Source: Bifidobacterium breve (GTDB taxonomy: Bacteria > Actinomycetota > Acidimicrobiia > Acidimicrobiales > Ilumatobacteraceae). Taken from it: DNA of 60,006 nt. The notes beneath the pieces are model-generated. The model searched no databases. It worked only from the letters and a program-made list of their open reading frames with translations, and had not been told where the DNA came from. The stretch lies in NCBI GenBank assembly GCA_945886445.1, contig CAMCZG010000005.1, positions 1 to 60,006 on the forward strand. Reading direction: 5' to 3'. A program made the position numbers and the translations under genes. Below, piece by piece: positions 1 to 60,006 of the stretch (positions within the stretch are counted from its first letter, which is position 1; each line of letters begins with the position of its first letter).

Positions 1-1
1 T

Positions 2-349
2 GCTGAGTTTGGGCTGTGGCGCGCGATGTCTGGTGCAGACCAGGTGCACTCACTGCAGGTGCTGCGCATCTTTGAGCAGTGGGAACCACAAGCAACTCGC
101 GAGGAAAAGAGTGCCGCATTACTACACGACGTAGCTAAGGCAATTTCCCCGATGAGTCGTATGGCGCGAAGTGTGGCAACGATCGGTAGTTTTCGTCGCG
201 AGAGATGGCGTTGGTATCGCCAACACGAATTAATGGGAGTTGAAGCTCTCCAAAGAGTTGGCTCGTCGCAACGCACTATTGAACTCATAAGGCGCAGTGC
301 ACAAGATGCGGTGGCGCTGAATCTTTATAAAGCCGATGACTCGGTGTGA
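2..349 (+). CDS. HD-domain phosphohydrolase-like protein (C-terminal part, cut by window edge)
   Basis: The frame is open to the left edge, so the true start lies outside the window. The visible part carries a His in DQVHSLQVL and the metal-binding HD pair in ALLHDVAKA, the core of the HD hydrolase superfamily. Such proteins usually hydrolyse nucleotides or other phosphate esters. The substrate cannot be read from this fragment. It ends with TGA directly abutting the stop codon of trpS, which runs towards it. Confidence 0.7.
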   Translation, partial: AEFGLWRAMSGADQVHSLQVLRIFEQWEPQATREEKSAALLHDVAKAISPMSRMARSVATIGSFRRERWRWYRQHELMGVEALQRVGSSQRTIELIRRSAQDAVALNLYKADDSV

Positions 350-1384
350 CTACTCTGGCAGAAAGCCCACGGCATTTTTGGCGCGATCCACAGTAGCGCT
401 TGCCACTACACGAGCCTTCTCGGCCCCAACACGCAAAAGTCGTTGGAGTTCGGCTCGATCATTCATTAGCTCGGTATAGCGCTGTTGTATGGGGCTCATC
501 ATGGCGCAAACTGCCTCGCCTGCATCAACTTTAAGTGCACCGTATTGTGAATAAGAACTGGCGAGTTCCTGTGGCTTTTGCCCAGTAGCTGCCGACAAAA
601 TGTCGAGCAAATTAGCTATGCCTGGTTTAGCGTCTCTGTCGTAGGACACTTCATTGTCACTATCGGTCACAGCACGTTTAAATTTTTTCATTATTGAGGC
701 AGGGTCATCGAGAAGATAGATGCATCCAGATTCATTAGTCGTTGATTTCGACATTTTGTTTGTTGGCTCTTGAAGATCCATGACTCGCGCTCCAAGTGCC
801 GGCGTTACTGCCTTCGGCAAAACAAATGTTTCACCAAAACGATGATTGAAACGCATAGCTATGTCACGAGTAATTTCAATATGTTGCTTTTGGTCATCGC
901 CTACCGGCACTTCATCAGCGTCGTACAACAAAATGTCTGCTGCTTGCAAGGCTGGATAGGTGAAGAGACCGGCAGAAACAAATTCGGCTTCACGCTTTTG
1001 TGACTTATCTTTGAATTGCGTCATTCGTGATAGTTCGCCAAAAGAAACGGTGCACTCCATCATCCAAGAAAGTGTTGTGTGCTCAACCACATGGCTTTGT
1101 ACAAAAACTGTTGCAACATTCGGGTCGAGACCTACGGCAAATAGCATGGCAGCCAATTCCAGTGTGTTCTGGCCAAGCACCCCTGGTGATTCCGTCACAG
1201 TAAAGGCGTGCAAGTCGACGATGCCGTGAAATACGTCATTTTGGTGTTGTCCATTTACCCACTGTTGGAGGGCGCCTAAGTAATTACCTAGGTGAACAGC
1301 GCCGGTTGGTTGGATGCAAGATAAGACACGAGCCACGGGCGGACTGTAGTCGTCGAAAGGGGTCTCTGGCGAGTATGTTTTCAT
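350..1384 (-). CDS. trpS: Tryptophanyl-tRNA synthetase
   Basis: Class I aminoacyl-tRNA synthetase that charges tRNA-Trp in the cytoplasm. The HIGH-type signature appears in PTGAVHLGNYLGAL near the N-terminus and the KMSKS loop in NKMSKST; 344 residues is the usual length. I start at the ATG of MKTYSPETP rather than the longer frame, because the extra N-terminal residues are not family-like and a CATAAC box lies six bases upstream. This start overlaps the first codons of the divergent scpA, so each promoter sits inside or beside the other gene. Confidence 0.95.
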   Translation of the reverse strand: MKTYSPETPFDDYSPPVARVLSCIQPTGAVHLGNYLGALQQWVNGQHQNDVFHGIVDLHAFTVTESPGVLGQNTLELAAMLFAVGLDPNVATVFVQSHVVEHTTLSWMMECTVSFGELSRMTQFKDKSQKREAEFVSAGLFTYPALQAADILLYDADEVPVGDDQKQHIEITRDIAMRFNHRFGETFVLPKAVTPALGARVMDLQEPTNKMSKSTTNESGCIYLLDDPASIMKKFKRAVTDSDNEVSYDRDAKPGIANLLDILSAATGQKPQELASSYSQYGALKVDAGEAVCAMMSPIQQRYTELMNDRAELQRLLRVGAEKARVVASATVDRAKNAVGFLPE

Positions 1385-2166
1385 CTGTGAGTTATGACGT
1401 CTCAACGGCCGTGTTTGAGGGCCCATTCGACCTTCTTTTGCACCTCATTTTGAGGGAGCAGGTCGATATCCACGAAGTCTCTCTTAGTACCATCGTCGAT
1501 GCGTATCTCACCGAAATTGAGAAAATGCAAGGCCTTGATCTCGATATCGCCACCGAATTTCTCCTGATCGCTTCAACGCTCGTTGAGCTGAAATCGCGCC
1601 GATTGCTGCCTGGTAAAGAAAATATTGATCTCGACGAGGAATTTGCGCTGTGGGAAGAGCGTGATCTTTTGCTGGCGAGGCTCCTTGAATGTAAGACGTT
1701 TAAAGATGTATCGCTGGTATTCCAACAGCTGGCAGACCTTGCAGATCGAGCCTTTCCCCGTACCACCGGACCCGACGAGAGGTTTTCAGAACTACTGCCC
1801 GACTTAATGGAGGGCGTGACCCCATTCAAGTTGCATAAGGCAATCTTGAAGGCGCTCGCCCCGAAGCCCGAACCACACATTGATTTTTTCCACGTCGCTC
1901 CAGTTCGATTGAGCGTTTCTGAGGCAGTGAGTGAATTGATGGATTCTTTGCCAGACATGAAGGCCATTACTTTTCGCAACCTCACCCGCGGTCATGAAGC
2001 GCGATTAGAAGTTGTGGTGAGGTTCCTTGCCATTTTGGAAATCTATAAACAAGGTTTCATTGAACTCAGCCAAGAAGATCGCTTTGGCGATATTGAAATT
2101 CGCTGGATAGGCGATGAAGGTTTTGCCACCGTAAATGCATTCTCTATTGACGACTATGAAGGATGA
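1375..2166 (+). CDS. scpA: Segregation and condensation protein A
   Basis: Kleisin subunit that bridges the SMC ATPase heads and, with ScpB, forms the bacterial condensin used in chromosome segregation. The N-terminal signature FEGPFDLLLHLI and the following ScpA helices are clear, and the length (263 aa) is normal. I choose the ATG of MFSSVSYDV; a GTG four codons later is possible. An AAAGGGG stretch lies about 12 bases upstream, rather far for a ribosome binding site. scpB follows at once. The 5' end overlaps trpS on the other strand by ten bases. Confidence 0.93.
   Translation: MFSSVSYDVSTAVFEGPFDLLLHLILREQVDIHEVSLSTIVDAYLTEIEKMQGLDLDIATEFLLIASTLVELKSRRLLPGKENIDLDEEFALWEERDLLLARLLECKTFKDVSLVFQQLADLADRAFPRTTGPDERFSELLPDLMEGVTPFKLHKAILKALAPKPEPHIDFFHVAPVRLSVSEAVSELMDSLPDMKAITFRNLTRGHEARLEVVVRFLAILEIYKQGFIELSQEDRFGDIEIRWIGDEGFATVNAFSIDDYEG
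1391..1396 (-). promoter_or_regulatory. Candidate -10 box of trpS inside scpA
   Basis: CATAAC read on the minus strand ends six bases before the trpS ATG. It departs from TANNNT at the first and last bases, so it is a weaker member of the leaderless set seen across this window. It lies within the early codons of scpA. Confidence 0.35.
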
Positions 2167-2180
2167 GTAGAAGGTTTCAC

Positions 2181-2822
2181 ATGTCAGATGAGGTCCTCAA
2201 TATAAACGATGATTCTTCATTCATCACTCCCGAAATCATTCGGGCGATGGAAGGTATCTTGATGGTGGCAATCGAACCTGTTCCTAGTGAATTACTTGCG
2301 CAGTTATTCGAAATGCCAGTTTCCATCGTCGAAGAAATGGCAGCTCAACTCTCTGCAGTTTATGAAGAGGCAGGGCACGGCTTTCAGCTTGTACAGGTGG
2401 CGGGTGGATACCGGTTTCAAAGTCATCCAGTTGTTTCAGCATACGTAGAACGTTTTGTACTCGATGGGCAGCGCGCCCGACTCTCTGCGGCGGCGCTTGA
2501 AACGCTCGCCATCGTTGCTTACAAACAACCAATTTCGCGCTTACAAATTGCTTCAGTGCGTGGTGTTGACCCCGATGCGGTGCTACGCACGCTGCACTCG
2601 CGGGGCTATGTAGAGCATCGAGGTCATGATGATGGTCCTGGTCAAGCGGTGCTGTGGGGAACAACTCAACTTTTCCTCGAGAAACTAGGCATCAACTCGC
2701 TTGGTGAGTTGCCGCCACTAGCGGAGTTTGTGCCAGATGCGAGTGTCGTTGAGGCTCTAGAAAATACATTGCGTATCTCTCCACTCGATGATGCAGGCTC
2801 TGCGCCAGATCAAAATCTGTGA
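2181..2822 (+). CDS. scpB: Segregation and condensation protein B
   Basis: Winged-helix partner of ScpA in the SMC complex. The LSAAALETLAIVAYKQP motif and the segment around ISRLQIASVRGVD are typical of ScpB. An ATG at 2163 overlaps the scpA stop, but AGAAGG at 2169-2174 stands six bases before the ATG at 2181, so I choose the later start (213 aa). The gene ends overlapping the GTG of rluB, and scpA-scpB-rluB is an order common in actinobacteria and firmicutes. Confidence 0.93.
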   Translation: MSDEVLNINDDSSFITPEIIRAMEGILMVAIEPVPSELLAQLFEMPVSIVEEMAAQLSAVYEEAGHGFQLVQVAGGYRFQSHPVVSAYVERFVLDGQRARLSAAALETLAIVAYKQPISRLQIASVRGVDPDAVLRTLHSRGYVEHRGHDDGPGQAVLWGTTQLFLEKLGINSLGELPPLAEFVPDASVVEALENTLRISPLDDAGSAPDQNL

Positions 2823-3589
2823 CGGAAATGTCAGATCATTCACAAAACGAAGATACCGAGTTGCACGAGGGCGAGCGCTTGCAGAAAATCCTTGCCGCAT
2901 TGGGCTGGGGCAGTAGGAGAGTGTGCGAAGATCTCATCAGCGAAGAAAGAGTGACGGTCAATGGCGAGATTGCCATTCTTGGTCGTCGTGTCGACCCGCT
3001 TGTTGATTTAATTTGTGTTGATGGGGCGCCCGTGGGGGCTCGTCCAGACTTTGTTTATTACTTGCTGAATAAACCAAGAGGAGTGATCTCTACTGCAAGC
3101 GACCCACAGGGCCGCGAGACTGTTATCGATTTAGTGCCTAGTGAACCTCGTGTATTTTCTGTAGGTCGATTAGATTTCGATACAGAGGGCCTTTTGTTGC
3201 TCACCAACGACGGCGAACTGACGCAGTTTCTTACACATCCGAGTCAGGGTGTAGAGAAAGAGTATCTGGCGATGCTTCATGGCTCTCCACGTTTGTCCGA
3301 TAAAGCATTGCGCAAATTACGTATTGGTGTTGAGCTTGAAGATGGGCTCACTTCTCCTGCGAAGGTGAGTCAGCGCAGTGACAACACGGTGACAGTTGTT
3401 ATTCACGAAGGACGTAATCGCCAGGTGCGGCGAATGTTTGAGGCTGTTGGCGAGGAAGTAGAGCGATTAGTGCGTGTTCGTATTGGCCCGCTAGTGGACA
3501 ACAAACTGAAGCCGGGAGTGTGGCGTGACCTCACCCTTGCAGAGCGGAAAGCGCTCAGTGAATTTATGTCGAAATCATCTCGGCGCTAG
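2819..3589 (+). CDS. rluB: 23S rRNA pseudouridine synthase, RluB/RsuA family
   Basis: Isomerises a uridine of large-subunit rRNA to pseudouridine. An S4 RNA-binding domain (ERLQKILAALGWGSRR) is followed by the RsuA-type catalytic domain with the nucleophilic Asp in GRLDFDTEGLLLLTNDGEL. The GTG start shares GTGA with the scpB stop, indicating coupled translation; an ATG three codons on is the alternative. By family and position it is the RluB-type enzyme found downstream of scpB, but the exact target base is not shown by sequence. Confidence 0.9.
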   Translation: MTEMSDHSQNEDTELHEGERLQKILAALGWGSRRVCEDLISEERVTVNGEIAILGRRVDPLVDLICVDGAPVGARPDFVYYLLNKPRGVISTASDPQGRETVIDLVPSEPRVFSVGRLDFDTEGLLLLTNDGELTQFLTHPSQGVEKEYLAMLHGSPRLSDKALRKLRIGVELEDGLTSPAKVSQRSDNTVTVVIHEGRNRQVRRMFEAVGEEVERLVRVRIGPLVDNKLKPGVWRDLTLAERKALSEFMSKSSRR

Positions 3590-3602
3590 ATACCCCAATC
3601 GC

Positions 3603-3614
3603 TAGAGTAGAGAC
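3603..3614 (+). promoter_or_regulatory. Leaderless promoter (-10) of tyrA
   Basis: TAGAGT at 3603-3608 is followed by six bases and then the GTG start. With initiation about seven bases after the -10 box, the transcript would begin at the start codon. No good -35 is visible. Confidence 0.55.
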
Positions 3615-4667
3615 GTGTCGGTTCAGCAAAGTATCAATATTGTGGGTCTCGGGCTCATTGGCGGCTCAATTGCAGCTCGGCTAACACAAGAAGGTTTTCG
3701 AGTGCAGGGAATTGACCCATTGGCGAGTCGTCAAGATGAAGCACTCAAGGTTGGTTATATTTCTTCAGTAGGTCTCGACGTCGATGCCCACATCACTTTT
3801 GTGTCTGTGCCTGTGTCGCAGCTGACCACCGAGGTCGAAGCAGCACTACGGGTAACCAGCGGAATGGTGACCGACGTCGGCAGCGTGAAGGCTCCCGTTG
3901 TACAGGCCATCTCAGATCCCCGTTTTATTGGTGGGCATCCGATGGCAGGCTCAGAACTTGAAGGTATTCAAGGGGCAGACGCCGAACTTTTTGAAGGCGC
4001 TACGTGGATCCTCACTCCTACTGATTCCACTGACGACCGAGTTTTTGCTGAAGTTGCTTCCATTGTCCAACTCATGGGAGCAAACATTCTCGCTGTGACT
4101 GCAGAGCATCACGATCGACTGATTGCAGTGGTCAGCCATGTTCCGCATTTGACGGCGGCAACTCTCATGAGCGTTGCCGATGCTCAGTCAGAAGAGCATG
4201 CCTCGGTGTTGCGAATGGCCGCAGGAGGCTTTCGCGATATGACCCGAATCGCATCGAGCAAGCCAGGCATCTGGCTCGACATCTGCCGGGAAAACCGAGC
4301 AGCAATTTTGGAAACACTCGATGACTTCATTTCCGAGTTAGGGCAACTGCGTACCATCATTGATGGTACAAAAACAGGAGAGCTTGAAATTTTTCTCTCC
4401 AAGGCAAGAAAAGCCCGGTCGCATTTACCGGCACGCGTGCGTTCGTTGGAAGACGTCGAAGAAGTTCGTATCCCTATTCCCGATCGCCCTGGTGCTGCCG
4501 CAGAGATATTCACACTCGCCGCCGCGCTCAATGTCAACTTGGCGAGTTTTGAAGTAGTGCATTCGGCTGAAGGAGAACGAGGAGTCGCCATCGTTCTTGT
4601 CGACAAATCGCAAGTGGAATTACTTCGTGGTGGTCTTATCGGTCGTGGCTTCAAGCCAGGTCGTTAG
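3615..4667 (+). CDS. tyrA: Prephenate dehydrogenase with ACT domain
   Basis: Oxidises and decarboxylates prephenate to 4-hydroxyphenylpyruvate on the tyrosine branch. The Rossmann motif GLGLIGGSIA is near residue 10, HPMAGSE marks the substrate pocket, and the last 70 residues (EVRIPIPDRPGAAAEIFTLA) form an ACT domain, the usual site of amino-acid feedback. 350 aa is normal for the ACT-fused form. A -10 box six bases upstream of the GTG suggests its own transcript although rluB ends only 25 bases before. aroA follows one base after the stop. Confidence 0.92.
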   Translation: MSVQQSINIVGLGLIGGSIAARLTQEGFRVQGIDPLASRQDEALKVGYISSVGLDVDAHITFVSVPVSQLTTEVEAALRVTSGMVTDVGSVKAPVVQAISDPRFIGGHPMAGSELEGIQGADAELFEGATWILTPTDSTDDRVFAEVASIVQLMGANILAVTAEHHDRLIAVVSHVPHLTAATLMSVADAQSEEHASVLRMAAGGFRDMTRIASSKPGIWLDICRENRAAILETLDDFISELGQLRTIIDGTKTGELEIFLSKARKARSHLPARVRSLEDVEEVRIPIPDRPGAAAEIFTLAAALNVNLASFEVVHSAEGERGVAIVLVDKSQVELLRGGLIGRGFKPGR

Positions 4668-4668
4668 T

Positions 4669-5964
4669 GTGTCTCAACTTTTAGAAACAGCTAGCGGCCC
4701 GCTCAATTGTGTGGTCGAAGTGCCCGGCTCAAAGAGTATTGCTAATAGAGCACTCATCTGCGCGGCCCTAGCAGGTGCAGGCTCACGCATTACGAATGTT
4801 CCAGATGGCGACGATACCGTTGCAATGCTTGAAGCTTTACGTATTTTGGGTGTGGCTATTTCTCAAGACGGAGGAAACGTTAGTTTTACTTCGGCGCTTG
4901 ACCTTGAAAATGCTGAAGAGCTGAGTGTTCATGCTGCTTTGGCCGGAACGTCATCACGCTTTCTCACGGCTCTCGGTGCGTTACGCAAGGGCAACACCTT
5001 GATTGATGGCTTTGAAGCATTGCGTCAGCGCCCGATGCAAGATCTACATATTGCACTGCAGCAACTAGGCGCAACCGTTGCAAGCGAACTGGGCAAGTAT
5101 TCGCTTCCCGTAGTAGTGAACGGGGCAAGTGCGCATGGCGGTGAACTCACTTTGTCAAGCTCGGTCTCGAGTCAATTTTCCAGCGCTATTTTGCTTATTG
5201 CGCCGTATTTAAGCAGCGGTCTCAGACTCAATATTGAAGGTGAGCGCGTTTCTGAGTCATACGTGATGATGACGATCGGAGTGATGAAGGCATTTGGGGC
5301 AGATGTATCTATAGAGGCGCAAGAAGACACATTGCTTCGTATCAGCGTTCAGCCTGGGGAATATGGCGCAACTCAGTATTCCGTTGAACCCGATGCTTCT
5401 TCGGCTTCGTATCCTCTTGCATCAGTCGCTATTTGCGGTGGCGAAGTTTTCATTCCAGCCATGAAGCAGCAATCTCTGCAAGGTGATACCGGTTTTGTCT
5501 CACTCATGGAGAAAATGGGTTGCATCGCGCGTTGGGTCGATAATGGCGTGTACCTAAAACGAGATCCTCATGTGATGCTGCAAGGGCTCTCGGTTGATCT
5601 GAAAGACATGTCCGATTTGGTTCCCACCGTTGCAGCGGTTGCTCTGTTTGCACAAGGGGCAAGCACAATCTCTGGAGTCGGTTTTATTCGCAATAAAGAG
5701 AGCGACAGGCTCGGCGACTTGGCCACAGAGCTACACAAATGTGGTGCCGAAGTGAAAGTTTTTGATGATGGAGTTGTCATCACCCCACACACGCTTCATG
5801 GCGCCACACTCGCTACCCATCACGACCATCGCCTGGCGATGGCGTTCGGCTTGGTGGCTCTTCAGGTTCCCGAAGTTTTAATAGAAGACCCAGAAGTGGT
5901 GTCGAAGAGCTGGCCGATGTACTGGGAGATGAGAGAGCAAATGTTACGGTCAACTCATGAGTGA
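4669..5964 (+). CDS. aroA: 3-phosphoshikimate 1-carboxyvinyltransferase (EPSP synthase)
   Basis: Joins shikimate-3-phosphate and phosphoenolpyruvate in the shikimate pathway. The PEP-binding motif GSKSIANRALICAALAG, LAGTSSRFLTAL, the catalytic Asp in DMSDLVPTVAAVALF and RNKESDRL are all present. The frame extends upstream into tyrA, but the fit to the family begins at VSQLLETASGPL, so I use the GTG one base after the tyrA stop (431 aa). Adjacent tyrA and aroA point to coupled expression of aromatic amino acid synthesis. The next gene overlaps by eight bases. Confidence 0.95.
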   Translation: MSQLLETASGPLNCVVEVPGSKSIANRALICAALAGAGSRITNVPDGDDTVAMLEALRILGVAISQDGGNVSFTSALDLENAEELSVHAALAGTSSRFLTALGALRKGNTLIDGFEALRQRPMQDLHIALQQLGATVASELGKYSLPVVVNGASAHGGELTLSSSVSSQFSSAILLIAPYLSSGLRLNIEGERVSESYVMMTIGVMKAFGADVSIEAQEDTLLRISVQPGEYGATQYSVEPDASSASYPLASVAICGGEVFIPAMKQQSLQGDTGFVSLMEKMGCIARWVDNGVYLKRDPHVMLQGLSVDLKDMSDLVPTVAAVALFAQGASTISGVGFIRNKESDRLGDLATELHKCGAEVKVFDDGVVITPHTLHGATLATHHDHRLAMAFGLVALQVPEVLIEDPEVVSKSWPMYWEMREQMLRSTHE

Positions 5965-6646
5965 TGAGCTAGCTAGTTCTTGGGTGGCACAGGCCGGGCC
6001 GAACGCATCGGTCCAAGCGGCTCACCACGTGGTGGCCTTCGACTTCGATGGCACGCTCACCGTGCGAGACACAGTGTGGCCTTTCATTTCTCTGTTGGTA
6101 CCAAAACGTAAAGTGCTCAAGGTTTTCCTATCCGGTCTCACTCGCAATCTGCGTGCAGTGGTTCAGCGCGATCGTGACTTTTTGAAGCTAAATGTTCTTG
6201 CCAAATCTCTTGAGGGACTGCCGGTAGAAAAAGTGAACCTCATTGCCGAGAAATATGCGGATCATGTACTGAAATATTGGATGCGATCCGATACTTGTGC
6301 GAGGTTGAGGTGGCACCAAAAGGCAGGTCACACGGTGGTCATCGTCTCTGCATCTTTCGAGAGTTATCTCGGACCCATAGCGCACAAAATCGGCGTGGAA
6401 CATGTGCTCGCTTCGCGTCTTGAAGTTGTTGCCGACTCCGACGGTGGTCATTGCTTCAATGGGAAATTATTTGGTGAAAACTGTAGGGGAGTTGAGAAAA
6501 TTCAACGTTTCCGAGAATGGTCGGCTGCTCAGCCTGGCTTGGTATTTAGGTACGCCTATGGAGACTCTGCTGGAGATCAAGAGTTACTGAGTGCCTCTGG
6601 AGAAGCAATTTGGGTGAAACATGAAACCCTCCATCCTGCGCCTTGA
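5957..6646 (+). CDS. HAD-IB family phosphatase (SerB-like)
   Basis: Haloacid dehalogenase-fold phosphatase of subfamily IB. Motif I with the nucleophilic Asp is FDFDGTLTVRDT, motif II is in VVIVSASFESYLGPIA, and motif III/IV is YGDSAGDQELL. The family includes phosphoserine phosphatases and PlsC-associated phosphatases; the sequence does not decide the substrate. The ATG lies inside the end of aroA and the gene overlaps the next one by 26 bases, so it is part of the aro operon. Confidence 0.8.
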   Translation: MSDELASSWVAQAGPNASVQAAHHVVAFDFDGTLTVRDTVWPFISLLVPKRKVLKVFLSGLTRNLRAVVQRDRDFLKLNVLAKSLEGLPVEKVNLIAEKYADHVLKYWMRSDTCARLRWHQKAGHTVVIVSASFESYLGPIAHKIGVEHVLASRLEVVADSDGGHCFNGKLFGENCRGVEKIQRFREWSAAQPGLVFRYAYGDSAGDQELLSASGEAIWVKHETLHPAP

Positions 6647-6869
6647 TTTTTTGTTTAAGCCGATTCCCTCTCGGCTGCCACAAGGGAACTCAGAACAAGT
6701 AGAAAATCTCCGTCGTGCCATTCTCGACGCGCATCAAAAAGCCGTCGAAAAAGGAGATCCTGTGTACATCGACCCCATCACCCAACGCAGTGTAATGACG
6801 GCCGCTTTTTTGGCTTCACGAGCAACATGCTGCACCAGTGGCTGTAGACATTGTCCGTACGAGCTCTAA
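6621..6869 (+). CDS. DUF5522-type small cysteine-rich protein
   Basis: An 82-aa protein of unknown function ending in ATCCTSGCRHCPYEL. The four closely spaced cysteines could bind zinc or an iron-sulfur cluster. The segment DPVYIDPITQRSVMTAAFL and this C-terminal signature match the DUF5522 family as I remember it. It overlaps the HAD gene by 26 bases and should be translated from the same message. Function is not known; a metal-binding role is inference. Confidence 0.65.
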   Translation: MKPSILRLDFLFKPIPSRLPQGNSEQVENLRRAILDAHQKAVEKGDPVYIDPITQRSVMTAAFLASRATCCTSGCRHCPYEL

Positions 6870-6926
6870 GCGGCTACGTTTGTATGGTCACGCGGTAGCA
6901 ACCGCCTTATTCATCTAGGAGCAATT

Positions 6927-7424
6927 GTGTCGCAACAGCGAGAGATCCTCACGTGGGAAGGTTTCGGGGTCGCATCACATGACCTCGCACTGAAAATTGC
7001 TGAGAGCGGCTATGAGCCCGACATGATTTTGGCTATTGCCAGGGGTGGTCTATTCCTGGCCGGAGCTCTCGGCTATTCACTCGCCGTTAAAAATACATAC
7101 ACAATGAACGTCGAGTTCTACACAGGCGTGAATCAGCGACTCGACATGCCGATGATTCTTCCACCTGTTCCCGATTTTGAAGAAGTGAGAGATGCCAAAA
7201 TCTTGATTGTCGATGATGTTGCCGATACGGGCCATACTCTTAAGCTGGTCAATGAGTTTTGTAGCGGTCGTGTTGCTGAGTCGCGTATCGCAGCCCTCTA
7301 CGAGAAGCCCCACTCGGTTGTGCATTGTGACTACGTGTGGAAGAAAACAGATGAATGGATCAATTTCCCCTGGAGCGATCGCGAGCCAGTGGTCAAGAAA
7401 GCGAATATGGTGCTTGACGCCTAA
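6927..7424 (+). CDS. Purine phosphoribosyltransferase-like protein
   Basis: Type I phosphoribosyltransferase fold, 165 aa. The PRPP-binding loop is ILIVDDVADTGHTL (the two acidic residues and TGHT are standard), preceded by ILAIARGGLFLAG, the PPi loop region. These features and WINFPW near the end resemble the hypoxanthine/xanthine-guanine class, which salvages purine bases, but substrate is inferred. The GTG start is fixed by AGGAG five bases upstream. The stop codon shares CTAA with the convergent FAD oxidoreductase. Confidence 0.75.
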   Translation: MSQQREILTWEGFGVASHDLALKIAESGYEPDMILAIARGGLFLAGALGYSLAVKNTYTMNVEFYTGVNQRLDMPMILPPVPDFEEVRDAKILIVDDVADTGHTLKLVNEFCSGRVAESRIAALYEKPHSVVHCDYVWKKTDEWINFPWSDREPVVKKANMVLDA

Positions 7425-8998
7425 AGGCTCTTGAGTACAACTTGTGCGGCATTGCGGCCGCTTGAACCCCAAATACCAGCGCCAGGAAATGTCGCAGCAC
7501 CTGTGATGTACAGATTCTTAATGGGCGTGGTGTAGCGCGATAACTCTGGCTGCTGTGAGAAGAAAATCGACATTGGGCCTCCAGCAAAACTCGTTGCGTG
7601 ACCCTGTGGAAGGAAGAATTCAGTTTCGTAATGTGCGGGAGTTTTTACTCGCCATTCTGAGATTCTGGGAGTAAGTGGTTCTGTCAGCAAAGTGTCGTAA
7701 AGCGACAACCAGCGTGATGGTTCGTCGAGTGACTGCCATCCATCAACGAAGTTGTATGGCGTGAAGAGTGCTTCCAAGCTCAAGATGTTTGTACCCGATG
7801 GTGCGAGGGTGGAGTCGGAGAAAGTTGGTGTATTGGCAAGAAATGCGGGCTTCGCAAGGATCTGTCCGTTGGTCATCATCGAGTGTCCATCATGAAGTTC
7901 TTGTGTGTTCGGTGCGATCACGAAAGTGCAGCCTTCATTATTGGCGAGAAGATTTTGATAACGGTCGTGTTGAAGAGCCTTGTACTGAACATCCCCGTGA
8001 AAAACTGCATCGATCTTTGATTCGTACCCTTGCGATTGTGGGGTATTGCGCCAGCGCTCAATGAATGAGTGAGATGATGAGGGAGCACCTGTGAGCCACT
8101 TCACAAAAGTGTCATGTGGGTTACATGCGGAAATAACGGTGCGGCTGTGAATAACGCGACCATCAGATAATTCGATGCCATAAAGCTTTTGATCTTCGCA
8201 GAGAATTGCCGAGACAGGTGCGGACAAGAGCAACTGGCCACCAAATGATTGGTAGGCCTTCAGAAGTGCCATCGGAAGAGCACCGCTGCCACCAACGGGG
8301 CGCCCCACTTGTGCTGCATGGCGCATCGCGAGGGTGATAGCGCCGAGCCCGGTATGTGGTGTGTGCGGTGACACGCCCCACACAGTCGGGCCCTCCACAA
8401 GTGCGGGACCGATGATTTCTGGTGAGGTGAAATAACTATCAAGAACTTCTGCAGCCGATGCACGACTCCATTGCAGCAAGCGAGAAAGGCCTTTACCCCC
8501 GCGTCGGGCTGTGTTACTTAAGAGCTTTCGGCGCGAAGGCACATCGTTTGCATTGTCCAATATGAGCGAGATGACGGGAAGGGCATCATTGACGTATCTG
8601 CGGTAGTTGTTTACCTCATGAGGCAGCACTCGTGACAGGGCATCGCACGTTTGTTCGAGATCATGAAACGATGGCCACCACAAGTCACTATGCCATGATC
8701 CATTGATTTGTGCAGGTTCGATATCAATGTATTCGAGGCCATATTGATGGAGCTGAAGTTCTTCAATGAGGGGGTTGGTTCGAACGGCAAGATGGTCACA
8801 GTTGCATATATTGATGCTGCAGCCGGCAAAGGTGTCGCTGGCTGCAGTGCCTCCTACGTCGTGGCGCGCTTCAACAAGCAAAGTCTTCAAGCCTGCTTGG
8901 GCTAAATAAGCCGCAGTGGTGAGCCCGTTGTGACCCGCACCTATAACGATGGCATCGTAGGAATCTTGAAGCATCCCGTTTTCTGATTGTTGCATCAT
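7421..8998 (-). CDS. FAD-dependent oxidoreductase, phytoene desaturase/amine oxidase-like
   Basis: A dinucleotide-binding motif IVIGAGHNGLTTAAYLA with a downstream acidic residue (LLVEAR) opens the protein, and the C-terminal FAD motif LYITGAATFPGAGIWGSSG closes it. This is the CrtI/PYROXD2-type layout of about 525 aa. No carotenoid genes lie nearby, so carotenoid desaturation is unlikely to be readable from context and the substrate is open. The start could be either of two tandem ATGs (8998 or 8995) or the ATG at 8974; no clear ribosome binding site or -10 box decides. It diverges from the creatininase-family gene. Confidence 0.75.
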   Translation of the reverse strand: MMQQSENGMLQDSYDAIVIGAGHNGLTTAAYLAQAGLKTLLVEARHDVGGTAASDTFAGCSINICNCDHLAVRTNPLIEELQLHQYGLEYIDIEPAQINGSWHSDLWWPSFHDLEQTCDALSRVLPHEVNNYRRYVNDALPVISLILDNANDVPSRRKLLSNTARRGGKGLSRLLQWSRASAAEVLDSYFTSPEIIGPALVEGPTVWGVSPHTPHTGLGAITLAMRHAAQVGRPVGGSGALPMALLKAYQSFGGQLLLSAPVSAILCEDQKLYGIELSDGRVIHSRTVISACNPHDTFVKWLTGAPSSSHSFIERWRNTPQSQGYESKIDAVFHGDVQYKALQHDRYQNLLANNEGCTFVIAPNTQELHDGHSMMTNGQILAKPAFLANTPTFSDSTLAPSGTNILSLEALFTPYNFVDGWQSLDEPSRWLSLYDTLLTEPLTPRISEWRVKTPAHYETEFFLPQGHATSFAGGPMSIFFSQQPELSRYTTPIKNLYITGAATFPGAGIWGSSGRNAAQVVLKSL

Positions 8999-9021
8999 GA
9001 AGTTTGTCAATCTTTTTCGTG

Positions 9022-9033
9022 TACTTTTGTGGG
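9022..9033 (+). promoter_or_regulatory. Leaderless promoter (-10) of the creatininase-family gene
   Basis: TACTTT at 9022-9027, six bases, then ATG at 9034. This favours 9034 over the upstream in-frame start. Confidence 0.6.
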
Positions 9034-9825
9034 ATGACTTCTGCAAACATTTCTACCACGAGGCTCATTGGAAATTTGCGCGCTCCACAAATTGCACATG
9101 CTCTGAACAATACGGCAATTATCGTGCAGCCACTTGGTGCCATTGAACAACATGGTCCACATCTTCCTCTCAACACCGATCTTGTTATTGCCGATGCAGT
9201 AGCTAGCGTCGCTGTGGCGAAAATTGGCGAAGATCTCAATGTTTGGCTGCTGCCGCCTCTGGCTTTTACAAAATCTAATGAACATGCCTGGAGCCCTGGA
9301 ACAATTTGGCTAACAGCAGACACGTTATTACGCGTACTCGATGACATCGGACGATGCATCGCCAAGACGGGGGTCGAGCGCCTGGTCTTTTTGAACGGCC
9401 ATGGTGGAAATAGCTCATTGGTGTCGGTTGCCAATCGCGAACTGCGTTTGAAGTACGGCTTAAAGACATTCTTGGCACACCCGGGACTTCCTGCAGATCA
9501 GGGTGGGCTGTCACCCGTCAATGAACTGGGAATGGGAGTTCATGCTGGAACCGATGAAACGTCAATCATGTTGTATTTGCGCCCAGACCTTGTCGATATG
9601 TCGCTAGCCGTGCGTCGAATACCCGAGAAGTTGGCGGCGAACAAGCATGTGAAATTCGGAGGCTCAGTTTCTTTTGGTTGGATGTCGAATGATTTCAATG
9701 ATGAAGGTTTCGTCGGAGACCCCACTGTTGCAACAGCGGAACTGGGCAAAACCTTATTTGAAGGTGCAGTAGATGGGTTTTGTTCAGCTCTCAAGGAGAT
9801 AGCAACTTTTAATTTTGGGAAATAA
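9034..9825 (+). CDS. Creatininase family amidohydrolase
   Basis: Metal-dependent amidohydrolase of the creatininase fold, 263 aa. The metal-ligand motifs are visible: EQHGPHLPLNTDLVIAD, FLNGHGGNSSL and GVHAGTDETS. The family hydrolyses cyclic amides such as creatinine, and also includes mycofactocin and riboflavin-related members; none of those partners is adjacent. It faces a deaminase and ABC importer cassette across a shared terminator, so a role in the same nitrogen-compound metabolism is possible but unproven. The start is set by the -10 box six bases upstream. Confidence 0.85.
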   Translation: MTSANISTTRLIGNLRAPQIAHALNNTAIIVQPLGAIEQHGPHLPLNTDLVIADAVASVAVAKIGEDLNVWLLPPLAFTKSNEHAWSPGTIWLTADTLLRVLDDIGRCIAKTGVERLVFLNGHGGNSSLVSVANRELRLKYGLKTFLAHPGLPADQGGLSPVNELGMGVHAGTDETSIMLYLRPDLVDMSLAVRRIPEKLAANKHVKFGGSVSFGWMSNDFNDEGFVGDPTVATAELGKTLFEGAVDGFCSALKEIATFNFGK

Positions 9826-9860
9826 AAAAGGGGCGCAGATGTGATCTGCGCCCCTTTTTT
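9824..9860. terminator. Bidirectional intrinsic terminator
   Basis: A perfect inverted repeat: arms 9824-9840 and 9844-9860 with a 3-base loop, GC-rich core GGGGCGCAGAT, and A/T tracts on both sides. It can end transcripts from the creatininase-family gene (plus) and from the ABC operon (minus). It is the only strong hairpin terminator I found in the window. Confidence 0.9.
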
Positions 9861-9868
9861 TAACAGTT

Positions 9869-11062
9869 CTATTTCAGAGTTATTGCTGAATCAACAAATT
9901 CATTGGTAACAAGGTCTTCGGCTGTGAGGCCTTCTTTCACCTTTGTTCCACTTGCGGTATATACCGGTGTGGCTGTTGCGATGAACTTCGCAATGCGGTC
10001 CATATCAAATGATCCGAGTGTTCCATCGGGGCTGTTTGCCACGAGCTTGTCGGCTGTCTGCTTCTCTACCGAAGCAGCAGCTTGACCCGCATCGTAAGCC
10101 CAGCCGTTATTGATTTGTGTAACGGCGTCAAGGATGACCGCATTGGTCTCTTCTGGGCTTGTGACGTAATCAATTTGAGCCTGTTGAATGACTGGCACCA
10201 ATTTCTTGAGGCAGTCGGTATTCTTTGAAATGCTGTCGGGCGTTCCGCCAAGTGACTGTGCGTAGGCAGTCCAACCTGCATCGTGGATGTACTGGTATGC
10301 CACTGGCTTTTTCCACTCAGCGAGAACCTTCTCATAAAAGTATGGCTCTGCTGTACCGAACCCTTGCTGGGCATCTTTGCCGCCAGAAGCGATAAAGGAT
10401 GCTGGTTGACCGTCGTAAGAACCATCAACTTGACCTTTATCAAGAATCTCGGTTTGTGTGAAGTAGTCCATGTAGGCAGCGCCGTCGAAGTAGCGAACCT
10501 TCACCTTGTCTGTTTTGAGATCGGCAATGGTCTTTACGTCAGGGTGGCTGGCTGGGTCCCACATGATGATTTGTGGGTTGATGTTGTAAGGCGCAACTAC
10601 TGCCTTTGTAGGGAAGTCAACACTATGCGATACCGCTTCGTCTGTGCTCACGAAGCCCAACATGATGGTGGGGTCAGAATAAAGCAGAGCAGTTACTTGC
10701 TGATATCCAATTGCTGGTCCACCTGAGCGAACTTCAACCTTTACGCCGGTATCAACACCGCCGGCAACGAGTGGCCCGGAGACAGAAACTTTCTTGGTGT
10801 CAACGGTGTAGCCGTCGCCAACGAGTTGGTACAAGAAGCCATGTTCTGACTCTGGATTCCAGTCGGTTTGGAAGATCACTGTTTCGGGGCAGACATCGGC
10901 TAATGAAACTGTTGCACCAGGTGCTGCAGTGTCAGTTGTCGCCATGGTGTCTTCTGTGGCAACAGTATCGGTTGTCATATCTTCTGATGACGAGTCACTT
11001 CCACATGAGGCGAGTGCCAGCATGGAAATGGCTCCTAGTACTAATAGGGCTTTTCTTTTCAT
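9869..11062 (-). CDS. ABC transporter substrate-binding lipoprotein (NitT/TauT type)
   Basis: Solute-binding lipoprotein: a charged start (MKRKALL), a hydrophobic stretch, and the lipobox LASC, after which comes a low-complexity Ser/Asp/Thr linker typical of an anchored lipoprotein. The TDWNPESEHG segment and later GGPAIGYQQV resemble NMT1/ThiY-like binding proteins of the nitrate/taurine/pyrimidine class. AAAGGA lies before the ATG. It is the third component behind ATPase and permease genes; substrate is unknown, and the neighbouring cytosine-deaminase-like gene hints at an N-heterocycle. Confidence 0.85.
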   Translation of the reverse strand: MKRKALLVLGAISMLALASCGSDSSSEDMTTDTVATEDTMATTDTAAPGATVSLADVCPETVIFQTDWNPESEHGFLYQLVGDGYTVDTKKVSVSGPLVAGGVDTGVKVEVRSGGPAIGYQQVTALLYSDPTIMLGFVSTDEAVSHSVDFPTKAVVAPYNINPQIIMWDPASHPDVKTIADLKTDKVKVRYFDGAAYMDYFTQTEILDKGQVDGSYDGQPASFIASGGKDAQQGFGTAEPYFYEKVLAEWKKPVAYQYIHDAGWTAYAQSLGGTPDSISKNTDCLKKLVPVIQQAQIDYVTSPEETNAVILDAVTQINNGWAYDAGQAAASVEKQTADKLVANSPDGTLGSFDMDRIAKFIATATPVYTASGTKVKEGLTAEDLVTNEFVDSAITLK

Positions 11063-11104
11063 TGTGGTTCCTTTGGTTGTTTGGTAGTGGTTTGTGGAGC
11101 AGAT

Positions 11105-11965
11105 CTAGTTGCCTCTGGTGGTGATATGCCATTTGCCAATAAATTTTTTGGCAATCCACCCGAAGAGCAAGAAAACAACGAGACCTAAAAGACTTGCAAG
11201 AATGATGGCGGTGATGAGTTCAGGGCCCCAGAGCCGAGCTCTGTAAACATCGATTTGTGCACCGATACCCACTACGCCACCTTCGCGAAAATAAAAATCA
11301 CCAACTACTGCTCCGATAACGGCGAGCCCTGCCGATATGCGAAGTCCTACAAAAATATTGGGCAAGGCTGAAGGAATTTGTAGTTTGGTGAGGCGAGTCC
11401 ACCGAGATGTGTTGTGCAAGGTAAACAACTCGTGTTGGCTCTTATCGGCCGACAGTAAGCCGAATAACGTATTGCTCACGATGGGGAAAATGGCAATAAG
11501 TACTACTACAAGTAGGCGTTGCTTAGTGGAACCATCGATGAGGGCGCGAATGAGCGGGGTGAGCGCCAAAATGGGCGCACTTTGAATGGCGACCAAATAA
11601 GGCCAAGTTGCACGCTCAAACCAACGACGTGAACTCATAAAAATAGCGAGTGACATGCCGATGATGATGGTGAGAAGTAGCCCAACAAGAGCGATCTTGG
11701 CGCTGTCCCATAGAGACATCAATATTGGGTACAGGCCGCGCCGTGTGCCAGAGTGCCAAACGAAAAAACCTTCAGTGAGGACTCGATGTGGGCTGGGGAG
11801 TAGAAATCGCTTTTGCTCAGGGAGAACAACGTTCGCTAGGAGATACCAGATCCCTATGAAGAAGCCAAAGACCACCGCGGGCCCAAAATAGTCTGAAAAA
11901 CGAAAACTATCGGTGCTCTCGTTGTTGAGATCACTAGACGTAGATGATTCTGTAGTCGTACTCAT
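11105..11965 (-). CDS. ABC transporter permease (NitT/TauT type)
   Basis: Integral membrane permease of 286 aa with several hydrophobic segments (for example the regions starting at PAVVFGFFIGIWYLL and IALVGLLLTIIIGMSLA). The cytoplasmic coupling loop is seen around LPNIFVGLRISAGLAVIGAVVGDF, the EAA-type region that contacts the ATPase. It overlaps the ATPase gene by four bases (ATGA). The N-terminus is Ser/Thr-rich and presumably cytoplasmic. Confidence 0.87.
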   Translation of the reverse strand: MSTTTESSTSSDLNNESTDSFRFSDYFGPAVVFGFFIGIWYLLANVVLPEQKRFLLPSPHRVLTEGFFVWHSGTRRGLYPILMSLWDSAKIALVGLLLTIIIGMSLAIFMSSRRWFERATWPYLVAIQSAPILALTPLIRALIDGSTKQRLLVVVLIAIFPIVSNTLFGLLSADKSQHELFTLHNTSRWTRLTKLQIPSALPNIFVGLRISAGLAVIGAVVGDFYFREGGVVGIGAQIDVYRARLWGPELITAIILASLLGLVVFLLFGWIAKKFIGKWHITTRGN

Positions 11966-12747
11966 TTTATTTCACCTCGTAGTGCATGAGATATCTCACC
12001 GCATATACGCGCAAATTCTGGTTCGTACCGTAAGTCATGGGTTCGGGGAAATGCGAAGGGAATATCGAATGTGTGAGTGATGCGACCGGGGCGGGCCGAC
12101 ATCACCATGACGCGAGTAGACATGTAGACAGCTTCTGAAATCGAATGTGTGATGAAAAGGCCTGCAAACCCTTCGAGTTGAAAAAGCCGCAGTAGCTCAT
12201 CGTTAAGCCTTTCGCGAGTAATTTCGTCGAGTGCACCAAATGGTTCGTCGAATAGAAATACTTTAGGCTTGAGAACTAAAGAGCGTGCCAGCGACGCCCG
12301 CATTTTCATTCCACCCGACAACTGGCGCGGATACTTATCTTCGAAACCCGACAGGCCAACGAGTGATATGGCCTCTTGGACAAGACGCGAACGAGTGACT
12401 TTGTCAATTTTGTGAAGTTCTGCAATGAGTTCTACATTTCGCTGCACGGTTCTCCACGGCATCAGGGTTGCGTCTTGAAACACATATCCGATGCTTGACT
12501 CATCAATGACGTAACTGCCACTAGAGCACTCCTCTAGATGAGATGCAATGCGCAGAAGAGTAGATTTTCCGCAACCTGAAGGCCCAACCACAGTGACGAA
12601 CTCACCAGGCTCAATGGAGAACGAAATGTCTTCAAGTGCACGGGTTCCGTCGGGGAACGTTTTCGAAACGTTATTGAACAACAAGGCGGGTGTTGACTCT
12701 GAGGATTGTTGTGTGGTCACGAATTGGGGCTCCATCAAAATCTCCAC
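11962..12747 (-). CDS. ABC transporter ATP-binding protein (NitT/TauT type)
   Basis: Nucleotide-binding subunit of 261 aa. Walker A GPSGCGKST, signature LSGGMKMR, Walker B VFLFDEPFGALDE and the switch His in FITHSISEAV are all intact. A GTG start at 12747 is favoured by TATTGT exactly six bases upstream; an ATG four codons later with GGAG before it is the alternative. Despite lying 51 bases after the amidohydrolase it appears to have its own promoter. With the permease and lipoprotein it forms a complete importer. Confidence 0.9.
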   Translation of the reverse strand: MEILMEPQFVTTQQSSESTPALLFNNVSKTFPDGTRALEDISFSIEPGEFVTVVGPSGCGKSTLLRIASHLEECSSGSYVIDESSIGYVFQDATLMPWRTVQRNVELIAELHKIDKVTRSRLVQEAISLVGLSGFEDKYPRQLSGGMKMRASLARSLVLKPKVFLFDEPFGALDEITRERLNDELLRLFQLEGFAGLFITHSISEAVYMSTRVMVMSARPGRITHTFDIPFAFPRTHDLRYEPEFARICGEISHALRGEIK

Positions 12748-12759
12748 GCCATCACAATA
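12748..12759 (-). promoter_or_regulatory. Leaderless promoter (-10) of the ABC ATPase gene
   Basis: On the minus strand TATTGT (12759-12754) is followed by six bases and GTG at 12747. Confidence 0.55.
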
Positions 12760-12798
12760 CGGATGGATATGTCGCGGTAAAAGGCTTGCATGTTTATT

Positions 12799-14004
12799 TT
12801 ATGTTTCTGAAGAGTCGTAAATCAGTATTCCTCGACGATAAACATGTCGCGGTTGGTTGGCGAATGCAATGAATTCGCGTATAGACGTTGCTGGCGTCAG
12901 GATGAAGTGTGCAGGGGACCCCGCTGCAAGAAATGGCTGGTCTTTTGCTATGCATTCGTGAACCTTGCTGCTGACAGCCCAATAAGCGTCTTCGGGGAAA
13001 TAGTGTCCGGCCGAGACAAGTAAAGCAGCAGCTTCAAGAGGATCAGCGCGGCCCATTGGGTTGAAGGGGTCTTGCAGATTGTCGCCTCCAGCCATCACTG
13101 TGACCCCGGCTTCTCGTAGGGCGCAGAGCGCAGTGAGGGCTCGCGGCATTGCAGATTGGTGTTCGCGACCCTGTAGGAACAAATTCGTTTGAGGCAAGGT
13201 CACCACCGCAATATTGGCCTCAACTAGCAATTGCGCTACCTGCTTTTGCACTTTTTTAGTTTGCATGCCCAAACTCACACAATGTGAGGCGGTGACGCTG
13301 CATTTCGGAGCTTTTGCAATGACGCGCTTGGCGAGATCACGCAGGGAAAGCATGTCTGCGTTGAGGGTCTCGTCTACGTGCAAATCTAAATTGCAATCGA
13401 GATCTTTTGCGAGTGAGAGAAATACTTTGTTGGCGCCTGTGGGATCGGTGTCGAGATGAGGGCAACCCCCAATGAGGTCAGCGCCATCGGCGCGTGCACG
13501 TTCGGCAAGAATGCGACTTGGCTCACCTTTTTTCCCGGTTAACGGCCATTGGATGAGTGCACAAATCTCAATGTCGCATTCGTCGTGAAAGTTGTTTGCT
13601 ACTTGACGTAGAGCTCGTACTTGCAGTGTTGATCCATCAAATGTGTCGGCGTGGGTTCGTATTCGTGTGACGCCATTTTTTATATAGATCTTGATTGCCC
13701 GCGACGCTCGTTCGACGATGTCGTCAAATGTAAGGGTGTGAGCGCTTGCGTGTATTGCGTTAATTGCGCCCATGAGATCGCCAGTTGGGTTATGAATGCG
13801 CTCAGCAAGGAATGCTTTATCGAGGTGCGCATGTGGCTCGGCGAGGGCGGGGAGTAAGAGTTGACCGTTGGCATCAATATCTGCCATTTCAATTGCAGAC
13901 GCTGAGTCGTAAGCATTGACTTTCTCTATAGTGCCTTCGTTCAGATACACATCAACGTGGCTGCCATTAGACAGGCGAGCATTACGAATGATCTGTGTTG
14001 ACAT
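12799..14004 (-). CDS. Cytosine deaminase-like amidohydrolase
   Basis: Metal-dependent hydrolase of the cytosine deaminase branch, 401 aa. The first metal site is EPHAHLDKA, further ligands are the His in LDLHVDETL, the His in TASHCVSLG and the Asp in AGGDNLQDPF. The family removes ammonia from cytosine, isoguanine, creatinine or related rings; the true substrate is unknown. It lies 11 bases after a luciferase-like oxidoreductase and just before an ABC importer, so an uptake and degradation cassette for a nitrogenous ring compound is the best reading. Confidence 0.8.
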   Translation of the reverse strand: MSTQIIRNARLSNGSHVDVYLNEGTIEKVNAYDSASAIEMADIDANGQLLLPALAEPHAHLDKAFLAERIHNPTGDLMGAINAIHASAHTLTFDDIVERASRAIKIYIKNGVTRIRTHADTFDGSTLQVRALRQVANNFHDECDIEICALIQWPLTGKKGEPSRILAERARADGADLIGGCPHLDTDPTGANKVFLSLAKDLDCNLDLHVDETLNADMLSLRDLAKRVIAKAPKCSVTASHCVSLGMQTKKVQKQVAQLLVEANIAVVTLPQTNLFLQGREHQSAMPRALTALCALREAGVTVMAGGDNLQDPFNPMGRADPLEAAALLVSAGHYFPEDAYWAVSSKVHECIAKDQPFLAAGSPAHFILTPATSIREFIAFANQPRHVYRRGILIYDSSET

Positions 14005-14015
14005 GTGTGCGGGCT

Positions 14016-15209
14016 CTATTTCAATGGAGCGGGAGCATTCGTGGGTCGTCGATCCATCTTTTCTCCGAGTCGCGGCATTACCTCTTCGGCAACCAAGTGC
14101 ATCTGCTCGTTCATCTCTTCGCGGCTTAAGCCAGGGAAGTCGAAGAAAATACAGAGATGCTTCAAATCGAGAAGATCACGCCAGTAACCCAGTGTGTCTA
14201 CAGCGTCGTCAATAGAGCCGATAATTTGAATTTTCTGCTCAACGGATTGCTCAACAGTTGGATTGAAGTCAAAGGGAACTTTTGACCCATCAGGGTTTCG
14301 ATACGAACTGAAACGGCCATAGGGCGAAAGAAATTTCGTAAATTCATCGTGCCCAGGACGACCGCGTCGCATGGCTGCTTCACGTGTTTTGCCAACGTGC
14401 ATATTCATGACCAAGCACCTGTCTTCGCCTGGGGCAACTGGGTTACCCATCTCTTCACGAATCTCCGCAAAGCGATCCCACTTCTGTTTCTGGCTTTCCG
14501 CATTTTGGAGCCAATACACAGCCTTGTGACCAGCGCGTGGAACATACTCAATGGTTTCTGGTGAAGTGACCGGTTGGTAAATGTCGACGATTCGTTGTGG
14601 CTTCGGTATCAACGTGAGATCATTCACCATTGAGCCACGGTCTGGAATTCCGTCGGCAGGGAAAACAAAGTGCTTACCTCGGTAAGAAAATCGCTCCTCG
14701 TACCATGCGAGTTTGATGACTTCCATTGCCTCTTCAAATGTCTCGCGGTTGATGCGGTCATGCTCGGCAGACATTGCGTTGTCACCCGATGCAACAACTG
14801 TTCCGAGGCTCCATGCCTCGCGAGGAACAGTTCCACGACCTACGCCTAACTCCATGCGGCCACCTGTGATGATGTCGGCAAGAGCAAAGTCTTCGGCCAA
14901 GCGCAAAGGGTGCCACTGCGGAACAACATTGAACATTTGTCCTAAGCGCAGGTCTTTGGTGAGTCCGGCAAGATGCATGCCAAACAAAATGAGATTCGGA
15001 AGTACCTCGTAGCCTTCAAACTGGAAGTGATGTTCGGTGAGCCACATCGTGTCGTAGCCCAGCGAATCGGCAGTCTTCGACCAATCAACAAGGTTTTTAT
15101 AGCATTCAACAACTGCGTCGTTGTCGTATCTGCGACTGGTAGGGGCAATGCTGGGGTCACCTGCATCTGGCATGGGTACGGTACAGAAAAAGTTTGTGTC
15201 GACGCGCAT
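14016..15209 (-). CDS. LLM-class flavin-dependent oxidoreductase
   Basis: Bacterial luciferase-like protein of 397 aa. The LLM signature runs from MWLTEHHFQFEGY through LAEDFALADIITGGRMELGVGRGT. These enzymes use FMNH2 or reduced F420 to oxygenate or reduce substrates; which cofactor applies is not decided here. It heads the minus-strand cassette with deaminase and ABC importer and has a TAGGTT box six bases before its ATG. Pyrimidine ring-opening RutA is an LLM member, but this protein lacks the other rut genes nearby. Confidence 0.82.
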   Translation of the reverse strand: MRVDTNFFCTVPMPDAGDPSIAPTSRRYDNDAVVECYKNLVDWSKTADSLGYDTMWLTEHHFQFEGYEVLPNLILFGMHLAGLTKDLRLGQMFNVVPQWHPLRLAEDFALADIITGGRMELGVGRGTVPREAWSLGTVVASGDNAMSAEHDRINRETFEEAMEVIKLAWYEERFSYRGKHFVFPADGIPDRGSMVNDLTLIPKPQRIVDIYQPVTSPETIEYVPRAGHKAVYWLQNAESQKQKWDRFAEIREEMGNPVAPGEDRCLVMNMHVGKTREAAMRRGRPGHDEFTKFLSPYGRFSSYRNPDGSKVPFDFNPTVEQSVEQKIQIIGSIDDAVDTLGYWRDLLDLKHLCIFFDFPGLSREEMNEQMHLVAEEVMPRLGEKMDRRPTNAPAPLK

Positions 15210-15221
15210 GGCAACAACCTA
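15210..15221 (-). promoter_or_regulatory. Leaderless promoter (-10) of the LLM-deaminase cassette
   Basis: On the minus strand TAGGTT (15221-15216), six bases, ATG at 15209. Confidence 0.6.
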
Positions 15222-15267
15222 CTAAACCCATTCCAACCCTGCGTACGCCTACCCGTACTGAAAGTTT

Positions 15268-16050
15268 CTAATTCGTAAAGTTATTGTTTCGCCAAGAATT
15301 TCTCTGAATCAAGACTTCTTTGAGAACTGCTGGTTTGTCGGTCATGATGCCGTCTGCGCCGTTGTCAAGAAGCTCATTCATTTGGCCAGGATCATCGATG
15401 GTCCAATAATGGACAGAGAGCCCGCTGCGATGCGCAATGTCAATGAATCGCTCTGAACCTAGAGGTATGGGTCCTTGCTTCGCAGGTATCTGGGCAGCAT
15501 GGATTCCGGGAGGAAACCGTAAGGGCCTTCCCGCAGCTACAGCGAGAAGAAGGCGCGCGACGCCCCTTGGTCCGAGCGAGGTGGCGTATTGCGTTCCCAA
15601 CTGCTCGCGCAACTGCCGGAGGCGTCGATCGCTGAAGGCTCCCAGGCATACTCGTTCGGCAACGTTGTTTGCCCTGAGTGTGTCAACTAGGGGTGAAAGA
15701 GCCGAGTCGCTTTTGCAATCGATGTTCCAACGTGCATCTGGCCACAACGTGAGCAATTCCTGAAGGGTCGGAATATGTTCTGTGCCCTCTACTTTGACTT
15801 CTCGAATTTGGTCATAAGTCAGTTCGCTTATTTTTCCGGGGTGGTTGCAGGTTCGTTGCAAGTTGTCGTCGTGAAACGCCAGAAGCACTCCGTCACTTGT
15901 TGCATGCACATCGGTTTCTAAATAGGTGTAGCCCAAGTCGATTGCCATCTGAAATGCCGACACTGTATTTTCCGGGGCATCGCTAGCGCCACCTCGGTGT
16001 GCGAAGGCGTGAGAGGCTCCCCACGAAAAGAAGGGGTGCGATGAAGTCAC
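15268..16050 (-). CDS. Glycerophosphodiester phosphodiesterase
   Basis: GDPD-fold hydrolase of 260 aa that splits glycerophosphodiesters into an alcohol and glycerol-3-phosphate. Key elements: AHRGGASDAPENT, the Glu-Asp pair in LETDVHATSDG, and FHDDNLQRT. No signal peptide, so it is likely cytoplasmic, as for UgpQ. It starts at the last base of the acyl-CoA ligase gene, suggesting coupling. A second GDPD-family gene lies at 52405. Confidence 0.88.
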   Translation of the reverse strand: MTSSHPFFSWGASHAFAHRGGASDAPENTVSAFQMAIDLGYTYLETDVHATSDGVLLAFHDDNLQRTCNHPGKISELTYDQIREVKVEGTEHIPTLQELLTLWPDARWNIDCKSDSALSPLVDTLRANNVAERVCLGAFSDRRLRQLREQLGTQYATSLGPRGVARLLLAVAAGRPLRFPPGIHAAQIPAKQGPIPLGSERFIDIAHRSGLSVHYWTIDDPGQMNELLDNGADGIMTDKPAVLKEVLIQRNSWRNNNFTN

Positions 16051-17603
16051 TAGATTGACCGGCCAGCGGCTTGCCAGTATTCATCTTTGAGAAGTTTCTT
16101 ATACAACTTTCCGGTGGGGTGGCGAGGGAGCTCGGGGCGAAAGTCGACGCTGCGCGGGCACTTCAAGTCGGCTAACTGGCTCTTGCAAAAAATAATAAGT
16201 TCTTTGGCAAGAGCATCTGCCTCAGCCGCACTCGAGGGCATGACGTCTGGTTGTACAACGGCTTTTACTTCTTCGCCGAATTCCTCATTGGGCACGCCAA
16301 AGACCGCAACGTCTACAACGCGGGGGTGGTTGATGAGAACGTTCTCTGATTCCTGAGGGTAAATATTGACCCCACCGGAAATGATCATGAAAGCTTTCCG
16401 GTCTGTGAGAAACAGGAAGTTATCTGCATCTAGGTAGCCGACATCGCCGAGTGTTGACCAACCGCGTCCTTGTGGGTCGCGCGATGACTTCGTTTTTTCG
16501 GGGTCGTTGTGGTATTCGAACTGTGTTTGACTCTCAAAGAAAATTGTTCCCGATTCGCCTTGAGGCTGCTCATTTCCTTCTTCGTCGCAAATATGTATGA
16601 CGCCTTGGATTGATGTACCGACGGTTCCAGGGTGGGCAAGCCACATTTCTGAACTGCAATAAACAAAACCGTTTCCTTCAGTACCTGCGTAGTACTCATG
16701 AATGACGGGACCCCACCACTCAATCATTTGCTTCTTCACTTGTATCGGGCAGGGCGCTGCAGCATGTATTGCTACTTGCAAAGAAGAGAGGTTGTAGCGC
16801 TGACGTGCCTCTGCAGGCAACTTCAGCATTCTGACAAACATGGTGGGAACAAGTTGACTGTGCGTGATGTTGTACTTCTCGACGTAGCTCAAATACTCTT
16901 CAGCATCGAAATGTTCCATGATGACCGAAGTTGCCCCCGTGAACATGGTTGCGAGGTTAAAGCGCAGCGGAGCTGCGTGGTACAGCGGAGCAGGCGAGAG
17001 ATACACCGCATCTTCGGTCATAGAAAACAGCATTTGTGCAAGGTTCGCAACACCGTTTTGTGCAGTGAGTTCGGTGCGCGGAAGAACACCCTTCACGCCC
17101 TTCGGACGCCCTGTTGTGCCACTTGAATACAGCATGTCCATTCCGCTGATGCGCTCGGCAAGTGGTTCAGCGCTGTGCAGTTGAACAGCTGTTTCGTATG
17201 AGTCGAACCCGGGAATTGTTCCGTCGAGCATGAGGCGTAGCGCAGCATGGGGGATGCCATTAATAATTTCTGCGGCCTGATCTGACTTGTACTTCGAGGT
17301 AATGAAACCCTTGGCGCCACAGTCATTGACAATGTAAGAGAGTTCATCACTTGTGAGCCTGCTAGAGCAGGCAGTGTAAATGAGCCCTGCGTAGTGGCAG
17401 CCCCAAATGACTTCAAAGAAGCGTGGATGGTTCTCCATACAAATGGCAATGTGGTCACCGACTTCAAAACCACTCGCCCGCAAGAGGTTCGCTAGTCGGT
17501 TTGCTGCATCGTCGAGCTCCTTGTAGGTGACCACTTCGCCTGTGGAGGCCATGATGTAGGCAGGTTTATTGGGTGTTGTCTGGGCAAAATCTCCTGGGAA
17601 CAT
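16050..17603 (-). CDS. Acyl-CoA synthetase (AMP-forming)
   Basis: Adenylate-forming enzyme of 517 aa. The P-loop-like motif is YSSGTTGRPKGVKG, the core motif YYAGTEGNGF, the hinge region SGGVNIYPQESEN and the C-terminal catalytic Lys region PRHPTGKLYKKLL. It activates a carboxylic acid, probably a fatty or cyclic acid, to its CoA thioester. The divergent neighbour is an acyl-CoA dehydrogenase, so a beta-oxidation role is likely. TACTTT six bases before the ATG indicates a leaderless transcript; the GGAAGG touching the ATG is too close to serve as a normal ribosome binding site. Confidence 0.9.
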   Translation of the reverse strand: MFPGDFAQTTPNKPAYIMASTGEVVTYKELDDAANRLANLLRASGFEVGDHIAICMENHPRFFEVIWGCHYAGLIYTACSSRLTSDELSYIVNDCGAKGFITSKYKSDQAAEIINGIPHAALRLMLDGTIPGFDSYETAVQLHSAEPLAERISGMDMLYSSGTTGRPKGVKGVLPRTELTAQNGVANLAQMLFSMTEDAVYLSPAPLYHAAPLRFNLATMFTGATSVIMEHFDAEEYLSYVEKYNITHSQLVPTMFVRMLKLPAEARQRYNLSSLQVAIHAAAPCPIQVKKQMIEWWGPVIHEYYAGTEGNGFVYCSSEMWLAHPGTVGTSIQGVIHICDEEGNEQPQGESGTIFFESQTQFEYHNDPEKTKSSRDPQGRGWSTLGDVGYLDADNFLFLTDRKAFMIISGGVNIYPQESENVLINHPRVVDVAVFGVPNEEFGEEVKAVVQPDVMPSSAAEADALAKELIIFCKSQLADLKCPRSVDFRPELPRHPTGKLYKKLLKDEYWQAAGRSI

Positions 17604-17615
17604 CCTTCCAAAGTA
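17604..17615 (-). promoter_or_regulatory. Leaderless promoter (-10) of the acyl-CoA synthetase gene
   Basis: On the minus strand TACTTT (17615-17610), six bases, ATG at 17603. Confidence 0.55.
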
Positions 17616-17665
17616 GCCGATCTCCGATCTATGGGCTTCGTTTAGCAGGGGCTCTAACCGTGCGG

Positions 17666-17677
17666 TAACTTAGGGGC
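17666..17677 (+). promoter_or_regulatory. Leaderless promoter (-10) of the acyl-CoA dehydrogenase gene
   Basis: TAACTT at 17666-17671, six bases, ATG at 17678. Confidence 0.6.
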
Positions 17678-18877
17678 ATGTCTACTACCGCAACAGTTTC
17701 AGAAGAGCTCCTCGTCACCCAACTCGTCGAGCAATTGCTCAGTGAATTCCCGCCAAGTTCCACCGATGCGCTGACCTTCTTAGGTGCGCAGTTTGACCTC
17801 GGCCTTGCATGGGTGCAGTTCCCTGTTGGTCATGGCGGTCTTGGGCTTTCTCCGCGCTATCAGAAAATTGTGAACGAGCGCACCGGGCAAGCTGGAGCTC
17901 CTAACCCGTATTACCGCAACCCCATTGGTTATGGCATGTGCGGACCAACTGTTGTTGAGTGGGGAAGCGACGAGCAAAAGAAGAGGTACCTGCGTCCACT
18001 TTTCACAGGTGAAGAAGTGTGGTGTCAGCTCTTTTCTGAGCCCGGTTCAGGCTCCGACTTCGCTGGTCTATCGGCCAAGGGTGTGCGTGACGGTGAAGAG
18101 TGGATCGTTAATGGTCAAAAGGTATGGACCACGCTTGCGCACCTATCGCGTTTCGGTTTACTCGTTGTTCGTACCGATGCAGAGGCTGTGAAGCATGCAG
18201 GTCTCACAGCTTTAGTTGTCGATATGCAAGCTCCCGGAGTCGAAGTGCGACCTTTGCGTCAAATGACTGGTGAGGCAGAATTCAATGAGGTGTACTTCAC
18301 CGATGTGCATATTCCGCATTCTGAAATACTGGGCGGGGCTGGCGATGGCTGGAGAGTAAGTCTCACCACGTTGATGAATGAGCGCGTTTCCATTGGAGGA
18401 GCAGTTCCGCCGCGTGGAACCGGTGTCATTTCAGGAGCGGTGAAGTTGTGGAATGACTTGCCAAGCGATCGCAAAGATACAGCAACACGCGATGAGCTCA
18501 TGAAGTTGTGGTCGCGAGCAGAAGTGTTGCGTCTTACGAACATTCGCGCAGGTCAAATGCGCAAGGTTGGTGTGCCAGGGCCTGAAGGCTCCATTGGAAA
18601 AATGGAAAGTGCAAACCTCAATAAAGATGTTTACGAATTCTGCATTCAACTCATGGGGGCCGACGGAATGTTGTACGGCTCGTACGAAATGGTTCGCCCC
18701 GAAACGGCGATGGGCTTCGAGTACATGCAAAAAGCGTTCCTGCGCAGCCGCGCAAACTCAATTGAGGGCGGCACTACCGAGGTCATGAAGAACATTCTTG
18801 GTGAAAGAGTTCTCGGCTTGCCAGGTGATGTGCGAGTTGATCGCGATATTGCTTGGAGCAAAGTTCCGCGCAACTAA
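17678..18877 (+). CDS. Acyl-CoA dehydrogenase family protein
   Basis: FAD enzyme of 399 aa that introduces the alpha-beta double bond in an acyl-CoA. The FAD-binding stretch FSEPGSGSDFAGL is followed by WIVNGQKVWTT, and the C-terminal SIEGGTTEVMKNILGERVLG is the standard family ending. It diverges from an acyl-CoA ligase with the two starts 74 bases apart, a common pairing in lipid or cholesterol-like substrate catabolism. Chain specificity cannot be read. Its stop shares CTAA with the convergent CopD-like gene. Confidence 0.9.
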   Translation: MSTTATVSEELLVTQLVEQLLSEFPPSSTDALTFLGAQFDLGLAWVQFPVGHGGLGLSPRYQKIVNERTGQAGAPNPYYRNPIGYGMCGPTVVEWGSDEQKKRYLRPLFTGEEVWCQLFSEPGSGSDFAGLSAKGVRDGEEWIVNGQKVWTTLAHLSRFGLLVVRTDAEAVKHAGLTALVVDMQAPGVEVRPLRQMTGEAEFNEVYFTDVHIPHSEILGGAGDGWRVSLTTLMNERVSIGGAVPPRGTGVISGAVKLWNDLPSDRKDTATRDELMKLWSRAEVLRLTNIRAGQMRKVGVPGPEGSIGKMESANLNKDVYEFCIQLMGADGMLYGSYEMVRPETAMGFEYMQKAFLRSRANSIEGGTTEVMKNILGERVLGLPGDVRVDRDIAWSKVPRN

Positions 18878-19284
18878 ACAGCGCTCGACAATAAAATTCC
18901 TAAGTAAAAAATAACGAGTGAACTCAGGAGCCCTACGGCTCCGCCAATTGCTTTTACTCGCTTATCGGGTGAGGCGCTGTGAGCCACTGTGGCAATGGCT
19001 CCTACGGCAACGAGGATAATTTTAACTCCAAGTGTCACTTGGTACGAAGTATCGAGCGCCGTGATATCGGTGTCGAAAATATTCCAGAACCCAGTAACTA
19101 CGAGCACTGCAAATGCGGGCCACGCAATGCGAGCAAAACCCTGTGCGGTAGTAGCTAGTGCTTCGGGGTGCGCTTTTCTGAGCTTTGGTACGAGCCCGCC
19201 GAGAACAATTTGCCCACCCACCCAAACGGCAGCAGCTAAAAGGTGAAGAAAGATCCGCAAGGAATCGAGAGTGGGGCTAATCAT
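18874..19284 (-). CDS. CopD-like integral membrane protein
   Basis: A 136-aa protein with four hydrophobic helices. HLLAAAVWVGGQIVLGGLVP with its early His and Trp is the signature of the copper resistance D family, whose members act in copper transport or are of unknown role. There is no CopC partner nearby, so a copper function is only inferred. Its ATG overlaps the ispH stop by eight bases, and its stop shares CTAA with the acyl-CoA dehydrogenase. Confidence 0.7.
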   Translation of the reverse strand: MISPTLDSLRIFLHLLAAAVWVGGQIVLGGLVPKLRKAHPEALATTAQGFARIAWPAFAVLVVTGFWNIFDTDITALDTSYQVTLGVKIILVAVGAIATVAHSASPDKRVKAIGGAVGLLSSLVIFYLGILLSSAV

Positions 19285-20380
19285 GTGAAGGAGTACTTTC
19301 CTGTTGTCTTAATGCATCGAGAACATTGCTAGCGGCCGTTTTCCTGTCGTCAATATTGCGTCGTAGCGCATTGGGTACTCCGAGCATCGTGTAGCAAGCG
19401 GTGAGCGTGCTCGACTGCAACTCGCGGATGTTACGCGGCGGAGGAAAATACTCGTCTTCCTCGGTCACCCGTACTTCCTCAATGCCATTGGTGGGACGCA
19501 GGAATTGCAGTACTTCCTCCACGAGTTCTTCTGGAGCAGATGCTCCGGCGGTCACACCAACCTGACCAAATAAATCGGGTGGAAGTTCGCTGGCACTATT
19601 GATGCGAAGAACTCGTTTACAACCAGAATCAATGGCCAAGCGTTCGAGAGCACGAGTATTTGATGAGTTAGAGGAGCCGATCACAATAATGCTGTCGCAG
19701 CGTTCGGCCATTTGCATGAGGGCACTCTGGCGGTTTGTGGTGGCGAAACAGAGGTCGCTGCGACCAGGAGACCAAACATCGGCAAACCGGTTGCGTACTG
19801 CTAGAGCAACGCCCTCCCAATCGCGATGCGAAAGAGTGGTCTGCGCAAGTAGCGCTAAGGGCTGGTCGAAGTCTTGAAGCGCCATGACGTCGGCAACGGT
19901 CTCTACTCGCGAAATAGATTGGGGAGCAACAGCCATGGTTCCCACTGCCTCTTCGTGGCCTTCATGACCCACGTACACAATGTGGTATCCCTTAGACGCG
20001 CGCACCTTTACTTCGTGGTGCACCTTTGTAACAAGCGGACACACAGAGTCGACAACATAGCTTCCTCGCCGTCGGGCTTCTTCTACAACCTCTGGAGCCG
20101 ACCCATGGGCCGACAACATAATGGGCATCCCGTTTGGCACTTCGGAAATATCGTCTACGAAAATAACCCCTAGGTCTGTGAAGCGTTCAACAACAAGCTG
20201 ATTATGAACAATTTCGTGATAGCAGTACACAGGAGCAGGGAATGTGCGCACCATCCAAGAAAGCGCCTTGATTGCCATTTCGACTCCAGCACAAAAACCG
20301 CGCGGAGCAGCGAGCAATACGCGCTCCACTCGCGATTCAGACGCAACGACGCCTTGTGCTTCTTGTGGAGTAGGGGCCAT
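19277..20380 (-). CDS. ispH: 4-hydroxy-3-methylbut-2-enyl diphosphate reductase
   Basis: Last enzyme of the MEP isoprenoid pathway, a [4Fe-4S] protein. The three cluster cysteines are in APRGFCAGVEMA, VDSVCPLVTKVH and RSDLCFATTNRQ; EIVHN, SAHGSAPEV and YVGHEGHEEAVG carry the substrate-binding His and Glu residues. At 367 aa it has a short C-terminal extension after the last conserved block. A TAATGT box lies nine bases before the ATG. It diverges from the DUF512 gene with only 44 bases between the start codons. Confidence 0.95.
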   Translation of the reverse strand: MAPTPQEAQGVVASESRVERVLLAAPRGFCAGVEMAIKALSWMVRTFPAPVYCYHEIVHNQLVVERFTDLGVIFVDDISEVPNGMPIMLSAHGSAPEVVEEARRRGSYVVDSVCPLVTKVHHEVKVRASKGYHIVYVGHEGHEEAVGTMAVAPQSISRVETVADVMALQDFDQPLALLAQTTLSHRDWEGVALAVRNRFADVWSPGRSDLCFATTNRQSALMQMAERCDSIIVIGSSNSSNTRALERLAIDSGCKRVLRINSASELPPDLFGQVGVTAGASAPEELVEEVLQFLRPTNGIEEVRVTEEDEYFPPPRNIRELQSSTLTACYTMLGVPNALRRNIDDRKTAASNVLDALRQQESTPSHD

Positions 20381-20412
20381 ATGCGTCCCACATTAGTTCG
20401 CTGAGGCGCAAG

Positions 20413-20424
20413 TAGCCTCTCCAT
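20413..20424 (+). promoter_or_regulatory. Leaderless promoter (-10) of the DUF512 gene
   Basis: TAGCCT at 20413-20418, six bases, GTG at 20425. An ATG two bases earlier is in another frame. Confidence 0.55.
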
Positions 20425-21879
20425 GTGTCTGTTTCCACTGAACTCACCGCCCGTATTGTGGCTGTTCACCACGGTTCTCCTGCCCAACAGGCAGGTGTAC
20501 TCGTGGGCGATGTGGTTCAGAGCGTCAATGGGCAAGTAGTACGCGACATTATTGAATGGCACCACGCTGTCGATGAAGCAACAATTTCTCTCGATATTGA
20601 TCGAGATGGAATGCATTTTGAGTTCGATATTGAAAAGCGGGCTGGCGAACAACTTGGGGTAGAAATTTCCAGCGCTGTATTCGACCGGGTGCAAACATGC
20701 GACAACCACTGTTCTTTTTGTTTCATCTATCAATTACCTAAGAACCTGCGCAAGAGCCTTTACCTCAAAGATGACGATTACCGACTGAGCTTTCTGTTCG
20801 GTAACTTCACAACGCTGACACGTTTTACAGAAGCAGACCTCGAGCGAGTAATAGATCAAAAATTATCACCGCTACACGTGAGCATTCATGTGAGTGACCC
20901 GTGGAAGCGCGCCGATATGTTGCGCAATGAGCGTGGAGCGGTCAGCCTGCGATGGCTCAAGGTTTTGCTTGAAAATGGAATTGCAGTTCGCGGGCAAATT
21001 GTGGTGTGCCCCGATCACAACAATGGTGAAGATCTCGAACGCACACTGATAGATGTTCTCGACCAGTTTCCACTTCTTGAAGCTGTTGCAATTGTTCCTC
21101 TTGGTTTAAGCCAGTTTAATCCGGAAGCAGAACTTCGCGTTCATACCTCTCAAGAAGCAGCCGACGTTGTAACGCTATGTGAGAAGTATCAGTTGATTGC
21201 AGAGCAACTGATTGGTAAGAAAATGTTTTGGCCATCTGATGAGTTTTATCTTCTCGGCAATATGCAATTCCCAGAAGCAGTTTCCTATGGTGGATACCCG
21301 ATGTATGAAGACGGTGTAGGAATTGTTTCAAGTTTCGTCGAGGAGTTCCATGGTCGAAAGATCAATGACGAAGAATCTTTGGCGCAGCAAACGAGCGGGT
21401 TTTTTGCCTCGGTCGATGGCGCAACGCCTGGTGGATACAGATCTCTTCGCGATACCAGTATTCAAAACCCTGCAGGTGACACAGGTTTACGTGTTGTACA
21501 TAGCCAACCGGTTGAACTCACTCGTCGTGCGCCCTCGGTCACTTCTTCCTCTGGCAAGGTAGGTATTTTGACGGGTACGTATGCAGCAAGTGTTATTTCG
21601 ACACTCGTGAGCGATTATGGAGACCGAATTTCGGTTTTAGCCGTAGTAAATAACTATTTTGGGGGCAATACTGCAGTCTCGGGTTTGATGGTTGGCGAAG
21701 ATATTCGCTCAGTCATGTTGTCTCATGTCGAATGTGGCGTGTTTCTTTTACCCGATGTGTGCTTGTCGGAAGGTCGCTTTCTTGACGGAATGACACTCGA
21801 GGACCTCCCGTCGTCGGTTGTGGTTCTGCCTACCGACGGTCATGCACTACGTAATTTTCTGGAAAAGGTAATGCAATGA
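20425..21879 (+). CDS. DUF512 protein with N-terminal PDZ and radical-SAM-like Cys motif
   Basis: A 484-aa protein of unknown function. It opens with a PDZ-like domain (VHHGSPAQQAGVLVGDVVQSVNG), followed by the motif CDNHCSFCFIYQLPKNLR, a Cx3Cx2C arrangement like that of radical SAM enzymes, and a TIM-barrel-like middle (SPLHVSIHVSDPWKRADML). The C-terminal region is the DUF512 domain. The gene sits directly upstream of der with a four-base overlap, a conserved pairing that suggests a link to ribosome or translation functions, but no reaction is known to me. Confidence 0.82.
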   Translation: MSVSTELTARIVAVHHGSPAQQAGVLVGDVVQSVNGQVVRDIIEWHHAVDEATISLDIDRDGMHFEFDIEKRAGEQLGVEISSAVFDRVQTCDNHCSFCFIYQLPKNLRKSLYLKDDDYRLSFLFGNFTTLTRFTEADLERVIDQKLSPLHVSIHVSDPWKRADMLRNERGAVSLRWLKVLLENGIAVRGQIVVCPDHNNGEDLERTLIDVLDQFPLLEAVAIVPLGLSQFNPEAELRVHTSQEAADVVTLCEKYQLIAEQLIGKKMFWPSDEFYLLGNMQFPEAVSYGGYPMYEDGVGIVSSFVEEFHGRKINDEESLAQQTSGFFASVDGATPGGYRSLRDTSIQNPAGDTGLRVVHSQPVELTRRAPSVTSSSGKVGILTGTYAASVISTLVSDYGDRISVLAVVNNYFGGNTAVSGLMVGEDIRSVMLSHVECGVFLLPDVCLSEGRFLDGMTLEDLPSSVVVLPTDGHALRNFLEKVMQ

Positions 21880-23210
21880 AACCCCATGTTGTCATCGTTG
21901 GTCGCCCAAACGTCGGTAAAAGCACTCTGTTCAATCGCTTTGTAGGTGGGCAAGTTGCCATTGTTGAAGACCGTCCAGGAATCACTCGCGATAGAAACAC
22001 TCACGACGCCTCATGGTTGGGCCGTGAATTCTGTGTGACCGATACAGGAGGCTGGATGCCTGGAGGAAGCGACCTAGAAGAAAAAGTGTCGCGCCAGGTC
22101 GAGCAAGCGGTGAAAGAAGCAAACCTTGTTCTCTTTATTGTTGATGCTTCAGTAGGAGCAACCGACGATGATGAGCGTATTGGTATGTGGTTGCGTAAAT
22201 CAGGAGCAACAGTTCTTGTTGTCGCAAATAAGTCAGACAACGAGCGCCGCGAGAACGATCGCTGGAATTTTCTTTCTTTAGGTCTTGGTGAACCTTGGCC
22301 AGTCTCTGCTTTGCATGGGCGCAGGTCAGGAGACTTGCTCGACGTCATCATCTCTGAGCTTGGCTTAGATACTCAAGAAGCACCCGAACTTGAGGAAGTC
22401 GATAATTCGCACTTAGAGCCATCTGACCCTGCACTTAAAGGTGTGCCGCGTGTTGCCATAGTTGGTCGACCAAATGTGGGTAAAAGCACCTTGTTCAACA
22501 AGATTGTTGGTGAAGAACGCAGTGTGGTTCACGACATGTCTGGAACTACACGTGATGCCATCGACACTTTAATTGAAACGGTAGACGGCAAGCTCATTCT
22601 CGTTGACACTGCAGGTATGCGCCGTCGTTCAAAAATCGACGACTCAGCCGAGTATTACTCACTCGTGCGAGCTTTGCGTGCTGTTGATGAGTCCGACATT
22701 GCGCTGCTCGTTATTGACTCCACAGAAGGCGTCACGAGCCAAGATCAACGTCTCGCAGAACGTATCGACGCAGCAGGTTGCCCCCTCATCGTCATTTTGA
22801 ATAAATGGGAAATTCTCGACACGGAGCGCCGTGAACAAGTGACCGCTGAAATGGCGCGAAAGTTGTACTTCATTGGTGATGCACCAATTTTGCGAGTGTC
22901 AGCATTAACGGGCAAAGGCGTGCATCGTTTGTTACCAGTATTAAAAGATTCCATTGAGCAATATCACCGACGTGTGCCAACACGCGATGTGAACCGTGTG
23001 ATGTCTGATGCTCAGCAAAAGCACCCTGCTGCTGGCGGTGCTCGAGTGCTTTATGCACTACAGGGTGCATCAGACCCACCAACGTTTACATTATTTGTGA
23101 ATCGAGAGCTCCCGGGTTCATACTTGCGTTATCTCGAGCGTTCCATTCGTGAAGCATTCAAATTCGGATCCACACCTATTAAGTTGCGCGTTAGGCGTAG
23201 GGCGGAATAG
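21876..23210 (+). CDS. der: Ribosome assembly GTPase Der (EngA)
   Basis: Double-GTPase needed for maturation of the 50S subunit. Two G1 motifs GRPNVGKSTLFN, two G3 motifs (DTGGW and DTAGM) and two G4 motifs (NKSD and NKWE) are present, followed by the C-terminal KH-like domain. 444 aa is normal. Translation is coupled to the DUF512 gene through ATGA. A small zinc-ribbon gene and tRNA-Pro follow. Confidence 0.97.
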   Translation: MKPHVVIVGRPNVGKSTLFNRFVGGQVAIVEDRPGITRDRNTHDASWLGREFCVTDTGGWMPGGSDLEEKVSRQVEQAVKEANLVLFIVDASVGATDDDERIGMWLRKSGATVLVVANKSDNERRENDRWNFLSLGLGEPWPVSALHGRRSGDLLDVIISELGLDTQEAPELEEVDNSHLEPSDPALKGVPRVAIVGRPNVGKSTLFNKIVGEERSVVHDMSGTTRDAIDTLIETVDGKLILVDTAGMRRRSKIDDSAEYYSLVRALRAVDESDIALLVIDSTEGVTSQDQRLAERIDAAGCPLIVILNKWEILDTERREQVTAEMARKLYFIGDAPILRVSALTGKGVHRLLPVLKDSIEQYHRRVPTRDVNRVMSDAQQKHPAAGGARVLYALQGASDPPTFTLFVNRELPGSYLRYLERSIREAFKFGSTPIKLRVRRRAE

Positions 23211-23213
23211 GTC

Positions 23214-23462
23214 ATGCCTTGGTGTGAACCATGTGCAAAATATTTCACTCCAACTGCAATGACTGCAGAAGGGGCCTGCCCCGACTGCGGCGATACACCT
23301 TCGTTGCCAAATGCGCACGGAAAAATCACTGCTGAAAACCTGAATTTGCGTGAACTTGCTGGAATGACCGAGGCCGAAGCAAAGGCACCTTGGCACTTCA
23401 AGATGCTGCTTGGGGCTCTCGTTTTGTACCTCACTTGGAGGGTAATCAGCCTTTTCTCGTAG
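23214..23462 (+). CDS. Small zinc-ribbon membrane protein
   Basis: An 82-aa protein with two Cys pairs (PWCEPCAKYF and CPDCGDTPSL) forming a zinc ribbon, a short charged middle, and a single C-terminal hydrophobic helix (MLLGALVLYLTWRVISLF). It begins three bases after the der stop, so it is likely cotranslated. This type is common near der in actinobacteria in my recollection; its role is unknown. Confidence 0.75.
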   Translation: MPWCEPCAKYFTPTAMTAEGACPDCGDTPSLPNAHGKITAENLNLRELAGMTEAEAKAPWHFKMLLGALVLYLTWRVISLFS

Positions 23463-23472
23463 ACTTCGAGCA

Positions 23473-23547
23473 CGGGCTGTAGCGCAGCTTGGTTAGCGCG
23501 CTTGTCTGGGGGACAAGAGGTCGTGGGTTCAAATCCCGCCAGCCCGA
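23473..23547 (+). tRNA. tRNA-Pro (anticodon GGG)
   Basis: A complete cloverleaf folds by eye: 7-bp acceptor stem CGGGCTG/CAGCCCG, D stem GCGC/GCGC, anticodon stem CTTGT/ACAAG with loop CTGGGGG (anticodon GGG), 5-base variable loop, and T stem GTGGG/CCCGC with loop TTCAAAT. The discriminator is A and the CCA end is not encoded. Confidence 0.96.
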
Positions 23548-23597
23548 CAATTGTTTTCTCGTGCAAATTTGAGTTGTTCACACTGAAGGGTTCTCAT

Positions 23598-24314
23598 ATG
23601 AAAATTGCAGGTTCAGTAGTTTTGGTAACCGGGGCCAACCGTGGTCTCGGTGCTGAGTATGTTCGTCAGTTACTCGATCGTGGAGCTTCCAAGGTGTACG
23701 CCGCTGCGCGCAAGCCAGAAACAATTACCACACCAGGCGTTGTGCCCATCAAACTCGATGTCACTAATGCAAATGACATTGCGGCGGCAGTGGAGCAGTG
23801 TGGTGACATCACCATGCTTATTAATAATGCCGGTGTGGTCATAGGGGGCCGTATTATGGCGGATCACGCTCTAGAGAACGCCAAAGCAGAGTTTGAAACA
23901 AATGTATGGGGTCCGTTCAACTTGTCGAAGTCATTTGCTCCCGCACTTGCCGCTAACGGCGGAGGCGTCATTGTGAACGTGTTGTCAGCAGTGTCGTGGC
24001 TCTCGATGAAAGAAGTTGCAACTTACGCAATGTCAAAGTCTGCGGCTTGGTCGATGACAAATGGTTTACGACTCGAGCTTGCTCGTCAAGGAACCCTTGT
24101 GGTTGCCGTTCACCCAGCTTTCATTGATACCGATATGGCTGCCGGAGTAGATATGCCAAAGACATCCCCACATCAAGTGGTGGAACGTACTTTGGATGGC
24201 GTCGAGCAGGGTGTGCCTGAAGTGTTGGCCGACGACACATCGGTCTTCGTTAAAAATAGCTTGCCAAAACACATCGAAACTTTTTATCCAAAAGTGGCAG
24301 CTCCGCGACCTTGA
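23598..24314 (+). CDS. Short-chain dehydrogenase/reductase
   Basis: Classical SDR of 238 aa. The cofactor motif is VLVTGANRGLG, followed by LINNAG, the catalytic Ser in LSAVSWLS and the Tyr-Lys pair in YAMSKSA. Substrate unknown. The long frame runs into the tRNA gene; the ATG at 23598 is fixed by GAAGGG at 23585-23590 with a seven-base gap. The stop overlaps the TTG start of the L,D-transpeptidase gene. Confidence 0.88.
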   Translation: MKIAGSVVLVTGANRGLGAEYVRQLLDRGASKVYAAARKPETITTPGVVPIKLDVTNANDIAAAVEQCGDITMLINNAGVVIGGRIMADHALENAKAEFETNVWGPFNLSKSFAPALAANGGGVIVNVLSAVSWLSMKEVATYAMSKSAAWSMTNGLRLELARQGTLVVAVHPAFIDTDMAAGVDMPKTSPHQVVERTLDGVEQGVPEVLADDTSVFVKNSLPKHIETFYPKVAAPRP

Positions 24315-25024
24315 GAATTTTTGCAAAGTTCATTTTTTGCTTGGGGGTACTTTCTTTTGTTTTCCCCGCGACAACGTACGCCGATGGTACCCAGGTTCTG
24401 AATATAAGAGAAGCACTTATTGGTGATGCACAGCAGATTGTTGTTGTTGAAAATACAGCGAAAGAAAGCTCTTCTGCCACGTTGTCTGTGTACATCAAAA
24501 GTGAACTGGGTTGGCGCAAGCAATTCGGTTCCATTCCCGTTCGTATCGGAAGAAGTGGTTTCTCCGAGCGTCATCGCGAAGGTGACGGCACCACGCCTAT
24601 GGGCTCGTATGGGATACCGTCAGTTTTTGGTATCGCGACTGATCCAAAAAATGGTTTCCCTTATATTCGTATTCGCGAAAACTACTGCTGGGTCTTGCGT
24701 CAATCGCAAAAGACTTATAACACCATGGTGAAGGGGAGCAAATGCGTCAAAGGCGATGAAGATCTTTATCGCATTGCCAAAGGTGGCCCTTACAGACGCA
24801 GCATTGTTCTCGACTTCAACATGAACCCTGTTGTCCTGGGTCATGGGGGTGCAATATTCGTACATTCGCATTCTTACTATGCATCGGGTAAGACAAAGCC
24901 AACATCCGGATGCGTGAGTTTGACGAACGCACATTTGGTGAAGTTGCTGCAACTTCTTGACGCCAGCCTTCAGACACGAGTGGTTATGGGAACGAAAAGT
25001 TTCCTAGGTTCATCGATTCCCTGA
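24311..25024 (+). CDS. Secreted L,D-transpeptidase-like protein (YkuD fold)
   Basis: A 237-aa protein with an N-terminal signal peptide (hydrophobic FIFCLGVLSFVFPA, then a likely cleavage after TYA). The YkuD catalytic centre is HGGAIFVHSHSYY followed by TSGCVSL with the nucleophilic Cys. The Arg found after the Cys in the classical motif is replaced by Ser, as in the COG3786 branch. It would cross-link or trim peptidoglycan stem peptides outside the membrane. The start is TTG overlapping the SDR stop (TTGA). The 3' end overlaps the convergent LLM gene by 41 bases. Confidence 0.8.
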   Translation: MRIFAKFIFCLGVLSFVFPATTYADGTQVLNIREALIGDAQQIVVVENTAKESSSATLSVYIKSELGWRKQFGSIPVRIGRSGFSERHREGDGTTPMGSYGIPSVFGIATDPKNGFPYIRIRENYCWVLRQSQKTYNTMVKGSKCVKGDEDLYRIAKGGPYRRSIVLDFNMNPVVLGHGGAIFVHSHSYYASGKTKPTSGCVSLTNAHLVKLLQLLDASLQTRVVMGTKSFLGSSIP

Positions 25025-25775
25025 AGTGCTGTTGCTCAGTGGTGAGAAAGATCACTCGGTCAACGCCTAGATCGGCGAGTGGGGTAATGGCCCTTTGATT
25101 TTCAGTGTGCTCCATGCTCCATGGCATCCATACCGAGATGTTTGCCTGAGTTCCATATTTCGTGGCCTCGGTTTGATACTCAGCAACGATGGCGGACAGA
25201 TTTTCGTGATTCCATCGAACATTGATGGAACAGTTCAACTGTGCTGCTATCACAGCTAACTCTGAACTGTTGACACCGATGGTGATGTTTGGTTCTGTTG
25301 GGGGCGCGACGATGAGAGGTGTTGCGCTTGAATCACGCTGCCAAATGGAACGAATGGTCTGTACCGATTCCACAAGGTAGGCGTGTCTGTCGGCCATTTT
25401 CCTCTGCAGCTCAATACCCAGTGAATGATGTTCAGCAGCAAATCGCGACGCAGGAGACGCACCGGCACCAAGACCCAGGGTGAAGCGACTATTGCTCATG
25501 AACTGCAACGATGTAGATGCTTGAGCAAGTACGGCTGGTCGCCTGTTCACGACGTTTGCCACCAATATGCCGAGTTGAAGAGATTGTGTCTTGGCGGCCA
25601 AGGCACCCAGAAGTACAAATGGGTCGAGCATGGGGTGAGTCACGTTTTCCTGGAGCGCTGCAAAGTGGTCGAGCACCCACAGCGTTTGGAACGGTCCTTT
25701 GTCAATAGCTTCGGCGAGGGCGTACAGCTGATCATAAGGAACGAGTGATTGGTTGACATGCAGATCGAATATCAC
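24984..25775 (-). CDS. LLM-class oxidoreductase, short form
   Basis: Luciferase-like protein of 263 aa. The middle part ILVANVVNRRPAVLAQASTS and FTLGLGAGASPAS is typical of F420-dependent LLM members, but the N-terminal half is abbreviated. I prefer the GTG at 25775, because family members begin near IFDLHV and CAGACT stands six bases upstream; a GTG at 25799 is also possible. It overlaps the L,D-transpeptidase gene tail to tail and starts 40 bases from the SRAP gene. Substrate unknown. Confidence 0.72.
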   Translation of the reverse strand: MIFDLHVNQSLVPYDQLYALAEAIDKGPFQTLWVLDHFAALQENVTHPMLDPFVLLGALAAKTQSLQLGILVANVVNRRPAVLAQASTSLQFMSNSRFTLGLGAGASPASRFAAEHHSLGIELQRKMADRHAYLVESVQTIRSIWQRDSSATPLIVAPPTEPNITIGVNSSELAVIAAQLNCSINVRWNHENLSAIVAEYQTEATKYGTQANISVWMPWSMEHTENQRAITPLADLGVDRVIFLTTEQQHFRESMNLGNFSFP

Positions 25776-25803
25776 AATTACAGTCTGCCGTAGAGGCACT
25801 GTT

Positions 25804-25815
25804 TATACTCGCCAT
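25804..25815 (+). promoter_or_regulatory. Leaderless promoter (-10) of the SRAP gene
   Basis: TATACT at 25804-25809, six bases, ATG at 25816. The same bases read on the minus strand give TATAAA, so the site may fire both ways. Confidence 0.65.
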
Positions 25816-26514
25816 ATGTGCGGACGATTAGTCATTACTAGTTCTGCTCAAGACATCTCTGAACACTTCGGTGCCGTCGTTGTCGCTGAACTGTCAAACA
25901 CTGATACTCCAAATTTCAATATAGCCCCCACGAGCCGACTGCTTTCGTTGCGACGCAAAGGAGATGATTCTGCTTTAGAAGAATTGCATTGGGGAATGCA
26001 GCCGCTGTGGCTGTCGCAATTCGAAGGTCGTGCACCTGTTATTAATGCCCGCGCAGAAACAATTACTGAAAAGCCGATGTTCAGAGATCTCATCGTTGGT
26101 GGGCGATGTGTTGTAGCGGTGAACGGGTATTATGAATGGCTCACCACGCATCATGCACAGCAAAAAATCCCCTTTTTCATTTCAGCAAAAGATATGAATC
26201 TCATCAATATGTGCGCGCTATGGCATACGCGTGTAGCTGGCGATACAGCCGTGATAGAAGTTGCCATCATTACTGTGGCTGCAAATGAGAGTCTCTCTGG
26301 CGTTCATCACCGCATGCCAGCAATCTTGGAGACCGCGAATATCGATGCCTGGCTCGCTGGTTCCGTAGACGATTCAGTTCAGTTGTTGCAGTCGTGGGCG
26401 GGTGACCCGTTGCGAATACGAGAGGTGTCGACCAGGGTTAATGCAGTGCGAAACAATTCAGTAGAAAATATTGCCCCGGTGTCCACGCAGGTCTTGCCAA
26501 CTTTGTTCGACTAG
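25816..26514 (+). CDS. SRAP-domain abasic-site protein (YedK/HMCES family)
   Basis: Protein of 232 aa that protects abasic sites in single-stranded DNA by forming a covalent link through its second residue. MCGR at the start gives the catalytic Cys2 after Met removal, which fixes the ATG at 25816 and excludes the longer frame. Other family elements are FNIAPTS, the Asn in VINARAET, the Glu in VNGYYEW and the His in VHHRMPAIL. It has its own leaderless promoter. Stop codon shares CTAG with the convergent HIT gene. Confidence 0.93.
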   Translation: MCGRLVITSSAQDISEHFGAVVVAELSNTDTPNFNIAPTSRLLSLRRKGDDSALEELHWGMQPLWLSQFEGRAPVINARAETITEKPMFRDLIVGGRCVVAVNGYYEWLTTHHAQQKIPFFISAKDMNLINMCALWHTRVAGDTAVIEVAIITVAANESLSGVHHRMPAILETANIDAWLAGSVDDSVQLLQSWAGDPLRIREVSTRVNAVRNNSVENIAPVSTQVLPTLFD

Positions 26515-26903
26515 AGCAGGCGAGAAATTTGCTCAGCAAATTTCGCTAGTTCGTCGTGGTCAACCGAAGCTGCAGCGTTGCTGAAGGACACATCGTGCAT
26601 TGAGGTTGCGGGGATGAGGTGAAGATGGCAATGCGGAACCTCGAAACCAGCAATGATGAGCGCCACTCGCTCGCAGGGAAAGAGTTTCTTTTGTGCCTCG
26701 GCAATGCGGTGAGCTGTAGTGAATAGCTCTTGGCGTGTTGATTCATCGACGTTGGTCCACTCATCAACTTCTTGTGCAGGAATGACGAGGACATGACCTT
26801 TTGCGATGGGGTTAATTGTCATAATGGCGAAAACATTCTCGGCTTCAAAAACAAAATGCCCCGGTATTTTTCTTTGGAGAATCAGGCTGAAAACTGAACT
26901 CAT
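26511..26903 (-). CDS. HIT family nucleotide hydrolase/transferase
   Basis: Histidine-triad protein of 130 aa with the active site HCHLHLIP, preceded by NPIAKGHVLVIP. Family members hydrolyse AMP-lysine-like or dinucleoside polyphosphate substrates. It overlaps the SDR gene upstream by four bases and is presumably made from the same message. Confidence 0.9.
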   Translation of the reverse strand: MSSVFSLILQRKIPGHFVFEAENVFAIMTINPIAKGHVLVIPAQEVDEWTNVDESTRQELFTTAHRIAEAQKKLFPCERVALIIAGFEVPHCHLHLIPATSMHDVSFSNAAASVDHDELAKFAEQISRLL

Positions 26904-27733
26904 CCGGAGTAGCCACCAGTAACACTGAAAATTTCTCCTGTGCAGTACGACGCTTTCCGAGATGCGATAAAGGACACCATTTCGGCAATTTCGTCATCGG
27001 TGCCTAGCCGACCCACGCCGATTTGCGAAACGATGGCAACTTTCATGAGTTCGTTCATGGGGGCAAGTAGTGGCGTATCGATGTAGCCAGGACAAACCGC
27101 ATTCACGCGTACTCCTAGGGGCGCGAGCTCTTGCGATTGAGATTTAGTCAATGCAATAATTGCCGCTTTGGCAGTGGAATAGTGGGGGGCCAGAGCTGTA
27201 GGGCGCAGCCCGAGGACAGAGGAAATATTGATGATGCTTCCAGAGCGTTGTGGGGTCATATACCGCGCAGCCGCACGACAGCCATAGAAGGTGCCATACA
27301 GATGAACCTTCAACATGTGGTCCCATTCATCATCGGTCATATCGGTAATAACATTGAGGGGCGTTGTAGCAGCCACATTGCTTTCTAAGCGGAGCATTTG
27401 ATTGGCGACGGCTGTGGCAAAACGTTCTTCATTGGGAATGGGCGCTATGCCTGCGTTGTTGATGAAAACATCTATTTTTCCAAAATGTGAAACTGCGTGT
27501 TGAGCAAGAGCATCAACATCATTTGATTTTGTGACGTCGCATTTAATGCTGGTGCCGCCCAATGAAGCAGACAATTTGTGGGCGGCCTCTTCGGCAATAT
27601 CACCGATGACAATGTGCGCCCCACGCTTTGCAAACAACTCAGCGAAGCGTGCCCCTAAACCCGACGCTCCGCCGGTTATTACAACAACCTGCCCAGTGTG
27701 TTCTCCATTTGCATTTTTCTCATTTGCCGTCAT
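26900..27733 (-). CDS. Short-chain dehydrogenase/reductase
   Basis: Classical SDR of 277 aa: VVVITGGASGLGARFA cofactor motif, Asp in VIGDI suggesting NAD preference, FINNAGIAP, Ser in NISSVLG, and Tyr-Lys in YSTAKAA. There is a roughly 15-residue insertion after the NNAG block. The long upstream frame is rejected: TATTGT lies six bases before the ATG at 27733 and the extra residues are not SDR-like. It diverges from pgsA with 31 bases between starts. Confidence 0.88.
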   Translation of the reverse strand: MTANEKNANGEHTGQVVVITGGASGLGARFAELFAKRGAHIVIGDIAEEAAHKLSASLGGTSIKCDVTKSNDVDALAQHAVSHFGKIDVFINNAGIAPIPNEERFATAVANQMLRLESNVAATTPLNVITDMTDDEWDHMLKVHLYGTFYGCRAAARYMTPQRSGSIINISSVLGLRPTALAPHYSTAKAAIIALTKSQSQELAPLGVRVNAVCPGYIDTPLLAPMNELMKVAIVSQIGVGRLGTDDEIAEMVSFIASRKASYCTGEIFSVTGGYSG

Positions 27734-27745
27734 CTTGCAACAATA
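27734..27745 (-). promoter_or_regulatory. Leaderless promoter (-10) of the SDR-HIT operon
   Basis: On the minus strand TATTGT (27745-27740), six bases, ATG at 27733. Confidence 0.6.
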
Positions 27746-27751
27746 GCGGTC

Positions 27752-27764
27752 TAGTGTCGGGGGT
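27752..27764 (+). promoter_or_regulatory. Leaderless promoter (-10) of pgsA and the gcvH-garA operon
   Basis: TAGTGT at 27752-27757, seven bases, ATG at 27765. Seven bases after the -10 equally permits initiation on or next to the A of ATG. Confidence 0.5.
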
Positions 27765-28358
27765 ATGTCAGAGCTCTTCAGCAGGAAAAGTGTGTTGACC
27801 GTTCCAAACTTCATTTCCTTGGTACGCCTGTTGTGTCTCCCCATCTTTCTTTGGGCCCTATTTGGGCGCGACTCCCGCTTGGCTGCGGCTCTGATTCTTG
27901 GAGCACTCGGAGCCACCGATTGGATCGATGGCTATATCGCTCGGCGTTTCAACCAGGTATCACCTCTAGGGGCCATATTGGACCCAACGGTCGACCGAGT
28001 GTTGTTCATCGTGGGTCTCGTGGCGCTTGGCATTGACGGCGCCGTGCCCTGGGCAATTGCTGGGCTTATTTTGTTCCGCGAGACGGGAATTGGTCTGTTG
28101 ATGGTGGTCGCCACCGCTTTTGGTATGGAACGCTTTTCTGTGACGTATCTCGGCAAATGGGCAACTTTCATTTTGATGTTTGCCGTTCCGGCCCTCACTC
28201 TTGCGCATAGCGGCATTGCAGTGGAAGACCTGTTCCTCGTCATCGGATGGTTGCTCGTTATTCCAGGCCTCTTTTTGAGTTATCTCACTGCTTGGCGTTA
28301 TTTGCCATCGGTTGTAGAGCATCTCCGCGCCGGTAGAGCGGGGAGAAGTACCATATGA
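27765..28358 (+). CDS. pgsA: CDP-alcohol phosphatidyltransferase (PgsA-like)
   Basis: Membrane enzyme of 197 aa that transfers a phosphatidyl group from CDP-diacylglycerol, probably to glycerol-3-phosphate. The family motif DGx2ARx8Gx3Dx3D is complete in the segment from DWIDGYIARRF to LDPTVDR. Several hydrophobic helices follow. It heads an operon with gcvH and garA, matching mycobacterial pgsA2 (Rv1822) in position. Acceptor alcohol is inferred. Confidence 0.85.
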   Translation: MSELFSRKSVLTVPNFISLVRLLCLPIFLWALFGRDSRLAAALILGALGATDWIDGYIARRFNQVSPLGAILDPTVDRVLFIVGLVALGIDGAVPWAIAGLILFRETGIGLLMVVATAFGMERFSVTYLGKWATFILMFAVPALTLAHSGIAVEDLFLVIGWLLVIPGLFLSYLTAWRYLPSVVEHLRAGRAGRSTI

Positions 28359-28741
28359 CAATGAACATCCCCGAAGATCTCCGCTATAGCGCCGACCATG
28401 AATGGGCAAGGCTGAGTGGAAATAGCATTCGCATTGGCATCACCGACTACGCACAAGATGCACTGGGCGATGTGGTTTTCGTGCAGATCCCCACGGTCGG
28501 GGCCGTTGTTGCATTGGGTCAAAGCTTTTCGGAAGTAGAGAGCACGAAGTCGGTGTCTGATATTTATGCACCATTGTCGGGGAAAGTCTCTCAGGTAAAC
28601 GACGCGCTAGTTCAGAGTCCTGAGTTGTTGAATTCCGATCCATATGGAGACGGATGGATCTGCGAAATTGAACTTTCTGACCCCGCTCAATTCGAACAGT
28701 TGTTAACGAGCTTTGCCTATCAAAGTCTTATTGGCGGTTAG
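28355..28741 (+). CDS. gcvH: Glycine cleavage system H protein
   Basis: Lipoyl carrier that shuttles the aminomethyl group between GcvP, GcvT and lipoamide dehydrogenase. The lipoylated Lys is in EVESTKSVSDIYAP; DHEWARL and GITDYAQDALGDVVFVQIP are standard. 128 aa is normal. The ATG overlaps the pgsA stop (ATGA). gcvT lies five genes downstream, gcvP on the opposite strand behind a glycine riboswitch. Confidence 0.97.
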   Translation: MTMNIPEDLRYSADHEWARLSGNSIRIGITDYAQDALGDVVFVQIPTVGAVVALGQSFSEVESTKSVSDIYAPLSGKVSQVNDALVQSPELLNSDPYGDGWICEIELSDPAQFEQLLTSFAYQSLIGG

Positions 28742-28743
28742 CA

Positions 28744-29235
28744 ATGGCATACGTGTACTGCAACCGGTGCTCACACCGCAATCCGCCCAAAGCGGCATTT
28801 TGCTCGGTGTGTGGTGCAGTGCTCGATAGCACTTCCGATCGAACAATCACTTTGACACGTGTAGATGCTTTACAAGAATCTTCTTCGCATAGCGATGACA
28901 TCGTTTTCCATACAGCAGAGGTGCCCGTTGGCGGGGCAGTGCTGGTATCTCGAACCGGAGAGCAATACGGAGATCGGTTTGCTCTTATTGCGGGTGCAAC
29001 AAATATCGGGCGTCACCCACAATCCGATATTCCTCTCGACGATATTACGGTTTCGCGTCGTCATGCCCAGGTCATTTTCCTTGAAGGTAAGTACAAGGTG
29101 CGCGATGTTGGTTCTCTCAACGGAACATATGTCAATCAACAGCGTGTAGACGAAGTTGCGCTCGCGCATGGAGACGAATTGCAAATTGGTAAATTCCGCC
29201 TCGTATTTTTTGATAGGACTGTCGATAATGCCTGA
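28744..29235 (+). CDS. garA: GarA/OdhI-type FHA protein with N-terminal zinc ribbon
   Basis: The forkhead-associated domain (residues about 70-155) has GRHPQSDIPLDDITVSRRHA and GSLNGTYVN, close to mycobacterial GarA, which switches 2-oxoglutarate dehydrogenase and glutamate metabolism after Thr phosphorylation. The region before it, DRTITLTRVDAL, aligns with the phospho-switch segment of GarA. In front lies a zinc ribbon with Cys6, Cys9, Cys20 and Cys23, which mycobacterial GarA lacks. Order gcvH-garA-ftsR matches Rv1826-Rv1828 and the odhI-ftsR pair of corynebacteria. Confidence 0.85.
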   Translation: MAYVYCNRCSHRNPPKAAFCSVCGAVLDSTSDRTITLTRVDALQESSSHSDDIVFHTAEVPVGGAVLVSRTGEQYGDRFALIAGATNIGRHPQSDIPLDDITVSRRHAQVIFLEGKYKVRDVGSLNGTYVNQQRVDEVALAHGDELQIGKFRLVFFDRTVDNA

Positions 29236-30139
29236 GCGAAAATATAAGAGTATTGGTGAAGTGCTCGGTCTGCTCCTTGAAGAGTTTCCCAACGTCACTA
29301 TTTCAAAAATTCGTTTTCTTGAAAGCCAAGGTCTGATTGAGCCTGAACGGACTGCCTCTGGCTATCGGAAGTTTTCTGACTCGGAAGTAGATCGCCTGAA
29401 ATATATTTTGCGTGAGCAAGAAACCAATTATCTTCCACTGCGAGTAATCCGTGATCGTCTCGATGAGTCGGGTGCGGTACCTCGTGACCCCACTAATCCA
29501 GTCAGTCAACTTCCTCGGTCGCTGCGTGAATCAAGCGTTACCGATGTGAGTCAAGATCTACCGCGCGTGCGGGTGTTGACTGCAGTAGACAACGGAAATA
29601 TTTCTCGTGTGCCTTCCAGCGATATCGACGAGACGGGTGATTTCGTTATCGTCGACCCAGAGGTAGTTGCGCAAAGTGAAAGGGCCCACCCAACATCGCG
29701 GCGTCCCCCTTTGCGTGTTGCAGAGCCAACAGTGAAAGCATCGATCCACGATGCTATTGGACCCATTTCTCGGGAATCACTCATGGAGTTCTCGGGTTTG
29801 TTGGCGAGTGATGTAGATGCGTTAGAGCAATTCGGGCTTTTGGTGTCAAAACCAGTAGGCGGAGAGAGTTTTTACGAAGGAAACGCTCGTGAAGTGGCAA
29901 CTATCGCCAAATCATTTCTCGATCTCGGCATTGAAATTAGGCATTTGAAGTCGTGGCGCCTCGCAGCAGAAAAAGAGGCAACATTGTTTGAGCAACGCCT
30001 CATGCCGTTGCTGCGTCAGAGGAATCCGGCCGCCCGGGAGCAATCGCTCGAAATTCTTGATGCTTTAGTAACGAATGCGGGAAATCTGCGCCAGGTCTTG
30101 GTGCGTCAAGCCATTCAGCAATTTATAGATCCGCGTTAG
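29228..30139 (+). CDS. ftsR: MerR-family regulator, FtsR/Rv1828 type
   Basis: A 303-aa transcription factor with an N-terminal MerR winged helix (IGEVLGLLLEEFPNVTISKIRFLESQGLI, in pieces; ERTASGYRKF) and a long C-terminal part. The middle, about residues 80-180, looks disordered. In corynebacteria FtsR, directly downstream of the FHA gene odhI, controls ftsZ; the same order here supports orthology. The start is the ATG that overlaps the garA stop by eight bases. Confidence 0.85.
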   Translation: MPERKYKSIGEVLGLLLEEFPNVTISKIRFLESQGLIEPERTASGYRKFSDSEVDRLKYILREQETNYLPLRVIRDRLDESGAVPRDPTNPVSQLPRSLRESSVTDVSQDLPRVRVLTAVDNGNISRVPSSDIDETGDFVIVDPEVVAQSERAHPTSRRPPLRVAEPTVKASIHDAIGPISRESLMEFSGLLASDVDALEQFGLLVSKPVGGESFYEGNAREVATIAKSFLDLGIEIRHLKSWRLAAEKEATLFEQRLMPLLRQRNPAAREQSLEILDALVTNAGNLRQVLVRQAIQQFIDPR

Positions 30140-30160
30140 GCGTACCCGTCAGGGCTCGGG

Positions 30161-30172
30161 TAATCTTTGCCC
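30161..30172 (+). promoter_or_regulatory. Leaderless promoter (-10) of the bifunctional nuclease gene
   Basis: TAATCT at 30161-30166, six bases, ATG at 30173. This favours ATG over the in-frame TTG two codons earlier. Confidence 0.6.
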
Positions 30173-30670
30173 ATGCAAGAACTTGATGTTGTGGGTGTGC
30201 GCATTGAAATGCCTACTAATGCACCAGTACTTGTCTTGCGTGAGCAAATTGAACCTCATCGAGTAATGACTTTGTACATTGGCGGTCCTGAAGCTTCGGC
30301 TATACATGCTGCTTTAGAGGGAATAGAGCCACCACGACCGCTCACTCATGATCTGTGCATCGCCATTATCGAGAATTTTGGTAGTGACATTGAGAAGGTC
30401 GTCATCACTGAAGTAAAAAACGAAACGTATTACGCCGAAATCCATTTCGTGTCGCGTAGGGAAGTGGAACCAGTGTCAGCACGGCCTTCAGACGCCGTTG
30501 CGTTGGCTTTGCGGGTTAATTGCCCTATCTACGTCTCTGACGAGTTGCTAGAGCTAGTAGGAAAAATCGTTGGCCAAGACGTGGCTGTCGAACAGGACAA
30601 TGAAAATGAAATCATTGATGAATTCAAAGACTTCATCGAGAATGTGAGTCCTGAGGACTTCTTCGACTGA
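30173..30670 (+). CDS. Bifunctional nuclease (BFN/DUF151) domain protein
   Basis: A 165-aa protein with the BFN/DUF151 fold: LYIGGPEASAIHAALEGIEPPRP, then SARPSDAVALALRVNCPIYVSDELL. Plant members have nuclease activity; the bacterial role is unclear. The C-terminal tail is acidic. The mycobacterial equivalent by order is Rv1829, between the two MerR genes, exactly as here. Confidence 0.88.
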   Translation: MQELDVVGVRIEMPTNAPVLVLREQIEPHRVMTLYIGGPEASAIHAALEGIEPPRPLTHDLCIAIIENFGSDIEKVVITEVKNETYYAEIHFVSRREVEPVSARPSDAVALALRVNCPIYVSDELLELVGKIVGQDVAVEQDNENEIIDEFKDFIENVSPEDFFD

Positions 30671-30673
30671 CTG

Positions 30674-30702
30674 TTGTTGCATCCTGCAAGAGATCGTAGG
30701 CT
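30674..30702 (+). promoter_or_regulatory. Candidate sigma70-type promoter of the second MerR gene
   Basis: TTGTTG at 30674-30679, 17-base spacer, TAGGCT at 30697-30702, then eight bases to the ATG at 30711. The leader would be zero to two bases long. Confidence 0.55.
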
Positions 30703-30710
30703 AGAGACTT

Positions 30711-31172
30711 ATGGCAGGCTTCAGCGGTACTAAGGCAGCTCACATCGTGGGCATCTCATACCGTCAGCTCGACTACTGGGCACGCACAAACTTGGTCATT
30801 CCTTCTCTCACTGCAGCAACAGGAAGTGGAACGCGTCGTGAATACTCTTACGGCGATCTTCTTGAACTCAAAGTTATTAAGAATCTTTTAGATGCCGGCA
30901 TCAAGCTGGAATCCGTTCGCGAAGTGTTCCGGTATATGCGCAACAATTTGAATACCGATGTCGCTTCGGCACATGTTGTCATCAGCGGCTCTTCTGTCGT
31001 CTTTTGTGATGGAGAGAACCTCATTGACGTATTGCGTAACGGACAAGGTGTGCTGAATGTGCTTCCGTTGTCTGGAGTCAAAGATTCCATCGACGCAGAA
31101 ATTAAATCAATGGGTTGGCAAGTAATTGACGACGTTGTGAGTCCTGTTGCTCCACGCGTAGTTGGACTCTAG
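30711..31172 (+). CDS. MerR-family regulator, Rv1830 type
   Basis: A 153-aa regulator with the MerR helix-turn-helix in KAAHIVGISYRQLDYWAR and RREYSYGDLLELKVIKNLLDAGI. The C-terminal half lacks the cysteines of metal sensors. Position after garA, ftsR and BFN matches Rv1830 of mycobacteria, a regulator linked to cell division. gcvT starts 14 bases downstream. Confidence 0.85.
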   Translation: MAGFSGTKAAHIVGISYRQLDYWARTNLVIPSLTAATGSGTRREYSYGDLLELKVIKNLLDAGIKLESVREVFRYMRNNLNTDVASAHVVISGSSVVFCDGENLIDVLRNGQGVLNVLPLSGVKDSIDAEIKSMGWQVIDDVVSPVAPRVVGL

Positions 31173-31186
31173 AAGTCCGTCGAAGC

Positions 31187-32236
31187 GTGCGCACTACTGC
31201 ACTGAACGCAGCGCATCGTACCCTCGGAGCAAAACTAGTTGAATTTGGTGGATGGGAGATGCCCATTTCGTACCCGAATGGAACTATTGCAGAACATCTT
31301 GCGTGCCGGAATTCTGTGGTCGTATTCGATGTTTCCCACTTGGGCACCGTTCGTGTTGAAGGTCCTCAAGCATTTGATTCGTTGCAAAAAGTTTTGTCTA
31401 ACGATTTAAGAAAGATTGCCCCGGGCAGAACTCAATACACGCATCTGCTTGACCCAGTGACCGCCGATGTGCTCGACGACATCATTGTGTGGTGGGTTTC
31501 AGAAAATGTTTTTGATGTCATGCCCAATGCATCTAATACGGAGCGCGTAGTTCAATACTTAGGTGGCGTTGACACCACTCAGACTCGTTGTGTAATCGCC
31601 TTGCAGGGGCCATACGCCCGTCAATTAATGAGAACTATCTCGCTAGAAGCAAGTGAAGTAGCACGTAACCATGTGCAGGTCATCGAGATCATGGGAAGTA
31701 CTTGTGTTGTTGCCGGTACTGGTTACACCGGCGAAGATGGTCTTGAAATTGCCGTTCCGGTTTCTGTTTCCTCGGAACTATGGCATCAACTCGTGAGCAA
31801 TGGTGCTCTTCCGGCTGGTCTTGGAGCACGCGACACACTTCGCTTAGAAGCAGGGCTTCCACTGCATGGTCATGAACTCGGCACGGGGATCACTTCATTG
31901 CAAGCCAACCTAGGGTGGGTTCTCGGCTTGAAGAAAGACCAATTTCAGGGCAAAGAAGCTGTGTTGCGTGAAAAAGAGTCGGGAGTGACGAAGAAACTTG
32001 TTGGGCTATCTACTGAGGGGCGGCGTCCGCCACGCGAGGGGAGTTCCATTTTGAAAAATGGAACCGTCATCGGTTCGGTAACGAGTGGGAATTTCTCGCC
32101 AATGCTTGAACACGGAATTGCGCTCGGATTTGTAGAACCTGGTACAGAAATGGGCGATGAGATCACCATTGACGTTCGTGGAACCGACCTAGCCGGTCGA
32201 GTTGTGCCGTATCCGTTCTATAAAAAAACTATTTAG
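31187..32236 (+). CDS. gcvT: Aminomethyltransferase (glycine cleavage T protein)
   Basis: Transfers the methylene from the H-protein to tetrahydrofolate, releasing ammonia. GGWEMPISYPNG, VFDVSHLGTVRVEGP, GYTGEDGLEI and ARDTLRLEAGLPLHGHEL are diagnostic of GcvT rather than the sarcosine oxidase relatives. 349 aa from a GTG start (VRTTALNAAH). No clear ribosome binding site precedes it; it follows the MerR gene closely. Its end overlaps the convergent 64-aa gene by eight bases. Confidence 0.95.
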   Translation: MRTTALNAAHRTLGAKLVEFGGWEMPISYPNGTIAEHLACRNSVVVFDVSHLGTVRVEGPQAFDSLQKVLSNDLRKIAPGRTQYTHLLDPVTADVLDDIIVWWVSENVFDVMPNASNTERVVQYLGGVDTTQTRCVIALQGPYARQLMRTISLEASEVARNHVQVIEIMGSTCVVAGTGYTGEDGLEIAVPVSVSSELWHQLVSNGALPAGLGARDTLRLEAGLPLHGHELGTGITSLQANLGWVLGLKKDQFQGKEAVLREKESGVTKKLVGLSTEGRRPPREGSSILKNGTVIGSVTSGNFSPMLEHGIALGFVEPGTEMGDEITIDVRGTDLAGRVVPYPFYKKTI

Positions 32237-32423
32237 CTGTTTGTACAAGAAAAGGGATAACGGCGCGAAGCGGCTCTTCGATCTCATCGAGAAGCGAGTT
32301 AATACGAACAGCAGCACTGTTGATGTTTTGCATGGTTTCAACTGCGCCTTCCATGGCTGACACCAGAAGCTGAAGCACTTGTTGTGCGGAACCAAGTAGT
32401 GCCGCAAGATCTTCGTTTTCCAT
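32229..32423 (-). CDS. Small helical protein downstream of gcvP
   Basis: A 64-aa protein, not recognised by function. The sequence is rich in Leu, Ala, Val and Glu with a heptad-like pattern and reads as one long amphipathic helix, interrupted by a Pro in IEEPLRAVIPFL. GAAAGG stands seven bases before the ATG, and the gene starts 14 bases after the gcvP stop on the same strand, so it should share the riboswitch-controlled message. Similar short helical proteins occur in actinobacteria in my memory, unplaced. Confidence 0.65.
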   Translation of the reverse strand: MENEDLAALLGSAQQVLQLLVSAMEGAVETMQNINSAAVRINSLLDEIEEPLRAVIPFLVQTAK

Positions 32424-32437
32424 TCCTCGGCCTTTCT

Positions 32438-35329
32438 TTAAGATGACTGGTAGTGGGTTTCAGCGTATTGCTCTAACGGTGCACAACTGCAGACGAGATT
32501 GCGATCACCAGACGCCGCGTCAATGCGAGACACTGGCGGGAAGTAACTACGGGCGAGACCGGTCACACTGGGGTAGAGAGCAGTGCTGCGACTATATTTC
32601 CGTGTCCATTCGCCTGAGACATCGACCACGGTGTGCGGCGCGAATCGCAAAGGCGACTCGTCGATGCCAATGAGCTCGTTCTCGATATCTCGAATCTCTT
32701 GTCTAATGAGCAACATCGCATCGCAGAACCGATCGATCTCCCTGAGTGATTCGCTTTCCGTTGGTTCCACCATGAGTGTTCCGGCTACAGGAAAACTTAT
32801 TGTGGGAGCATGAAAGCCCAGGTCCATGAGACGCTTAGAAACGTCGTCAACGGTGACACCAGTTGACTTCGTGAGCGGCCTGAGATCAAGAATGCATTCA
32901 TGGGCAACGCGATTGTTCTTTCCCGTGTACAGAACAGGAAACGCATCTCCTAATTGTTGAGCGATGTAGTTGGCGTGCAAAATGGCACGCTGCGTTGCGT
33001 AGCGCAATTGATGCGGGCCCATTGTGCTGATGTACATCCACGGAATAGGCAATATTCCTGCAGAACCAAATGGTGCTCCAGAAACTGGCCCTACTGGTGC
33101 TGCCTCTAGTTGTTTTGGTGAGTTGTACTGATGCACTGCGGGCAGGAATGCAGCAAGATGTGCCTTCACTGCAACAGGGCCTACACCTGGGCCCCCGCCG
33201 CCATGGGGAATACAGAACGTTTTATGCAAATTGAGGTGGCTCACATCGGCACCGAATTTTCCTGGTTGAGCCAAGCCAACCAGAGCATTGAGATTCGCGC
33301 CATCAACGTAGACCTGGCCACCGTGCTGATGCACGAGACCACATATGTCGGTGACGGTAGTTTCGAACACACCGTGCGTAGACGGATACGTAATCATGAG
33401 TGCAGCAAGATTATTTGAATGCTGACTGCATAATTCCTCAAGGTGAGACATATCTACGTTGCCCTCGTCATCACATTTCACAACGTGTACCTTCATGCCT
33501 GCCATCACTGCACTTGCTGCGTTTGTACCATGTGCGCTAGACGGGATGAGACAGATATTTCGGTGTGCGTCATTACGTGATTTGTGATAGGCGCGAATGG
33601 CCAAAAGACCAGCGAATTCGCCTTGGCTGCCAGCATTGGGCTGCAAACTAATTGCGTCGTAGCCGGTAATGCTGCACAGCCATTTTTCTAGTTGATCAAT
33701 AAGTTCGCGTGACCCTAATTGGGTGTTCGTTGGGGCATAGGGGTGGATATTTGCAAATTGCGGCCACGTGATGGGCTCCATTTGCGAAGTGGCATTCAGC
33801 TTCATTGTGCATGAGCCAAGTGGAATCATGGTGCGGTCGAGAGCGAGGTCTTTATCGGCTAATTGTCGTAGATAGCGAAGCATCTCATGTTCGGTGCGAT
33901 AGTCGGTGAATGCACGGTGATTGAGAAATGAGTCTTGGCGCACTTGAGTGAGACACGACTCCACTTCAGTTGCCCATAAATTTTGAATTTCACCTGCACA
34001 ACCAAAAAAACCAGCAAGGGTATTGAGATCTTCAATGGTCATTGTCTCGTCAATAGAGACTCCTACTTCGTTAGGCGTTGAATGGCGTAAATACCACTCG
34101 TCTTTTGCAACAGTGGAAACAAGTGCTGCAGCATCGCCGCTGCGGGGAATAACACTGAGGGTGTCGAACCATGTGTCGTTAGTAACTGTGTGTCCGGCAC
34201 TCATCAGTGCCGTTCTCAGAACAGATGTGTACGAGTGAACGCGTAAGGCAATGCTCTGCAAACCTTCTCGACCGTGCCACGACCCATAAAAGCCTGCAAT
34301 ATTGGCAAGAAGTACTTGAGCTGTGCAGATATTCGATGTGGCCTTTTCTCGGCGAATGTGTTGTTCACGGGTTTGCAAAGCGAGCCGGAGTGCGGGTCGA
34401 CCTTCTGTGTCGGTACTAACGCCAACGAGCCGCCCAGGAAGTGAACGGGAATGCTCCGATTTGATTGCAATAAAGGCAGCATGCGGGCCGCCCATTCCTA
34501 GGGGTACCCCAAAACGTTGGGAGGTGCCTATTGCAACATCAATGTTGAGATGACCCACTGGAGTTGCAATGCAAGAATACAGCAGATCGACCGCGGCAAT
34601 ACTGATTGCATTAACGGCAGCCATATTCGCTGCGAAACTTGCAATCTCTTCATCGCGAAGCACGTGGCCACTGACGCCAGGAACGGAAATGAGACCACCG
34701 AAATACTCTTGTGATTTCGATAGGTCGAGGTTGCCTACTTCAATGGTGATGCCAATGGGCTCAGCGCGTGTTTGCAATACGGCAAGCGTTTGCGGCAGTA
34801 CATCTTCATGAACGTAGAAAGTGTTCGACTCTGATGAAGAAACGCGGTGAGCCATAGCCATGGCCTCGGCGGCTGCTGTTGATTCGTCGAGAAGGGAAGC
34901 GTTGGCAATGTCGTAGCCACAGATCTCTGAAATCATTGTTTGGTAGTTCAACAGCGCCTCTAAGCGACCTTGAGATATTTCTGGCTGATATGGGGTGTAT
35001 GCCGTGTACCAGGAGGGATTTTCCAACACATTGCGCTTAATGACTGGCGGAGTAATGGTTCCGAAGTAGCCCATACCAATGGCGCTTCTTCCGACAATGT
35101 TTTTGTTGGCGAGTTCTAATAACGCTGCGGTGGCGTCGCGCTCAGAGACAGCCTCCGGCAACTCGAGAAGCGTGTCGAGCGCAATATTGCGCGGAACAAT
35201 TTCTGCACACAGCTCGCTGATGCTGATGCTTCCCACCACGTCGAGCATGGTTTGCACATCTTTTTCATTGTCGGAAATGTGGCGCTGCGCAAAACGATCT
35301 TGCGAAAAATGCGAAGGTGACAACTTCAT
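32438..35329 (-). CDS. gcvP: Glycine dehydrogenase (decarboxylating), P protein
   Basis: PLP enzyme that decarboxylates glycine and loads the aminomethyl group on GcvH. At 963 aa it is the fused single-chain form, with N-terminal (GMGYFGTITPPVIKRNVLENP) and C-terminal halves; the PLP Lys is in LNLHKTFCIPHGGGGPG. I start at the ATG of MKLSPSHFS since GGAG is correctly spaced before it. A tandem glycine riboswitch occupies the leader, so expression should follow glycine supply. A 64-aa gene follows. Confidence 0.97.
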   Translation of the reverse strand: MKLSPSHFSQDRFAQRHISDNEKDVQTMLDVVGSISISELCAEIVPRNIALDTLLELPEAVSERDATAALLELANKNIVGRSAIGMGYFGTITPPVIKRNVLENPSWYTAYTPYQPEISQGRLEALLNYQTMISEICGYDIANASLLDESTAAAEAMAMAHRVSSSESNTFYVHEDVLPQTLAVLQTRAEPIGITIEVGNLDLSKSQEYFGGLISVPGVSGHVLRDEEIASFAANMAAVNAISIAAVDLLYSCIATPVGHLNIDVAIGTSQRFGVPLGMGGPHAAFIAIKSEHSRSLPGRLVGVSTDTEGRPALRLALQTREQHIRREKATSNICTAQVLLANIAGFYGSWHGREGLQSIALRVHSYTSVLRTALMSAGHTVTNDTWFDTLSVIPRSGDAAALVSTVAKDEWYLRHSTPNEVGVSIDETMTIEDLNTLAGFFGCAGEIQNLWATEVESCLTQVRQDSFLNHRAFTDYRTEHEMLRYLRQLADKDLALDRTMIPLGSCTMKLNATSQMEPITWPQFANIHPYAPTNTQLGSRELIDQLEKWLCSITGYDAISLQPNAGSQGEFAGLLAIRAYHKSRNDAHRNICLIPSSAHGTNAASAVMAGMKVHVVKCDDEGNVDMSHLEELCSQHSNNLAALMITYPSTHGVFETTVTDICGLVHQHGGQVYVDGANLNALVGLAQPGKFGADVSHLNLHKTFCIPHGGGGPGVGPVAVKAHLAAFLPAVHQYNSPKQLEAAPVGPVSGAPFGSAGILPIPWMYISTMGPHQLRYATQRAILHANYIAQQLGDAFPVLYTGKNNRVAHECILDLRPLTKSTGVTVDDVSKRLMDLGFHAPTISFPVAGTLMVEPTESESLREIDRFCDAMLLIRQEIRDIENELIGIDESPLRFAPHTVVDVSGEWTRKYSRSTALYPSVTGLARSYFPPVSRIDAASGDRNLVCSCAPLEQYAETHYQSS

Positions 35330-35344
35330 ATGAGGCTCCAGTTT

Positions 35345-35398
35345 CAGCAACATGCTGTTCTTTTAGGGTCGTTAAAAACGTTGAACAGCCCCCGCTGT
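35345..35398 (-). promoter_or_regulatory. Candidate expression platform of the glycine riboswitch
   Basis: After the second aptamer the RNA contains GCTGTTC (complement of 35383-35389) and GAACAGC (complement of 35354-35360), which can pair over a 22-base loop. GCTGT can instead pair with ACAGC (35394-35398) at the aptamer base, and GAACAGC overlaps a small hairpin CAGCA-TGT-TGCTG (35345-35357) just before the GGAG site. These pairings exclude one another, as expected of a switch. No U-rich terminator follows, so control of translation is likelier. Confidence 0.45.
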
Positions 35399-35585
35399 CT
35401 GGGAACCTGAGAGCTTCGCGAAAAAATCGCTTTCCCCGTCGGTGATGTGCAAGCACATTCTTTCCAGCGTGTGAGTTTCTCGCCGGTCCTTTGGCCTGAG
35501 AGGTTCCGGGGCGGTTGCTCCTTCGGCGACCCTCAACTGATGTTTTGTAAGCACCAGATGAAGGGTTCTCTCCCAGCGAGAGTGT
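35388..35585 (-). promoter_or_regulatory. Tandem glycine riboswitch upstream of gcvP
   Basis: Read on the minus strand, aptamer 1 has GGGAGAG (35574-35568), GCCGAAGGAGCAACC (35527-35513) and CTCTCAGGCCAAAGGACC (35502-35485). Aptamer 2 follows a short linker with CGCTGGAAAGAATG (35469-35456), ACCGACGGGGAAAGC (35443-35429) and GCTCTCAGGTTCCCAGACAG. These are the conserved core blocks of the two-domain glycine riboswitch, which usually turns on glycine cleavage genes when glycine is plentiful. Confidence 0.93.
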
Positions 35586-35605
35586 GATTAAGTTGTGATG
35601 TAAAC

Positions 35606-36763
35606 CTAGTTGATGCGTTCCGCTTTTTCATGCTCATATGCGGCAATTGCGTTCAATTGGGCGCCAAGAGTTGCATCAACCCAGCGCGACCCCGCGTGAA
35701 TAATTTTGTCGTAGCTTTGCTGCGGAGGACGTAATTGGTCTTGAAAATGAGGCATCACGCTTTCAGCGAACAGTTCGTAACTGCGTTTGGTGGCGCCCCA
35801 ATCGGCGAGGTCGGCGCCTAAAAAGAGGTAAGTGCCGAATCCGCCGGTCTTTTCCTCTAAGCGGGCTAGTTGCGCTATTGCCATTTCCGGCGTGCCAATG
35901 ACCATTCGTCCGGTTTCATTCGCAAAATCTACAAAGTCGTCGAAGTCACTTGGGGGAGGAGGATCATTTGGGTCTCCCATGGGAATGATGTGAGAAAGAT
36001 ACTCAAAGACCCATTGCAGCCCGTAGCGGCAGTTTTCCTTTGCTTGCTTCTCGGTTTCTGCAATATGCATCGGGCCCATGAGACGCCATTGGTCGCGCGC
36101 CACGCTGTGACCATGACGTGAAGCTTCATCTTGCCAAACGGAGTAGTTGTAGTCGAGCACTTGGAACGCTGCTGGTTCGGTAGCTGCAATTGACAACAGG
36201 CCGGTTCCATATTTTCCAGCTAGTTTCGAACCAGAGGGCGAAAGCGACGATGCAACTGCAACAGGGAACTTGGAATAAGGCTTCATTTGAAGAACGGCTT
36301 CTTCGCAGGTAAACCAGTCGGTGTGTTTCGTCACCGTTTCTCCGGCGAATAATCGCATCATCACATCGAACGCTTCTTCCATTCGAGGGCGTTGCCGGTC
36401 GGCTGGAATACCGAGCATCGCAGCATCGCTTGTGAGCTGACCAGGTCCTGCGCCAAACATCATTCGCCCACGGGTGAGATGATCGAGCATCACAATGCGA
36501 TCAGCAAGGATGAACGGGTGATGGTAGGGGAGTGAATTCACTCCCGTGCCTAATTTGATGTGCTGTGTTCTTTGGCTAGCGGCAGCAATGAATACTTCAG
36601 GTGAAGCGATGAGTTCGGAACCTGCAGAATGGTGTTCACCAATCCATGCTTCGTCGTAGCCAAGCGCATCGAGCCATTGCACGAGTTCAAGGTCTCTGTG
36701 CAGTAACAGCGTGGGATTAATGCCTGTGCGGTGCATTGGCGGAAGAAATATTCCAAACTTCAT
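35606..36763 (-). CDS. LLM-class flavin-dependent oxidoreductase
   Basis: Luciferase-like protein of 385 aa: YDEAWIGEHHSAGSEL, KLGTGVNSLPYHHPF and RGRMMFGAGPGQLTSDA are typical of the FMN-dependent monooxygenase branch that includes limonene monooxygenase-like enzymes. GAGG five bases upstream sets the ATG. It lies between the PLP decarboxylase and the glycine riboswitch on the same strand. Substrate unknown; F420 use cannot be excluded. Confidence 0.83.
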   Translation of the reverse strand: MKFGIFLPPMHRTGINPTLLLHRDLELVQWLDALGYDEAWIGEHHSAGSELIASPEVFIAAASQRTQHIKLGTGVNSLPYHHPFILADRIVMLDHLTRGRMMFGAGPGQLTSDAAMLGIPADRQRPRMEEAFDVMMRLFAGETVTKHTDWFTCEEAVLQMKPYSKFPVAVASSLSPSGSKLAGKYGTGLLSIAATEPAAFQVLDYNYSVWQDEASRHGHSVARDQWRLMGPMHIAETEKQAKENCRYGLQWVFEYLSHIIPMGDPNDPPPPSDFDDFVDFANETGRMVIGTPEMAIAQLARLEEKTGGFGTYLFLGADLADWGATKRSYELFAESVMPHFQDQLRPPQQSYDKIIHAGSRWVDATLGAQLNAIAAYEHEKAERIN

Positions 36764-36792
36764 TGGTTCCTCATTTCAGTTTACTGATGTGT

Positions 36793-38061
36793 TTAAACAG
36801 ATCCGTAGGGCAGGGGAGCGCTGCTGGTTGTGCTGGCAGCATTTTTGAGAGCTAGTTGAACAGCAGCTTTAAGGTCGGCAACAAACTCGTCGACTCTATT
36901 TTCGTGCACCACATTGACTGTGAGATGTATGGAATCTGGCGGTGTTTGCTCGTCTACATACCAGCCATTTTTTCGCAAGGCTCGAGACACGGAAAATATG
37001 GGAAGCGTCTGAGGGTCTCGTGCACCTATGCAAAGAAGCGTTGTGTCGGGCTCGGCACGTAACACGAGTTCAGGTATAGCGTCGATGTGTTGCGCAATTT
37101 CTAGTGCAACCTTTCGTGCTGTAAGTGCAAGGTCACGATAACCGTCGTGACCAAAGTATTGAACCATTGCCCAAGCAGAAGCGATGGGGCCACCGCTCTT
37201 AGTACCCAAGATTCCCGACGACCCGTACATTCCGCCCAACCAATTGTCGGTGAAAAAAGTTTGGTGGCTACGCAATTCTTTGTTGGCATAAATAATGACG
37301 CCAGCGCCTTTTGCGGTGTAGCCATATTTGTGAAGATCTACCGACATTGAAGTAACACCTGCAACAGAAAAATTCCATGGCATGTGCGCAGGCGCGAGAA
37401 AGGGGAGAAGCATCCCGCCCATGCATGCATCAATATGAAAAGGGATACCACGGCGCAGTGCCTCTTGGCCAATAAGTTCCATGGGGTCTACTACGCCTTG
37501 CGGATACTGTGGGGCAGAGCACGCCACAAGAATGGTCTTTTCATCACATGCAGCAATCATGGCTTGCTCATCGGCTCGCCAATCTGCTTGAACCGGAACA
37601 CGGCGACTCTCGACGTTGAAGTAAGTACATCCCTTTTCGAGGGCAGCATGGGCCGAGGAGGGTAAGACCACATTGAAGCGCTGATCGTGCGGGCGCTCTA
37701 AGCCGCTGAGGGCAATAGCGCGTTGTAGTGCGCCGTAGACCACGAGGACGAGGCTCTCGGTGCCTCCTGATGTCATAAAGCCGGCTCCAGAAGGAGGTGC
37801 CTGGACAAGTTTCATGACGAAGTCGAGAACCTCTTGTTGCATATTTTTGAGGCTCGGGAATGCAGCCGTATTGAGCGCATTTTCATGGGAAAACATGCGG
37901 TAGGCGGTTTCAGAAAGATGCCGAGCTTCGTCTGAGGCGCAATAGGTCAAACTAAATGCCTTCCCGTCGCGCCAGCGAATGTCGTTCGCACGTAGTTCTT
38001 CTAAGTTGCTCAAAATTGTTTGGGCCGCCGTGCCGAAAGTTTCATTTGAGGGGGTGCTCAT
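36793..38061 (-). CDS. PLP-dependent decarboxylase/lyase (sphingosine-1-phosphate lyase-like)
   Basis: Group II decarboxylase fold, 422 aa. FMTSGGTESLVLVVYGA binds the cofactor phosphate, HIDACMGGMLLPFL holds the Asp, and SMSVDLHKYGYTAKGAG carries the PLP Lys. The closest match I recall is the sphinganine-1-phosphate lyase and archaeal tyrosine/aspartate decarboxylase group; the substrate is therefore uncertain. TAACCT six bases before the ATG suggests a leaderless message. A flavin oxidoreductase gene follows after 29 bases. Confidence 0.82.
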   Translation of the reverse strand: MSTPSNETFGTAAQTILSNLEELRANDIRWRDGKAFSLTYCASDEARHLSETAYRMFSHENALNTAAFPSLKNMQQEVLDFVMKLVQAPPSGAGFMTSGGTESLVLVVYGALQRAIALSGLERPHDQRFNVVLPSSAHAALEKGCTYFNVESRRVPVQADWRADEQAMIAACDEKTILVACSAPQYPQGVVDPMELIGQEALRRGIPFHIDACMGGMLLPFLAPAHMPWNFSVAGVTSMSVDLHKYGYTAKGAGVIIYANKELRSHQTFFTDNWLGGMYGSSGILGTKSGGPIASAWAMVQYFGHDGYRDLALTARKVALEIAQHIDAIPELVLRAEPDTTLLCIGARDPQTLPIFSVSRALRKNGWYVDEQTPPDSIHLTVNVVHENRVDEFVADLKAAVQLALKNAASTTSSAPLPYGSV

Positions 38062-38073
38062 ATGCGCAGGTTA
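38062..38073 (-). promoter_or_regulatory. Leaderless promoter (-10) of the PLP decarboxylase gene
   Basis: On the minus strand TAACCT (38073-38068), six bases, ATG at 38061. Confidence 0.6.
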
Positions 38074-38127
38074 GTGGCGTTTAATTGGGTCTATATTCGC
38101 ACTCATCAATAATTTACATAACGCTTA

Positions 38128-38508
38128 TTATGGGCGCAGACGGAGGGACCCAATGGGTTCAGCACATTCCAAAATCCATTGCAGCATGTCTCTCAGTTCT
38201 TTGGCGTTTGGTTGCTTATTCTCTGCGAGATCCCGTTGAACATCTTGTACAGCGCACGACAACACGTACATCGCATCATGCACATCGTTGAGCTCTTCAC
38301 GCGCCATTACTAACTGCTCATCGCTGAGTTGAACTTCTCGGGCCCGCTGGCGAGCCACCCAGTCCCATTGGCGACACGGCTGACTGCAATACGCCCGTGG
38401 TCGACCAGGGCCAGATTGCTCAGGGAGCACCCGGCGGCACCATTTGCAGCGTGGTCCATCGGGAGTTGCTTTCCTCTGCCACTGCTGCCCATCAGGTAAT
38501 TTCGTCAT
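38128..38508 (-). CDS. Small putative zinc-finger protein
   Basis: A 126-aa protein of unknown function. The first half has a Cys cluster CKWCRRVLP and YCSQPCRQWDWVARQRA that looks like a treble-clef zinc finger, as in proteins that read or repair nucleic acid; the second half is helical. The start at 38508 rather than upstream is supported by CATAAT six bases before the ATG. It diverges from the threonine aldolase gene with 26 bases between starts. Confidence 0.7.
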   Translation of the reverse strand: MTKLPDGQQWQRKATPDGPRCKWCRRVLPEQSGPGRPRAYCSQPCRQWDWVARQRAREVQLSDEQLVMAREELNDVHDAMYVLSCAVQDVQRDLAENKQPNAKELRDMLQWILECAEPIGSLRLRP

Positions 38509-38520
38509 GACAATATTATG
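38509..38520 (-). promoter_or_regulatory. Leaderless promoter (-10) of the zinc-finger gene
   Basis: On the minus strand CATAAT (38520-38515), six bases, ATG at 38508; one mismatch to TATAAT. Confidence 0.5.
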
Positions 38521-38521
38521 G

Positions 38522-38534
38522 CATATTGAGAGAA
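38522..38534 (+). promoter_or_regulatory. Candidate leaderless promoter (-10) of ltaE
   Basis: CATATT at 38522-38527, seven bases, ATG at 38535. It abuts the divergent -10 box of the zinc-finger gene. Confidence 0.4.
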
Positions 38535-39653
38535 ATGTTTGCGAGACTGATGGCGATGTCATCTTCCCCCACCTCTCTTCGAAGTTTCGCTTCCGACAAT
38601 TTTGCTGGTGTGCACCCTGCGGTCATGGAAAACCTTCAAGCTGCAAATCTCGGTCATGCCATTGCTTACGGTGGCGATGTTTTTACCGATGAGGCTGCAC
38701 ATCAATTTGAAAGAATTTTCGGTGTAGGCACACAAGCATTCTTTGTCTTTGGCGGCACAGGGGGCAATGTCTTTGCGCTCTCTAGTTTGTGCGGGCCTGG
38801 TGACGCCGTTCTGTGTAGCCAATGGTCGCATTTACATATTGATGAAACGGGCGCCCCGGAACGAGCCGGAATCAAATTACTGGCAGTTCCTAGTACCGAC
38901 GCAAAAGTGACGACGAAAGACATCGAACGAGTAGCTGGTGACATTGGAGTCATGCATCATGCTCAACCGCGTGTTGTATCTCTTACTCAGCCGACTGAAT
39001 TAGGAACCCTATATACAGCGCAGGAAATTGAACAGTTGTGCCTGTGTGCTCATGAGCATGGCCTATTGGTGCATATGGATGGCGCACGAATAGCTAATGC
39101 AACTGCGGCGTTAGGAGGAATTTCATCTCTACGTAAATTTACCGTCGATGCAGGTGTTGATGTACTTACCTTTGGTGGAACAAAAAATGGTTTGATGTAC
39201 GGAGAAGCGGTTCTTTATTTTCCACAAGGAGCAGCTCGGGCGCATTCGTATAAAGATTTTTCACAAGAGAATGCCCAACGTGCATTGAGATACGCACCGT
39301 ATGCGCGAAAGCAAACAACGCAGCTTCCTTCCAAAATGCGTTTTGTTTCAGCACAATTTGCTGCAGTGCTGAACAATGACCTGTGGGTGACGCTCGGAGC
39401 CTCTGCTAATGATGCGGCGGCTTCCCTATTTGACGCCGTGAAATCAATTCACTCTTTGGAGTTGACAGAGTCACCAGCGGTGAACAGCCTGTACCCCACC
39501 ATTTCGCCTGCTCATGCTGAGCAATTACGAGAGGTGTCCTTTTTTTGGGATTGGGAACCAGCACGCAATCGCGTGCGATGGATGACGTCTTGGGATACTG
39601 AGCCCAGTGATGTGAAGGCCTTCGCTGAAGCCATTTACCAAATAGTAACTTAA
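38535..39653 (+). CDS. ltaE: Low-specificity threonine aldolase
   Basis: PLP enzyme of about 372 aa that cleaves threonine or allo-threonine to glycine and acetaldehyde. SFASDNFAGVHPAVMENL, YGGDVFTDE, HMDGARIANA and the PLP Lys in TFGGTKNGLMYGEAVLYF define the family. It makes glycine close to the glycine cleavage genes. Start choice between ATGs at 38535, 38550 and 38556 is uncertain; the -10-like box favours the first. Confidence 0.9.
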   Translation: MFARLMAMSSSPTSLRSFASDNFAGVHPAVMENLQAANLGHAIAYGGDVFTDEAAHQFERIFGVGTQAFFVFGGTGGNVFALSSLCGPGDAVLCSQWSHLHIDETGAPERAGIKLLAVPSTDAKVTTKDIERVAGDIGVMHHAQPRVVSLTQPTELGTLYTAQEIEQLCLCAHEHGLLVHMDGARIANATAALGGISSLRKFTVDAGVDVLTFGGTKNGLMYGEAVLYFPQGAARAHSYKDFSQENAQRALRYAPYARKQTTQLPSKMRFVSAQFAAVLNNDLWVTLGASANDAAASLFDAVKSIHSLELTESPAVNSLYPTISPAHAEQLREVSFFWDWEPARNRVRWMTSWDTEPSDVKAFAEAIYQIVT

Positions 39654-39668
39654 CGAATAAATACTTAA

Positions 39669-39697
39669 TTGACTGCTGAGTTAAATCCAGTTACAAT
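39669..39697 (+). promoter_or_regulatory. Sigma70-type promoter of the whiB gene
   Basis: TTGACT at 39669-39674, a 17-base spacer, and TACAAT at 39692-39697 make a near-consensus promoter. The leader is about 30 bases and includes GGGGGG six bases before the ATG. This is one of few clearly leadered genes here. Confidence 0.75.
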
Positions 39698-39735
39698 TCG
39701 GTATCGGATTTTGGTAGGACATCGGGGGGTGTGTG

Positions 39736-40041
39736 ATGGCGGCAATTGAATCTTATTCCAGGCGCGATTTTGCTGTGGAGAAATGGATGAACGAGGGCGC
39801 TTGTCGCGGACTCACCACAGTGTTTTTTCCCCCGGCAGCTGAACGTCCTCAGTCACGTTTGCGCCGCGAAGCAATGGCCCGTGAAGTATGCATGTCATGC
39901 AGTGTGCTCGACACCTGCCGCAGTTTTGCGCGAGAGAATCATGAATATGGTTTTTGGGGTGGCGAGTCCGAGGAAGAACGTCATAGCGCCGGGTTTCACC
40001 TCATTGCGCCAATAGGTGTTCGCTCACGCGCTGCAGGCTGA
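39736..40041 (+). CDS. WhiB-family iron-sulfur regulator
   Basis: A 101-aa WhiB-like protein, a [4Fe-4S] partner of the housekeeping sigma factor found only in actinobacteria and their phages. Cys ligands are in GACRGL, EVCMSCSVLDTC, and the family turn with the basic helix is YGFWGGESEEERH. The GGGGGG ribosome binding site fixes the ATG at 39736. The 3' end overlaps prmA, coming from the other side, by 41 bases. Subfamily is not certain. Confidence 0.9.
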   Translation: MAAIESYSRRDFAVEKWMNEGACRGLTTVFFPPAAERPQSRLRREAMAREVCMSCSVLDTCRSFARENHEYGFWGGESEEERHSAGFHLIAPIGVRSRAAG

Positions 40042-40906
40042 GAGCCAGCCAACCATCAATTTCCCATTTGTTGATATAGCAAAAGCCAAGTTTTTCATAA
40101 CACGACACGATGTCTCTTTCTCGTGTTTCGGTGAATCCGCTGAGAAAGAGATAACCATCTTTTTGTACTGCTCCGCCAATAGACACTGAACCCTCGAGCA
40201 ATACTGGAGCCAGAATATTGGCCAAGACATGCGTGAAGGTGCCAGAGATGCATTCGAGACCACCTTGTTGACAAGTGAATGCACCTTCTACTCCATTGAG
40301 TTGTGCATTGAAAATACTTGCCTCAATAGCGGTCGCAGCAAGATCAATTCCATGTGCTGTTGCATTAAATTTTTTTATTAATGCAACACTGAGCACACCC
40401 GATCCGCATCCGATGTCGAGAATGTGTGGAGCATCACCAACTGTTCGCATATTCTGGAGTGCCAAGGTGAGAGTTGCTCGCGTTGTAGGGTGATCACCCA
40501 TGCCAAATGAACCATAAGGTTCTATGAGAATAGGAAGCAGTGATGAGTCTGTGTAATCGAATTCATCTTTTTTCCATTGCGGAATAAGGGCAATAGATTC
40601 AACAAGAGTTATCTTGGCGAATTCACGCCATGTATTTGCCACATCAATTTGTTGTGCAAATAGCCGTACCGGCCAATCTCGTAGTCTGTTCATTTCACTG
40701 CCGAACTGCTCGACATAAGCTTTCCACTGCCCTAGCGGGTCATTGCCCAGATGAGTGCGAACAACACTTTGTTGCAAATTGTCTATTACCTCAACGGCTT
40801 GTGCCCCACATGCCCACAATGCATCGCTGACAATTTCAATGAATTCTTGATCGACTAAAATCTCAAGAAGGATATTTTCATTAATTTGTTGAGACGAATC
40901 ACTCAT
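40001..40906 (-). CDS. prmA: Ribosomal protein L11 methyltransferase
   Basis: SAM-dependent enzyme that methylates ribosomal protein L11. The SAM motif ILDIGCGSGVLSVALIKK, GMGDHPTTRATL and VLANILAPVLL are the PrmA signatures. 301 aa from the ATG of MSDSSQQINEN, which overlaps the carbonic anhydrase stop by eight bases. The N-terminal domain is weakly conserved. The tail overlaps whiB on the opposite strand. Confidence 0.9.
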   Translation of the reverse strand: MSDSSQQINENILLEILVDQEFIEIVSDALWACGAQAVEVIDNLQQSVVRTHLGNDPLGQWKAYVEQFGSEMNRLRDWPVRLFAQQIDVANTWREFAKITLVESIALIPQWKKDEFDYTDSSLLPILIEPYGSFGMGDHPTTRATLTLALQNMRTVGDAPHILDIGCGSGVLSVALIKKFNATAHGIDLAATAIEASIFNAQLNGVEGAFTCQQGGLECISGTFTHVLANILAPVLLEGSVSIGGAVQKDGYLFLSGFTETRERDIVSCYEKLGFCYINKWEIDGWLALSLQRVSEHLLAQ

Positions 40907-41420
40907 CGATGCGGCGAAGCTCTTTACGAAACCGATGACCTTTTGCGACATACGATGCAACGCCCATTGCAATATCAGATGATCGTGCGCGATCTAGCTT
41001 GATGGTTGCTGGCGCCCCAACAGCAAGCGCGCCACTCGGCACTTCGGTTCCATTCAGTACAACAGCGTTGGCTGCAACGATTGCGCCAGAACGTACCACC
41101 ACTTGGTGCAGCACAATGGCCCCCGTTGACACTTGAGCATTACTTTCAATAGTGCAACCTTCTAGGTGAACAATGTGGCCAATGACGCAGTCGTCACCCA
41201 CTGTTGTTGGATACATCGCAGTGGTGTGGATGACCGTTCCATCCTGAATGCTGGTGCGGGCGCCAATGACAATTTTGCCATCATCTCCGCGAAGAACTGC
41301 TCCGGCCCAAATGGTGGATTCGGGTCCAATAGTTACACTCCCAATAACTACTGCATCGGGATGAACATAGGCAGTGGGGTCAATGTTGGGAACCTGGGTT
41401 CCAAGAGCATAAATAGGCAC
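40899..41420 (-). CDS. Gamma carbonic anhydrase family protein
   Basis: Left-handed beta-helix protein of 173 aa built of hexapeptide repeats (VVIGSVTIGPESTIWAGAVL, IVIGARTSIQDGTVIH). The metal-binding His residues are seen in VIGHIVHLEGC and TVIHTT. Such proteins hydrate CO2 or act as acyltransferase-like scaffolds. The GTG start is set by TAACAT six bases upstream. prmA is cotranslated behind it. Confidence 0.88.
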   Translation of the reverse strand: MPIYALGTQVPNIDPTAYVHPDAVVIGSVTIGPESTIWAGAVLRGDDGKIVIGARTSIQDGTVIHTTAMYPTTVGDDCVIGHIVHLEGCTIESNAQVSTGAIVLHQVVVRSGAIVAANAVVLNGTEVPSGALAVGAPATIKLDRARSSDIAMGVASYVAKGHRFRKELRRIDE

Positions 41421-41432
41421 ACCGTCATGTTA
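41421..41432 (-). promoter_or_regulatory. Leaderless promoter (-10) of the carbonic anhydrase-prmA operon
   Basis: On the minus strand TAACAT (41432-41427), six bases, GTG at 41420. Confidence 0.55.
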
Positions 41433-41511
41433 CTAATGGTGCAAGACGCACCACTGACAATGTCGCGCGAACAGAGAAATATCCTGTTTTTCCCGTTAGC
41501 GTTCCTTGCCT

Positions 41512-42828
41512 ATGTCGCGCAGGATTGAAATTGAACTCACTAGTAGTAGCCCCGACGGTTCGTGGAACTGGCGAGCAGCTGGAGCCAAGAATCCTAAAGG
41601 TGTGCTCGACGGATCCATTCTGTCTTCTTCTCACAAAGTAGGAGACGTAGTAAAGGCAGATGCCGATTTTGCTATCGATGGCATCACCATTTTGGGCGTT
41701 GTTGCTGGCAAGCAACGCGTCGAAAAATTGGAAAGAATTGAAATCCTTCCTTCGGACAAACCATTCCAAGCAGTAATGGAAACCAAAGCTCCACGTTCTG
41801 AGCGTTCTTTTTCTGGCGATAAGCGCAGCGGTCGTCGTAACGACAAGCCTGGCGATAGCAAACCTGGAGACAAAGGTCCACGTCGCCCACGTCGTGAAGA
41901 AGGTGCAAAAGAAGAAGGCAAAACTCGTGAACCGCGCCCTGAAGGTGCAGAAACTCGTCGCCGTCCATCGTTCACTCCTCCACCAGATCTGCCGCAACGT
42001 CCACGCGCAAAACGCTTGAAGCCTGGTCGCGCGCATCGCAACACAATTTTGGCAAATCTTCCCGAAGCACAAAGTGCTATTGCAGAGCGCGTGTTGTCTG
42101 GTGGTATTCCCGCAGTACGCACCGCAATCGCAGACCAAAATAAAGTTCTGAAACAAGAAGGAAAAGAACTCATCCCTGCCGATGGGCTCATCCAAATGGC
42201 TGAAAACCTTCTACCTAAATTGCGCGTAGCTGAATGGCTAGATCGGGCTGATGCTGCTATTGCCGATCTCGACACACTCGATTTACGCGATCTGCGTTCG
42301 GTTGTTACCTCTGGCGATGACCCTGCCATCGCACGCGATGAAACCACACGTGCTATCGCAAAGGCTCTCCGTGAAGGACTCGTAGCGCGCCAAGAAAAAG
42401 ATCAAAAAGAATGGCTGTCCGATATCGACGCCGCACTCAAGGTTGGCCGCATTGTCCGTGCCTTAAAGTTGTCTTCACAGCCCCCTAAGGCAGGAGCACC
42501 GTTCCCTTCAGAGCTAGGTTCGCGACTTGCTGCAGCCGCTTCGCAAAATCTTGAAGCCGACGCACCAAGCGATCGCTGGATTGCAGTGCTCGAAGCTGCT
42601 GCATTTAGCCCGGTGAGATCACAGCTTGTAGCACCAGCACCGCCAAATACCGTGACCACTGAATTGGCAACCACCATTACTCGCCTTGCCCCGTCAATTC
42701 CCAAGATCGCTGCATTATTCAGCATTGTGGTGACGCCGGGAACCGCTATGCCGCGTCCATTGCGCCCTACACGGCCTGTAGACAAGAAAAAGCCAGTCAA
42801 GACACCTGCAGAGCCAACACAAGCATAA
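41512..42828 (+). CDS. Uncharacterised protein with small beta domain, basic linker and helical C-terminus
   Basis: A 438-aa protein of unknown function, of a type I associate with Acidimicrobiia. Residues 1-75 (RIEIELTSSSPDGSWNWRAAGAKNPKGVLDG, in pieces) look like a small beta-barrel; residues 85-170 are a disordered Arg/Lys/Pro-rich linker; residues 180-400 are helical and end in a Lys/Pro tail. The basic linker suggests nucleic acid or ribosome contact, which is inference. An ATG start at 41512 with no good ribosome binding site; a TAGCGT box lies nine bases upstream. Confidence 0.75.
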   Translation: MSRRIEIELTSSSPDGSWNWRAAGAKNPKGVLDGSILSSSHKVGDVVKADADFAIDGITILGVVAGKQRVEKLERIEILPSDKPFQAVMETKAPRSERSFSGDKRSGRRNDKPGDSKPGDKGPRRPRREEGAKEEGKTREPRPEGAETRRRPSFTPPPDLPQRPRAKRLKPGRAHRNTILANLPEAQSAIAERVLSGGIPAVRTAIADQNKVLKQEGKELIPADGLIQMAENLLPKLRVAEWLDRADAAIADLDTLDLRDLRSVVTSGDDPAIARDETTRAIAKALREGLVARQEKDQKEWLSDIDAALKVGRIVRALKLSSQPPKAGAPFPSELGSRLAAAASQNLEADAPSDRWIAVLEAAAFSPVRSQLVAPAPPNTVTTELATTITRLAPSIPKIAALFSIVVTPGTAMPRPLRPTRPVDKKKPVKTPAEPTQA

Positions 42829-42853
42829 ATTCATCTCGCTGGACTGTGGGTCC

Positions 42854-42865
42854 TAAGATGTCGTG
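42854..42865 (+). promoter_or_regulatory. Leaderless promoter (-10) of the enoyl-CoA hydratase gene
   Basis: TAAGAT at 42854-42859, six bases, ATG at 42866; this rules against the GTG one codon earlier. Confidence 0.6.
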
Positions 42866-43651
42866 ATGTCAGACATCGTCCTTTTTGAAAAGCGTGGCCG
42901 CATTGGCATCATCACGCTGAATCGTCCAGAAGCTCGCAATGCCGTCAACGGTGACGTTGCAAGCGGAGTTGAAGCAGCAATCGACAGCATCGAGTCAGAT
43001 GACGAGATCTGGGTCGGAATCATTACTGCAAATACTGCAGGTCAGGAAAAGCCAGTTTTTTGCGCTGGGGCAGATCTCAAAGCAATCAACTCTGGCAACG
43101 CCGGTGGCTTGAGCACAAAGCGGGGCGGTTTTGCTGGTATCGCTTACCGCGAGCGTCGTAAACCAATCATTGTTGCGGTTGATGGTTTAGCAACCGCGGG
43201 TGGCTGTGAAATTGTCTTGTCTTGCGACCTTGTGGTGGCAAGCAATAGATCGTCTTTCGGGCTTGCTGAAGTGAAACGCAATCTCATTGCCGGAGCGGGC
43301 GGACTCTTTCGCCTACCGCGAGCCATTGGTCGTAGTGCCGCGCTCGAAATCATCCTTACTGGTGAACCACTCGCAGCACAAAGGGCCTACGAGCTTGGTC
43401 TCGTCAACCACGTTGTGGCGCCAGATCAGGTAATGCCAAAAGCAATAGAGATTGCCGATCGTATTTGTGCCGCTGCTCCTCTTGCAGTGTGGGCTAGTCG
43501 TAAAGTTGTGCTTGCCTCGGCATACGAAAATGATGAGAACCTCATCAATATGACGAATGCCGAGTTCGGAGCAATTATGGCTTCTGAAGACACCAAAGAA
43601 GGCCTGACTGCATTTATTGAGAAGCGACTTCCCAACTGGAAAGCGCGCTAA
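42866..43651 (+). CDS. Enoyl-CoA hydratase/isomerase (crotonase) family protein
   Basis: Crotonase-fold enzyme of 261 aa. The oxyanion-hole segments are FCAGADLKAI and ATAGGCEIVLSCDLVVA; the position of the two catalytic Glu residues of the classical hydratase is partly kept (LAEVKRNLIAGAGGLFRLPR). It likely hydrates an enoyl-CoA in fatty acid breakdown. Its stop shares CTAA with the convergent acetyltransferase gene. Confidence 0.88.
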   Translation: MSDIVLFEKRGRIGIITLNRPEARNAVNGDVASGVEAAIDSIESDDEIWVGIITANTAGQEKPVFCAGADLKAINSGNAGGLSTKRGGFAGIAYRERRKPIIVAVDGLATAGGCEIVLSCDLVVASNRSSFGLAEVKRNLIAGAGGLFRLPRAIGRSAALEIILTGEPLAAQRAYELGLVNHVVAPDQVMPKAIEIADRICAAAPLAVWASRKVVLASAYENDENLINMTNAEFGAIMASEDTKEGLTAFIEKRLPNWKAR

Positions 43652-44106
43652 GGCGTTCCGGCAAATATGAGTTGAGCAGGAAGCCCTGCTTGCTCACATA
43701 GATTTTTCAATTCCCTTTGCCCAGGCAAAACACAAACAAGGGTTTCGTTGGTGCTGGCTTCGAACTGCTGTGCGCAGGCAAGGAGAAGCGCGCCAATTCC
43801 CAGTGAACGGCACTTCTCTTCAACGTAAAGTGCAGTAACGATGCAGCGCTTGCCAATGATGTGGCCCGTGAGGTATCCAACTGCAATGTTGTCGATTTCG
43901 CTCAACAATGCAAACTGTTTGTTGCCAGATGCTTCACGAAGTAACGCCGTAAAAAAGGTCCAGCCCGATGCGCCGCGCTGTGAGCTATGAGCGGCCTCGG
44001 TAGCGGTTTTTATAGTGTGAAAACTCTCATCGGTTTGCTGTACTTCAAAGATGTTGAAGCAGAGGGAACCGACGTGGTGAGTAGCTAGCGCTACTTCCCT
44101 ACTCAT
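43648..44106 (-). CDS. GNAT-type acetyltransferase
   Basis: A 152-aa protein whose middle (IAVGYLTGHIIGKRCIVTALYVEEKCRSLGIGALLL) carries the GNAT acetyl-CoA motif, here in RSLGIGALL rather than the full QxxGxG/A. Substrate unknown. It overlaps the 113-aa gene by eight bases and closes a three-gene minus-strand operon. Confidence 0.7.
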   Translation of the reverse strand: MSREVALATHHVGSLCFNIFEVQQTDESFHTIKTATEAAHSSQRGASGWTFFTALLREASGNKQFALLSEIDNIAVGYLTGHIIGKRCIVTALYVEEKCRSLGIGALLLACAQQFEASTNETLVCVLPGQRELKNLCEQAGLPAQLIFAGTP

Positions 44107-44440
44107 CGCTCGTACTAGCCGCTTTGAGGATGGTTCTACGCTGGCGGTGGGTATTTTCGTAGTTGAAGACAGCGAGCAGTTGGGCTGTTGAACAACCTTT
44201 AAGAGCTGCCACGATTTCCTTAGCTGTCAACGCATCATAATTTTCTATTGGTAAGTCAATTGAAGGCTCTACAGCGTCGGTGGGAATATTGGAAACTTTT
44301 GAAGAAGAGTCATCAGAAGCCGCACAGAACTGCTGAACTTTCTTTTGCGCTACATCAACAGCAATCTTCCCTATGAATCGCGCATTTTTCACGTGCTGCT
44401 CAAAGCGAACTGTCAGATCTTTCATTGATGGTTGCGTCAT
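44099..44440 (-). CDS. Conserved actinobacterial hypothetical protein
   Basis: A 113-aa protein, not functionally recognised. The N-terminal part is a basic helix; after a Ser/Asp-rich linker the last 45 residues (IENYDALTAKEIVAALKG, then LLAVFNYENTHRQRRTIL) form a small helical domain I have seen repeated in other actinobacterial proteins. It lies between a DUF4193 gene and an acetyltransferase gene in one operon. Confidence 0.65.
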   Translation of the reverse strand: MTQPSMKDLTVRFEQHVKNARFIGKIAVDVAQKKVQQFCAASDDSSSKVSNIPTDAVEPSIDLPIENYDALTAKEIVAALKGCSTAQLLAVFNYENTHRQRRTILKAASTSDE

Positions 44441-44452
44441 GGCTAGTGTCTC

Positions 44453-44983
44453 TTACTTCACCGCAAAAATAGGGCAAGCATCATCGCCGACTGGACAATT
44501 TGGAGCACTGCGACGCACTAAAAGGAAACACTGCGCGCACAACTCTTCACCAGCTTGGCGCGGTTGTAAGCGGTCGCCGTCGGTATTGCGTTCGTCTACT
44601 TCGCCTTCTTCGTCGTCATCTTCAATAGGGACATCGTCAGCGGCAACGAGGCGATCTTTCAAAATTTTATCGAGGTCTTCTTCAACGTCGTCGGGAGTGG
44701 TGAGGTCATCGTCGTCTTCATCGTCGGCAGCTGCGGCACGACGTGATGCGGGGGTCATCGCTTCTGCATCGTCAGTTTCATCTTCGTCAGCCGCAACGAA
44801 GTCTTCATCTTCAAGCAGCGGATCGTGTTCAAGTTCTTCGGCAAGATCTTCTGGGTCGAGATCGGGGTCAAGATCTTCAACAAGTGCAATGGCGTCTACG
44901 TCGTCGCCTTCTTCAATTTCAATTACTTCATCTTCTGGATCAATATCTATTTGTTTAGCTGGCTTCTTTTTGCTGCTGGCCAT
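44453..44983 (-). CDS. DUF4193 protein, strongly acidic
   Basis: A 176-aa protein with very long Asp/Glu runs over residues 12-135 and a short C-terminal Cys-containing domain (ELCAQCFLLVRRSAPNCPVG). This matches DUF4193, an actinobacterial family whose genes often lie near dut and sepH-like genes. Function is unknown; the Cys pairs may bind zinc. GAAAGG stands eight bases before the ATG, so this gene has a leader. The acidic run makes a Ser-rich shadow frame on the other strand. Confidence 0.8.
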   Translation of the reverse strand: MASSKKKPAKQIDIDPEDEVIEIEEGDDVDAIALVEDLDPDLDPEDLAEELEHDPLLEDEDFVAADEDETDDAEAMTPASRRAAAADDEDDDDLTTPDDVEEDLDKILKDRLVAADDVPIEDDDEEGEVDERNTDGDRLQPRQAGEELCAQCFLLVRRSAPNCPVGDDACPIFAVK

Positions 44984-45146
44984 AAACCGAAACCTTTCGT
45001 TATTACATTGGGGGCGAGCGAACTGTAGACAATCTGCTCACCTTCAGCGCGTACCATAGGTGCTCGGCGGTGCATCCGTGCAAATCGTGCGAAAAACTCA
45101 CGAAATATTTGCGATTTTACCGTTTTTCAACCTTTTGTGATGGCGG

Positions 45147-46745
45147 TCACCCGTTGCGCTTTGCCTCTTGGCGACGTTCCGATTCAAGGCGTTCCAATTC
45201 TGGTACCTCTGTCGTCATGTGGATCATCGCTTCTGCCACTGCCTTGTGACCGGCCTGGTCGCGAATGAGTGCATGCATATCGAGGGCCACCTTGCGGTAC
45301 GCGGGGTGGCCTTGTGGGCTCGAGCGCAATTCAAGCATGTGCATCGCTTCTCGAGCATTGAACTGCATGACATAGCGAATGCGATATGCCATCGAAACGG
45401 CGTAAGCAGCCTGAGTGGGATATTCAGGAAGAAGTGCGTCGTAAAGATCTGCAGAACGGTCCATCACCTCATCGAATGCTGAAGTTTGAGACGCATCGTC
45501 AACAATATCTGGACGAACATACCCGTGATTCGGCGTCAGCGGCTGCCACTCGATGGTGAGCATGCGGTGACGCTGCATATCGCGAAATGCTCCGTAGTCA
45601 GATAACACATCAAAGCGATAGTCGGTACGTTCAAAGGCGCGTCCTGGGCGATGGCGCCTATTTGTTCTATCTCCTACGTAGGCGCGAATGAGACGAACTT
45701 TTTCGTCATGGCTCATACCTTGAACTTTTTTATAAATCTGCGACTCACTCAGCGTTAAATGGCTATAGCAAATTGCGGCTAATAGTTTGTCTTCGCCTTC
45801 AGGGTCGAAGTCACTCAAAACAACAGACTCTTCTGGCTCTATTTCTTCTGTTGCGAAAAGCTCATGTACAACGCTATGTGTATCTATTGACGTGTCTGAG
45901 AGATATTGCGACCAACGTCCGCCGCGGTCTGGCTGGTCGACTCTGCGCAGGAAGCTAGGAACTACTTTGCGCAGTTCCGTCAGCATGAGGTCGGCGTAGA
46001 GGCGAGCTTCTGGCAGAGGGTTCGCCCGCATGCGCAGCAACAGCGCTTCATACGCCTGGCCACTTCCGTATATCCCTACATTCGACAGTGCAGAGGCAGG
46101 CAACACTCCACGCACAGCGTCGAGCGCCTTAGCTCTCGTGGCTTGCCGGTAGATGAAGTCTGAATCTTTCGGACCCTGGGGAACAACTTTGCGCACATGA
46201 GTCGTCAGCGACTCTACGAGACCGCTGTAGGTATCGAACATGCGGTCCATATCGCCTACGTACCGTGTGCCAAAACGACCAGACAACACTTCCGGATCGC
46301 GATAAAAACGGTACCTACCACCCAGACGGTTGTCATAAGAGATGTAACGCGTGCTTTGCTCGAGGTAGCTCATCAAGCGACCCCATTCAAGAATTTTAGT
46401 CAACAGGTTTGATGCTTGCTCGCAAGCCAAGTGCACGCCACCTAATTGGGCAACAGAGTCATCTCCATATTCCACGAAGATTTTTTCATAAAGGCTTTCG
46501 GCACGTTCAATGCCAATAGTTGCATCGAGTGAAACATCTCCTTGGACCTCGAGTTCATTCACGAACTCATCGAGAAACAGCCTTCGCAAACTTTTTGCAC
46601 TGCGGCTGTAACGGGCGAAAAGAGCACCCTTTACCACTTCTGGGAGATTAACAAGAGCAAATACAGGCGAATCGAGATTGGTGAAATACCGTTTCAAGAT
46701 GTCAGATTCAGCGGGAGTGAACTCCTCGGGTACATAGACCGTCAC
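45147..46745 (-). CDS. Double ThyX-fold protein (FAD-dependent thymidylate synthase-like)
   Basis: A 532-aa protein with two ThyX-like halves. The first has EWGRLMSYLEQSTRY (near residue 122), matching the second part of the ThyX signature RHRxxSxNExSxRY; the second has RDMQRHRML (near residue 392), matching its first part. Both halves contain further ThyX-type blocks (RGVLPASALSNVGIYGSG; MQFNAREAMHMLELRS). Real ThyX makes dTMP from dUMP using FAD and methylenetetrahydrofolate; whether this one does is open. GTG start at 46745 with TAACAT eight bases upstream. Confidence 0.75.
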   Translation of the reverse strand: MTVYVPEEFTPAESDILKRYFTNLDSPVFALVNLPEVVKGALFARYSRSAKSLRRLFLDEFVNELEVQGDVSLDATIGIERAESLYEKIFVEYGDDSVAQLGGVHLACEQASNLLTKILEWGRLMSYLEQSTRYISYDNRLGGRYRFYRDPEVLSGRFGTRYVGDMDRMFDTYSGLVESLTTHVRKVVPQGPKDSDFIYRQATRAKALDAVRGVLPASALSNVGIYGSGQAYEALLLRMRANPLPEARLYADLMLTELRKVVPSFLRRVDQPDRGGRWSQYLSDTSIDTHSVVHELFATEEIEPEESVVLSDFDPEGEDKLLAAICYSHLTLSESQIYKKVQGMSHDEKVRLIRAYVGDRTNRRHRPGRAFERTDYRFDVLSDYGAFRDMQRHRMLTIEWQPLTPNHGYVRPDIVDDASQTSAFDEVMDRSADLYDALLPEYPTQAAYAVSMAYRIRYVMQFNAREAMHMLELRSSPQGHPAYRKVALDMHALIRDQAGHKAVAEAMIHMTTEVPELERLESERRQEAKRNG

Positions 46746-46792
46746 GACGGTCAATGTTAGAAGTCGCGGGCGTCAGGTTGCGTGATCATCTA

Positions 46793-48010
46793 CTAAATAA
46801 GTCCGACGGGTCGGGGGCCAATACGGGAGAACTCTGATGCTGTTTCGGCACCTGCAACGTCGTCCAGTAGGGCATCAAGAGCCGTGAGTGCCAAAATCTT
46901 TGCTCCGTCGATCACCGCCCGGTCACCTTCCTCGGCTCGGGCGTACTCGGCAAAGCGCGGGGTATGTATTGGTACGCCGTGAGGCGCAACTTGGATCATC
47001 GGATGAATGGAGGGCGCGAGATAGCTGACGTTCCCCATGTCGGTTGAGCCAACAACAACTGAGTCGCTTGTGGGGCGTTGCGGCGAGCGTCCGACAATCT
47101 GTGCATTACGCAGATACAGATTCAATAGTGACTCTGAATCGCGCATGTCTGCATAGGCATGGTTTTCCCATTCCACTTCTACGGTGCAGCCCGTACTTAT
47201 AGCCGCGCCATGGAAGCAAGCCTCTACGCGCTCTTTCAAGGGTTGTAGTGAGTCGAGAGAATCGGAACGCACGTACCATTGTTGAGTAGCGAAATGAGGC
47301 ACAATATTGGGCTTGTCACCACCGTGGGTGAAGATACCGTGGATCCGCTCAGAAGGCTTGATGTGTTGTCGTAACGCACCTATTGAGCCATAGGCCTGCA
47401 CAGCAGCATCGAGCGCATTTTTACCGAGATGGGGAGCAGCAGCTGCGTGGGCAGCACTGCCATGAAACGACGCGCAACATTCTTGGATCGCGATGGCCTT
47501 GATACTCGTCAGGTCGAAATCTGCTGGATGAACCATCATGGCGGCGTCAATGCCATCGAAAGCTCCTTGACGCGCCATGGCGATTTTTCCTCCACCACCC
47601 TCTTCGGCAGGGGTGCCAAAGACAAGAAGTTCTCCAGGAAGCTCGCTCATGAAGGGTTGCAACGCCAACGCAGCTCCTAGCCCAGCTGCTGCTATGACAT
47701 TGTGCCCACATGCGTGACCAATTTCAGGTAGTGCGTCGTATTCGCACAAGATCGCAACACGACGTGACCCTGGTGACGATGAGCCACTCGCCTGTGCGAC
47801 GAAAGCCGTTTCTAGACCGTAGGCACCGCGTTGAACTTTTGAGAATTGTGTTCCGAGAGCATCTGTCAGCAGATTGTGGGCGTGGACCTCTTCGTAGTTC
47901 GTCTCTGGATGAGAATGAATGTCATGGCTGATATCTAGAAGTTGGTCTGCTAGTTGATCTATGCGCAAGGTGATTTCACTTTTTAATTGTGCGATATCTG
48001 AAATATTCAT
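46793..48010 (-). CDS. M20-family amidohydrolase (AbgB-like)
   Basis: Zinc-dependent hydrolase of 405 aa. Metal-site segments are CEYDALPEIGHACGHN, PAEEGGGGKIAM and VHPADFD; the dimerisation domain follows (FHGSAAHAAAAPHLGKNALDA). The family removes amino acids from N-acyl or aminobenzoyl conjugates; the natural substrate is unknown. The longer frame is rejected because GAGGAG lies shortly before the ATG at 48010. It follows the helY operon on the same strand. Confidence 0.85.
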   Translation of the reverse strand: MNISDIAQLKSEITLRIDQLADQLLDISHDIHSHPETNYEEVHAHNLLTDALGTQFSKVQRGAYGLETAFVAQASGSSSPGSRRVAILCEYDALPEIGHACGHNVIAAAGLGAALALQPFMSELPGELLVFGTPAEEGGGGKIAMARQGAFDGIDAAMMVHPADFDLTSIKAIAIQECCASFHGSAAHAAAAPHLGKNALDAAVQAYGSIGALRQHIKPSERIHGIFTHGGDKPNIVPHFATQQWYVRSDSLDSLQPLKERVEACFHGAAISTGCTVEVEWENHAYADMRDSESLLNLYLRNAQIVGRSPQRPTSDSVVVGSTDMGNVSYLAPSIHPMIQVAPHGVPIHTPRFAEYARAEEGDRAVIDGAKILALTALDALLDDVAGAETASEFSRIGPRPVGLI

Positions 48011-48029
48011 CGGCTTCTCCTCGAGGGAT

Positions 48030-48635
48030 TTACTTTTGATCGCTGGGTATATAGATATTAATGGCATCTGCGATGACAGATATTCTTAACTCAGCCGCTT
48101 TGCCAATTTTTTTTCCATCAATGAAGATGGGTAGAAGTTTGTGGAAATGAAAATGTTCATCCGTCACTTGACGGCTAGTGAGTTGCGGGTGAGGTAAATG
48201 GCTCCCCTGCCGCACTTTCACCAGAGACATTAAACGCTGACGAATTCCCATTTCGCACGCCATAGTTAATACTTCAATCTTTGCATCATTTGGATGTGAC
48301 TTAGCGAAAACCCTTTTGCCTCTGTAGAAGGCGACATTGCACAATAAATGACATTCTCCCCAAAGCAGGTGCCCTATACGTATATGAGCCGCAGCGCGAA
48401 GTGTCGCTCCATCTATATCGATTTCAATAACGTCAAAAGGTAACTGGTGCCACTCCACTCGACTGGCGAATTGCTTTAATGCAGACCTTTGTCGTAATTC
48501 GCTACCGATGGTTTGTGCGATATCGCCTTTGACCGGGAACGCGAGATCTGAAAAAACGTCATGATCGCTTCGTGTGCAAACGACGCCTTGCTTGTGAACG
48601 CGCTCACCCCACTCTTCGCCTTTCGCAATGACCAT
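48030..48635 (-). CDS. Lipid-kinase-like (DAGK C-terminal) protein
   Basis: A 201-aa protein. The segment KSHPNDAKIEVLTM and the preceding beta-rich part (IDIDGATLRAAAHIRIG) recall the C-terminal domain of diacylglycerol kinase/YegS proteins, but the N-terminal ATP-binding GGDGT domain is missing. I recall such stand-alone proteins beside helY in other actinobacteria. Function unknown. Its ATG overlaps the helY stop by one base, so it is the last gene of the tat-helY operon. Confidence 0.6.
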   Translation of the reverse strand: MVIAKGEEWGERVHKQGVVCTRSDHDVFSDLAFPVKGDIAQTIGSELRQRSALKQFASRVEWHQLPFDVIEIDIDGATLRAAAHIRIGHLLWGECHLLCNVAFYRGKRVFAKSHPNDAKIEVLTMACEMGIRQRLMSLVKVRQGSHLPHPQLTSRQVTDEHFHFHKLLPIFIDGKKIGKAAELRISVIADAINIYIPSDQK

Positions 48636-51265
48636 TAGAGCGCCTCGTTACCCACGACTATTCCTCTAAACATCGCTTCTCCGGCAATACGTGCCGACTC
48701 TCGGAGTGTCTGATCGAGAGCTATTCGCTCCATTTGGCGCAACAGGTCGACAATTTGGCGAATTGTGCGCACAAAGTCGCCAGGGCTCATTTCGGGAACG
48801 GTATCGAGAACACTTGTAAGGCTTTTCCCCGCGGCCCACAATGCAGCACATTGCGCGAAGTTCGGATCGGGAAAGCGGTGTACCGGCAGGCCACGAGAAG
48901 TTTGTAGATCTTGAATCTCCATGCTCAGATCTTCTACTCGTTCAACGACTTCGCGGCACCTTTTTGAGGGATACGGAAGATCATCTTGGTCGCTATTGCG
49001 ACGTTCATAAACCACGCACGACACTGCAGCAGCGAGGTCGATGGGTTTGAGACCGTCGAAAAGGCCCTGTGAAATAGCTTCAGCTATGAGGATGTCGCTC
49101 TCATGAAAAACGCCGGCAAGAACTGACCCCTTCGCAGTCAGGCGCCAAGAATCGATGTAGCCCATTTTTCGTAACAGTTCTAAAACGCGATCAAACGTGG
49201 CCCCCACCGATTGGGTTTCATTTTTAAGATGACGTTCAAGACGTTCAATATCATTACGAATGCGATCTGCAGCATCGGCATGTTTTAACAAAATAGAAAT
49301 CAACGGATCATTTGCAACATTCCCTGAGTCAAGTGCGTCGTCTTCGTGGACTCCGGTGTTTCCATCATCGTCTTTGTGAGCAAATACCCAGTTGCACTCG
49401 TTAATTAGTCGAGAAACCTCGCGCAGTGCCCCAGGGTTCCATTGCGAAAAGTCGGCGTCAAGCTCGACGTGTTTAATGAAGATTGGTTCACCGATGAGGT
49501 CTTCATAGAGAATGCCACGCACCGACTGCACTGCATCGGCGGCTGTGATCTTGATGCCTCGACGTCGGTTAGATGTAGCCAAGACCATAAATTTTTGATA
49601 CGGACTATTACGTGCGTTGATGAATTCGTCAGTTTTCAATGCAATGATGTCGCCTGGGCGAAAGGTGTTCCACACCTGTACAGAGTCGCCTTGAGGCTTC
49701 GCTTCACCCTTTTGGCGTTGAAGCCCATGAAGGCGTCGATAGCCCCAAATGTCTCCATACTGAGATTGGGCCTTTTCTTGCTCAATACGCTGCTGCTCTC
49801 TTTTTTTCTCAATTGAAGCTTGCATCGTTACAACACCGGAATTCGCCTGGTACTGAGCAAAGGAGAGGTTGAGGAGATGGCGAACTTCACCTTCAGAATG
49901 GCTATTGACCAAGTTGACCGTCATGTTGTATGTCGGGCGAAAAGCCGACGTGAGATTAAAACTTTTGTTCAGTGCAAACCGGCACACTTCATCAAAGCCA
50001 ACAAAAGGACTCCACAGGGTGACGGCATGTCCTAAATCGTCTATGCCTCGGCGACCCGCTCTTCCCGTCAGTTGCGTAAAATCTGAAGGCTTCAGGGGCA
50101 CGTGATTTTCGCCGGTGAATCTGGTGAGCTTGTCGATAACAACAGTGCGAGCCGGCATATTGAGGCCTACCGCAAGAGTTTCTGTTGCAAAAACAACTTT
50201 CAATAGACCCAAGGTAAAGGCTTCTTCAACAATTTCTTTAAATATTGGCACCATGCCAGCGTGATGAGCTGCCACTCCAGTGGATATTAAAGATAAGAAT
50301 CCTTCGAAGTCGAGCGCATTCTTTTCGTCTGAAGAAAGAGTCTGAGCTCGATCTTGTGCAATTCTACGAATGTGTTCAGTTTCGTTCTTAGTGGCAAATG
50401 AGAGAGCGCTACGACGAATGCCGCGTGCTGCATCGTCACATTGATTACGGCTAAAAATGAAATAGATAGCAGGCAACATGTTTGCATTAGCGAGTTGTTC
50501 AACAACCTCGTTGCGGTTCGGCGGTCCGAATCGGCTTTCGGCAGCTTGGCGACCTTTTTTCTGTTGATTGTTATGACGCGAAGCACCATTGTTCTGTTTG
50601 CCCTGGTCAGTGAATGCTTTTTTAGCCCGCGGGTTCATCTGATTGTCAATGAGCGTCGGATACATGACCGTGTCGCCCGTTGCCTTATCGAAAGCCATAT
50701 GGTGATGCTCAAGATTCACGGGGCGCTTTGTTTCAATAATTGCCCTAGTGTCACCGCGCACTGTTGTGAGCCACTCGCTCACTTCCACCGCATTAGACAC
50801 GGTTGCCGAAAGGCAAACAAGTGTGACCTCAAGTGGAAGATGAATGATGACTTCTTCCCATACCGGGCCTCGATATTGATCTTGCAGGAAGTGAACTTCA
50901 TCAAGTACCACTACTGAAAGATTCTCTAGCGAACGCGACGATGCGTAGATCATGTTGCGCAGTACTTCTGTGGTCATTACCAAAATTTTCGCATCTGAAT
51001 TAATGCTGGTATCTCCGGTGAGCAGACCTACGTTGTCTGAACCGTACAGTTCCTGGAAATCACGAAACTTTTGGTTTGAAAGTGCTTTGATGGGAGCGGT
51101 ATAAAAAGACTTCATTCCCCTATTCAAAGCTTCCGAAATTGCATGTTCAGCAATAAACGTTTTCCCAGAACCTGTAGGAGCAGCCACTAATACCGACGCA
51201 CCTTCGTTGAGGGCCTGTATCGCTTTTTGCTGGAATAAGTCTGGTTGGAATTTTGGGTTATTCAT
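48635..51265 (-). CDS. helY: Ski2-like DEAD/DEAH-box RNA helicase HelY
   Basis: A 876-aa superfamily 2 helicase. Motif I VAAPTGSGKTFIAEHA, motif II VVLDEVHFLQD, motif III LSATVSNAVE and motif VI LTGRAGRRGIDDLG are intact; the C-terminal DSHCT-type domain follows the winged helix. It resembles exosome-associated Mtr4/Ski2, so a role in RNA turnover is likely. Downstream of tatC with an eight-base overlap, as in mycobacteria (Rv2092c). Confidence 0.92.
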   Translation of the reverse strand: MNNPKFQPDLFQQKAIQALNEGASVLVAAPTGSGKTFIAEHAISEALNRGMKSFYTAPIKALSNQKFRDFQELYGSDNVGLLTGDTSINSDAKILVMTTEVLRNMIYASSRSLENLSVVVLDEVHFLQDQYRGPVWEEVIIHLPLEVTLVCLSATVSNAVEVSEWLTTVRGDTRAIIETKRPVNLEHHHMAFDKATGDTVMYPTLIDNQMNPRAKKAFTDQGKQNNGASRHNNQQKKGRQAAESRFGPPNRNEVVEQLANANMLPAIYFIFSRNQCDDAARGIRRSALSFATKNETEHIRRIAQDRAQTLSSDEKNALDFEGFLSLISTGVAAHHAGMVPIFKEIVEEAFTLGLLKVVFATETLAVGLNMPARTVVIDKLTRFTGENHVPLKPSDFTQLTGRAGRRGIDDLGHAVTLWSPFVGFDEVCRFALNKSFNLTSAFRPTYNMTVNLVNSHSEGEVRHLLNLSFAQYQANSGVVTMQASIEKKREQQRIEQEKAQSQYGDIWGYRRLHGLQRQKGEAKPQGDSVQVWNTFRPGDIIALKTDEFINARNSPYQKFMVLATSNRRRGIKITAADAVQSVRGILYEDLIGEPIFIKHVELDADFSQWNPGALREVSRLINECNWVFAHKDDDGNTGVHEDDALDSGNVANDPLISILLKHADAADRIRNDIERLERHLKNETQSVGATFDRVLELLRKMGYIDSWRLTAKGSVLAGVFHESDILIAEAISQGLFDGLKPIDLAAAVSCVVYERRNSDQDDLPYPSKRCREVVERVEDLSMEIQDLQTSRGLPVHRFPDPNFAQCAALWAAGKSLTSVLDTVPEMSPGDFVRTIRQIVDLLRQMERIALDQTLRESARIAGEAMFRGIVVGNEAL

Positions 51266-52046
51266 GGTTGGCTTTTTTTCTTCGCCATTGGATGAAAAAA
51301 CCGATGCATACGGATATGACGTAAAGAATTGTCATCGGTATTGCGAGCGCCAACATGCTGATGGGATCGCCAGATGGAGTGATGATTGCTGCTGTAAGAA
51401 AAATAGCCATTACAGCCCAGCGCCATTGTTTCAGTAACAAACTTGGAGTGATGACATTTACAAGTTGCATGAAAACGAGCAGAACCGGGAACAAAAACCC
51501 GACTCCAAAAGCAAGAACCATCAGGGTTACTAAACTCACGTACTTGGTAATTTGGTATGACTGAGAAACATCTTCTCCAGACCAACTAATGAGAAATTCC
51601 AATGCCTTGTCGAGGGTCCAATATGCGATGTATCCCCCAAGGGCAAACAGGCTCACGCTGGAAATGATGAAACCCGTTGCATATCGTTTTTCTCGTTGGT
51701 GAAGTGCAGGTGCTGTGAATCGCCAAATTTGCCAAAGGATGACAGGCAATGCGGCTACCAAACCACCGTACGATGCAATTCGCATTCGAGCAGAAATGCC
51801 GTCTAGTGGCCCTAAGCCAAAGAGAGTTCCATCGCAATTGAAATCAGGTCGAGATAAACAGAGATCGCGATACGGCTGAGTTAAGAACCGCAAGACTGGG
51901 TCATAGAAACTCAAAATGACCAATGCGCCGATAATGACCGCTAGAAGTGACCGAATGATACGAAATCTAAGTTCAGCTAAATGCTGAGTCATAGTGATTT
52001 CGTCGGTGGAAGACCGAACACCGATGGTTTTGCGGAACAACTTCAT
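51258..52046 (-). CDS. tatC: Twin-arginine translocase subunit TatC
   Basis: Six-helix membrane receptor for twin-arginine signal peptides, 262 aa. MTQHLAELRFRIIRSLLAV, the first helix, and later PVILWQIWRFTAPALHQREK are the TatC hallmarks, followed by FGVGFLFPVLLVFMQLVNVI. The ATG overlaps the tatA stop by four bases. The order tatA-tatC-helY matches other actinobacteria. Confidence 0.95.
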   Translation of the reverse strand: MKLFRKTIGVRSSTDEITMTQHLAELRFRIIRSLLAVIIGALVILSFYDPVLRFLTQPYRDLCLSRPDFNCDGTLFGLGPLDGISARMRIASYGGLVAALPVILWQIWRFTAPALHQREKRYATGFIISSVSLFALGGYIAYWTLDKALEFLISWSGEDVSQSYQITKYVSLVTLMVLAFGVGFLFPVLLVFMQLVNVITPSLLLKQWRWAVMAIFLTAAIITPSGDPISMLALAIPMTILYVISVCIGFFIQWRRKKANHE

Positions 52047-52354
52047 GGAATCTGGTCTCCATTAGGTGGTTCATCTTGTTCATAAGGAATGAACTTCGGT
52101 TCGCCAGTCGTTGGAGTCGGTGCCTCGTCTTTGCCTAAGAAGATCCGCTTTGCTTCTTCTGCGGTATTCTTTATTTCCTGCAATGGGTCTTCGAACCCGG
52201 TCCTGAGGTCGCGCTGTACTCCGGAGGCGACATTCTTGATTTCGTGGTAAACGCGACCGAACTTGCGCATTGCCTCGGGTAACTTTTCTGGACCCAATAC
52301 GACGAGGCCAATAAGAAGCAGAAAGACTATTTCGCTGCCAGACATATTGAACAC
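52043..52354 (-). CDS. tatA: Twin-arginine translocase subunit TatA
   Basis: A 103-aa protein with one N-terminal transmembrane helix (EIVFLLLIGLVVLGPEKLPE) followed by an amphipathic helix and a flexible polar tail. It forms the channel-like oligomer with TatC. TAGACT six bases before the GTG at 52354 fixes the start, though the ATG at 52345 begins the conserved part. TatA and TatB cannot be told apart confidently from sequence alone. Confidence 0.88.
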   Translation of the reverse strand: MFNMSGSEIVFLLLIGLVVLGPEKLPEAMRKFGRVYHEIKNVASGVQRDLRTGFEDPLQEIKNTAEEAKRIFLGKDEAPTPTTGEPKFIPYEQDEPPNGDQIP

Positions 52355-52366
52355 ACTCAAAGTCTA
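52355..52366 (-). promoter_or_regulatory. Leaderless promoter (-10) of tatA-tatC-helY
   Basis: On the minus strand TAGACT (52366-52361), six bases, GTG at 52354. Confidence 0.55.
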
Positions 52367-52392
52367 TGAACTAGAACTGCGCGCCCTGTCAT

Positions 52393-52404
52393 TATCATGG
52401 CAAT
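52393..52404 (+). promoter_or_regulatory. Leaderless promoter (-10) of the second glycerophosphodiesterase gene
   Basis: TATCAT at 52393-52398, six bases, ATG at 52405. Confidence 0.6.
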
Positions 52405-53106
52405 ATGGAGGAAATAAGGCCTAGTTACCGTGAGCTGACCTATATCGCCTTTGCGCATCGTGGGGCTCGGGCGTATGTCAGAGAAAATACCCTGGAGGCA
52501 TTCCAACTTGCGTTGCGCCTGGGTGCGACTGGTCTTGAGTCTGATGTGTGGATCACCAAAGACGGCATTCCTGTTCTCGATCATGATGGCGTCGTTCAAG
52601 ATCGGATCTTGAAGAAACCAATCAGCAATTACTTGCGCGAAGATCTACCTGAACACATCCCAACTCTCCGAGATCTCCTACTTTTGGCGCCACAAGGTGT
52701 CCCTATTTCTCTCGATGTCAAAGATGATGACTGCTTTGAGGCGCTCATTAGCGAAGTTCGTGCAGTTCACGGTGAACAATCACCTTTCATTTATTTATGT
52801 CATCCAGACATAGATGTACTCGAGGGACAGAGAAGCAAATCGCAGGGCATTTCACTTGTTTCATCGGTACGTCTCGCAAAATTGAAAAAAGGGCCCGAAA
52901 TGCATGCAGCGCGGATGCGTGAACTAGGTGTCGAAGTGATGAATATGCATCATCGCGATTGGAATGGCGGTCTCGTTGCACTCTTTCAGCGTTTCGAACT
53001 CCGATGCTTCGCATGGGACTGCCAATTTGTGCGCAATATCCAAGATATGGCAAAAATAGGGATCAACGGTATTTTTAGCGACTGGCCAGATCGGTTCTAC
53101 GACTAG
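52405..53106 (+). CDS. Glycerophosphodiester phosphodiesterase family protein
   Basis: GDPD-fold protein of 233 aa. AHRGARAYVRENTLEAF, the Glu-Asp pair in LESDVWITKDGIPVL and the DHDGVV segment keep the catalytic residues, so it should be active. It has no signal peptide. It is the only plus-strand gene between tatA and lepB in a minus-strand region, placed there with its own leaderless promoter. Its stop shares CTAG with lepB. Confidence 0.82.
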   Translation: MEEIRPSYRELTYIAFAHRGARAYVRENTLEAFQLALRLGATGLESDVWITKDGIPVLDHDGVVQDRILKKPISNYLREDLPEHIPTLRDLLLLAPQGVPISLDVKDDDCFEALISEVRAVHGEQSPFIYLCHPDIDVLEGQRSKSQGISLVSSVRLAKLKKGPEMHAARMRELGVEVMNMHHRDWNGGLVALFQRFELRCFAWDCQFVRNIQDMAKIGINGIFSDWPDRFYD

Positions 53107-53711
53107 AGCCAACGCCAACGACTAAGAGGCCACAGCACTACAAAGGCGCGACCAACTATTCGATTTTTATCGACTGCGCCAAACATCCGGCTATCCATTG
53201 ACTGTGGGCGATTATCGCCGAGAACGAAAACTTGTTTAGCCGGTACAACCACTTCTGCCATTTCTGGCTGCCGACAACGTTCGATGAGATCATCTTGCTC
53301 TGTGTCTCTGCTATCGAGATAGGGCTCTTTCAAGGCAACTTTGTTGACATAGACAACGCATTTACTGATGGAAATTTTTTCTCCGGCAAGACCAATGACC
53401 CGCTTAATGAGGTCGTCATGTTGAATTGTTTCGCCATTTGAGGTGACACGGTCGAAAACGACTACGTCTCCCCTATTGACTTCGTGCAAGCGGTACGAGA
53501 GCTTATTTACCAGCACCCTATTTGGCTGATACAGAGTGGTCTCCATAGATGGGCCCGATATATAGAACTGTTGCAAAACATACGTTCTGATACCGAGGGC
53601 AACGACCAGTGCCACAACTAGAACAATGATCCAATCCCGAACAGCCTTGAAAGAATCTGAAGACGATGCAACCTCTTCTGGGGTTTGCACATCGTCGACG
53701 TCTTCAGGCAC
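53103..53711 (-). CDS. lepB: Signal peptidase I
   Basis: Membrane serine protease that removes signal peptides from secreted proteins. One N-terminal helix (IIVLVVALVVALGIRTYV), the catalytic Ser in YISGPSMETTL, the catalytic Lys in DLIKRVIGLAG, and VFVLGDNRPQSMDSR. The frame continues upstream into pafA from a TTG, but TACAAT six bases before the GTG at 53711 argues for that start (202 aa). It follows pafA on the same strand, at the end of the proteasome cluster. Confidence 0.92.
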   Translation of the reverse strand: MPEDVDDVQTPEEVASSSDSFKAVRDWIIVLVVALVVALGIRTYVLQQFYISGPSMETTLYQPNRVLVNKLSYRLHEVNRGDVVVFDRVTSNGETIQHDDLIKRVIGLAGEKISISKCVVYVNKVALKEPYLDSRDTEQDDLIERCRQPEMAEVVVPAKQVFVLGDNRPQSMDSRMFGAVDKNRIVGRAFVVLWPLSRWRWL

Positions 53712-53723
53712 AGCAAGATTGTA
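53712..53723 (-). promoter_or_regulatory. Leaderless promoter (-10) of lepB
   Basis: On the minus strand TACAAT (53723-53718), six bases, GTG at 53711. The best matching box of the set. Confidence 0.6.
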
Positions 53724-53754
53724 GATGCTCTGAAGGTCAAATGAACAAGATTCT

Positions 53755-55122
53755 CTACAAAGAATCAATCAATTTTTGGACACGTTCGTCAACATTCTTG
53801 AACGGATTCTTGCAAAGTACGGTTCTTTGTGATTGATCGTTAATTTTTAGATGAACCCAGTCAACTGTGTAGTCACGCTTTTTTAATTGAGCAGCAGTAA
53901 TAAATTGTGAGCGCAGGTGGGCTCGGGTTGTTGTTGGAGCCTGCGTTGTAGCAGCAACAATTTGCTCCTCGGAACAAACAGATTTCATGATGTTCTTGCT
54001 TCGCAGGTGGTAATAAATTCCCCGCGCAGGGTCTATGTCGTGGTACTGCAAATCGATGAGATGACAACGAGGATCGCCCAAAGAAATGTCATGTTTTTCC
54101 GAGTATCTAGATACGAGGTGATATTTCGCGACCCAATCAACTTCAGTTTCTAATTGAAGTGGGTCACTTTCAATAGTAGTTACACAGTGTTCCCACATCT
54201 GCAGAGCACGAGTTTCTTCTTCATTAAAGCCGAAACGCTCGCTATACGAAATTGCTTTGTCAAGATATATGCGCTGGATGTCGAGCGCACTCATCTCTTT
54301 GCCATTTTTTAACTTGACTTTTTTCTTGCAAGTGATGTCGTGGCTAATTTCGCGGATTGCGCGCACAGGGCTTTCCAGAGTCAGATCTCTGAAATCAATT
54401 TCAGGATTCTCAAACATGCGTAAAACACAGGCCATTGAACCGACCTTGAGAAATGTCGCATAATCACTCATGTTTGAATCGCCAACAATGACATGCAAGC
54501 GGCGGTAGTGCTCCGCATCGGCGTGTGGCTCATCTCGAGTGTTGATGATTGGTCGACTGCGTGTGGTTGCCGAACTAGAGGTCTCCCATATGTGCTCTGC
54601 ACGCTGCGCAATAGTGAAGAGGGGCCCTTTAGCGGTCATTAATAATTTGCCTGCTCCACAGAAAATTTGCCGTGTAATGAGAAATGGAATGACTACATCG
54701 GACAGACGCGACTGATCATCGGTTCGCGAAGTGAGGTAATTTTCGTGGCACCCATATGAGTTGCCTGCGCTATCGGTGTTGTTTTTATAAATATGAATTT
54801 CACCGCGAATTCCTTCGTCGGCAAGGCGTTCTTCAGCTGCGATACGTAGATCGTTGAGGATGTATTCCCCAGCGCGGTCTTGAGCTACTACATCAAGCAA
54901 CGAGTCACATTCAGCCGTTGCGTATTCGGGGTGCGAGCCTACGTCCAGGTACAAACGTGACCCATTGGGTAGAAATACGTTAGAACTCCTCCCCCATGTC
55001 ACCACCTTGCGAAAGAGGTAACGCGCTACCTCATCGGGGCTGAGGCGACGTTGCCCTTTCAACGTGCACATGATTCCGTATTCGTTCTCTAGCCCGTAGA
55101 TGCGTCTAGAGAATTCTTGCAC
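53755..55122 (-). CDS. pafA: Pup-protein ligase
   Basis: Glutamine-synthetase-fold enzyme that joins the C-terminal Glu of Pup to lysines of target proteins, using [14 protein letters not shown] at the start, the catalytic Asp in [15 protein letters not shown], and [18 protein letters not shown] define PafA. The shorter N-terminus without the Dop loop separates it from dop. 455 aa from a GTG, eight bases after the prcA stop. Confidence 0.95.
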
Positions 55123-55130
55123 GACTGCGT

Positions 55131-55823
55131 TTAACCTTGAACGAGGGCGTTAACTTCGGTGTCGTCAAGGCGAGTAAATGCACGACGATCACCGGAGCGA
55201 TTAAGTATTGCAATTTCGCATTCTTCAATAGGAAGTTGCCGATCTGGGCCGGAAAGAGCGTTTCGGCACAATTGAACGACATCGGCCAATAGTGCTGTGT
55301 CTAAATGTGCCAAGAGCGGAGACTCTTTCATGCGCGAGTAAATGGCGTCTGAGTCGCCGCCTAAAACACAGAATTTACGTTCATCGAGAACAGTGCCATC
55401 GTAAAAGATATGGAACAACTGATCTTTAGATGCTTCATCGGCAACTTCAGCGACAAGAATTTCCACTTCGAGGGGTTTCATTTCATGAGTGAATATTTGA
55501 CCAAGAATTTGCGCGTACTGATTTGCCAGGCTTCGTGCATCTACATCAATACGTGAATACTGGTAACCCTTTAGATCTGCAGCCCTCACGCCCGAAACTC
55601 GTAACTGATCGAATTCGTTATATTTTCCGACACCAGCGAACGCAATGCGGTCGTATATTTCACTAATTTTTCTTAGTGTATTAGAAGGATTTTCAGCGAC
55701 AATGGCAATTCCTGCGGAGTACTGAATAGCAATGAGTGCCTTACCGCGAGCGATTCCTTTGCGTGCATAATCGGCACGATCTTTCATGATCTGTTCTGGG
55801 GCTACATAAAATGGCATGCTCAT
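55131..55823 (-). CDS. prcA: 20S proteasome subunit alpha
   Basis: Outer-ring subunit of the proteasome, 230 aa; it lacks catalytic residues and gates entry. [20 protein letters not shown] and the segment [12 protein letters not shown] are typical. AGGAGG lies six bases before the ATG at 55823, a strong ribosome binding site that excludes the longer frame. The prcB stop is one base away. Confidence 0.95.
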
Positions 55824-55824
55824 T

Positions 55825-56628
55825 TCACACCTCCTGATTTCGTTCTTGGTGCTCAGCAATAAGCTCTTCTACAAGGCGAGACAAAGTTGAATCGTCAATA
55901 CGTTCCCATCCGTTCGCCGTAATTGAGGCAACTATTGGGTAAATACCGCGCAAGGTGTCGGGGCCACCTGTGGCTGAGTCCGAATCGGCGGCTTCCCATA
56001 AAGATTTCAAAGCAAGACGAACTGCTGCATCTTGAGACATGGAAGTTCTCCAACCGACTTTAATAACTGCACCGGCGTGCACACTTCCAGAACCCGTTGC
56101 AACGAATTCGCGTTCTTCGTATCGGCCCCCCGTTGGGTCGTAATCCCACAAGCGTCCGTAACCCTTCTGGAGGTCATAGCCAGCGAAGATTGGCACGACC
56201 ACCAGCCCTTGCATTGCGGCAGGAAGGTTGCCACGCACCATCATGGAAAGCTGATTTGCTTTACCTTCAAGAGAGAGCAATTGCCCTTCTACTTTTTCAT
56301 AATGCTCGAGTTGTAATTGGAAAAGCTTGATCATCTCCATGGCTGGACCGGCGGTACCCGCTATTGCCACGCCACTGAATTTGTCTGCTGAGACAACCTT
56401 TTCCATAGAGCGGTGAGAGATGACATTGCCTGAGGTTGCGCGACGATCGCCAGCCATTACAACGCCATCTGCAAACCGAAGAGCAACGCATGTTGTTGCA
56501 TGCGGAAAATTGACGTGAGTTGATGATTCGGTGAGATGCTTTTGAAACGGATCGATACCAACACGCTTCAACAATTCGGCAAAACTGGCACCTGGATGGT
56601 CGCCTGGTGTGAAAAAAGGCATTGACAT
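55825..56628 (-). CDS. prcB: 20S proteasome subunit beta
   Basis: Catalytic subunit, 267 aa including a propeptide. Auto-cleavage before Thr45 (ATTCVALRF, as numbered from the ATG at 56628) would expose the nucleophile Thr; Asp in MAGDRRATSG and Lys in SMEKVV complete the site. TACACT six bases upstream fixes the start. It is made together with prcA. Confidence 0.95.
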   Translation of the reverse strand: MSMPFFTPGDHPGASFAELLKRVGIDPFQKHLTESSTHVNFPHATTCVALRFADGVVMAGDRRATSGNVISHRSMEKVVSADKFSGVAIAGTAGPAMEMIKLFQLQLEHYEKVEGQLLSLEGKANQLSMMVRGNLPAAMQGLVVVPIFAGYDLQKGYGRLWDYDPTGGRYEEREFVATGSGSVHAGAVIKVGWRTSMSQDAAVRLALKSLWEAADSDSATGGPDTLRGIYPIVASITANGWERIDDSTLSRLVEELIAEHQERNQEV

Positions 56629-56640
56629 AGCAACAGTGTA
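56629..56640 (-). promoter_or_regulatory. Leaderless promoter (-10) of prcB-prcA
   Basis: On the minus strand TACACT (56640-56635), six bases, ATG at 56628. It separates the protease genes from pup upstream. Confidence 0.6.
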
Positions 56641-56644
56641 GGAG

Positions 56645-56845
56645 TTATTCCCCACCCTTTTGTACGTAACTATTCACAAAATCCTCGGCATTTGTCTCAA
56701 GAATGGAGTCAATCTCATCGAGCAGGTTGTCTAGATCTGCTTTCAAATTTTCGGCCTGAGCATTTTTCACAAGAGCTAAATCTTCAATAACCTCGACTGG
56801 GGTTACTTCTGGATTAGAGACACTTTTACGAATTTTTTCCGACAT
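56645..56845 (-). CDS. pup: Prokaryotic ubiquitin-like protein Pup
   Basis: A 66-aa disordered modifier attached to proteins to mark them for the proteasome. It ends in GGE, so the C-terminal Glu is ready for ligation without deamidation, unlike the GGQ forms of mycobacteria. The coiled-coil docking stretch is in [24 protein letters not shown] six bases upstream gives it its own transcript start, 22 bases after dop. Confidence 0.95.
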
Positions 56846-56857
56846 AGTCGCATCTTA
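56846..56857 (-). promoter_or_regulatory. Leaderless promoter (-10) of pup
   Basis: On the minus strand TAAGAT (56857-56852), six bases, ATG at 56845. Confidence 0.6.
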
Positions 56858-56866
56858 GTATTGAAA

Positions 56867-58405
56867 TTAGAACACATCGGAAATTCTGAACGATGTTAAT
56901 TCAGAATGTTCGAGGCCGAGAGCAAGCACTAATTCCATTGGGGTTGAGCACGATTTAAAGAGGTCTTCGGTGAGGGCTCGCGTTCCTTTCAATGGCTCCA
57001 TCATTGGTATACGCCGCAATGGACCGTCCCCTACATCAAAGATGAGGCAGTCCCAATTTGCCGAAACGACAAACTCGGGCCAACGCTGCAAACACATGCC
57101 ACGGAAAAATGCACGGGTACTTTGTGGTGGTTCAGTGCGAGCAATGTCGGCATCGCCTTGCGTAATGAGTCTCCTCAAATTCATTCGATCAGAAAGATTC
57201 TTTCCTGTACGCATGTCGTGGTACTGCAAATCGAGAGCCTTAAGCCTCGCATCATTGGGCGCCAGGTCATTTTTCTCTTGGTAAGCGTTGATGAGACGCA
57301 TCTTTGCTAACCAATCGATGGTGTCGAAGGACCCAACTCCGCCGTTTGACAAGTTCGTGAGAGTTTCGCGCCAGAGCAGGAGAATATTTGTTCCTTCAAG
57401 AGGAAAATCATCGCTATTGACACAATCCAGACCGCATTCCGCATCGTACTTTTCAGCTGCCTCCAAAATAAGAAATTGAATTTCTAAGGAAGTCTTTAAT
57501 TCGCCATTCGAAAGACGAATCGCCTTCGACATACTGATGTCTCGACTAACGGTGCGCATAGCATTTACTGGGCCATCAATAATGAGTTGCGGTGGAAATG
57601 CTCCGTCTTCAATCATGGCGAGCACGATGGAGGTGGTGCCTACTTTCAAATAAGTGGCATATTCCGACATATTCGCGTCGCCGACGATGACATGCAGGCG
57701 GCGATACTTATCTGGGTCACAGTGCGGCTCGTCGCGAGTATTGACAATGGGACGACGAATAGTTGTTTCGAGGCCAATCTCTTCTTCAAAAAAGTCTGCT
57801 CTTTGACTGATCTGATACGTAACAGCGTCAGCCTTGTCAGTTAAAAACTCTGATCCGACTTTTCCTGATCCGCAATAGATCTGGCGGGTAACAAAGTGCG
57901 TCGTAATGAATGTAGCTAATTGTCCAAAAGGTAATTCTCGTGCAACAAGGTAGTTCTCGTGGCAACCATATGAGTTACCTTTGCCATCGGAGTTATTTTT
58001 ATAAGTAATAATTTCATGAAGATCGGGCAATAGTGCATTTGCTCTCTTCATACTCTCTTTAATAATTTCCTCACCTGCACGGTCATACAGCACAACTTCA
58101 GTCGCAGTTCGACATTCAGGTGTAGAAATTTCAGGGTGTGCATGGTCTACGTAGTACCGAGCGCCGTTCGTCAAAACCGAATTTGCCATATGGGTCTCAA
58201 CTTCTGGCGGGAATGCGTCTTCTAGAGCAAAACCTCGTGCGTCACGGTCTGGTGTTTCGTCTCCAAAATCCCACTGAATGTTCTGCTTAAAAGCGCCAGC
58301 ATAAGCATTGACGAGAACTGACGACGCCACAATAGGGCTACTGTCAAAACCACGGGAAATGACCCCGTACTCCGTTTCAATGCCACAGACCTTCGGTAGC
58401 GCCAT
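56867..58405 (-). CDS. dop: Depupylase/deamidase of Pup
   Basis: PafA-related enzyme of 512 aa that removes Pup from substrates. GIETEYGVISRG, the catalytic Asp in YYVDHAHPEISTPE and [18 protein letters not shown] define it; the insertion after the N-terminal strand is the Dop loop that distinguishes it from PafA. Because Pup ends in GGE here, the deamidase activity may not be needed. The ATG lies six bases after the arc stop. Confidence 0.95.
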   Translation of the reverse strand: MALPKVCGIETEYGVISRGFDSSPIVASSVLVNAYAGAFKQNIQWDFGDETPDRDARGFALEDAFPPEVETHMANSVLTNGARYYVDHAHPEISTPECRTATEVVLYDRAGEEIIKESMKRANALLPDLHEIITYKNNSDGKGNSYGCHENYLVARELPFGQLATFITTHFVTRQIYCGSGKVGSEFLTDKADAVTYQISQRADFFEEEIGLETTIRRPIVNTRDEPHCDPDKYRRLHVIVGDANMSEYATYLKVGTTSIVLAMIEDGAFPPQLIIDGPVNAMRTVSRDISMSKAIRLSNGELKTSLEIQFLILEAAEKYDAECGLDCVNSDDFPLEGTNILLLWRETLTNLSNGGVGSFDTIDWLAKMRLINAYQEKNDLAPNDARLKALDLQYHDMRTGKNLSDRMNLRRLITQGDADIARTEPPQSTRAFFRGMCLQRWPEFVVSANWDCLIFDVGDGPLRRIPMMEPLKGTRALTEDLFKSCSTPMELVLALGLEHSELTSFRISDVF

Positions 58406-58411
58406 AAGTGA

Positions 58412-60006
58412 CTACAGGTACTGACCGGTCACAACGTGTTCAATTGATTTTCCACCCGATGCAGCACCAGGGTCAGTGTGTTCATTAATTAGTGTACGAA
58501 TGAAGACAATTCGTTCGCCCTTTTTACCAGAGATCCGCGCCCAGTCGTCTGGATTTGTGGTGTTGGGTAGATCTTCATGTTCTTTGAACTCTTGGGCAAT
58601 GGCTTCCATGAGGTCACCTTCAGTGATTCCCCTTTCGCCAGTGTCAATGGTTCGTTTGATTGCAGATTTCTTTGCTCGCCGAACGATATTTTCAATCATT
58701 GCTCCAGACGAGAAATCGCGGAAAAATAGGACTTCCTTATCGCCGTTTTGGTATGTCACTTCGAGGAAACGGTTTTCATTAGCATCGCTGTACATGCGTG
58801 CTACACAGTGCGAGAGCAAGGACTCAAGAGCTGCTTCTGTGGAACCGTCAAAACCACTCAGCAAATCGGCTTGTATTGGAATTTCCGAAGTGAGATAGCG
58901 CCTAAAAATGTGATGCGCCGCATCTGCGGTCGGGCGATCAATTTTGATTTTTACGTCAAGTCGTCCTGGTCGCAAAATTGCCGGATCAATGAGATCTTCC
59001 CTGTTTGTTGCTCCGATGACGATGACATTGCGCAAACTTTCAACACCATCGAGTTCGGCTAGTAGTTGCGGAACGATCGTTGACTCCATGTCGCTGCTGA
59101 TGCCAGAGCCTCGAATACGAAACATCGAATCCATCTCGTCGAAAAAGATGATGACAGGCCAACCCTCTTCGCTCTTCTCGCGAGCCCTTTGAAAGATGAG
59201 CCGTATTTGACGTTCCGTTTCGCCAACATATTTGTTGAGAAGTTCGGGTCCTTTAATATTGATGAAGTAGCTACGACCTTTATCGTGTCCAGTTGCGTCT
59301 GCAACTTTTTTCGCAAGGCTGTTCGCTACCGCTTTGGCGATGAGTGTCTTGCCGCATCCTGGCGGCCCGTAAAGGAGGATGCCCTTCGGTGCAGGCAGGT
59401 GATATTCCGCAAAGAGATCGGAATAAAGATACGGAAGCTCTACGGCATCGGCGATGAGCTCAATTTGTGCATCTAGTCCACCAATGTCGCTGTAGCTAAC
59501 AAGTGGCACTTCCTCGAGTAGAAGATTCTCGACCTCAGGTTGATGGAGCCGCTCGATGAGTAGGTTACTTTTTGGTTCCAAACGCAACAGGTCTCCAGGA
59601 CGTAAATGCATTCCTCGTAGAGAGTCGCCAAGTTCACAAATCTTTTGGTCATCGCCGCGATAGGTGATGATTGCACGGAAACCGTCTTCACAGATCTCTT
59701 TAAGTTGAACAACCTCTCCAGACGTTTCGGGCCGTCTAGTTGCAATGACGTTCATGCTGTCATTGAGGAGCACTTCTGAACCACGTTCGAGAACATCGAA
59801 GTCGATGTCGGGATGCAACTGCACTTTCATCTTGCGACCCTGAATGAAAATATCTATGGAAGCGTCATCATTCTTTCCCACAACAACGCCGTAGGCATGT
59901 GGGGGCTGGGACAGTTTGTCTACTTCTTCTCGCAAATGAGCGATATGTTCGCGAGACTCGCGCAGCGTGTATGCGAGTTTCTCGTTTTGAGCTACAACAC
60001 GTGCTA
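58412..60006 (-). CDS. arc: Proteasome-activating AAA ATPase ARC/Mpa (N-terminus cut by window edge)
   Basis: Ring-forming ATPase that unfolds pupylated proteins and feeds them to the 20S proteasome. Reading inward from the right edge, the frame is open through a coiled-coil (the Pup-binding part), an OB-fold region, then the AAA module with Walker A GPPGCGKTLIAKAV and Walker B IIFFDEMDSMF. The protein ends in GQYL, the tail that docks into the 20S alpha ring. The TTG at 59935 is not the real start; the beginning lies outside the window. Confidence 0.95.
   Translation of the reverse strand, partial: ARVVAQNEKLAYTLRESREHIAHLREEVDKLSQPPHAYGVVVGKNDDASIDIFIQGRKMKVQLHPDIDFDVLERGSEVLLNDSMNVIATRRPETSGEVVQLKEICEDGFRAIITYRGDDQKICELGDSLRGMHLRPGDLLRLEPKSNLLIERLHQPEVENLLLEEVPLVSYSDIGGLDAQIELIADAVELPYLYSDLFAEYHLPAPKGILLYGPPGCGKTLIAKAVANSLAKKVADATGHDKGRSYFINIKGPELLNKYVGETERQIRLIFQRAREKSEEGWPVIIFFDEMDSMFRIRGSGISSDMESTIVPQLLAELDGVESLRNVIVIGATNREDLIDPAILRPGRLDVKIKIDRPTADAAHHIFRRYLTSEIPIQADLLSGFDGSTEAALESLLSHCVARMYSDANENRFLEVTYQNGDKEVLFFRDFSSGAMIENIVRRAKKSAIKRTIDTGERGITEGDLMEAIAQEFKEHEDLPNTTNPDDWARISGKKGERIVFIRTLINEHTDPGAASGGKSIEHVVTGQYL

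Follow-up and report, generated by a model that had tools for sequence, protein, structure and literature searches.

A gene with two ThyX domains

The stretch of DNA analysed here, referred to as the window, comprises 60,006 nucleotides (contig CAMCZG010000005.1 of assembly GCA_945886445.1) and carries on its reverse strand, at positions 45147 to 46745, a gene for a protein of 532 amino acids read from a GTG at 46745. The open frame that contains the gene extends over 45147-46754 on the same strand and offers an alternative start, a TTG at 46754, three codons upstream; the alignments of homologues begin at the GTG, which is also the start chosen in the first-pass annotation. Residue numbers given here count from this GTG, and the numbering of the 535-residue frame is higher by three. 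A Pfam scan of the protein found two Thy1 (PF02511) stretches (122.6 bits against a cut-off of 24.8, E 2.3e-35) and no ThyA domain (PF00303), and a genome search located the two stretches at 45255-45803 and 45954-46508, which bears out the earlier proposal of two ThyX domains in one chain. The whole protein falls below the NCBIfam equivalog cut-off for ThyX (TIGR02170; 44.1 versus 87.9 bits), which places it outside that equivalog as a divergent double form.

The N-terminal domain corresponds to positions 45876-46745 (approximately residues 1-290) and the C-terminal domain to positions 45201-45833 (approximately residues 305-515), both on the reverse strand. The Pfam-matched neighbours of the gene are an M20 peptidase, a DSHCT helicase, TatC, a GNAT acetyltransferase, an enoyl-CoA hydratase and PrmA; since none of them is a nucleotide gene, there is no nucleotide operon at this locus. 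The gene had been described as lying alone, far from other nucleotide genes, and this holds for the neighbours identified by Pfam and carries no special meaning.

Division of the active-site residues between the two halves

In canonical ThyX, each of the four active sites is common to three subunits (PMC6514825; also PMC3498832 and PMC11940539). In the numbering of the Mycobacterium tuberculosis enzyme, subunit A supplies the RHR motif and R199, subunit B supplies S71 and R190, and subunit C supplies R87, S105, R107 and the lid tyrosine Y108, so that the RHR of a site comes from one subunit and its S-x-R-Y from another (PMC6514825). We scored the corresponding residues in the numbering of the Thermotoga maritima enzyme, namely R78, H79, R80 and R174 (subunit A), R165 (subunit B), and S88, R90 and Y91 (subunit C), and also R147, which has no subunit assignment from the cited papers. 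A and B are the subunits that bind FAD, and C binds dUMP and lies over the ring. Both halves of the protein align with T. maritima ThyX (hhalign probability of 97.4% for the N-half and 98.6% for the C-half). Compared directly with each other, they give a probability of 6%, which is not significant; each half resembles canonical ThyX far more than it resembles its partner.

The contiguous signature RHRxxSxxxxSxRY is absent, its parts being divided between the halves (WGRLMSYLEQSTRY in the N-half and QRHRMLTIEWQPL in the C-half) in this protein and in all the homologues examined. The signature part of the N-half, GRLMSYLEQSTRY (positions 46344-46382, reverse strand, residues 122-134), contains R123, E129, S131, R133 and Y134, which correspond to R80, E86, S88, R90 and Y91 of T. 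maritima, and R212 of the same half (46110-46112, reverse strand) corresponds to R147, which has no equivalent in the C-half. The C-half contains the RHR itself (45564-45572, reverse strand; residues 392-394, equivalent to R78-H79-R80), an N-A-R (45351-45359, reverse strand; residues 463-465, equivalent to N163-A164-R165) and R474 (45324-45326, reverse strand; equivalent to R174). In the canonical enzyme, R165 is the FAD contact provided by the second subunit, B, and R174 is the dUMP contact provided by the subunit that bears the FAD (PMC6514825). Taken as a whole, the chain contains the residues that contact FAD and dUMP. The first-pass annotation had reported this division, with E-x-S-x-R-Y in one half and RHR in the other, and was correct in describing the N-half as lacking the leading R-H; the third residue of the RHR is nevertheless kept there, as R123.

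The role table gives the same picture beyond this single protein. While all role residues are present in the 21 single ThyX proteins (21/21), the N-halves of the 45 double proteins always have S88, R90, Y91 and R147 and never H79 or R165, and the C-halves always have R78, H79, R80, R165 and R174 and never S88, R90, Y91 or R147. R80 is also kept in every N-half, and position 78 is W in 24 of them and R in the other 21; because about half of the N-halves retain R78, H79 and R165 are the only residues of the FAD side that all N-halves have lost. In an alignment of 13 single ThyX proteins and 116 doubles, the sole invariant columns are E375, R395, H396, R397, R468 and R477 (numbering of the 535-residue frame), of which the last five correspond to T. 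maritima R78, H79, R80, R165 and R174. On the evidence of these alignments, the split matches the roles of the canonical subunits, the C-half having kept residues of the kind supplied by subunits A and B, and the N-half those of subunit C plus R147. This agreement supports the possibility, raised in the first-pass annotation, that the two halves rebuild a composite site, since the halves have kept exactly the two sets that different canonical subunits provide.

A thymidylate synthase in which all four sites work, each half binding both FAD and dUMP through replaced residues with no strict division, could draw on the R80 present in 45/45 N-halves and the R78 present in 21/45. We consider it very unlikely, given that no N-half has H79 or R165 and that S88, R90, Y91 and R147 are missing throughout the C-halves of the close family. 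Two substitutions count against a composite thymidylate synthase site: Q75 of T. maritima is replaced by D in the C-half, and H53 is replaced by D in the N-half of the close family. The residues equivalent to H53, T55 and E58 in the C-half were left unscored, as the alignment upstream of the RHR varies between methods in that region. The aspartate at H53, a conserved active-site histidine of canonical ThyX, is residue 95 of the present protein (positions 46461-46463, in the YGDDS of the N-half), and the histidine is still present at that position in several distant doubles. For the T. maritima enzyme, structures with the H53D mutation have been solved (4kar and 4kas).

Conservation and spread of the double form

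A scan of named genomes recovered 80 loci with 72-100% identity, nearly all of them labelled as actinobacteria or Acidimicrobiia and most of them, going by the titles of their records, from lake-water metagenomes. Four MAG records titled Bifidobacterium breve (L009, L012, L018 and L064) have the Acidimicrobiia double-ThyX gene, and for this reason their titles look wrong; the protein of L018 is 100% identical to that of the window. In a search of 396 Actinomycetota genomes, the double protein was also found in 74 genomes outside the Acidimicrobiia. Among 163 distinct, full-length homologues from Actinomycetota, with identities down to 39%, R123, E129, S131, T132, R133, Y134 and R212 of the N-half are invariant, as are R392, H393, R394, R465 and R474 of the C-half. 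Because the motif residues are invariant in this set, the split pattern is not a product of chance, and the alignment identifies it as a trait of the family.

The same division appears in a further thirteen homologues, found in Bacteroidota and on phages and plasmids, with identities as low as 21-25% in some. They comprise phage Tunturi_5, jumbo phages of Vibrio, plasmids of Bacillus, Paenibacillus and Euzebya, a record of Parabacteroides distasonis and five viral contigs from IMG/VR. S-x-R is retained in the N-half of all thirteen and R-H in their C-half, and 12/13 keep the complete S-x-R-Y, the remaining one (L210) having S-T-R-A. Nearly all sampled relatives share the double, split design. 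In a quick tree of the separate halves, 27 of the 28 N-halves cluster with a support of 0.98 and most C-halves are also placed together; support on the C-half side is poor, and the C-halves of three distant doubles are placed elsewhere. This topology is consistent with a single old fusion event.

Some of these distant doubles have settings of their own. Those of Bacillus and Paenibacillus are found on non-mobilizable plasmids of about 200-230 kb (L204, L205 and L207) and have R-H-N-R in the C-half, and the Paenibacillus gene sits among DUF1257/DUF2997 and helicase genes. In the Parabacteroides distasonis record (NZ_OY725790.1, region L203:5001-10287), the double ThyX is Actinomycetota-like, with 47% identity, and a DHFR gene lies at a distance of about 3 kb; the 278-kb record showed no ThyA.

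Distribution of ThyX, ThyA and DHFR in the Acidimicrobiia

In the host genome, which is 92.7% complete, the double ThyX is the only dTMP-forming enzyme found. The first-pass annotation had proposed looking for an intact thyX or thyA in this genome, and searches with Thy1 and ThyA found neither; DHFR_1 and type II thymidine kinase also gave no match. At this level of completeness, a ThyA outside the assembled part is possible for this one genome.

The class as a whole provides a broader comparison. Thy1 is present in 177 of 197 Acidimicrobiia genomes, in its double form in 169 (including two cut by a contig end) and as a single ThyX in eight, all of which belong to one family of small genomes. 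ThyA was found in 19 of the 20 genomes without Thy1, the remaining one being 90% complete, and a ThyA match of any kind in only four of the 169 double-ThyX genomes (G096, G009, G057 and G163). G096 has a full thyA adjoining a DHFR gene, and G057 and G163 have partial matches. ThyX and ThyA are therefore almost perfectly mutually exclusive across the 197 genomes. The thyA of the fourth genome, G009, is split by about 1 kb that codes for a GIY-YIG-like protein (L213:1965-3889, G009:C39), and its 7-kb contig also carries a DHFR gene and small genes of phage-like character; a search with Rfam found no known intron in this thyA.

DHFR tracks ThyA in this set, with DHFR_1 present in 9 of the 19 ThyA genomes versus 4 of the 169 double-ThyX genomes. 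The ThyX reaction yields tetrahydrofolate and not dihydrofolate, and this distribution is what would be expected if the double protein carries out that reaction. Most bacteria without DHFR use ThyX (PMC1971073). Ten genomes of the f42 group (G071, G108, G111, G127, G133, G145, G185, G189, G191 and G195) have ThyA and gave no match for either DHFR_1 or type II thymidine kinase.

It had also been suggested that the protein could be a related enzyme of new specificity. Such an enzyme might, for example, methylate or hydroxymethylate UMP or dCMP. The altered signature and the score below the NCBIfam ThyX cut-off would fit such an enzyme, and the PDB contains a UMP/dUMP methylase with the ThyX fold, PolB (4p5a/4p5b). 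Between them, the two halves nonetheless retain every scored residue that contacts dUMP or FAD. We regard a change of specificity as highly improbable because the gene stands in for ThyA from one genome to the next, excluding it in the set of 197, and codes for the only dTMP source found in the host. With the residue division and the genomic replacement of ThyA taken together, the double ThyX is very probably the thymidylate synthase of its host, a flavin-dependent enzyme in which two specialised ThyX domains are fused and the active site is split between them.

Predicted structure

An AlphaFold2 model built from 129 sequences, including distant doubles and single ThyX proteins, reached a pLDDT of 94 and a pTM of 0.92. 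An earlier run with 21 close homologues gave a pLDDT of 69, with about 37 around the motif of the N-half, and was not used. The model predicts two similar alpha/beta units, each with a strand, a helix, a strand and long helices in that order, and the high pTM indicates that the halves hold a defined mutual position. A phmmer search with this one sequence found nothing in the PDB, and a profile was needed. Compared with solved ThyX structures, the predicted C-half gives Z scores of 14-17 (best match 3g4a, Z 16.8, rmsd 2.4 over 191 residues), the next unrelated structures having Z scores of 5 and below, and the Foldseek result agrees. These comparisons show that the modelled C-half has the ThyX fold. 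For the N-half, the ThyX fold is supported by the order of its secondary structure and by hhalign.

The fact that the clear matches to solved ThyX come from the C-half alone could suggest partial catalysis, with a C-half that works as an ordinary ThyX and an N-half that is a structural or regulatory passenger. The dUMP-binding serine and arginine and the tyrosine of the lid are absent from all C-halves and invariant in the N-halves, which makes this arrangement extremely unlikely.

Proposed assembly and relation to known enzymes

Since the halves hold complementary sets of residues, a pair of chains is expected to assemble into a pseudo-tetramer that has two composite sites. The simplest assembly of the proposed thymidylate synthase would be a dimer of two-domain chains in the 222 arrangement of ThyX. 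The two C-halves would occupy the places of subunits A and B, where FAD would be bound by the RHR of one C-half and the R165 equivalent of its partner, while the two N-halves would occupy those of C and D and offer S131, R133, Y134 and R212 to the dUMP that stacks on the FAD, for the transfer of the methyl group. The parts of the motif would meet either within one chain or between two chains. The outcome would be two complete composite sites per dimer instead of four; the other two, with FAD on the N-half and dUMP on the C-half, lack residues on the FAD side as well as on the dUMP side and are expected to be dead. We consider it likely that the protein represents an ancient and widespread branch of ThyX, which arose by duplication followed by complete subfunctionalisation, with one domain serving FAD alone and the other dUMP and the lid alone, and whose pseudo-tetramer is obligate and asymmetric, with two composite and two dead sites.

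The canonical homotetrameric enzymes (T. maritima TM0449 and those of M. tuberculosis and Helicobacter pylori) share with the double form the fold of each half, the RHR and S-x-R-Y parts, the contacts to FAD and dUMP, and the replacement of ThyA and DHFR. They differ in that their chains of about 220-260 residues play all roles and form four equal sites, whereas the double form has two non-equivalent domains with the roles split between them. RefSeq entries annotated as FAD-dependent thymidylate synthase, with about 520-570 residues (Euzebya, Parabacteroides, and Bacillus and Paenibacillus plasmids), are also of double length, and where checked they and the protein of phage Tunturi_5 have S-x-R-Y in the N-half and RHR in the C-half. 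The Vibrio, Bacillus and Paenibacillus doubles are only 21-25% identical to the protein of the window, and the thymidylate synthase of Microcystis phage LMM01 (BFVD) matches the double ThyX by fold only.

ThyX is an essential enzyme that is absent from humans, and its mechanism is still debated. The ThyX of Chlamydia trachomatis, reportedly an assayed enzyme from work by Griffin et al. in 2005, presumably has about 530 residues and may belong to the double group; if it does, one member of that group is already a demonstrated active enzyme. This enzyme makes tetrahydrofolate (PMC12584634). A duplicated ThyX of Chloroflexi, with two domains per chain as here, is mentioned as uncharacterised by Valas and Bourne in 2009 (PMC3224940), and we liken it to the present protein by its description only. 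The passage in which they mention it is silent on a division of the active site, which we describe here residue by residue in Actinomycetota and Bacteroidota as well as on phages and plasmids. Thus, the duplication has been in print since 2009; our search of mainly open literature for ThyX proteins that are fused or duplicated, in tandem or of two domains, found no published description of a division of labour between the residues of the two halves.

The debate on the ThyX mechanism stems in part from the fact that a mutation in a homotetramer alters all four sites, and all three roles, together. In the double ThyX, the FAD side is separated from the dUMP side, and therefore each could be mutated alone and the number of required sites could be counted. 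If the proposed assembly is correct, the two dead sites of the pseudo-tetramer would be free for another use. Most members of one freshwater and marine class of Actinomycetota, together with some phages, carry this form of ThyX, which lies under the cut-off of the standard model.
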